Source: a bacterium (GTDB taxonomy: Bacteria > Zixibacteria > MSB-5A5 > WJJR01). Taken from it: a stretch of DNA of 33,828 bases. The stretch is from NCBI GenBank assembly GCA_035559435.1, contig DATMBC010000102.1, positions 1 to 33,828 of the forward strand, written 5' to 3'. A model generated the notes under the pieces. It did not search any database and was not told the origin of the DNA. It worked only from the letters and a program-made list of their open reading frames with translations. The translations under genes were made by a program, and so were the position numbers. This document shows, one piece after another, positions 1 to 33,828 of this stretch (positions are counted from its first letter, which is position 1; each line of letters begins with the position of its first letter).

Positions 1-280
1 TCGCCCTCCACAAGAACAGTCTGTTGGAATGAATCAGGTCAATCCGTCGGCGCGAGAAAAGCGGCGGAGGCGCGACAGAACTTAGCCTAGGGCGTAAGCC
101 CTGGGGAGCGATGCGAGGGAACCGCAGAGCCCCGGAGGGGCGACAGAGGAGCAGGCTCTCCTCCGCGGCGATTCGTCCTCGCGGAATCAGAAAAACGACT
201 TGGCGGGATCGATCACTTGCACGGAACCGCCACAGGAGCACCGCAGAGGGCGCGATCAGCACCTTCGATGTGTAGAGCGC
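1..280. other. Intergenic left edge
   Basis: No convincing coding frame is visible on either strand between the window edge and the stop of the minus-strand gene that ends at 281. The stretch holds the hairpin repeat listed separately at 81-144. The remaining sequence (145-280) has no feature I can name and no obvious T-run terminator for the gene ending at 281. Confidence 0.6.
81..144. repeat. REP-like double-hairpin intergenic repeat
   Basis: Two short palindromes lie in tandem. The first pairs 86-93 with 98-105 around the loop GTAA (8 bp, one wobble pair). The second pairs GCCCC at 129-133 with GGGGC at 137-141 around GGA and is followed by CGACAGAG. I recognise the general style (GCCCTGGG... 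then GCCCCGGAGGGGCGACA) from dispersed intergenic repeats in several bacterial phyla with large genomes, but only one copy is in this window, so repetitiveness is inferred. Confidence 0.45.
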
Positions 281-1561
281 TCACCAGAACAGATCGTGCT
301 TCCGAATGATGACATTATCAAAACCAACTCCGAATAACTGCATTGCGCGGAAAAATTGCCCGAAGCTCTGCAATTGCAGATCTGTAACCGCACGCGCCGC
401 ATCGGCCTGTTCCGACCACATGGACCCCGCCCAGAAATAGGAGCTGAAATTGCACACGACAGATGCGACCTCAGGAGGATCAGGACTTGCCCATTCCGTT
501 CCCCTCCGGATACTCACTACACCGGCGCATGTGGCAGGTGCCATGGGGAATAGCAGGATGTCAGGAATCCCGTCATCCCCTTCCCCGGGAAACGTGCAAA
601 TCCTCATTCTGCCATGACGGTCGATCACAAACGAGTAGTTGCCACCGTGACGGAGAGTGTCAAATAGCCCGCTCGTGACATTCGTGATCGAGGCGCCCAA
701 TCTGAATGCCGGGCTGAGCCACCGCTCGAATTGACGTTGAATCAGCGACTCATCTCTGTTAGCGTAGAGCGTGTCCTTAGTGTCATTAATGATCCGTTCC
801 ATAAGCGACTGTGCCGGAACCACCGCCTTGACACTAGAAAGTCCCCAAGTTCTGATTTCTTCTATCTGAGGGACCAGCAGCGATGGAGAGGCCCCGCCTC
901 CGACCCACGGCGCGGGCGTTGGCTCCAGAAAATCCATCCCCTCCGGCAGCCCGCGCCCGCTCGCCGGCGGCACCTCGTTGTCCGGCACCTTCAGATCGAG
1001 CCCGGCCAGATACTGCGAGACATCGCGGGCGTACTGGTCGCGCACCTTGGGATTGACGCTGTCGTTGGCGAAGAACGGATAGTACCCCATCTTCGCCCAG
1101 ATCAGAAACCGGTTCTCATTGATCGTGACAATCGAAAACCCGATCTGCGATTCATCCTCGGTCTGGCACCAGACGCCGCGAAACCCGGGCAGCCCCGGCG
1201 CGCCGGGGCTGCGGTCGTAACGGGTGATCTTCTTGATCGGCAGCCGTGACGAGGCGGCGAACAGGCGCGCGAGGGTCTTTTCGATGTCATCGACGGACGG
1301 GACCACGACCCGGAAGGTCTCGAAAAACGGCCGGGCCTCGGCGGGCATCTCCGACGTTGCGCCGAACGGCTCATCGACAAAGCGGCCGTTCTCTTCGGGA
1401 AACACCTCGAGGAGCGTCTGCATGATCGGGGGCATCGGCTCGAACGCAAGGACCGGCGTCGCCAACAGCAGGAATACCAGCCCGAGGGCTGACCCGCATC
1501 GTGAGAGGGTTCTGATCATACGCGATCGAATACGGGGGTGGCGATGATCCGGACTATTCAT
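281..1561 (-). CDS. Exported protein of unknown function, 426 aa
   Basis: I do not recognise the family. The N terminus has a basic stretch followed by a hydrophobic run (ALGLVFLLLATPVLA) typical of a Sec signal peptide, so the mature protein should be periplasmic or surface-exposed. The mature part is soluble-looking, without repeats or further membrane helices, and contains a few isolated cysteines. The chosen ATG at 1559-1561 lies inside the end of the upstream gene (sequence ATGAATAG on the minus strand, 8-nt overlap), which suggests translational coupling to that membrane protein. An internal ATG at 1519 would give a more compact signal peptide (MIRTLSRCG...) and is a real alternative; neither has a clear Shine-Dalgarno sequence. 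Composition and uninterrupted length (426 codons) support a genuine gene. Function: unknown. Confidence 0.75.
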   Translation of the reverse strand: MNSPDHRHPRIRSRMIRTLSRCGSALGLVFLLLATPVLAFEPMPPIMQTLLEVFPEENGRFVDEPFGATSEMPAEARPFFETFRVVVPSVDDIEKTLARLFAASSRLPIKKITRYDRSPGAPGLPGFRGVWCQTEDESQIGFSIVTINENRFLIWAKMGYYPFFANDSVNPKVRDQYARDVSQYLAGLDLKVPDNEVPPASGRGLPEGMDFLEPTPAPWVGGGASPSLLVPQIEEIRTWGLSSVKAVVPAQSLMERIINDTKDTLYANRDESLIQRQFERWLSPAFRLGASITNVTSGLFDTLRHGGNYSFVIDRHGRMRICTFPGEGDDGIPDILLFPMAPATCAGVVSIRRGTEWASPDPPEVASVVCNFSSYFWAGSMWSEQADAARAVTDLQLQSFGQFFRAMQLFGVGFDNVIIRKHDLFW

Positions 1562-2039
1562 ACATCGCCGGCGGACGTTGTCGGGAATCGGCGGAGGGCT
1601 CTGGCGGATGTGGCGGCGCGCCGGCGCCGACCGTCGGCAGCGGGGTCGGTTCGCCGCGGGACGGGCTGGATGGCAGGATCACGGAGGCGGCAGATGGACG
1701 GACCTCCTCGCGCTCGTATTCAAGGCCGCCCCACAGCTTTGCCGACAGGTTGTACACCATGCCGAGAATGGCGCCAAAAAAGATGCCGCCAATCGCCCCG
1801 ATGAACCCGCCGAACAATGGCAGGAGCAATCCCAACACGCCCATCCCCGCCCCCAGCAGTTCGGCAAAGGCCTCCTGCTCGAACCCCGACAGCTCCGACG
1901 GCATCGACATGGTGGCCTGTTGCACGAACAGCAGAAGCAGCCACTGGACGATGCCCAACAGAAAGCCGGAGACCCCGCCGAGGACGAACATCGTCTTGAC
2001 GGCCGAAAAGATCCCGATTCGCTTCAGTTCCAGGCGCAC
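1554..2039 (-). CDS. Two-helix membrane protein, DUF3566-like
   Basis: A 161-aa inner-membrane protein. A short amphipathic start (MRLELKRIGIFSAVK) leads into one hydrophobic helix at about residues 15-41, a polar loop, and a glycine-rich hydrophobic hairpin at about residues 63-97. The last 60 residues are Pro/Ser/Ala-rich and probably disordered in the cytoplasm. The layout resembles the DUF3566 family of small membrane proteins, whose function is not known; this assignment is by eye. The start is GTG at 2037-2039, decided by a strong Shine-Dalgarno AAAGGAG six bases upstream; there is no ATG in a better position. Its stop overlaps the start of the exported 426-aa protein, so the two are probably one bicistronic unit, transcribed divergently from the PDZ gene. 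Confidence 0.7.
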   Translation of the reverse strand: MRLELKRIGIFSAVKTMFVLGGVSGFLLGIVQWLLLLFVQQATMSMPSELSGFEQEAFAELLGAGMGVLGLLLPLFGGFIGAIGGIFFGAILGMVYNLSAKLWGGLEYEREEVRPSAASVILPSSPSRGEPTPLPTVGAGAPPHPPEPSADSRQRPPAMYE

Positions 2040-2198
2040 GGAAGGCTCCTTTGACTAACCGAAACCGGACCCGCGGCGTCTTAAAGAAAGACGGAACCCG
2101 ATCCCGGCGGTTTACGTAAAAAACGACCGACCAGGGACAGAGAACAAAGAAAATTACGGATCATATCGGTTTGGTCCCTGCAACCGAGGGAGGCAGTG

Positions 2199-3236
2199 AT
2201 GCAGTGGCGCAAGTTTTTGACTCGTCGTTGGCCAATTCTGGCCGTTGCAATTCTGGCGCTGGGCAGCGCCGTGGTGGTCGCCCAGGCCGCCGACAACTCG
2301 CTTTTCAGCCTGGCCAATGAGACCGAGGACGAAGACGCCCCCGGCTGGCTGGGTGTCTTTATCCAGAACATCGACAGGGACTTGGCGGACGAGGAAAAGT
2401 TGCCGTCCACCGACGGCGTCTATGTCAGCGGTGTGGTGGAGGATTCGCCCGCCGCGGAGGCCGGCCTGAAAAAGGGCGATGTTATCCTCAAGTTCAACGG
2501 CCAGGAGGCGCGTTCGGTGCGCCACCTGACCAACCTGATCGAGGAGACCAAGCCCGGCAGCAAGATCGACATCGAAATCTGGCGGGACGGCAGCCAGCGG
2601 GTGCTGGCCTGTGAGATCGGCCGCGAGGACGACAGCAATGCGTGGACCTTCGACGGCGACTGGCAGTTCGACGCGCCGGACGCGATGGACCCGCGCGCGC
2701 CCGACATTCCCCGCGCCCCGCGCGCCTATTCCTTCTCACTGGGCCAACTGAGCACGTCCTACATCGGCGTCAGCCTTTATGACATGTCCGATGAACTGGC
2801 CGCGGCGCTGGGCGCCCCCGATGGCGGCGTGCTGGTCAATGAAGTCGAAAAGGACAGCCCCGCCGAAAAGGCCGGTCTGAAGGCCGGCGATGTCATTGTG
2901 GAAGTCGGACATCGCAAAGTCTATGACACCGATGACGTCCGCCGCGCGATCCAGCGGGCGGAAGACGGCGACAAGGTCGCGGTGCGCGTGCTGCGCGGCA
3001 AGGAGGACCTGACCGTCGATGTCACGGTCGAAAGCAACGACACCTGGTCCGGCATCGGCGCGCCCTTCCGTTTCCATGTCCGACCCGATCACGCCGGCGC
3101 GATCGACCTGCGCGAAAAGATGCGCAACTCGATACGCGAGAACATGGACGACTGGCGCGAACAGATGAACAAAGAGATGCGCGAGTTGCGCGAGCAGCTG
3201 CGCGAACTGCGTGAACAAATGCGCGATTTGCGTTAG
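2199..3236 (+). CDS. Periplasmic double-PDZ protein with C-terminal coiled coil
   Basis: A 345-aa exported protein. Residues 1-31 are a signal peptide (RRWPILAVAILALGSAVVVAQAA). PDZ domain 1 spans about residues 48-132 (WLGVFIQ... DSPAAEAGLKKGDVILKFNG) and PDZ domain 2 about residues 186-278 (YIGVSLYD... DSPAEKAGLKAGDVIVEVG). Both have the HtrA-type GDVI carboxylate-binding surroundings. No trypsin-like protease domain is present, so it is a PDZ-only scaffold or adaptor rather than a DegP protease. The last 45 residues are highly charged and end in clean heptads (MRELREQ, LRELREQ, MRDLR), predicting a parallel coiled coil or oligomer. ATG 2199 is preferred over the adjacent GTG 2196 because the Shine-Dalgarno GGGAGG ends five bases upstream of it. 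The gene ends 42 bp before a strong terminator, so it is likely monocistronic. Confidence 0.85.
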   Translation: MQWRKFLTRRWPILAVAILALGSAVVVAQAADNSLFSLANETEDEDAPGWLGVFIQNIDRDLADEEKLPSTDGVYVSGVVEDSPAAEAGLKKGDVILKFNGQEARSVRHLTNLIEETKPGSKIDIEIWRDGSQRVLACEIGREDDSNAWTFDGDWQFDAPDAMDPRAPDIPRAPRAYSFSLGQLSTSYIGVSLYDMSDELAAALGAPDGGVLVNEVEKDSPAEKAGLKAGDVIVEVGHRKVYDTDDVRRAIQRAEDGDKVAVRVLRGKEDLTVDVTVESNDTWSGIGAPFRFHVRPDHAGAIDLREKMRNSIRENMDDWREQMNKEMRELREQLRELREQMRDLR

Positions 3237-3278
3237 ACCCCTCCCCGTGGTCTGACGGATCAATGTCGCGTGTTTCCG

Positions 3279-3311
3279 GCGGGATGAGGCGGGACGCCTC
3301 GTCCCGCTTTT
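3279..3311 (+). terminator. Intrinsic terminator after the PDZ gene
   Basis: A 12-bp stem pairs 3279-3290 with 3296-3307 (one T-G wobble) around the 5-nt loop GGGAC and is followed directly by TTTT at 3308-3311. Stem, short loop and T-run are those of a rho-independent terminator for the plus-strand PDZ gene. Confidence 0.85.
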
Positions 3312-3704
3312 CATTCGCACGCACCTTGGTTCTGCGAGCACATCGACGGGTCAAAACCCGGCGAGTAGATGTTCACGTACAGCACATAGGCGGAGAGGCA
3401 GGACGGCGGATTGGGCAGTGTCAGCTCGGACGCCTCATTCGCGGCTGCGGGGGCCTGATGGATGTTCTCTGGGTGGATCTTATAGGTGTACCAGGTGCTG
3501 CCACAGTGAAGTCCCATGCTCCAGGAAGGCCGACGTCGATGCCAGGGTCCCGCCGGACTGCCCGTCATTCTTCATGTTCCATTGCTGGTTCCAAAGCGAG
3601 TCTTGCGGGGCGGGCGCCTCTGCTCGGGAAGAACCGGTCCAAGCGAAGCAAAGTGCAATGAAGGCCAGGCAATATGCCTGTGTCGAGACTCTTGTACGGC
3701 TCAT
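3311..3704 (-). pseudogene. Remnant of a secreted subtilisin-like (S8) protease
   Basis: The first frame starts at ATG 3704 with an ideal Shine-Dalgarno AAGGAGG five bases upstream. It encodes a signal peptide and then DSLWNQQWNMKNDGQSGGT, which matches the entry segment of secreted subtilases (typically D-P-x-x-x-x-Q-W-x-L-x-N-x-G-Q-x-G-G-T-P-x-x-D-I-D-A-P-x-A-W-D). After GGT the homology continues only in the next frame as PGIDVGLPGAWDFT, so one base is missing, most simply one C in the run at about 3547-3550. From about 3480 a third frame carries a coding-like tail (YKIHPENIHQAP... QGACE) to a stop at 3311. The catalytic Asp, His and Ser segments are all absent. The locus is thus an internally deleted, frameshifted gene with an intact translation start. 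The tail is not assigned to any family. Confidence 0.65.
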
Positions 3705-3728
3705 ACACGCCTCCTTACGTGTGATGAA

Positions 3729-3849
3729 ACCATCAGGTTCTACCGCGTTCCATCGGTGAGTCGTGTGTGCTCACCGGTTGCCAAATCGAAAATCCATAGG
3801 CCGACCTCCTTTCCTGCGAGTATTGGGTAGACCAGTTTGCCCCCATCCG
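3729..3849. repeat. 121-bp perfect direct repeat, copy 1
   Basis: Bases 3729-3849 are identical to 5401-5521 (constant offset 1672). The block covers the last 35 or so codons and the stop of the first PD40 lipoprotein gene plus 11 bp beyond the stop. Identity ends abruptly on both sides: at 3728 outside the gene and at 3850 inside it. Confidence 0.95.
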
Positions 3850-4711
3850 CGGAGAATGACATTGCCGTTGTCAGCAAGGTCGTAATGGTCCGCGGGGATC
3901 CTGATCCACGATCAAGCAGGATTAGACTTGTGCCCTTGTTGTAGGCCACATACCGGTGGTCCAGAGAAATCTGAGCTCCGGGCTGACCCGATTGGCTAAG
4001 CTGGAGCGCCGATCCAATGGCCTCGGGGCTGAACACCATGAGCCAGTAGCCGCCCTGCGTGCCGCTAAAACCGACAAGAGAATCGCTCTCATCCGGAAAG
4101 GCGGAAGTTCCAAAAACTAAAGTCTCCTGCGTGCTCCAGCGGCGCAGACTATCCCCTTCCAATGTCACGGAGAAGAGACCGCCCACCCGGCCATCGTTGA
4201 CGGTAAAGAAGACCAAGTTCCTTGCTCTGGAGTATGACGGGTTATCGTGAAACTCCCCAGACGTCAACTGAACCAGAGAGTCCAAGTCCGATGTCATCTT
4301 GAAGATCCCCGGGCCCGCCCCGAAGAGCAGCCATTTCCCATCGGGGGTCCAACTGAAGGCGAAGGGAGAGAGGGCATTTTGCGGCCGCTCCCTCAGAATC
4401 TCACCGGTTGATGCGTCCAGAACTGCGGTGAATGCGGCTCCGTCGAAGGAGTCATCCCTTCGCCAAATGGTGCAGACGATCTCTCGTCCGTCGGGCGACC
4501 ATGCAGGGGTATACCAGATCTGCTTGATCACCACCGGGTCCGGTTCGTTGGACTTCGAGCCGCAGAAACTGAGAGTCAGCGTCGTTGCACCGAGAACTGC
4601 AGCCAATTGAACCCACTTCCGTCGGAACGTCAGACGGAGAACTGCATTTCTGCCGAATTCGTCTCCAGTTTCTCTCGACGGCGTCCACTTTTCGGCTTCG
4701 GCCTTACGCAT
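3740..4711 (-). CDS. PD40 beta-propeller lipoprotein, paralogue 1
   Basis: A 323-aa envelope protein. The N terminus has basic residues, a hydrophobic helix and a cysteine (LTLSFCGSKS). This is a somewhat atypical lipobox because Phe precedes Cys, so lipidation is probable but not certain. The rest is a TolB/PD40-type beta-propeller with repeated blade motifs AWSPDG, SWTPDG and SFSADGG and a closing LWIFDLATGEHTRLT. Such propellers usually bind peptides or polysaccharide-linked partners; no enzymatic residues are visible. The start ATG at 4711 is chosen for its GGGAGG Shine-Dalgarno six bases upstream and because it gives exactly the length of the paralogue at 5412-6383. The last 35 or so residues are identical, down to the DNA, to that paralogue, whereas the remainder is only about half identical by eye. 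Blade sequences also resemble the sensor halves of the PD40 kinases at 16038-21442. Confidence 0.8.
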   Translation of the reverse strand: MRKAEAEKWTPSRETGDEFGRNAVLRLTFRRKWVQLAAVLGATTLTLSFCGSKSNEPDPVVIKQIWYTPAWSPDGREIVCTIWRRDDSFDGAAFTAVLDASTGEILRERPQNALSPFAFSWTPDGKWLLFGAGPGIFKMTSDLDSLVQLTSGEFHDNPSYSRARNLVFFTVNDGRVGGLFSVTLEGDSLRRWSTQETLVFGTSAFPDESDSLVGFSGTQGGYWLMVFSPEAIGSALQLSQSGQPGAQISLDHRYVAYNKGTSLILLDRGSGSPRTITTLLTTAMSFSADGGKLVYPILAGKEVGLWIFDLATGEHTRLTDGTR

Positions 4712-4757
4712 GAGAATCCTCCCACGCATCTGCGTGGTATTTGCTCTAGCGGTCAAG

Positions 4758-4786
4758 ATGTCGCCCCCCCCCCGGCGCAAAGTCAA
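4758..4786 (-). promoter_or_regulatory. Candidate promoter with G10 tract in the spacer
   Basis: On the minus strand TTGACT (4786-4781) is a five-of-six match to the sigma-70 -35 box. It is followed by TTGCGCC and ten G residues (complement of C10 at 4764-4773), then by CGACATCTT. A -10-like CATCTT lies 20 bp after the -35 box, longer than the optimal 17, and would come closer to optimal if the tract lost 2-3 bases. The lipoprotein ATG is about 50 bp further on. The -35 box is visible; the -10 assignment is weak. Confidence 0.35.
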
Positions 4787-4942
4787 ACGAAATCTGCCGG
4801 AGGCATGAAGTCTTGGACAATTGCCGATTCCTGGGCCACATCCGCTAGAACTCGCCTTTTGAACTTGCCCACTCGACTCTATCGTGTGAATACCGGTGGA
4901 CCGGCAGTCTATTCCTGGCCGGGTGGGGGATGGAATGAAATA

Positions 4943-5235
4943 CGTGGCCGCAGTCTCCGAGGACTGTTGAAAGACCCAGCGAGTGTCCCAGTCGAAAAAA
5001 GGCCGCGTGGCGTGGGTGACCCTCCAAGCGCGACAGATCGACTTGCGTGGCCGCCCCTCGGCGTCGCTCGTGATCCCTGACGGTCTGCGACCGCGGTGGG
5101 CCGAAGGCACATATTGCCCGCGCAACTTCAAGCCAATTCCTCAATCCTTGATTCTTCCCCCATTCCGCACTTGCTCGGCCGCTTGCAGTGCGGTTGTCTC
5201 GCTCCGCTCGACCGCAGTCAGAGACTGCGGCCACG
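4943..5235. repeat. 15-bp exact inverted repeat pair
   Basis: CGTGGCCGCAGTCTC at 4943-4957 is the exact reverse complement of 5221-5235, with 263 bp between. No transposase frame lies between the arms and I see no flanking target-site duplication, so this may be only two copies of a dispersed short repeat. Confidence 0.5.
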
Positions 5236-5334
5236 CAATTTCAATCATTCGCGCCACCCGGACCAGTCGAGCCGACTGGTAAAGCCAGGAGGAATCTCGG
5301 GTGAGTGAGGCAGTTGTGAGTCGGGACGGGGGAC

Positions 5335-5392
5335 ATGTGTCTTCCCCTCGGCAATGCTCGGGACAAGCGACACATCGCGGTCGCAGACCGCG
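5335..5392. repeat. Palindromic block next to the 121-bp repeat
   Basis: ATGTGTC (5335-5341) pairs with GACACAT (5369-5375). Immediately after, CGCGGTC (5376-5382) pairs with GACCGCG (5386-5392) around GCA. The block ends 8 bp before copy 2 of the 121-bp repeat begins at 5401, so it may mark a recombination boundary. Confidence 0.5.
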
Positions 5393-5400
5393 GCCACCCG

Positions 5401-5521
5401 ACCATCAGGTTCTACCGCGTTCCATCGGTGAGTCGTGTGTGCTCACCGGTTGCCAAATCGAAAATCCATAGGCCGACCTCCTTTCCTGCGAGTATTGGGT
5501 AGACCAGTTTGCCCCCATCCG
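5401..5521. repeat. 121-bp perfect direct repeat, copy 2
   Basis: Identical to 3729-3849. In this copy it covers the end and stop of the second PD40 lipoprotein gene plus 11 bp beyond it, abutting the palindromic block at 5335-5392. Confidence 0.95.
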
Positions 5522-6383
5522 GAGAGAAGTCCATGCCTTCCGTCGCCGAAACGTCCAGACTATGAATCGAATCGGTGGAGCGATCCAGTATCATCAGATT
5601 TCCTGACGGAACATGGACGCCAGCGTTATAGGCGATATATCTATGATCCCGCGATATTCGAGCGAATGGGCCGAGCGAGTATATTCCCAGGAAATAAGCG
5701 TGCGATATGCTATCGGGTCTGAACACCATCAACCGGGCGGAGCCGCTCGTGGGGTCGAATCCGATGAGTGAATCGCTGCTATCCGGAAATGCGAAGGCCT
5801 GCAGAATGATCGATTCAGCGGTACTCCATCTCAGCAGGCTATCGCCGTCTATCGTGACAGAAAAGAGTCCGCCCTTGGTTGCCTCGTTCTGCGTGAAAAA
5901 GACGAGGTCTCTCGAGCGAGAATACGACGGCCATCCATGGAACTGTCCCGAGGTTAGTTGAAAGACGATGTTGAGATCGGACGACATCTTGAAGATGCCC
6001 GGGCCCGAAGAAAACAACAACCACGCGCCGTCGGGTGTCCACGACAGGGAGAAGGGAATGATGGGACCTAGTTGACGCTCTCGTCGCACTGCTCCGGTGG
6101 TCGCGTCCAGAATTGCAATGAACACCTTCACTCCCCCTGAATCGTCAAATCGATCGATTGTGCAGGCCACTTCCGTCCCGTCTGGGGACCAGGCCGGGAT
6201 ATAGTAGATCGCCTTGGGCGCCGGAGGTTCCGGATCCGAGCCCTTCGAGTCGCAAGAGCCGACAGTAACAAGCAGCAGAACTGAGGCGACTATCTGTCTG
6301 GCAGGGACCGCTATGCGCGCCAAGATCGCAGACACACGGCAGCACCCTGCGAAGTCATCCCTTCGACACCTTGGAAGCGACAT
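5412..6383 (-). CDS. PD40 beta-propeller lipoprotein, paralogue 2
   Basis: A 323-aa paralogue of the protein encoded at 3740-4711. The hydrophobic segment ends in a good lipobox (LLLVTVGSC), followed by an acidic/proline spacer, so this is a lipoprotein of the envelope. Blades carry AWSPDG, SWTPDG, SGPGIFKMSSDL and DFSPDGGKLVYP. The final 35 or so residues are identical to the paralogue. ATG 6383 is chosen because it gives the same length as the paralogue; the Shine-Dalgarno is poor, and a GTG at 6335, just before the hydrophobic segment, is an alternative. A TTGACT box lies about 70 bp upstream. Both genes point the same way and are separated by 700 bp of repeats, so they look like independently transcribed tandem duplicates rather than an operon. 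No partner enzyme is adjacent. Confidence 0.8.
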   Translation of the reverse strand: MSLPRCRRDDFAGCCRVSAILARIAVPARQIVASVLLLVTVGSCDSKGSDPEPPAPKAIYYIPAWSPDGTEVACTIDRFDDSGGVKVFIAILDATTGAVRRERQLGPIIPFSLSWTPDGAWLLFSSGPGIFKMSSDLNIVFQLTSGQFHGWPSYSRSRDLVFFTQNEATKGGLFSVTIDGDSLLRWSTAESIILQAFAFPDSSDSLIGFDPTSGSARLMVFRPDSISHAYFLGIYSLGPFARISRDHRYIAYNAGVHVPSGNLMILDRSTDSIHSLDVSATEGMDFSPDGGKLVYPILAGKEVGLWIFDLATGEHTRLTDGTR

Positions 6384-6427
6384 TCTTGCACCCAATGGGA
6401 TTTGGCGGAGGCCTTTCGCTCGGAGAC

Positions 6428-6456
6428 ATCCAAGGCAATAAGAGACAGAGAGTCAA
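6428..6456 (-). promoter_or_regulatory. Candidate sigma-70 promoter of lipoprotein paralogue 2
   Basis: On the minus strand TTGACT (6456-6451) is followed after exactly 17 bp by TTGGAT (6433-6428). The -35 box is good, the -10 box is three of six. It lies about 45 bp before the lipoprotein ATG at 6383. The other paralogue also has TTGACT upstream. Confidence 0.35.
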
Positions 6457-6588
6457 GGACAATGTGGAGTTCCCCTGTCCTCATTGCGAGAGACTCGCGA
6501 TCACGGATGCGCTGTGGGCAGTTGACGCACTCGCCCAACCATGATCAACGAATACAAGTCGCTGTCTGCAAAGCGAAAGGCCTCGAGA

Positions 6589-6717
6589 TCAGCGAACGGA
6601 GGCCGCTTCGAGCAGTTCCCGCGCAAACCTGTAACAGTCCTCGGCCGGCGCATGGACTGTGCCCGACGAACGGAAGAACAAAGATTCCAACCCGGTCGCG
6701 TCAAAGAGCGCCGCGCC
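6589..6717 (-). pseudogene. Possible 3' fragment of a lost gene
   Basis: A minus-strand frame ending at TGA 6589 encodes about 40 residues with protein-like composition (FDATGLESLFFRSSGTVHAP... ELLEAASVR). Upstream of about 6720 the frame runs into the palindrome cassette and becomes arginine/cysteine-rich non-coding-like sequence. It may be the C-terminal stub of a gene disrupted by, or deleted up to, the cassette. I do not recognise the family. Confidence 0.25.
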
Positions 6718-6744
6718 CGGATTGGAATGACGATGGTGGCAGGA

Positions 6745-6915
6745 GGTCGGACATTCCTGTCTGACCTGCCATCGCCAATTGGGGGGCCGCTTTTGGGCTC
6801 CCGATTGGCGATGGGATATTGCGGGAAGGTTGCCCTGCCGTGAAGTTCGCCTCGTTCGGCGGGTCATAGAGCCGACCCGCCGAACGAGGCGATGGACAGA
6901 CAAGAATGTCTGTCC
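6745..6915. repeat. Four-hairpin palindrome cassette (MITE-like)
   Basis: Four consecutive perfect or near-perfect hairpins: 6745-6753 with 6758-6766; 6769-6779 with 6804-6814 (11 bp); 6847-6865 with 6874-6892 (19 bp, loop 8); and 6894-6902 with 6907-6915 (9 bp). The first and last hairpins are related to each other: 18 of 22 positions match when one is reverse-complemented. They therefore behave as degenerate terminal inverted copies around the two central stems. There is no coding capacity. The organisation suggests a non-autonomous mobile or REP-type element. Confidence 0.6.
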
Positions 6916-7009
6916 TCCTAAAAGCATAATTTGAGATGAACGGCATCGTGCGGCAGGACGGATGTGTCGCGCCTCGGGCGATCGCCATGCACTCGCATCT
7001 AACGCGGCT

Positions 7010-7552
7010 CTACCACTTGCCCTTTTTCAACTTTCCCGCGGCGGCCGCGTCGATGGCGGCCTTCAGTTCGGCGGCTTCGGTGGAGTCGATTTTCAGCAGG
7101 CGGTCGTATTCGGACTTCGCTTCGTCGGTGCGTCCGAGCCAGAGATAGGCCACCGCGCGGTATTCGATGGCTTCGGCGAAGTCGGGTTTGAGCTTCAGGG
7201 CGCGATCATAGGACTCCAGCGCCTTGGTGTAATTGCCGAGATTGCGCTGGCAGTAGCCGAGATTGGAGAGCGCCTCCGGAAAGCTGTCGTTGAGGACGAT
7301 CGCCTTTTCGTACTCCTTGATCGCCTTCTCCAGCTCTTTCGTCGCCTTGGCGGTGTCGCCCTTCTCGAAATAGGCCAGGGCTTTTTCCTGCTTTGCAACG
7401 CCCTTGTTGAAAGCGGAGACCGCGTCCTTCCGACGCGCTTCTGCCTTCTCCTGGGGCGTTTCTTCGTGCGATGGGAATGGACGGGCAGGCGCGGCCAACA
7501 AGACAAGCAGAGAAAGGGCGCCGAAGACGGGGATCAGACGGATGGGCTTCAT
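7010..7552 (-). CDS. Exported TPR protein, 180 aa
   Basis: A small periplasmic tetratricopeptide-repeat protein. Residues 1-25 form a signal peptide (MKPIRLIPVFGALSLLVLLA). About three TPR units follow: residues 53-88, 89-122 (FPEALSNLGYCQRNLGNY..., then ALKLKP) and 123-156 (DFAEAIEYRAVAYLWLGRTD...). A Lys/Ala-rich tail (AAAGKLKKGKW) ends the protein. TPR domains mediate protein-protein contacts, and nothing catalytic is present. ATG 7552 has the Shine-Dalgarno AAGGAG seven bases upstream. The gene diverges from the polyketide synthase at 7657 across about 100 bp, so the two may share a regulatory region. The sequence is closer to generic secreted TPR proteins than to the TPR halves of the kinases downstream. 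It has no partner on its own strand. Confidence 0.85.
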   Translation of the reverse strand: MKPIRLIPVFGALSLLVLLAAPARPFPSHEETPQEKAEARRKDAVSAFNKGVAKQEKALAYFEKGDTAKATKELEKAIKEYEKAIVLNDSFPEALSNLGYCQRNLGNYTKALESYDRALKLKPDFAEAIEYRAVAYLWLGRTDEAKSEYDRLLKIDSTEAAELKAAIDAAAAGKLKKGKW

Positions 7553-7656
7553 GGCTTGACTCCTTCCGGATCAGGATGCGTTCATGGATTGGAACACGAA
7601 AGCGATTATTTGGTTTCATTTGTTGTTCTATCGCCGATCCAGCGCCGGATTATCCG

Positions 7657-8709
7657 ATGCCGCAAATTGCCGCCGTCGCCACCGCCCTCCCGCCTTATGT
7701 CGTCACGCAACCGGCGGCGCGGGCGTTCGCAACGGCGCATTTCCGCGCCCACCGTCGCGATGTCGAGCGTTTGCTGCCGGTTTTCGATCACACCGGAATT
7801 GCCACCCGCCACACCTGTGTGCCGCCGGAATGGTTTGCCGCGTCCCACGATGCCCGTGAAAAGAATGAACTCTACATCGACTGGTCGACGCGACTGGGCG
7901 CCGAGGTGGTGCGCTCCCTGGCGGCGGGATCGTCGCTGTCCCTGACCGAGATCACCCACATCATCTTCGTCTCGACGACCGGGTTGGCAACGCCGTCGAT
8001 CGACTCGCGCCTGCTCAATGTCCTCGGTCTGTCGGAGCGTGTCGTGCGCACGCCAATCTGGGGGCTGGGTTGCGCCGGCGGCGCGGCCGGACTGGCGCTG
8101 GCGCAGCGTCTGGCCTTGGGCGATCCACACGCGGTGATTGCGCTGGTCTGTGTCGAGCTCTGCTCGCTGACGTTTCATCACGCCGACTTTTCCAAGTCGA
8201 ACTTCATCGCCACCGCCCTGTTTGCCGATGGCGCGGCGGGGGTGATGGTGACCGGCAACGGTCGTCCCGCCGCCGGTCCTCGCATACTGGCCGTCGGCAC
8301 CACCACCTGGCCGGGGTCGCTGGAGGTGATGGGGTGGAATTTTGATGCGGTCGGGATGCAGGTGGTCTTTTCGCAGGCGATTCCGCGCATCGTGCGCGAG
8401 AAGGTCCGGGATAACACAGGGGAGTTTCTCCGTCGGCACGGTCATGATTTCGCCGGGATCGGGCACTGGATGGTGCATCCCGGCGGGACCAAGGTGATGG
8501 CGGCCTACGAGGACGCCTTGGCGCTGGGGCCCGACACCCTCAGGCATGCCCGCGCGGTGCTGCGCGACTGCGGCAACATGTCCTCGCCGACGGTGCTCTT
8601 TGTGCTGGAGCGTCTGCTGCGATCGGGGGAGACTCGTCCCGGCCAATACGGGCTTTTAACCGCGCTGGGTCCGGGGTTTTCCGCCGAGAACCTCCTGCTG
8701 CAATTCTGA
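7657..8709 (+). CDS. Type III polyketide synthase (chalcone synthase-like)
   Basis: A 350-aa cytosolic homodimeric ketosynthase of the thiolase fold that would condense an acyl-CoA starter with malonyl-CoA to give an alkylpyrone or resorcinol-type product. The triad is intact: Cys139 in WGLGCAGGAAG, His274 in MVHPGG and Asn307 in DCGNMSSPTVLF. The C-terminal loop LGPGFSAENLLL corresponds to the GFGPG loop of chalcone synthases. The length is normal for bacterial members. ATG 7657 is chosen because the family alignment begins at MPQIAAVATALPPY; upstream in-frame codons overlap the divergent TPR gene and look non-coding, though no good Shine-Dalgarno is visible. No methyltransferase, hydroxylase or fatty-acyl ligase sits beside it, so the product cannot be predicted. 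The first kinase gene follows after 57 bp with no terminator between, so co-transcription is possible. Confidence 0.9.
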   Translation: MPQIAAVATALPPYVVTQPAARAFATAHFRAHRRDVERLLPVFDHTGIATRHTCVPPEWFAASHDAREKNELYIDWSTRLGAEVVRSLAAGSSLSLTEITHIIFVSTTGLATPSIDSRLLNVLGLSERVVRTPIWGLGCAGGAAGLALAQRLALGDPHAVIALVCVELCSLTFHHADFSKSNFIATALFADGAAGVMVTGNGRPAAGPRILAVGTTTWPGSLEVMGWNFDAVGMQVVFSQAIPRIVREKVRDNTGEFLRRHGHDFAGIGHWMVHPGGTKVMAAYEDALALGPDTLRHARAVLRDCGNMSSPTVLFVLERLLRSGETRPGQYGLLTALGPGFSAENLLLQF

Positions 8710-8766
8710 TCTTCGGCCGGCCTAAGTAATCGCTCCGCGGCGGCGGTTGTGCTATCTTCCCGCGGC

Positions 8767-11010
8767 ATGATTGGCGAGCGGATCGGAAATTACGAGGTCA
8801 GGCGTCTCCTCGGACGCGGGGGCATGGGCGAAGTGTACCTGGCCCGCGACACCCGTCTGGACCGCAATGTCGCCATCAAGCTGCTCTCCGGTCCGCTGTG
8901 CGACGATCCGACCGCGCGCGAGCGCCTGCTGCGCGAGGCGCGCGCGGCCTCGAAGTTGAGCCATCCGAACATCGTGACCATCTATGCCATCGACACCTTC
9001 GGGACCCATGATGGGATCGTGATGGAGTACATCGACGGTGTCTCGCTGGACCAATACCGGGGCGCTCCGGGACGCACATTGGCGGAGCTGGTCAATGTGG
9101 TCTGGCAGATTGCCGAAGGTCTGGCCGGCGCCCACGCCGCCGGGATCATTCACCGTGACCTCAAGCCGGGCAACATCCTGGTCGACCGCCAGGGGCGCGC
9201 GCGCATCCTCGACTTCGGGCTGGCGCTCACCAACCAGAGCGCCCGTCTGACGCGCGATGGCGCCATGGTCGGCAGCCCCGCCTACATGTCCCCCGAGCAG
9301 ATTCGCGGGCAGGCGGTCGATCATCGTTCCGACATCTTTGCCTTCGGCATTCTCTTCTACGAATCCCTGGCCGGCTGGCATCCCTTCTGGGCCGAGCAGG
9401 AGACGGCGATCCTGTATGCCATCGTGCATGACGATCCGCCGCCGCTCTCGTCGCGGGTGACCGGCCTCTCCGCCGCCTGGGACCGATTCGCCGCGACCTG
9501 TCTGGCCAAGGAGCCCGGAGCGCGGTTTGCCACCAGCACCGCCATGGCGGCGGCGCTGCGCGAGTTGGTTTCCGCATCCGGGCTGAGCGGATCGGTCGGC
9601 GCCGGCGGTCCCAATCTGATCCTGCCGGGGAGTCCGACGCCGGGTTCGTCGGGGGCCCCGTCGGTGGCGGTCCTGCCGTTTGCCGATCTCAGCCCCGAGC
9701 GCGATCAGGAGTACTTTTGCGACGGGCTGGCCGAAGAATTGATCAACGCGCTCTCCGGGATCAGCGGTCTGCGGGTGGTGGCGCGCACATCGGCGTTTTC
9801 GTTCAAGGGCCAATCGCTCGATATCCCCACCATCGGTCGTCGGCTCGGCGTGACATCGGTGCTGGAAGGCAGCGTGCGCAAGCATGGCGGCCGTTTGCGT
9901 ATCTCGGCCCAGTTGGTGAATGTCAACGACGGCTACCAACTCTGGTCGGAACGGTTTGACCGCGACGCCGGCGACATCTTCGCCATCCAGGACGAGATCG
10001 CCCAGACGGTGGCCGGACGACTGCGGGTGCGTCTGGGATCGCTGCCGTCGCCGCCGACGCGCGACGTCGAGGCCTACAACCTCTACCTGCAGGGTCGGTT
10101 TTTCTGGAACAAGCGCACCACCGAGGCCATGCATCGGGCGCTGGAGTCATTCCAGACGGCCCTCGCCCGCGATCCGGCGTTCGCGCTGGCTTACACCGGC
10201 GTGGCCGACAGTTATCTCATCCTCGAGGACCACGGTTTCATCGGCTACCGCGATGCGATCGCCAAGGCGCGCGAGGCGGTCGAGCGGGCGCTCGCAATCG
10301 ATGAGACGCTGGCCGAAGCCCACTCGTCGCTGGCCGGGATCCATTCCGAACTGCGCGAATTCGACGCGGCCGACCGGGAATTCCGCCGCGCCATCCAGTT
10401 GAAGCCGGGGTACGCCACCGCGCACCACTGGTACGCCACCCAGATGCTGCTGGAGGTCGGGCGGGTCGACGACGCCGGGCGGGAAATGCACATCGCCCAC
10501 GAACTGGACCCGCTGTCGCTCATCATCAATACCGACCTGGCGCGGCATTATTACTACACGCGCGACTTCGCCAAAGCGCAGACCATTGTCGCCAACGCGC
10601 TCACCCTCGACCCGCATTTCATCAAGGCGCGGCGATTGATGTTCCTCACGCTCTGGCAGTTGCAACGGTACGCCGAAGCGGTCGCCGAGATTCCCCGTTG
10701 GCTTCCGGCCTATGCCGGCCTGGATGAAGACCGCACCCCGTGGGGGGAGGTCCTTGCCGCGGGCGGGCCCACCGGGGTCCTGCGGCGGCTTTTGGACATC
10801 ATGCTGGCCACCGACCGGGGGTATCCTCTGCATTACGCCAAGGCGACGCTCTTTGCCCAGTTGGGGGACCCCGAAGCGGCCGTGGCGGCGCTGGCCGAAA
10901 ACGTCAACGTGCGCTCGCCAAACTTTGCCGGGTTGCGGATGGACGCGTTCCTCGACCCGATCCGGGGCCATCCGCGCTTCGCAGAACTGTTGCAATCCCT
11001 GGGAATATAG
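8767..11010 (+). CDS. Ser/Thr kinase 1 of 9: kinase-TolB_N-TPR, cytosolic
   Basis: A 747-aa Hanks-type kinase. The kinase domain spans about residues 9-270 with glycine loop GRGGMGEV, Lys38 (NVAIK), catalytic Asp131 (HRDLKPGN), DFG at 149-151 and the substrate-side SPEQ in place of APE; the activation loop SPAYMSPEQ is phosphorylatable. Residues 298-420 form a TolB N-terminal-like domain (COG5616 type: SVAVLPFADLS, EYFCDGLAEELI, VLEGSVRK, QLWSERFDR), and residues 435-735 are TPR repeats. The end, LDPIRGHPRFAELL, is a motif shared with other members. No transmembrane helix is visible, so both halves should be cytosolic. The ATG is chosen by the family start MIG. A TATCTT hexamer lies 8 bp before the ATG and could be a -10 box of a nearly leaderless transcript, which is speculative. 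Substrate unknown. Confidence 0.92.
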   Translation: MIGERIGNYEVRRLLGRGGMGEVYLARDTRLDRNVAIKLLSGPLCDDPTARERLLREARAASKLSHPNIVTIYAIDTFGTHDGIVMEYIDGVSLDQYRGAPGRTLAELVNVVWQIAEGLAGAHAAGIIHRDLKPGNILVDRQGRARILDFGLALTNQSARLTRDGAMVGSPAYMSPEQIRGQAVDHRSDIFAFGILFYESLAGWHPFWAEQETAILYAIVHDDPPPLSSRVTGLSAAWDRFAATCLAKEPGARFATSTAMAAALRELVSASGLSGSVGAGGPNLILPGSPTPGSSGAPSVAVLPFADLSPERDQEYFCDGLAEELINALSGISGLRVVARTSAFSFKGQSLDIPTIGRRLGVTSVLEGSVRKHGGRLRISAQLVNVNDGYQLWSERFDRDAGDIFAIQDEIAQTVAGRLRVRLGSLPSPPTRDVEAYNLYLQGRFFWNKRTTEAMHRALESFQTALARDPAFALAYTGVADSYLILEDHGFIGYRDAIAKAREAVERALAIDETLAEAHSSLAGIHSELREFDAADREFRRAIQLKPGYATAHHWYATQMLLEVGRVDDAGREMHIAHELDPLSLIINTDLARHYYYTRDFAKAQTIVANALTLDPHFIKARRLMFLTLWQLQRYAEAVAEIPRWLPAYAGLDEDRTPWGEVLAAGGPTGVLRRLLDIMLATDRGYPLHYAKATLFAQLGDPEAAVAALAENVNVRSPNFAGLRMDAFLDPIRGHPRFAELLQSLGI

Positions 11011-11046
11011 TCGATCTTATTACTCTTGTCTCGCGAAATGGACACC

Positions 11047-13539
11047 ATGATCGGACAATCAATCGCGCATTACCAAATCATCCGCAAGCTCGGGTCCGGC
11101 GGCATGGGCGAAGTTTTCCTTGCGCAGGACAGCCGTCTGGAGCGTCAGGTTGCGTTGAAGTTTCTTTCTGAAAATCTGACGAAAGACCCGGAGGCGCGCG
11201 CCCGTCTGCTGCGCGAGGCCAAGGCGGCCTCCAAGCTCAATCACCCGAACATCATGACAATCCACGCGGTCGAATCCATCAATGACCGCGATTTCATCGT
11301 CATGGAGTATGTTGAGGGGCAGGATCTCGCCGCTTATCTGAAATCGCGCGCGCTGTCGACCGAAGACAAGCTCACGCTGGGCATCCAGATCGCCGAAGGG
11401 CTGGGCCGGGCCCACGCCGCCGGCGTCATCCACCGCGACGTGAAGCCGTCGAACGTGCTGGTTGACCAGGACGGCCGTCCGCGGCTGCTCGACTTCGGAT
11501 TGGCGACCTTCGAAGGCGCGGCGCGTCTGACCCAAACCGGCTCGACCGTCGGGACCGCCGCCTACATGTCCCCCGAGCAGGCCAGCGGCCGCGACTGCGA
11601 CCATCGCTCCGACTTGTTCTCGTTCGGCGTGGTGCTCTACGAAATGCTTGCCGACCGCCTGCCTTTCCAGGGTGCGCACAACGCGGCCTTGATGTACGCG
11701 ATCGTCAACGACGAGCCGCAGCCGCTGGCGCGGTATCTGACCGGCGTGTCCGAGGAACTGCAACGCATCGTCTCGAAGTGTCTGGCCAAACATCCGGCCG
11801 AGCGCTACCAGTCGGCGGCGGATCTGATTGCCGACCTGCGCCGGCTGGTGCGCACCAGCAGCTCCGGCAGTCCGCAGGCGGTCGCGCGCAAGAAGATGCT
11901 GGCGGTGCTGCCGTTTGAGAACCTCGGCCCGGCCGACGATGAGTACTTCGCCGACGGCATCACCGAGGAGATCATCAGCCGTCTGGCGGCGGTGGCCGAA
12001 ATCGGCGTGATTTCGCGCACCAGCGTCATGCAGTACAAGGGGACCAAGAAGCCGATCCGCGAGATCGGCGGCGAGCTGGGCGTCGACTATGTGCTCGAAG
12101 GCACGGTGCGCTGGGGCAAGGCCGCGCAGGGGCCCAGCCGCGTGCGCATCACGCCGCAGTTGATCCGCGTCAACGAGGACACGCACATGTGGTCGGACCG
12201 CTACGACCGCGTCCTGGAGGACATCTTTGACGTGCAGTCGGACATCGCCGAAAAGGTGACCGAACAGCTGAACGTCAAGCTGGGCGATCCCGAGCGCCGC
12301 GCCATCGAGGCCAAGCCGACCGAGAATCTCGACGCGTATCACGCGTATCTGCGCGGTTACGAATACATCACCAATCCGGATTACACGGCGGAGAACCACC
12401 GGCTGGCGATCCAGATGTTTGAGCGCGCGGTCTCCTTCGATCCCGCGTTCGCGCAGGCGCATGCCTGTCTGTCGATCGCGCACTCGGGACTGTACTTTTT
12501 TGGGGGCGATCCGACCCCGGAGCGCGCGGAGAAGGCGCGGCAGACGGTCGCCACGGCGCTGTCGCTGAAGCCCGATGACGCACTGACCGCAATCGCCAAC
12601 GGTTTCTATCTCTACCGTTGCCGGATCGACTACGAAGACGCCCTGGATGAATTCAAACGCGCCGTGCGTCTCAGGCCCAACCACGCGCTGGCCATCTTTC
12701 TCATTGCGGCGATTCAACGGCGGCTGGGACGCCCGGCCGAGGCGCTCGAAGGCATCAAGGCCGCCCAGAAGCTCGACCCCGCCAGCATCCAGTACATCAC
12801 CGAAGCCGGGATTACCTGCTTCCTCCTGCGGCGTTTCGACGAAGCGGAATCGTATCTGAACCAGTCAATCCGGCTCGCCCCCGATCAGTACAACGCGTAC
12901 ACCTGGTACGCCATGCTTCGGTTGTTCGCCTACGGCGACTTGCCGGGAGCGCGCCGACGACTGGAGTCCATGGGGGAACGCGGACTTGAAGAGGCGTTTA
13001 TCGAATGGTTCGAGGTGCTGCTGGCCGAACGTGCGCTCGCTCCGGTGCTGGCGCACATTGAACGACTGCCCGGCCATGAATACGTCGACCAGACCTGGTA
13101 CTACCCCAAGCCGCTGCTGTACGCTGAGGCGCATGCTCTGCTGGGACAGCCCGACGAGGCGAAGGAATTCTTCCGTCAGGCGCACGTTCAGTTGATGAGG
13201 GATCCCATCGCGGCGGCGGATGTTCGCCGGCGCCTGGCTCTGGCGCGTGTGCTGGTCGGATTGGGCGAGTGCGAAGTCGCTCTGGCCGCCGCGCGGGAGG
13301 CGATGGCGGAAAACCCGCTTGCGAAAGACGCACTCCTGTCATCCACCTTCGACGAAATTTACGCGATCCTCCTGGCCGTGGCGGGAGAGCATGACCAGGC
13401 GCTGGCCATCCTCGAGCGGTTGCTGTCCACCCCCACATGGGTGTCGTCCGGATACCTCATGCGGTCGCCGCGCTGGGATGCGCTTCGGCAGCACCCGGAG
13501 TTCCAGCGCCTCCTCAACCTCCCCCCAAAGGTGTTTTAG
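11047..13539 (+). CDS. Ser/Thr kinase 2 of 9: kinase-TolB_N-TPR, cytosolic
   Basis: An 830-aa protein with a complete kinase core: GSGGMGEV, Lys38 in VALK, HRDVKPSN, LDFGLA, and activation loop TQTGSTVGTAAYMSPEQ with several Thr/Ser. From residue 284 the TolB_N-like domain reads LAVLPFENLGPADDEYFADG, then VLEGTVRWG, then MWSDRYDR. This is a subtype shared with kinases 3 and 9 and distinct from kinases 1 and 6. TPR repeats fill about residues 430-800, and the end RWDALRQHPEFQRLLNLPPKVF carries the family tail motif. No membrane helix is visible. ATG 11047 follows the array-wide MIGQ start; an ATG at 11038 would add three residues. The gap to kinase 1 is 36 bp. The last codons contain AAAGGTG, which serves as ribosome-binding site for kinase 3. 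Confidence 0.92.
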   Translation: MIGQSIAHYQIIRKLGSGGMGEVFLAQDSRLERQVALKFLSENLTKDPEARARLLREAKAASKLNHPNIMTIHAVESINDRDFIVMEYVEGQDLAAYLKSRALSTEDKLTLGIQIAEGLGRAHAAGVIHRDVKPSNVLVDQDGRPRLLDFGLATFEGAARLTQTGSTVGTAAYMSPEQASGRDCDHRSDLFSFGVVLYEMLADRLPFQGAHNAALMYAIVNDEPQPLARYLTGVSEELQRIVSKCLAKHPAERYQSAADLIADLRRLVRTSSSGSPQAVARKKMLAVLPFENLGPADDEYFADGITEEIISRLAAVAEIGVISRTSVMQYKGTKKPIREIGGELGVDYVLEGTVRWGKAAQGPSRVRITPQLIRVNEDTHMWSDRYDRVLEDIFDVQSDIAEKVTEQLNVKLGDPERRAIEAKPTENLDAYHAYLRGYEYITNPDYTAENHRLAIQMFERAVSFDPAFAQAHACLSIAHSGLYFFGGDPTPERAEKARQTVATALSLKPDDALTAIANGFYLYRCRIDYEDALDEFKRAVRLRPNHALAIFLIAAIQRRLGRPAEALEGIKAAQKLDPASIQYITEAGITCFLLRRFDEAESYLNQSIRLAPDQYNAYTWYAMLRLFAYGDLPGARRRLESMGERGLEEAFIEWFEVLLAERALAPVLAHIERLPGHEYVDQTWYYPKPLLYAEAHALLGQPDEAKEFFRQAHVQLMRDPIAAADVRRRLALARVLVGLGECEVALAAAREAMAENPLAKDALLSSTFDEIYAILLAVAGEHDQALAILERLLSTPTWVSSGYLMRSPRWDALRQHPEFQRLLNLPPKVF
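13527..13533 (+). promoter_or_regulatory. Shine-Dalgarno inside kinase 2 C-terminal codons
   Basis: AAAGGTG overlaps the Pro-Lys-Val codons at the end of kinase 2 and lies six bases before the ATG of kinase 3 (13540), which itself follows the TAG stop without a gap. It fixes the kinase 3 start. Confidence 0.6.
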
Positions 13540-16038
13540 ATGCTCGATACGACCATTGCCCATTATCGCATTCTGAAGAAACTCGGCGAAGGCGGAATGG
13601 GCGAAGTCTTCCTCGCTTCCGATGAGCGTCTCGACCGCCGTGTGGCGCTCAAGTTCCTGCCGCCGTCGCTGACCAAAAGCTCCGAGGCGCGTCAGCGGCT
13701 TCTGCGTGAGGCCAAGGCGGCCTCCAAACTCAATCACCCGAACATTCTCACGATCTACGCCGTCGAATCGGTCGATGACCGCGACTTCATCGTGATGGAG
13801 TATGTCGAGGGCCGCGACCTGGCCGAGTACCTGAAATCGCGCGCGCTGACGCTGGAAGAGAAGCTGGCGCTGGGCATGCAGATCGCCGAGGGGCTGGGCC
13901 GGGCGCATTCCGCCGGCGTCATCCACCGCGATGTCAAGCCCTCCAACATCCTGGTCGACAGCGACGGCCGCCCGAAGTTGCTCGACTTCGGTCTGGCGAC
14001 CTTCGCGGGCGCGGCGCGACTGACCCAGACCGGATCGACCGTCGGGACCGCCGCCTACATGTCCCCCGAGCAGGCCAGCGGCCGCGAGTGCGACCATCGG
14101 TCGGATTTGTTCTCCCTGGGAGTGGTCCTCTACGAAATGATTGCCGACCGCTTGCCGTTTCAGGGCGCGCACAATGCCGCGCTCATGTACGCGATCGTCA
14201 ACGACGAACCCCAGCCGCTGGCGCGGTTTGTCAGCAACGTACCCGACGATCTGCAGCGGGTGATCACCAAGTGCCTCTCGAAGCATCCGGCGGAGCGCCA
14301 TCAATCGGCGGCCGACCTGGTCTCCGACCTCCGACGGTTGGTGCGGCTCGGCAGTTCGGGCGGGGAGAAGTCGACCGCCCCGCGGCGGAAGATGCTGGCG
14401 GTGCTGCCGTTTGAGAACCTCGGCCCGGCCGACGATGAGTACTTTGCCGACGGCATCACCGAGGAGATCATCAGCCGTCTGGCCGCGGTCAAGGACATCG
14501 GCGTCATATCGCGCACCAGCGTGATGCAGTACAAGGGGCGCAAGAAGGCGATCCGCGAGATCGGCGGCGAACTGGAGGTCGATTTCATCCTTGAAGGCAC
14601 CGTCCGCTGGGGCAAGGCGGCGCAGGGATCCAGCCGCGTGCGCATCACTCCGCAGTTGATCCGGGTCAACGACGACACCCACATGTGGTCGGACCGCTAT
14701 GACCGCGTAATTGAGGATATCTTCGACGTGCAATCGGACATCGCCGAAAAGGTGATCGAGCAGCTGAACATCACCCTCGGCGAAGGGGAGCGGCTCGCCA
14801 TCGAAGCCAAGCCGACCGAGAGCATGGACGCCTACCATGCCTACCGGCGCGGCTATGAGTATGTCTACAGTCCCGATCCGACCGCGGAGAATTTTCAGAT
14901 CGCCGTTGCCATGTTTGAGCAGGCGGTGGCGTTGGATGCCGGTTACGTGCAGGCGCACGCCTACCTATGCATCGCGCATACCAGTATGTATTGGTACGGC
15001 TTCGATCACACGCCGGGTCGGGTCGCGCGCGCCAAGACCGCCCTTGATCGGGCGCTGGCGCTGGGCAAGAATGATGCCGAAACCCCGCTGGCCAGCGCGC
15101 TGTACCGTTACCGCTGCCTGTTGGATTTCGAAGGGGCGCTGGCGGAGTGCCGCCGGGCCGTGGAACGTCAGCCGAACTTCGCCGTGCCGCTGTTCATGTC
15201 GGCCATGATTATGCGCCGCCAGGGCCGGTTCCACGAGGCGCTGGAGACCTGTCAGCGGGTCCTGAAGCTCGATCCGCTGCGTCCGCTGCTCAACCTCGAA
15301 ACCGGTGTCACGGTCGGCACCATGCGCCGCTACGATGAGGCCGACGCCTATCTCGATCGCGCCATTTCGCTGTCGCCGGAACGATCACAGGCCCGTTCCT
15401 GGCGGGCGATCATCGCCCTGCGCGGACGCGGCGATCTGGCGGCGTCCCGACGAGACCTGGAGACCCTCAAGCACCGCGGGCCGGTCGATGCGTTTGTGGA
15501 GTGGTGCGATCTGCTCTTTGCGGAACGCGATCTGTCCGGCGCGCTTGCCTTCATCGAGCGTCACGCCGCCGAGGTATACGAAGCTCAGACGATGTACGCG
15601 CCCAAGGCGTTTTTCCTCGCTGAGGCGCACCGGCTTCTGGGTAAGGCTGCGGATGCGAGGCCGTACTACGACGACGCCATTGAATACCTGGAAAGCCAGT
15701 ATCAGGCCAACCCGCAGGATGACCGTCTGGCGACGGCGCTGGCGATATCCTGCGCCGGAATCGGACGCACGGACGATGCCGCACGTTTGATTGGCGGCGT
15801 CGTCGAACGCACACCGATCGCGCGCGATGTCATCAGTGGCGGCGTTCACCTGACCAATCAGGCCATTGTGCACGCCGCTTTCGGAGACGCCGACACGGCC
15901 ATTCGCGCGCTCGCGGAATTACTGAACTTTCCGTCGGAAATCGCGCCGGCCTATCTGCGGGTCAGTCCCTATTGGGACAATCTGCGCCAACACCCGGAAT
16001 TTGAACGCCTCGCCAACCTCCCGCCAAAGGTGATTTAG
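13540..16038 (+). CDS. Ser/Thr kinase 3 of 9: kinase-TolB_N-TPR, cytosolic
   Basis: An 832-aa tandem duplicate of kinase 2. Kinase core: GEGGMGEV, Lys38, HRDVKPSN, LDFGLA, GTAAYMSPEQ. TolB_N-like domain from residue 285 (LAVLPFENLGPADDEYFADG..., FILEGTVRWG). TPR region about residues 430-800, ending in YWDNLRQHPEFERLANLPPKVI. The kinase and TolB_N parts are nearly identical to kinase 2, including runs of identical DNA: 57 bp at 11892-11948 matching 14388-14444, then 38 bp more after one mismatch. The TPR halves have clearly diverged. It starts MLD rather than MIG, the only member to do so. It begins directly after the stop of kinase 2 and its own stop overlaps the GTG of kinase 4 by one base (TAGTG), so translation is probably coupled. 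No transmembrane helix is visible. Confidence 0.92.
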   Translation: MLDTTIAHYRILKKLGEGGMGEVFLASDERLDRRVALKFLPPSLTKSSEARQRLLREAKAASKLNHPNILTIYAVESVDDRDFIVMEYVEGRDLAEYLKSRALTLEEKLALGMQIAEGLGRAHSAGVIHRDVKPSNILVDSDGRPKLLDFGLATFAGAARLTQTGSTVGTAAYMSPEQASGRECDHRSDLFSLGVVLYEMIADRLPFQGAHNAALMYAIVNDEPQPLARFVSNVPDDLQRVITKCLSKHPAERHQSAADLVSDLRRLVRLGSSGGEKSTAPRRKMLAVLPFENLGPADDEYFADGITEEIISRLAAVKDIGVISRTSVMQYKGRKKAIREIGGELEVDFILEGTVRWGKAAQGSSRVRITPQLIRVNDDTHMWSDRYDRVIEDIFDVQSDIAEKVIEQLNITLGEGERLAIEAKPTESMDAYHAYRRGYEYVYSPDPTAENFQIAVAMFEQAVALDAGYVQAHAYLCIAHTSMYWYGFDHTPGRVARAKTALDRALALGKNDAETPLASALYRYRCLLDFEGALAECRRAVERQPNFAVPLFMSAMIMRRQGRFHEALETCQRVLKLDPLRPLLNLETGVTVGTMRRYDEADAYLDRAISLSPERSQARSWRAIIALRGRGDLAASRRDLETLKHRGPVDAFVEWCDLLFAERDLSGALAFIERHAAEVYEAQTMYAPKAFFLAEAHRLLGKAADARPYYDDAIEYLESQYQANPQDDRLATALAISCAGIGRTDDAARLIGGVVERTPIARDVISGGVHLTNQAIVHAAFGDADTAIRALAELLNFPSEIAPAYLRVSPYWDNLRQHPEFERLANLPPKVI
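16026..16032 (+). promoter_or_regulatory. Shine-Dalgarno inside kinase 3 C-terminal codons
   Basis: A second AAAGGTG, encoded by the same Pro-Lys-Val tail as in kinase 2, lies five bases before the GTG start of kinase 4 at 16038. It supports GTG as the true start despite the one-base overlap with the previous stop. Confidence 0.6.
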
Positions 16039-18734
16039 TGATCGGACAAACCATCGCGCAGTACAGCATCATTGAGCACCTCGGCGCCGGGGGCATGGGC
16101 GACGTGTACCTCGCCGTCGACTCGAAACTCGACCGCAAGGTGGCGCTCAAGTTCCTGCCGGCGCAGATGACGGCCCAGCCCGACGCGCGGGCGCGCTTCC
16201 TGCAGGAGGCGCGCGCCGCCTCGGCGTTGAACCACCCCAACATCTGCACCATCCACGACATCCAGGAACACGACGGCCAGCTGTTCATCGTGATGGAGCA
16301 TGTCGACGGGCAGACGCTGCGCGACAAGCGCGCGACATTGTCGCCCAAGCAGGTGCTGGAGATCGGCGCCCAGATCGCCGATGGGCTGGCCGCCGCCCAC
16401 GAGCACGGCATCGTGCACCGCGACATCAAACCCGAGAACATCATGATCCGCAAGGACGGGATCGTGCAGATCATGGACTTCGGGCTGGCCAAACTGCATG
16501 GCGCCACGCGGCTGACCAAAGAGGGCAGCACCATCGGCACCGCGGGGTACATGTCGCCCGAGCAGGTCCAGGGGCTCGACACCGATCATCGCTCCGACAT
16601 CTTTTCGCTGGGCGTCGTTCTCTATGAATTGCTGACCGACCAGATGCCGTTTCGCGGCATGCATGACACGGCGATCATGTACGAGATCGTCAACATCGAT
16701 GCGGCCCCGCCCTCGGCGATCCGTCCGGAGATCGAACCGGAGTTGGATCGCATCCTGTTGGAATGTCTCGACAAGGATCGCGACGAGCGCTACCAGTCGG
16801 CCAAGGAACTGGCCAAGGACCTGCGGCGCTTCCGGCGGGTTTCCGATCGTTCGAAGGTCAGCCGTGTCAGCACGGTGCGCCCGGCGCTCTCCGGTCCCGC
16901 GCCACGGCCGCCGGTCGCGGCCGCTCCCGCGGTTTCTTCCGCGCCCAAAAGAGGAGCGATTTTGCCGTGGTCGCTCGTCGGCATCCTGATGTTGGCCGCC
17001 GGCTGGCTGGGGTGGCTTCAAGTGGGGCGGGCGCCGGCCTCGGTCGCGACCGTCCGGTTCGCCGTCCCCGCCCCTGATCGTCTGAATCTGGCCGTGGAAG
17101 GCGCGGGCAATTTGGCGCTCTCCCCCGATGGCCATCGCCTGGCCTTTGTCGGGGCCGATTCGCTCGGGGCCACGTCGTTGTGGGTTCGTTCGATCAACAA
17201 CTTCACGTCGGAGAGACTGCCCGGCACCACGGACGCTTTGTTTCCTTTCTGGTCGCCCGACAGCCGCTTCCTCTGCTTTTTTGCGGAAGCCAAATTGAAG
17301 AAGATCGATGTCACCGGCGGGCCGGCGGTGACGTTGTGCGATGCTCCCAACGGCCGCGGCGGCAGTTGGAGCGGCGACGGCGTGATCATCTTCACGCCGC
17401 GACCGGGCGGCGGTCTTGCGCGCGTGTCCGCCGCCGGCGGCGTGCCGAGCGTGCTCACGTCCCTGGACACCACTCGCGGCGAATCGTCGCACCGCTGGCC
17501 GTGGTTTCTGCCTGACGGCAATCACTACATCTACTACTCGCGGATGGGACCCGGATCGGGCGATGTCCGCGATGATTCGGTGCGGTTTGCCGCCCTGGAC
17601 GGTTCGATGGATCGTGCCGTGATGCAATGCGCCGCCAACGCGGCGTACGCCAGCGGCTACCTGATCTTCCTGCGCGAACGCACGCTGATGGCGCAGGCCT
17701 TCGACGTGTCAGACGGCACGCTCAGCGGCGAACCGGTGCCCTTGGCGGAGGATGTTTACGCCGACCTCGGGTTCAGCAATGTCTCGCTGGGGGTCTCGAC
17801 CGACGGCACGCTGGCCTACCAGTCAGGCGCCAGCGCACTGGGGGCGCACATCATCGCGTTTGACCAGGAAGGCACGGCGGTGGACACGCTCGGTGAGGCC
17901 GGGTCATACTACGACTGCGATCTGTCGCCGGATGACCGTTACTTCGCCGTTGAGGCGGTCGATCCCGTCACGACCAATGCGGACATCTGGGTGCACGACA
18001 TCACGCGGCAAATCCGCACGCGGTTGACATTCGCGGCGGGCGAGGACGGTTATCCGGCCTGGACTCCCGACGGCGCCCACATTCTGTATTCGGCGGTCCG
18101 GCAGTCGGCGCTCGATCTGTACCGCAAGGCCGCCACCGGCGCCGGCACCGAGGAGCTTCTGTATTCTTCCGCAGCCACCAAATGGCTGATGGATTGCTCC
18201 CCCGATGGCCGCCACCTGGCCTACATCGCGCCGACCGCGGCCAGTGTCGGCGATGACCTCTGGATCCTGCCGCTGGGTCCGGATGGGAAGGCCGCCGGCG
18301 ACCCATATGCATTCCAGCAGACCGAGTTCGACGAGGACGACGCCAGTTTCTCGCCCGACGGGCGCTGGCTGGCCTATGCCAGCGCCGAATCGGGGGAGTA
18401 TGAGGTCTATGTTCGGCCGTTCCCCGGACCGGGCGGCAAGTGGCAGGTGTCGTCGAAGGGGGGCGATTTCCCGCGCTGGCGCCGTGACAGCCGCGAGCTT
18501 TACTACATCACCGGCGGCAACATGATGACGGCGGTGGAAATCGACGGCCGCGCCGAATCGATCACCGTCGGCCAGCCGCGGACGCTGTTTCCCGTGCGCA
18601 CGCCGCAAGCCAACAAGCCCTATGACGTCTCCGCCGATGGCCGGACCTTTTACGTCGTGACGCGTGAGGCCGGATTCGCCGCCTCGTGGATCAACATGGT
18701 CATTAACTGGAACGCGGAGATCGCCGCGAAATGA
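16038..18734 (+). CDS. Ser/Thr kinase 4 of 9: kinase-TM-PD40 propeller
   Basis: An 898-aa membrane-spanning kinase. Cytosolic kinase domain at residues 9-275 with GAGGMGDV, Lys38, HRDIKPEN, MDFGLA and GTAGYMSPEQ. A proline/alanine linker leads to one transmembrane helix at about residues 308-328 (PWSLVGILMLAAGWLGWLQV). The C-terminal 560 residues form a PD40/WD40-like beta-propeller: LALSPDGHRLAF, FPFWSPDSRFLCFF, RWPWFLPDGNHYIYY, PAWTPDGAHILY, ASFSPDGRWLAY. The propeller is predicted to be periplasmic and may act as ligand sensor, as inferred for similar acidobacterial kinases; its ligand is unknown. The start is GTG, set by a Shine-Dalgarno in the preceding gene. The stop overlaps the ATG of kinase 5 by four bases (ATGA). 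Kinase 5 is its close duplicate. Confidence 0.92.
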   Translation: MIGQTIAQYSIIEHLGAGGMGDVYLAVDSKLDRKVALKFLPAQMTAQPDARARFLQEARAASALNHPNICTIHDIQEHDGQLFIVMEHVDGQTLRDKRATLSPKQVLEIGAQIADGLAAAHEHGIVHRDIKPENIMIRKDGIVQIMDFGLAKLHGATRLTKEGSTIGTAGYMSPEQVQGLDTDHRSDIFSLGVVLYELLTDQMPFRGMHDTAIMYEIVNIDAAPPSAIRPEIEPELDRILLECLDKDRDERYQSAKELAKDLRRFRRVSDRSKVSRVSTVRPALSGPAPRPPVAAAPAVSSAPKRGAILPWSLVGILMLAAGWLGWLQVGRAPASVATVRFAVPAPDRLNLAVEGAGNLALSPDGHRLAFVGADSLGATSLWVRSINNFTSERLPGTTDALFPFWSPDSRFLCFFAEAKLKKIDVTGGPAVTLCDAPNGRGGSWSGDGVIIFTPRPGGGLARVSAAGGVPSVLTSLDTTRGESSHRWPWFLPDGNHYIYYSRMGPGSGDVRDDSVRFAALDGSMDRAVMQCAANAAYASGYLIFLRERTLMAQAFDVSDGTLSGEPVPLAEDVYADLGFSNVSLGVSTDGTLAYQSGASALGAHIIAFDQEGTAVDTLGEAGSYYDCDLSPDDRYFAVEAVDPVTTNADIWVHDITRQIRTRLTFAAGEDGYPAWTPDGAHILYSAVRQSALDLYRKAATGAGTEELLYSSAATKWLMDCSPDGRHLAYIAPTAASVGDDLWILPLGPDGKAAGDPYAFQQTEFDEDDASFSPDGRWLAYASAESGEYEVYVRPFPGPGGKWQVSSKGGDFPRWRRDSRELYYITGGNMMTAVEIDGRAESITVGQPRTLFPVRTPQANKPYDVSADGRTFYVVTREAGFAASWINMVINWNAEIAAK

Positions 18735-21442
18735 TCGGCAAGACCATCGCCCAGTACAAGGTCGTCGAGCATCTCGGCTCCGGCGGAATGGGCGAGGTCT
18801 ATCTCGCCGTGGACTCCAAGCTGGATCGCAAGGTCGCGCTCAAGTTCCTCCCGGCCCAGATGACCGCGCAACCGGACGCGCGCGCGCGCTTCCTGCAGGA
18901 AGCGCGCGCCGCCTCGGCGCTCAACCATCCCAACGTCTGCACCATCTATGACATCCAGGAACACGATGGGCAGATGTTCATCGTCATGGAATACGTCGAG
19001 GGGCAGACGCTGCGCGAGCGCAAGCAGCAATTCACGCTCAAGCAGGTCGTCGAAATTGGCGTGCAGGCAGCCGATGGTCTGGCCGCGGCGCATGAAAAAG
19101 GCATCGTTCATCGCGACATCAAGACCGAAAACATCATGATCCGCAAAGACGGCATCGTGCAGATCATGGATTTCGGGCTGGCCAAGCTGCATGGCGCGTC
19201 ACGGCTCACCAAAGAGGGCAGCACCGTCGGCACCGTGGGCTATATGTCTCCCGAGCAAGTGCAGGGGTTCGATACCGACCACCGGACGGACCTCTTCTCG
19301 CTGGGCGTTGTGCTCTATGAATTGATCAGCGGACAACTGCCATTCAAAGGCGTGCATGAAACGGCGATCATGTATGAGATTGTGAATGTCGACCCGCAGC
19401 CGCTGTCCGCCATCAAGCAGGAGTTTGATCCCGAGCTGGATCGCATCATCCTCGATTGCCTGCAAAAGGATCCCGACGAGCGTTGCCAGTCGGCCAAGGA
19501 AATCTCGCGTGACCTGCGACGATTCAAACTGGATTCCGGCAGGCGGCGGTCCAGCACGGTCTCGGCAATCAGGCCGATCTACCCCCCCGCCGGCCCCGCC
19601 ACCGGAGCGCCATCCACCTTTGGCGAAGCGCCGACAACGATCGTTCCGCCCAAGTCGTCAATGCCCCGACTCTTCTTGGCGTTGACCGCCGCGTTGGCAA
19701 TCATCGCCCTCGTGGCAGTGCTCCTGAGATCGAATGGCGATCGTGGTGCCGCCCTGGAGACGGTGCGATTTGAATTCCGTGCGCCGGAGGGCAGATCGCT
19801 TTATGGCAATGTTCCCAATGTCCCGGTTGTGTCGCCGGATGGGAGCAAGATCGTCTTCTACTGCACTGACTCTGCCGGTGTGCCCACGCTTTGGGTGCGC
19901 GCGCTCGGAGTATTCGAGGCGCAGCGACTGGCCGGTACCGATGGGGCGACCTTTCCATTTTGGTCTCCTGACTCGCGTTTTATCGGGTTCTTTGTCGCAA
20001 GCAAGCTGAAGAAAGTCGATGTGGCGGGCGGACCGCCGTTGACACTCTGTGACGCCGGAGATGCCCGCGGGGGCACATGGAGTCGCAACGGCACGATCGT
20101 CTTCTCGCCCACTGCGACCTCTTCGCTATACCGGGTCCCATCCGCTGGGGGAACCGCCACTCCGCTCACGACTCTCAATTCGGCGTTGGCGGAGACCACC
20201 CACCGCTGGCCTTGGTTTCTTCCGGACGGCATCCACTTTCTGTATTATGCCCGCATTGGGCCAGACGGTGACCCGGCGAAGGACGGCATCTTCGTCGGTT
20301 CCCTCGAAGACTCCACGCGTCAGCTGGTCATGCATCACGCCGGGAATGTGATCTATGCCAGCAATCATCTGCTCTTTGTGCGTGCCAACACGATTCTCGC
20401 GCAGCAATTCCATGCGGATTCACGCGCAGCATCCGGTGACCCCGTTCCTGTTGCCGAAGGCGTGGGGACGATCCAGGCGTATCGGGCAGACTTGTTTTCT
20501 GCCTCGGAGACGGGAGTTCTCACGTGGGTTCGTGGATCCACCACTCTGAACTCCCGATTGGTTTGGTATGACCGCTTGGGGCACGCGCTGGACACCGTTG
20601 GTCCGGCAGTACCCATGAGCAATATTCGGCTTTCCCCCGACGGGAGTCGCGTCAGCATGCAAGCGCTTGGGGGCGCCGATCCGAAAATCTTCCTGCTCGA
20701 CCTGAATCGTGAGGTCTTGACACGACTGAATGTTAATGACTCCGCCCTCCAGTCCGTGTCGGTCTGGACTCCAGACGGCCTTCGCGTTGCCTATACGGCC
20801 AGCATGCCCGATGGATCCACGGCTATCCGCCTGGCGGCGGCCGATGGTTCGGGGAATACATCGACGTTGTATGAATCGGGTACCCTCAATCGCCCGATCG
20901 CCTGGACCAGGGATGGCCGCCGACTGTTGTTCCGGCACAGGGAGAACGTTTCCGGAAGCGATGATCTGCCATGGGTCTTGTCGGTGGATCAGCGCACTGG
21001 AAGGGGATCGGATGACCGTCAGCTCTTCTCGTCACCCAGTGATAACGATGTCCAGGACTGGTCGGAGGACGGCGAATGGATTCTTTATGCCTCCCTGGAG
21101 GCCAATCGCCGGATTGGCTATCTGCATGCGCTGTCGACCGGCGCCAAGTGGCAGATCAGTTCACGTGAATGCGATTGGCCGCGTTGGAGTCGTGCCGGGC
21201 GTGAGATATCGTTCGTTACCACGGACAATACTCTGCATGTCGTCCCTGTACTGTTCCATAACGGGAGACCGGAGTTCGGACGGGACGAGGCATTGGGGAT
21301 CAAGGTTCGAAACGAGTCCGTGTTCGGCTATGACTTTTCTCCGGATGGCGAACGAATCCTGGTCATTGTCAATGAAGCCGAACAGGAGGGTCCGACCGTC
21401 CGCACATTCATCAATTGGCCGGAGGTGGTGGCTCAGAAATGA
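18731..21442 (+). CDS. Ser/Thr kinase 5 of 9: kinase-TM-PD40 propeller
   Basis: A 903-aa duplicate of kinase 4 with the same layout: kinase domain 9-275, transmembrane helix about 313-333 (LFLALTAALAIIALVAVLL) and a periplasmic PD40 propeller (VSPDGSKIVFY, FPFWSPDSRFIGFF, RWPWFLPDGIHFLYY, VWTPDGLRVAY, DFSPDGERILV). Kinase residues Lys38, Asp129 and DFG are present, but the catalytic loop reads HRDIKTEN, with Thr132 where all other members have Pro or its equivalent. The residue is not catalytic, so activity is expected. The kinase halves of 4 and 5 are almost the same protein while the propellers are far more different. The DNA of this propeller looks less GC-rich than its neighbours, by eye. 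It starts in an ATGA overlap with kinase 4 and ends in an ATGA overlap with kinase 6. Confidence 0.92.
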   Translation: MIGKTIAQYKVVEHLGSGGMGEVYLAVDSKLDRKVALKFLPAQMTAQPDARARFLQEARAASALNHPNVCTIYDIQEHDGQMFIVMEYVEGQTLRERKQQFTLKQVVEIGVQAADGLAAAHEKGIVHRDIKTENIMIRKDGIVQIMDFGLAKLHGASRLTKEGSTVGTVGYMSPEQVQGFDTDHRTDLFSLGVVLYELISGQLPFKGVHETAIMYEIVNVDPQPLSAIKQEFDPELDRIILDCLQKDPDERCQSAKEISRDLRRFKLDSGRRRSSTVSAIRPIYPPAGPATGAPSTFGEAPTTIVPPKSSMPRLFLALTAALAIIALVAVLLRSNGDRGAALETVRFEFRAPEGRSLYGNVPNVPVVSPDGSKIVFYCTDSAGVPTLWVRALGVFEAQRLAGTDGATFPFWSPDSRFIGFFVASKLKKVDVAGGPPLTLCDAGDARGGTWSRNGTIVFSPTATSSLYRVPSAGGTATPLTTLNSALAETTHRWPWFLPDGIHFLYYARIGPDGDPAKDGIFVGSLEDSTRQLVMHHAGNVIYASNHLLFVRANTILAQQFHADSRAASGDPVPVAEGVGTIQAYRADLFSASETGVLTWVRGSTTLNSRLVWYDRLGHALDTVGPAVPMSNIRLSPDGSRVSMQALGGADPKIFLLDLNREVLTRLNVNDSALQSVSVWTPDGLRVAYTASMPDGSTAIRLAAADGSGNTSTLYESGTLNRPIAWTRDGRRLLFRHRENVSGSDDLPWVLSVDQRTGRGSDDRQLFSSPSDNDVQDWSEDGEWILYASLEANRRIGYLHALSTGAKWQISSRECDWPRWSRAGREISFVTTDNTLHVVPVLFHNGRPEFGRDEALGIKVRNESVFGYDFSPDGERILVIVNEAEQEGPTVRTFINWPEVVAQK

Positions 21443-23778
21443 TCGGCCAGACCATTGCCCATTACCGCATTATCGAGAAGCTCGGGCAGGGCGGGATGGG
21501 CGTGGTCTATCGCGCCGAGGACACCAAACTTGGGCGCGATGTCGCGTTGAAATTCCCGCCGCCGCAGACCAAGCAGTCGGCCGAAGAGTACCAGCGTCTC
21601 ATCCACGAGGCCAAGGCGGCGGCGGCATTGGATCATCCCAACATCTGCACGATCCACGAAATCGGCGAAGTTGACGGGCAGCCCTATATCGCGATGTCGT
21701 TTGTTGACGGCATGACCTTGCGCGACCGTCTGGCCAACGGCCCCCTGCCGGCGGCCGAGGCGGTCAAGATCGCGATGGAGATGGCCGACGGGCTGTCGGT
21801 TGCCCACGACAAGGGAATCATCCACCGCGACATCAAACCCGAGAACATCATGATCAACGCCCGCGGCCAGGTGAAGATCATGGACTTTGGGTTGGCCAAA
21901 TCGACGCGTTTCAATGCCAGGATTACGCAGGATGGGATCACCCCCGGCACCGCCGCCTACATGTCCCCCGAACAAGCCAAGGGCGAGGGTGTCGATGCCC
22001 GCTCCGACCTCTGGTCGCTGGGCGTGGTGCTCTATGAATGCCTGACCGCGCATCTGCCGTTCGAGGGCAGCCATCCGGCCGCGCTCATGTATGCGGTTCT
22101 GCACGAGCCGCACCGGGCGATAGACGCCTACCGCGGGAACCTGCCGTCGGAACTGACCTCGCTCATCGACCGCCTGTTGCGCAAGGATCCGGTCCAGCGT
22201 CCGGTCAACACGCGGGCGGTGGCGCAGGAGTTGTCGCAGATTCGCGATCTTCTCGACGGCAAGGTCAGTTCGCACCCGGGCGTGCGCGATCCGGCCCAGC
22301 CCTCGCTGGCGGTGCTGCCCTTCACGAACATGAGCGCCGACGCCGAAAACGAGTTCTTTGCCGACGGCTTGACCGAGGATCTGATCACCGCGTTTTCGCG
22401 GATGAACAACCTGCGCGTGGTGGCGCGGACCTCGGCCTTTCAATTCAAGGGCAAGACCACCGACATTCGGCGCGTCGGCGAGCAATTGAATGTCGGCACC
22501 GTGCTCGAGGGCAGCGTGCGCAAGTCGGGCAACCGCCTGCGCGTCACCGCGCAGTTGATCAATGTCGCCGACGGCTTCCACATCTGGTCGGAGAAATACG
22601 ACCGCGAGATGGCCGATGTCTTCGAGATTCAGGACGATATCGCCCGCGCCATTGTGGACGCCCTGAAGGTCAAACTCACCGGGCAGCCGGATGCGTCGCT
22701 GGTGCGCGGCGGAACGGCCAACCTGGAGGCCTACAACCTCGTCCTGCAGGGTCGCCACCACTGGAACCGCCGCACCGGCGCCGATCTGCTCAAGGCCGAG
22801 GACTGCTTCCGGCGGGCGATCGCGCTGGATCCGCAATACGCCCTGGCGCACGGCGTGCTGGCGATGACGTATGTCACCATGCTCGATCATACCGACGCGC
22901 CCCGAGAGGACCTGTCGGCGAAGGCCGCCCGCGCCGCCACGGAGGCGCTGCGATTGGACGCGGAATGCGCGGAGGCCTACGCCACCATCGGGCTGTTGGA
23001 AATGGACGCCAACCGCTGGGGAAAGTCGGAGGCGGCCTTTCGCCGGGCGATCGCCATCAATCCCGGGTTTGTCACCGGGCATCAGTGGTACGCCGCCCTG
23101 CTGTCGGTGCTCGGCCGCCACGAGGAGGTCATGCGCGAATTGCGCATCGCCCTCAGCCACGATCCGCTCTCGCTCATCGTGCACATCAATCTCGCCCACG
23201 CCTACCGCATCCTCGGTCGGATGGACGATTACCGACGTGAACTCGAGTACGCTACCGAAATCGATCCGAATTTTGCGCCGGCGCACATGGACTGGATCAT
23301 GTACTACGAATTGATCGGCGACTACGACCGCGCCATCCTGCATGGGGAGCGGTTGCTGACCATCAACCCCTCCTATCAGCGCGTCAATCTCTGGATCGCC
23401 CGTTTGCGGATACTGTCAGGCGACAGCGGCGCGGCGCGCGACGCCTTCGCCCGCTGGCTGGAGTCGCTGAATGATCCGGAGCGCCTGGCGCGCTTCCGGC
23501 GGGCCGCCGCGCCCGGCACATTGGCGTCGTTCAAGACGGCCGTGCTGGCCGAATTCCGCGCGCCCATTCCGACGCTCCTGCGATTTATCGACCCGCTCAG
23601 CGCCTTGTTGATGGAACTGGAAGAGTGGGACGCCGTATTCGACTGGTTGGAGGCGGCGGCGAAGGTCTCCGTGTACGATGTCTCGGTGGTGTTGGTGGAT
23701 CCCATGTGGGAGCGCGCGCGCAAACATCCTCGCTATCTCGCATTCTACCGCTCGCTCGCCCTGCCCCAGAGCGTATGA
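21439..23778 (+). CDS. Ser/Thr kinase 6 of 9: kinase-TolB_N-TPR, cytosolic
   Basis: A 779-aa protein. Kinase domain with GQGGMGVV, Lys38, HRDIKPEN, MDFGLAK, and activation loop TQDGITPGTAAYMSPEQ. The residue run after Lys38 is FPPP rather than the FLP usual in the array. From residue 288: TolB_N-like domain (SLAVLPFTNMSADAENEFFADG, VLEGSVRKSG, HIWSEKYDR), the same subtype as kinase 1. TPR repeats cover about residues 425-740. The tail MWERARKHPRYLAFYRSL is a weaker version of the family end motif. No transmembrane helix is visible between the domains. ATG 21439 sits in an ATGA overlap with kinase 5, and the stop forms another with kinase 7. It returns to the TPR architecture after the two propeller kinases, so the array order is not simply by type. 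Confidence 0.92.
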   Translation: MIGQTIAHYRIIEKLGQGGMGVVYRAEDTKLGRDVALKFPPPQTKQSAEEYQRLIHEAKAAAALDHPNICTIHEIGEVDGQPYIAMSFVDGMTLRDRLANGPLPAAEAVKIAMEMADGLSVAHDKGIIHRDIKPENIMINARGQVKIMDFGLAKSTRFNARITQDGITPGTAAYMSPEQAKGEGVDARSDLWSLGVVLYECLTAHLPFEGSHPAALMYAVLHEPHRAIDAYRGNLPSELTSLIDRLLRKDPVQRPVNTRAVAQELSQIRDLLDGKVSSHPGVRDPAQPSLAVLPFTNMSADAENEFFADGLTEDLITAFSRMNNLRVVARTSAFQFKGKTTDIRRVGEQLNVGTVLEGSVRKSGNRLRVTAQLINVADGFHIWSEKYDREMADVFEIQDDIARAIVDALKVKLTGQPDASLVRGGTANLEAYNLVLQGRHHWNRRTGADLLKAEDCFRRAIALDPQYALAHGVLAMTYVTMLDHTDAPREDLSAKAARAATEALRLDAECAEAYATIGLLEMDANRWGKSEAAFRRAIAINPGFVTGHQWYAALLSVLGRHEEVMRELRIALSHDPLSLIVHINLAHAYRILGRMDDYRRELEYATEIDPNFAPAHMDWIMYYELIGDYDRAILHGERLLTINPSYQRVNLWIARLRILSGDSGAARDAFARWLESLNDPERLARFRRAAAPGTLASFKTAVLAEFRAPIPTLLRFIDPLSALLMELEEWDAVFDWLEAAAKVSVYDVSVVLVDPMWERARKHPRYLAFYRSLALPQSV

Positions 23779-26700
23779 TTGGCCAGACCGTCGGTCACTA
23801 CCGCATTTGCGCGTCGCTGGGCCAGGGCGGCATGGGGATCGTCTACCAGGCCGAAGACACGCGGTTGCAGCGGGTGGTGGCGCTTAAGTTCCTGCCCGAG
23901 GCGGCGCGCACCGACGCGTCGGCGCGCGCCCAGTTCCTGCGCGAGGCGCGCGCGGCCTCCCGTCTGAGTCACCCGCACATTCTGACCGTGCACACGGTCG
24001 AGGAATCGCCCGACGGCGACTTCATCGTCATGGAGTTCGCCGAGGGCGGCGCGTTGCGCGCCCGTGTCGGACGGCTCCCCTTCGCCGAGGCCGTCGACCT
24101 CATGATCCAGGCCGCCGAGGGACTGCAGGCGGCGCACGAACACGGCATCATTCATCGCGACATCAAGCCCGACAACCTGCTTCTGGACGCCGGCGGACGC
24201 CTCCGCATTTCCGACTTCGGCCTGGCCCGTGTCGCGTCCGACAGTGTCGGCTGGTCGAATCAGGAACTGGCTGTGGGCACCGCCCACTACATGTCCCCGG
24301 AGCAGGTGAGCGGCGCGCGGCTCGATGCCCGCTCGGATATTTTCGCGCTGGGCGTGACGTTCTTCGAATTGATCGCCGGGCGTCGCCCGTTTGAAGCCGA
24401 CTACGTCATGTCGGTGCTCTATGCCATCGCCAACGAGCCCGCGCCGCGGCTGAGCGAATTCGAGCCATCCGTCGAACCCGGGCTGGAAGCGATCATCGAC
24501 CGCTGTCTGGCGAAGTCGCCGGAGGACCGCTTCTCCTCCTGCCGCGACTTGGCCGAGCAGTTGATGTCGCTGCGTCGGGCGACGGCCGCCGTTGCCGCTG
24601 GGCCCGGCCACCCCGTGCAACCGCGGCGCGCGGCGCAGGTCGCCGACGTGCAGCCCTTTGTCGGCCGTCAGCGCGAACAGGCGAAATTCGACCAATGGAT
24701 GGGAAGCGCCGCAGACGGCCGTGGATTCACGGTCTTTGTCACCGGCGAATCCGGGGTCGGCAAATCGCGGCTGATCGAGACCGTGCTGACACGCGGACGC
24801 GACAACGGCATGGGCGTGCTGATGGGGCGTTGTATTCCACAGGGTGGCGGGTTGCCGTTTCATCCCTACGCCAACGCGCTGCGCAGCGGCCTCCCGCGGT
24901 TGGACGATTCCACGATCAATCCGTTGGAGCGTCGCGCGGCGGCGTTGGGCGTCGACTTGCGCAATCGGCTGCCGGTCCTGCGCTCCTTCCTCAACATGTC
25001 CGGCCCGGTCGCCACAGTCCTCAACCCGGAGCACCTGTGGGATTCGCTGCTGGTGCTGATCCGGGTGGTGACGGCGGAGCGTCCCACGATCCTCTTTCTC
25101 GACGACCTGCAATGGGCCGATGACGACACCTTGAAGTTCTTCGGCTACATCGCGCGCAATGCCGGCGATCTGCCGCTTTTGCAGGTGGCGACCTATCGCA
25201 CCACCGAAGGGGGCGCGCCGTCCGCGCCTGCGGCGCAAGTGGACGGGCTGGTCCGTCGGCTCCATGGCGAGGGTTGTGCCGAGGTCTTGGAGCTGCCGCG
25301 GCTCTCCAGCGAGGAGACGCTCGAACTGGCGGTGCAGTTGTTCGGCGGCCGCCTGGACGATCGCGAGTTGGCGGAGCGGGTGGTGCGTCGCGCCGACGGC
25401 AACCCATTGTTTGTGCGGGAGTTTGTCGAATTGCTCAAGGGCGCCGACGACGCGCCACCCGCCGGCGACATCACGATCCCCGGCCGCATTCGCGATCTGA
25501 TTGCGCACCGGATCGACCGTCTGGCCGCCTCGGAACGCGAGCTGCTCGAACTGGCCGCCTGCGAGGCGGACTTCTTCGACTCAGACGTGCTGCTGGTCTG
25601 CTTGGGCGGCGAACGCATCCCGCTGTTGCGACGGCTGCAGAATCTGGAAACCGAGCAGCGGATCATCCGTCATGAGGGCACGCGCTACCGTTTTGATCAT
25701 CCGCTGATCCGCGAAGTGATCTACGAAGGCCTCCTGCCCGAACTGCGGCAGGAATACCACCGGCTGATCGGCGCCGCGCTGATTGCCCGGCATGCCGGAG
25801 CGGTCGAGCAGGCGGCGCGCATCGCCCACCATCTGCTCTCGTCGCGTCAGGAAGGGGCGGCGCTGGGTTATCTGCTGCGCGCCGCCGAGCATGCGCGCGA
25901 TCTGTGCGCCAACAGCGAGGCGTTGCGTCTCTATCAGCAGCTTGAGGGAATCCTCGTCACTGCGGGACGCGTGGAGCCTGACTTGGCCTTGCGGGTGAAG
26001 GTCGGACGCGGCGATGTGCTTCTGGCCAGGGGCATGACCGCGCAGGCGTTGTCGGCCTACGAGGCGGCGCTGGCGCTGGCACAGTCGCATGATCTGTCCG
26101 GCTGGACCATCGACATCCTGCGCCGGATGGCCGAGCCGCTGCGCATGCTGGGGGATCTGGACCCGGCGCGTCGTGTGGCCGTCGAAGCGGCCGAACGCGC
26201 CGCGCGTCAGCAGGATACGGCCCGGCGCGCCGAGTCGCTCCTGAGTCTGGCGGCTGCGCTGGTTCCGCGTGCGGAGTACGAAGCGGCGCTGGATGCCGCC
26301 GGCGAGGCATTGGCATTGGCGCAGCGCGAGGAGCGACTGTCGCAACAGTCCGCGGCGCTGGCGCTGGCGGGGGCCACCCACCTGCACCGCGGGCAGTATC
26401 GCGCCGCCGCCGACACGCTCGAGCAGGCCATTGCCATCCAGCGCTCGATCGGCGACCAGCGCGGACTGGCGTCGTCATTGAATTTCTCCGGGTTGGCCTA
26501 CCACCGGCTGGCCCGGTTTTCACGGTCGCTGGCGCATCACGAAGAATCGCTGCGCATTAAGCGCGCCATCGATGACGTCTCCGCGATTCCCGGCGGGCTC
26601 AACGGCATGGGCGATGTCCTGCGTGACATGGGGCAACTGGAGCGGGCGCGGGAGTGCCACGAGCAATCGCTGCAACTGGCGCGGCAGAATCAAAACCGCG

Positions 26701-27254
26701 GCGCCGAGTGCGACAATCTACGCGATCTGGGTGTCGACGACATGCTCTTGGGGCGCTTCGACGACGCGGAGCGGCGCTTCGGGGAGGTTCTCCGCCTGGC
26801 GCGCGAACACAAGTACCCCTGGTATGAGACGCGCACGCTGAGCGCGTTGTCGGAACTCCATCTGCTGGCGGGACATGCCGGGGCCGCCGATGAGACGTCG
26901 AAGGCCGCGCTCGATCTGGCCCGGCAGGTCGGGGCGACGGAACTGCTTTGCGAGGCCCTCTGGGTGAGGGCGCGATCTTTGGTCAAGAACGGCATTCCCG
27001 CTGCCGACATGGATTCAATGCGGATGCTGGAAGAGGCCATCGCGCGGGCCGAGGCCGCCGATCTGCAGCTACCGCTGGCGGCCATGCATCTGGACCGGGC
27101 CCGATGGCTGGACCAGCGGGGCGATCGCCCCGCCGCCAGTCAGGCGCGCGAGGATGCGCGCCGTTACTTCGACGAAGCCGCCGCCGGGATCACCGACCCG
27201 TCGATGCGCTCCGAGTTTCTCAGTTCGCCGCTGGCGCGGGAATTGCGATCATAA
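23775..27254 (+). CDS. Ser/Thr kinase 7 of 9: kinase-STAND ATPase-TPR
   Basis: A 1159-aa cytosolic protein, the largest of the array. Residues 9-270 are the kinase (GQGGMGIV, Lys38, HRDIKPDN, SDFGLAR, GTAHYMSPEQ). Residues 295-560 are an AAA/STAND-type NTPase, beginning PFVGRQREQAKFDQWM, with Walker A GESGVGKS (324-331, Lys330), Walker B ILFLDDLQWAD (Asp443, Asp444) and a GNPLFVREF motif. A winged-helix-like stretch follows, with HEGTRYRFDHPLIREVIYEG. About residues 690-1140 are TPR repeats of the tetratricopeptide/MalT kind. The layout matches that of PknK-type and LuxR/MalT-type STAND regulators, in which ligand binding to the TPR drives ATP-dependent oligomerisation. No DNA-binding HTH is present, so output would be through the kinase. 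It starts in an ATGA overlap with kinase 6 and is the last gene of the tightly packed block. Confidence 0.92.
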   Translation: MIGQTVGHYRICASLGQGGMGIVYQAEDTRLQRVVALKFLPEAARTDASARAQFLREARAASRLSHPHILTVHTVEESPDGDFIVMEFAEGGALRARVGRLPFAEAVDLMIQAAEGLQAAHEHGIIHRDIKPDNLLLDAGGRLRISDFGLARVASDSVGWSNQELAVGTAHYMSPEQVSGARLDARSDIFALGVTFFELIAGRRPFEADYVMSVLYAIANEPAPRLSEFEPSVEPGLEAIIDRCLAKSPEDRFSSCRDLAEQLMSLRRATAAVAAGPGHPVQPRRAAQVADVQPFVGRQREQAKFDQWMGSAADGRGFTVFVTGESGVGKSRLIETVLTRGRDNGMGVLMGRCIPQGGGLPFHPYANALRSGLPRLDDSTINPLERRAAALGVDLRNRLPVLRSFLNMSGPVATVLNPEHLWDSLLVLIRVVTAERPTILFLDDLQWADDDTLKFFGYIARNAGDLPLLQVATYRTTEGGAPSAPAAQVDGLVRRLHGEGCAEVLELPRLSSEETLELAVQLFGGRLDDRELAERVVRRADGNPLFVREFVELLKGADDAPPAGDITIPGRIRDLIAHRIDRLAASERELLELAACEADFFDSDVLLVCLGGERIPLLRRLQNLETEQRIIRHEGTRYRFDHPLIREVIYEGLLPELRQEYHRLIGAALIARHAGAVEQAARIAHHLLSSRQEGAALGYLLRAAEHARDLCANSEALRLYQQLEGILVTAGRVEPDLALRVKVGRGDVLLARGMTAQALSAYEAALALAQSHDLSGWTIDILRRMAEPLRMLGDLDPARRVAVEAAERAARQQDTARRAESLLSLAAALVPRAEYEAALDAAGEALALAQREERLSQQSAALALAGATHLHRGQYRAAADTLEQAIAIQRSIGDQRGLASSLNFSGLAYHRLARFSRSLAHHEESLRIKRAIDDVSAIPGGLNGMGDVLRDMGQLERARECHEQSLQLARQNQNRGAECDNLRDLGVDDMLLGRFDDAERRFGEVLRLAREHKYPWYETRTLSALSELHLLAGHAGAADETSKAALDLARQVGATELLCEALWVRARSLVKNGIPAADMDSMRMLEEAIARAEAADLQLPLAAMHLDRARWLDQRGDRPAASQAREDARRYFDEAAAGITDPSMRSEFLSSPLARELRS

Positions 27255-27315
27255 TTGCCGGATTGCCGTCTCGCCGTTCCCGGCGCCCGGACCGGGAAAT
27301 GGCGGCTTGATACCC

Positions 27316-27344
27316 TTGTCGAATGCTCGGGAATCTGGTATCGT
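27316..27344 (+). promoter_or_regulatory. Candidate promoter before kinase 8
   Basis: The only sizeable gap in the kinase array (27255-27380, 126 bp) contains TTGTCG (27316-27321) and TATCGT (27339-27344) separated by 17 bp, each four of six to the sigma-70 consensus. The ATG of kinase 8 is 36 bp beyond. No terminator is evident after kinase 7, so this may be an internal promoter. Confidence 0.3.
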
Positions 27345-27380
27345 GGCTTGTCTTGCACGTGCTCAAACGGACTAAACCCT

Positions 27381-30152
27381 ATGATTGGCACAACGGTCAA
27401 CCAATACAAAATCCTCGAGCGCCTCGGCGCCGGCGGCATGGGCATCGTCTACAAGGCGGAAGACACCCGTCTGGGGCGGATCGTGGCATTGAAGTTCCTG
27501 CCCCCCTACGCCCTCGATTCGGCGGAGGACCGCACCCGGTTTCTCATCGAGGCGCAGTCGGCCGCGGCGCTGGATCACCCGAACATCTGCACCATCCACG
27601 AAATCGGCGATTCCGGGGACCATCCGTTTATCGTCATGGCCTATGTCGATGGCCCCAGTCTCAAGGAGCGTCTCAAGGATGGGCCGATGGATCCGGCGGA
27701 GGCGGTCAGCATTGCCGGACAGGTGGCCTCCGGACTGGTGAAGGCGCACGAGAAGGGGATCATCCACCGCGACATCAAGCCCGCCAATATTCTGCTGTCC
27801 AAGGACGGGCTCTGCAAAATTTGCGACTTCGGGCTGGCCAAGTCGAGCATCTCCAAGAAGGTCACGCGCACCGGCAGCACGATCGGCACCGCGGCCTACA
27901 TGTCTCCCGAACAGGCGCGCTCGGAAGTGGTCGACCAGCGCACCGACATCTGGTCTCTGGGTGTCATCCTCTACGAGATGCTGGCGGGCAAGCCGCCGTT
28001 TGTGGCCGACCATGAAGCGGTCGTGATCTACTCAATTCTCAACGATGAATGTCCGCCGCTGGAAGAGAAACGTCCCGGACTGCCCGCCGAACTCTACCGG
28101 ATCGTCAAGAAGGCGCTGGCGCACAAGGCGGCCGACCGCTACCCGACGATCGAGGAGATGCGCCGCGACCTGAAGGCGGTGGCCACGCAACTGAAGGGTC
28201 CGGGGACAGTTTCGGGCACTTTCGCCGCGGTGCAACCCAAGGCCGCCGCGGGCAGGACGGCGGGACCGCCGCCCAAGCCGGCCGCGGCGCCCCCTCCCAA
28301 GCCGGCGACTCCGCCTCCCGCTCCGACGCCCGCCCCCAAGAAGAAGTCTTCGCCGGCGCTCTATATCGTGGTCGGCGCGTTGACCGTTGCGGCGGTGGTG
28401 GCGGTCCTGTGGTTCAACATGAAGCCGAAGGTGACAGGCCCGTCGGAAGAGACCACCGCAGTCGAGGCGCCGCTGATTGCCCCGCCCGAAGCCGCCGGCG
28501 ACGCCGAAACCGAAGCCAAGAGCGCCACGCCCACCGGCGAGAAGGCGCTGCCGACCGTGGCGGTTCTGCCGTTGGAGAATCAAAGCAGCGACCGCGATGA
28601 GGCCTATTTCGCCGCCGGCATGACGCAGGCGTTGACCGAGGCGCTCGGCCGCTTCAAAAAGGTGAAGGTGGTTTCCCGTCACGACGCTGCCGCGCTGCGC
28701 GGCATGCCGCTGGCGGTGGAAGATTTCGGCAGACGGCTCGGCGCCGATTACCTTATCGAGGGGTCGATCCGCAAGGACAAAAAGAACGTCCTGCTGACCA
28801 CGCATCTGCACCGTGTCTCCGATCGCGACCTGGTCTGGTCGCTCAAACGCGACGTCCCGTTGGCGCAACTGTTCGCCGTGGAAGGAGAGATTGCCGACTC
28901 GCTGGCGGCGACGCTGGGTCTGCCCCTGACCCCCGAGGAGAAACGCGCCATCGTGACGGTCGGGACCGGCAATGCCGAGGCCTATGACCAGTATCTCAGA
29001 GGTCAGCAGGCCTTCGAGCAGCGCACCGAGGACGACAACGAGGTGGCCGAGAAGGCATTCCGCCGGGCGATCTCGCTGGACAAAGACTATGCCGCGGCGC
29101 AGATCGCGCTGGCCCGCACGCTCATGGAGCAGATCTACTGGGGCTGGGACGACAACGAGAAGAATGTGACCGAAGCGGCCGGGCTGCTGCAGAAGGCGGC
29201 CGCGCGCGATTCCGTTTCGGCGGAGTATCACGCCGGCATAGGCGAACTGGCGGCGATGCGTCATGATCTGACCGCCGCGACCCGGTCCCTCCGGCGCGCG
29301 GTCCAACTGGCGCCGCAGGATCCGGACATGCACTACCGTCTCGGCGTTGAGCTGGCCAATGCCGCCCAGACCGATGAGGCGGCCCGTTCGCTGCGCAAGG
29401 CGATCGATCTGAAATCCAATTTCACCGATGCCTATCGCGCGCTGGCGCGGGTGTTGGCCTTCACCGGCAAACCCGGCGACGCCGGCAAGACCATCGCCAC
29501 CGCGCTGGATGTGTCGCCCAATCTGGCGCGGGTCCGGGTCACCGCCGGACAGCTGGCGCTCTGGCGCGGGCAATTTGTCGCCGCCGATTCGCAACTGCAG
29601 AAAGCCATCGCCCTGCGTCCGAAGATCTACCGCCAGCGCGGCGTCGCCGGCACGATCGCTCTTTTCCAGCGCCGCTTGCCCGAGGCGGTGTCACAACTGA
29701 AGGACGCCTGCGATAAGGCCGGCGACTGGCGCGACTGTCTGCGTCTGGGATTCGCCTATGAATTGACGGACAAGTCCTCGCAGGCCAACAAGGCCTGGAA
29801 GGACGCCGCCGCCAAGGCCGCGGCCGAGCTGGCGGCGCGCCCCGGCGACCTCGAACTGGAATACGGCCTGCTTTACCTGCGCTGCCTCCTCGGCGAAGTG
29901 AAGGACCCCGAGCCCGAGCTGAAACGGCTGGGAGCCAACACGCAAAAGTCCCTGGATCCGACGCTGCGCTACTACTTCACCGCCGCGATCGACGCCCACG
30001 TCGGCATGAGCGACCGCGCCGTGGAGAACATCAGCCGCGTGCTGAAGATGAATGTCTACTCCGCCGCGTATCTCGCCGCGGATCCGGTCTTCGAAAAACT
30101 GAAGAACGATTCCAAGTTTCAGAAGCTCGTCGGCGCCACAACCTCCAGTTGA
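27381..30152 (+). CDS. Ser/Thr kinase 8 of 9: kinase-TM-TolB_N-TPR
   Basis: A 923-aa protein. Kinase domain with GAGGMGIV, Lys38, HRDIKPAN, CDFGLAK and GTAAYMSPEQ. A long Pro/Ala/Lys linker (about residues 280-322) leads to a transmembrane helix at about 325-347 (LYIVVGALTVAAVVAVLWF). An acidic spacer follows, then from residue 391 a divergent TolB_N-like domain (TVAVLPLENQSSDRDEAYFAAG, YLIEGSIRKDKKN) and TPR repeats at about 530-900. The sensor half should therefore be periplasmic, unlike kinases 1, 2, 3 and 6, which have the same domain without the helix. The tail VFEKLKNDSKFQKLV is a degenerate family end. ATG 27381 is supported by the family MIG start and by the non-coding character of the preceding 126 bp. 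Kinase 9 follows after 24 bp. Confidence 0.92.
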   Translation: MIGTTVNQYKILERLGAGGMGIVYKAEDTRLGRIVALKFLPPYALDSAEDRTRFLIEAQSAAALDHPNICTIHEIGDSGDHPFIVMAYVDGPSLKERLKDGPMDPAEAVSIAGQVASGLVKAHEKGIIHRDIKPANILLSKDGLCKICDFGLAKSSISKKVTRTGSTIGTAAYMSPEQARSEVVDQRTDIWSLGVILYEMLAGKPPFVADHEAVVIYSILNDECPPLEEKRPGLPAELYRIVKKALAHKAADRYPTIEEMRRDLKAVATQLKGPGTVSGTFAAVQPKAAAGRTAGPPPKPAAAPPPKPATPPPAPTPAPKKKSSPALYIVVGALTVAAVVAVLWFNMKPKVTGPSEETTAVEAPLIAPPEAAGDAETEAKSATPTGEKALPTVAVLPLENQSSDRDEAYFAAGMTQALTEALGRFKKVKVVSRHDAAALRGMPLAVEDFGRRLGADYLIEGSIRKDKKNVLLTTHLHRVSDRDLVWSLKRDVPLAQLFAVEGEIADSLAATLGLPLTPEEKRAIVTVGTGNAEAYDQYLRGQQAFEQRTEDDNEVAEKAFRRAISLDKDYAAAQIALARTLMEQIYWGWDDNEKNVTEAAGLLQKAAARDSVSAEYHAGIGELAAMRHDLTAATRSLRRAVQLAPQDPDMHYRLGVELANAAQTDEAARSLRKAIDLKSNFTDAYRALARVLAFTGKPGDAGKTIATALDVSPNLARVRVTAGQLALWRGQFVAADSQLQKAIALRPKIYRQRGVAGTIALFQRRLPEAVSQLKDACDKAGDWRDCLRLGFAYELTDKSSQANKAWKDAAAKAAAELAARPGDLELEYGLLYLRCLLGEVKDPEPELKRLGANTQKSLDPTLRYYFTAAIDAHVGMSDRAVENISRVLKMNVYSAAYLAADPVFEKLKNDSKFQKLVGATTSS

Positions 30153-30176
30153 CGGGCGGCAGGCGGTGGTCGGACG

Positions 30177-32873
30177 ATGATCGGACGTACCGTCGCACAT
30201 TACGAGATTCAGTCGCGGCTGGGGTCGGGCGCCATGGGCGAGGTGTATCTGGCCCGCGACACCCATTTGGGCCGGCCGGTGGCGCTGAAGTTCCTTCCCG
30301 AAACGCTCTCCGATGACGCCGACGCGCGCGCGCGGCTGCTGCACGAGGCCCAGAACGCCTCGCTTCTCAATCACCCGAATGTCGTCACGATCCATGCCAT
30401 CGAGCACGCCGATGGCCGTGATTTCATCGTGATGGAGTACATCGAGGGGCAGACGCTTTCCGCAATGCTGGCGGAGGGCCCGTTGCCGATCGAGCGGATT
30501 GTCGAGATCGGACGGGCGATCTGCGCCGGCCTGGGGGCGGCGCATGCCCACGGGATCATTCACCGTGACATCAAACCCGACAACATTTTCGTCACCGCGC
30601 ACGGCCACGTGAAGATCGCCGACTTCGGCATTGCGCGGTCGCAGGAGAGCGCCGGACTGACCAAGACCGGCATGACGCCGGGCACCGCCTACTACATGTC
30701 CCCCGAGCAGGCGCGCGGCGAAAAGACGCTGGATGGCCGCTCCGATCTGTTCTCGGCCGGGGCGGTCCTCTATGAAATGGCGACCGGACGGCGCCCGTTC
30801 GAAGGCGAGCATCTGACGGCGGTGCTCTTTGAACTGCTCTCCGAAACGCCGCCCAGGCCGTCGACCTTGCGGGCCGATCTGCCGGCCGGCTTCGACGAAT
30901 TCATCGATGTGGCGCTGGCCAAAAGCCCCGACGCGCGCTATCCGGATGCCGCCCGGATGGCGCAGGCGTTGCAGGCGCTGGCCGGCGGCGCGCCGCCCGT
31001 GGCGCGGCCGGCGCCCGCGCCGGCGCCGTTTTCCCGGCGCATGAAGCTCGGCATCACGCTGACGCTGCTGGCGATTGTCGCGATCATTGTCGGCGGCTAC
31101 ATGACGTTCAGTCAGTATTTCGCCGTGGTCGAAAAGGGGTCGGGGGCCCGGCGCAAGATATTGGCCGTGCTCCCGTTTGAGAACATCGGCCCGGCCGACC
31201 AGGAGTATTTCGCCGATGGGCTCACCGACGAGATCATCGCCAAGTTGAACACCGTGAGCGGGCTGGGCGTGATTTCGCGCACCAGCGTCCGCAAGTACAA
31301 GGATTCGCGCAAAAGCAATCCGGAGATCGCCGACGATCTCGGCGTGGAGTACGTCATCGAGGGCACGGTCCGCTGGGATCCGGCCTCGGCCGACCGGCGG
31401 TTGCGGGTCACGACCCGTTTGGTCGCGGCGCGCGACGATGTTCCGCTGTGGAACGAGACTTACGACACCCTGCTGTCGGACATTCTGGCGATTCAGACCG
31501 ACATCGCCGAGCGGGTGTCGGGGGCGCTGCACATCACGCTGGTGGAATCGGAGCGGCAAAACCTGAAACGCGGCGGCACGCGCAATGTCGATGCGCTGCT
31601 GGCCTGCTACCGCGGCTTGGAGCACTTTTACGCCGGCAACAACATTCGCGATATTCGGGAGGCGATCGAGCACTACACCGAGGCGGTGCGGCATGATTCG
31701 ACCTACCTGCAGGCCTGGGCGCGCCTGTCGCGCTCGCACGCCAAGATGGTCTGGTATGGCCCCGATCCGCTGAAGCACCATGCCGACTCGTCGCGCCGCG
31801 CCGCCGAACAGTCGATGCGTCTCGATCCGACCGCCCCCGATGCGCTGTTGGCGCGCGGGTATTACGACTACTGGGTCGCCAAGGACAACGCCCGCGCCCT
31901 GGCCGCGTTCACCGAGCTGGAGAAGACCGGCATCAAAAGCAGCGAACTCTATGACGTCTACACCGCGATCGCCTATGTCCAGCGGCGGCGCGGCGAGTTC
32001 GAGCGCGCCATCGCCTACCTGCAGATCGCGCTGACAGAGGACCCGGATCGTCATGTGAAAGACCAGGCGCCGAGCTTCGCCGAGCGCGCCGCCGAGATCG
32101 GCAACACCTATCTGCGTCTGCGCCGCTGGCCGGAGGCCCACGCCTATCTGCTGCAGGCGCGCCAGTTGGCGCCGGGGGAAGCGACAACCTACCGGCTGCT
32201 GTCGCGCATGTTTGTGTATGGGCAGGGCGATCTCGACAGCGCCTTGGCGGTGCTGCTCGATCCGCCCGTCACAGTGAATCCCGAATTGCTTGCCGAGGAG
32301 CGGGTCGCCGTCTGCCTGCTGCGGCGGGATCCGGAGTGCGCCCGGAAGTACCTGCAGGTGGCCGACAACGACACCGCCTTCTACAATATCCTACGCGCGC
32401 AGATCGCCGCGCTGGAAGGCAACCGCGCCGAGGAGCGCGAGGCGTTCGCGTCGGCCGCCGCCGATCTGCGCCGGCAGGTCGACAGAGAGCCGCAACTGGC
32501 GGCGCTGCGGCGGTATCTCGGCATCGCGCTGGCCGGCGCGGGACGGCGCGACGAAGCGTTGCGCGAAGGACGCAAGGCCCTCGATCTTCAGCCCCCTGAA
32601 AAGGAGGCGTTCTTCCATGGCCCCGAGAATGTCTTGGGGTTGGCGCGCATCCATTGCCGACTGGGGGATGCGGAGGAAGCGATCACGCTCCTGGATTCGG
32701 TCCTGCATCTGCCCGCCGGGCTGATCACCCCCGATTGCCTGAAGCTCAGCCCCGAGTTCGATCCGCTGCGCGGCCATCCGCGCTTCGAGGCGCTACTGTC
32801 CGGTGGGCAGCCGACTGCGCGCCGTGAGCCATCCGAACCGGACATTCGGCGCTATGCCGTCGTCACGCCATGA
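30177..32873 (+). CDS. Ser/Thr kinase 9 of 9: kinase-TM-TolB_N-TPR
   Basis: An 898-aa protein. Kinase domain with glycine loop GSGAMGEV (Ala replaces the third Gly found in all the others), Lys38, HRDIKPDN, ADFGIAR and GTAYYMSPEQ. The transmembrane helix is about residues 289-311 (KLGITLTLLAIVAIIVGGYM). A TolB_N-like domain follows from residue 327 (ILAVLPFENIGPADQEYFADG, YVIEGTVRWD), closely related to those of kinases 2 and 3 rather than to kinase 8. TPR repeats cover about 470-870, with the end EFDPLRGHPRFEALL and a short polar extension. The sensor half is predicted to be periplasmic. This is the last gene of the array; a GC hairpin lies just after the stop and the next gene is convergent. 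Confidence 0.92.
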   Translation: MIGRTVAHYEIQSRLGSGAMGEVYLARDTHLGRPVALKFLPETLSDDADARARLLHEAQNASLLNHPNVVTIHAIEHADGRDFIVMEYIEGQTLSAMLAEGPLPIERIVEIGRAICAGLGAAHAHGIIHRDIKPDNIFVTAHGHVKIADFGIARSQESAGLTKTGMTPGTAYYMSPEQARGEKTLDGRSDLFSAGAVLYEMATGRRPFEGEHLTAVLFELLSETPPRPSTLRADLPAGFDEFIDVALAKSPDARYPDAARMAQALQALAGGAPPVARPAPAPAPFSRRMKLGITLTLLAIVAIIVGGYMTFSQYFAVVEKGSGARRKILAVLPFENIGPADQEYFADGLTDEIIAKLNTVSGLGVISRTSVRKYKDSRKSNPEIADDLGVEYVIEGTVRWDPASADRRLRVTTRLVAARDDVPLWNETYDTLLSDILAIQTDIAERVSGALHITLVESERQNLKRGGTRNVDALLACYRGLEHFYAGNNIRDIREAIEHYTEAVRHDSTYLQAWARLSRSHAKMVWYGPDPLKHHADSSRRAAEQSMRLDPTAPDALLARGYYDYWVAKDNARALAAFTELEKTGIKSSELYDVYTAIAYVQRRRGEFERAIAYLQIALTEDPDRHVKDQAPSFAERAAEIGNTYLRLRRWPEAHAYLLQARQLAPGEATTYRLLSRMFVYGQGDLDSALAVLLDPPVTVNPELLAEERVAVCLLRRDPECARKYLQVADNDTAFYNILRAQIAALEGNRAEEREAFASAAADLRRQVDREPQLAALRRYLGIALAGAGRRDEALREGRKALDLQPPEKEAFFHGPENVLGLARIHCRLGDAEEAITLLDSVLHLPAGLITPDCLKLSPEFDPLRGHPRFEALLSGGQPTARREPSEPDIRRYAVVTP

Positions 32874-32880
32874 CGAAACA

Positions 32881-32906
32881 GCGGCGGCACCTCGCGGAGC
32901 CGCCGC
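32881..32906. terminator. GC hairpin between convergent genes
   Basis: GCGGCGGC (32881-32888) pairs with GCCGCCGC (32899-32906) around a 10-nt loop, 8 bp after the stop of kinase 9 and 43 bp from the stop of the convergent beta-barrel gene. There is no T-run on either side, so it may act as a weak or factor-assisted bidirectional terminator. Confidence 0.4.
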
Positions 32907-32948
32907 CGTCGTCTGCCCACCCTCTGACCTGGGGTGATGGGGAATTCG

Positions 32949-33614
32949 CTATAGCCGGAAACGAAGGCCGAACTGGATGCGTCCGGATGTCAGGTCGACA
33001 TCGTCGAGCAGCTCGTATTCCTCGTCGTCGATGATGCGTTTGTCGAACTGGCCGGTGGTGAGGCCGACCTCGCCGAAGAGCGCGGCGCGGCGGCTGATGA
33101 AGTGATCGATCCCCAGCGCGATGCCCACCGCCGGCCCGGCGTAGCCGTTGTCGTCATCGTAGCGGTCGCGCACCTTGTAGGGCGATTCATCTTCATACAG
33201 GAAGACCCCGCCGAGCGCAAACTTGCCATAGGGTTGCCACTGGTGGCGGTAGCCGGAGTTGGGGGCGTATTTGATGCCGATCATCCCGGTGCCGAAGACG
33301 ACATCCCCCAGCGGCGTCGGATGCTCCGAGCCGGTGCCTTCGATGAAGAGCGCCACGCCCCGGTCCAGCCCGATGCTGGCGCCGAAAAAGATCGCGGCGC
33401 CGTCATCGAGTTGATCGAGGTCGCCATAGTCGGAGTCTTCAATCTCGTAGTCCTGCGCGCCAAATCCGAGGTAGAGCTGGAAGCCGCGCTGGGTGTAGTC
33501 CTTGTGCGGATCGACCAGCTCACTTCTGCGGATGCGTCCCTCGGATGTGGCCGCCATCGCCAGGCAGAATCCGACGACCGCGGCGGCGATTTTGATCCAA
33601 CGGGTGTTGCTCAT
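32949..33614 (-). CDS. Outer-membrane beta-barrel protein, 221 aa
   Basis: A signal peptide (MSNTRWIKIAAAVVGFCLAMA, cleaved about residue 24-28) is followed by alternating amphipathic strands typical of an eight-stranded outer-membrane barrel of the OmpA/OmpX-like superfamily: GFQLYLGFGAQDYEI, GAAIFFGASIGLDRGVALFIEG, WQPYGKFALGGVFLYED, GPAVGIALGIDHFI, AALFGEVGLTTG, and the terminal strand RIQFGLRFRL. Acidic loops (EDSDYGDLDQLDD, DRYDDDNG, DDEEYELLDDVD) are probably exposed and could bind cations. The last residue is Leu rather than the classic Phe. ATG 33614 is chosen for its GGGAGG Shine-Dalgarno five bases upstream; a longer frame to 33692 would precede the signal peptide with unlikely residues. 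The gene faces the kinase array convergently and is probably independent of it. Specific function unknown. Confidence 0.85.
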   Translation of the reverse strand: MSNTRWIKIAAAVVGFCLAMAATSEGRIRRSELVDPHKDYTQRGFQLYLGFGAQDYEIEDSDYGDLDQLDDGAAIFFGASIGLDRGVALFIEGTGSEHPTPLGDVVFGTGMIGIKYAPNSGYRHQWQPYGKFALGGVFLYEDESPYKVRDRYDDDNGYAGPAVGIALGIDHFISRRAALFGEVGLTTGQFDKRIIDDEEYELLDDVDLTSGRIQFGLRFRL

Positions 33615-33815
33615 GCCATCCTCCCATATGCCTGTTCTGCGCCGGGCGGCGCGAATCGGTGCGCGGTCACCCGGCGACGGGGAGAAAAGCAAGGCGCATG
33701 CCCACGAAATTAATCAGTTGTTCCGCAATGTCTTGGCGCACCGCCGGCCTTGACAGTGCACATTCGTTGTGCGGTCGGATCAAGAGGCGGCTTGGCAGAA
33801 CGGGCTGGTGATGGC

Positions 33816-33828
33816 GGGTCTCAGACCC
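33816..33828. repeat. Palindrome cut by the window edge
   Basis: GGGTCT (33816-33821), C, AGACCC (33823-33828) is a perfect palindrome that runs to the last base. The rest of 33615-33815 upstream of the beta-barrel gene shows no other feature I can support. Confidence 0.4.

Follow-up and report, generated by a model that had tools for sequence, protein, structure and literature searches.

Gene conversion with silent cassettes underlies antigenic variation in the vls system of Borrelia and the pilE/pilS system of Neisseria, and REP-like palindromic intergenic repeats are known as recombination edges. The pair of tandem lipoprotein genes described here resembles vls and pilE/pilS in that segments pass among gene copies for surface lipoproteins or proteins, but there are no silent cassettes, no array and no third body, and a single event is apparent. 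As with REP-like edges, a palindromic intergenic motif stops one base off the exchanged block; unlike REP-like repeats, the repeat is low-copy and degenerate, and its involvement is only suggested, from a single instance. Partial conversion of old bacterial paralogues has been described for the release-factor genes RF1 and RF2 (Ishikawa et al., 2015; PMC4530459; doi 10.1038/srep12406). The likeness is that a segment for a functionally common domain was copied across diverged paralogues while the rest kept its own history, with the direction of ectopic conversion inferred from phylogeny (PMC4530459); the difference is that the tract at our locus is short, fully identical and recent, occupies the very 3′ end of the gene and extends into non-coding DNA. 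The case is a clean example of old paralogues partly homogenised, and it adds a short, recent, 3′-terminal instance to known paralogue conversion.

The window, by which we mean the whole stretch of 33,828 nucleotides analysed, is an entire contig (C102) of a draft genome of 2.99 Mb in 106 contigs that is rated 100% complete. Gene 2 lies upstream of gene 1, both on the minus strand with ~700 bp between them (Table 1). The PD40 domain (PF07676, WD40-like propeller) scored 27.8 and 24.0 bits in the two products, both above the curated cut-off of 20.9, and both have signal-like N-termini with a candidate lipobox, identified by reading only, in which a hydrophobic stretch is followed by Cys (TLSFCGSK and VTVGSCDSK). 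A sequence-only reading had given each gene 323 codons; from the starts used here they have 322 and 327, and the figure of 323 depends on start choice. Relatives of the genes were sought in 58 related genomes and then in 132 genomes across the phylum, and the sole close member beyond the home genome was found in G004, a genome of another genus in the same family. This gene (L012 1658-2707, minus strand) is an orthologue of gene 1, with 67% identity over 282 aa. The lipoprotein gene pair looks accessory, because no lipoprotein gene of this type was present in the stretches beside a conserved PDZ gene in five family relatives and the G004 orthologue sits on a contig other than that of the PDZ-gene locus. 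A tract of ten C at 4764-4773 precedes the start of gene 1 (4708, minus strand), and its length could be variable.

Table 1. Coordinates of the features at the lipoprotein locus, numbered along the window.
Feature	Position	Strand	Basis or remark
Downstream reading-frame remnant	3311..3709	-	Starts ATGAGCCGTAC after AAGGAGG; start conserved beside G004 orthologue
Block copy 1, likely donor	3729..3849	-	Gene 1 3′ end with stop, plus 3′ flank (11 bp); exact match to 5401-5521
Gene 1 (322 aa), PD40 beta-propeller lipoprotein	3740..4708	-	PF07676, E 2.5e-6; G004 orthologue
Degenerate copy of palindrome-bearing intergenic repeat, ~160 bp	5081..5240		73% identical to contig C96 copy
Palindrome CGCGGTC-GCA-GACCGCG	5376..5392		Belongs to degenerate intergenic repeat motif stopping at 5399
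Block copy 2, likely recipient	5401..5521	-	Gene 2 3′ end with stop, plus gene-1-type flank (11 bp)
Gene 2 (327 aa), PD40 beta-propeller lipoprotein	5412..6395	-	PF07676, E 3.7e-5; body tree

Direct sequence comparison showed that 3729-3849 and 5401-5521 are identical at 121/121 bp, with 0 bp of extension on either side, and that this block is the longest exact match of the gene 1 region against the gene 2 region. In each gene it takes in the final 36 codons and the TAG stop (3740-3742 in gene 1, 5412-5414 in gene 2), followed by 11 bp of non-coding flank. The inner edge falls within a stretch of conserved C-terminal propeller coding sequence that is alignable between the two genes, and the outer edge falls 11 bp 3′ of the stop, beyond which the gene 2 flank is unrelated. 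Protein identity between the two genes is 35/35 in the block and 139/281 aligned residues (~50%) in the bodies. The exact 121-bp identity, the inclusion of the stop codon with 11 non-coding bp, and bodies only about half identical had all been claimed from the sequence beforehand, and each was borne out. Third codon positions, compared at residues common to both proteins, agree at 34/34 in the block and at 53/132 in the bodies, and chance is therefore excluded as the source of the identity. The block thus displays, as ectopic conversion does, an identity far over that of the rest between sharp edges.

Comparison with the G004 orthologue bears on both the age of the block and the direction of exchange. 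Third positions of gene 1 agree with those of the orthologue at similar rates in the block (16/28) and in the body (96/163), and the flank of the orthologue equals the 11-bp flank of the block at nine of 11 bases. Homology between the orthologue and gene 1 runs past the stop, through the 11 bp, and into the ribosome site and start of the next frame (AAGGAGG...ATGAGCCGTAC), the flank alignment scoring 162, whereas shuffled sequences reached at most 24. Since the next-frame start is conserved beside the orthologue, the gene 1 flank is the ancestral one. DNA downstream of gene 2 had no similarity to the gene 1 or G004 flank when alignments were set against shuffles, and homology ends at 5401. Third positions of gene 2 agree with the orthologue at 16/28 in the block, the same as gene 1, and at 58/142 in the body, a shift that rests on small numbers. 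In a tree of the bodies, gene 1 groups with the orthologue and gene 2 falls outside, although the support is only 77 and the close members number three. More generally, the case is a warning that trees built from tails as short as these mislead. The flank shared with the orthologue, the block third positions of gene 2 and the body tree together indicate that gene 1 probably acted as donor and gene 2 as recipient, and that the tail of gene 2 was likely replaced well after the paralogues separated. Gene 1 retains the flank common to the orthologue, a pattern that a duplication plus deletion would leave as well as a non-reciprocal conversion. The downstream frame remnant is degenerate, and its N-terminus is subtilase-like by reading only (DSLWNQQWNMKNDGQSGGT); its counterpart in G004 is cut short beside a DDE transposase element (L012 50-1381).

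The palindrome lies 8 bp before block copy 2, as had been noted from the letters alone, and forms part of an intergenic repeat with two fuller copies on contig C96; the window itself has the degenerate copy at 5081-5240 as well as an isolated end at 5368-5399. The motif ends one base before block copy 2, and this adjoining position suggests that the motif set the edge of the exchange; it may have fixed the outer edge, for example as a stop or rejoining point, in what is a single instance. Two other interpretations were tried and rejected. An abundant REP family is not represented, the palindrome having seven matches (≤1 mismatch) against eight in a reversed control, and insertion of the repeat into a gene-1-like flank is not indicated, the far side having no similarity to the gene 1 flank above shuffles. 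On contig C96, two inverted ~250-bp intergenic repeats (L046 1525-1770 and 2740-2990) flank a 288-aa ORF, possibly as a small mobile unit.

We assign a probability of about 0.86 to a single recent event between the tandem paralogues, either an ectopic gene conversion or a duplication plus deletion of equivalent effect, in which the end of gene 1 overwrote the end of gene 2. The earlier proposal that the 3′ ends had recently undergone gene conversion or unequal exchange is thereby supported, and a likely, well-supported direction can be added, with gene 1 as source and gene 2 as target. The identity, its sharp edges, its recency, the lack of constraint on the DNA and the count of two copies in the genome are established, and the reading is one of ordinary recombination of duplicated genes, with no sign of a switching system. 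The tandem paralogous lipoprotein genes parted long ago, probably no later than the divergence of this genus from that of G004, and a recent ectopic recombination would then have overwritten the 3′ end of gene 2 with the corresponding end of gene 1. This may have occurred by one-ended invasion of gene 1, with ~121 nt copied before rejoining within the palindromic intergenic DNA, or by a tandem duplication of gene 1 and a later deletion that joined the body of gene 2 to the tail of gene 1; both routes yield the same result and are indistinguishable here. Counting against this reading, exchange at ~55% sequence identity is rare and needs C-terminal local similarity or microhomology, which is no longer visible.

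Selection on DNA or RNA could in principle keep the block identical, for example as a terminator or binding site, and the block does reach past the stop codon into the 3′ flank. The G004 orthologue, however, differs at 12/28 comparable third positions and at 2/11 flank bases, so DNA-level selection does not fix the block, and this explanation is extremely improbable. The excess identity does not come from constraint, as is also the case in ectopic conversion, and the comparison indicates a recently homogenised block; 0 changes in ~45 free sites put the divergence below ~0.07 per site by an approximate Poisson calculation (95%). An assembly artefact, in which a false join at the homologous 3′ ends made the second copy, has in its favor a draft of 106 contigs and a block length near the k-mer sizes that assemblers usually use. 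Against it, such a join must have fused genes that have no long exact match other than the block, and each copy has its own unrelated downstream flank; since both copies lie within a single contig and preserve the reading frame, an artefact is quite unlikely. The same exchange in reverse, from gene 2 to gene 1, is also unlikely, if less strongly so: just three close sequences are available and none is an unconverted gene 2, but the gene 1 flank is continuous with that of the orthologue across the block edge, and the block third positions are as near the orthologue as the gene 1 body is.

The sequence-only reading had also raised a programmed exchange that swaps alternative propeller bodies onto a fixed 3′ anchor, for which the sharp block edges and the palindrome directly beside copy 2 could speak, and lipoproteins often undergo antigenic variation. 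A search of all 106 contigs (2.99 Mb) of the genome for the block with other upstream bodies, as that reading had proposed, returned only the two known copies, despite the completeness rating, and a search of the same genome for further close bodies and for silent or partial cassettes found none, whereas silent-cassette systems have several. Plasmids and viral contigs contained no relative, a search of genome contigs gave nothing close, only weak propeller matches, and inspection by eye of the ORFs in the window revealed no recombinase. The one close outside gene among the 132 phylum genomes is single in G004, and its 3′ end drifts freely at third positions. Programmed cassette exchange is thus not upheld and is highly improbable. 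G004 also carries a distant tandem PD40-like pair (L013 4713-5006 and 5822-6115), in which the 5′ leader and N-terminus are 82% identical over 298 bp and the bodies 43%; the shared leader includes exact runs of 54 and 24 bp. This common leader fits sporadic exchange of tandem copies, or a retained duplicated leader, better than it fits a fixed 3′ anchor. It is very unlikely that the lineage diversifies slowly by repeated palindrome-edged exchange of the 3′ ends (in the sister genus, 5′ ends) of tandem propeller lipoproteins; if recurrent exchange appeared in other strains, it would be a diversification route for the surface propeller proteins of the lineage.

Elsewhere in the window, nine consecutive serine/threonine-protein-kinase-like genes occupy 8749-32873 on the plus strand, the first confirmed by Pfam and the others by repeat families. 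The second and third of these genes display patches of high third-position identity (~11488-12205) that drops downstream.
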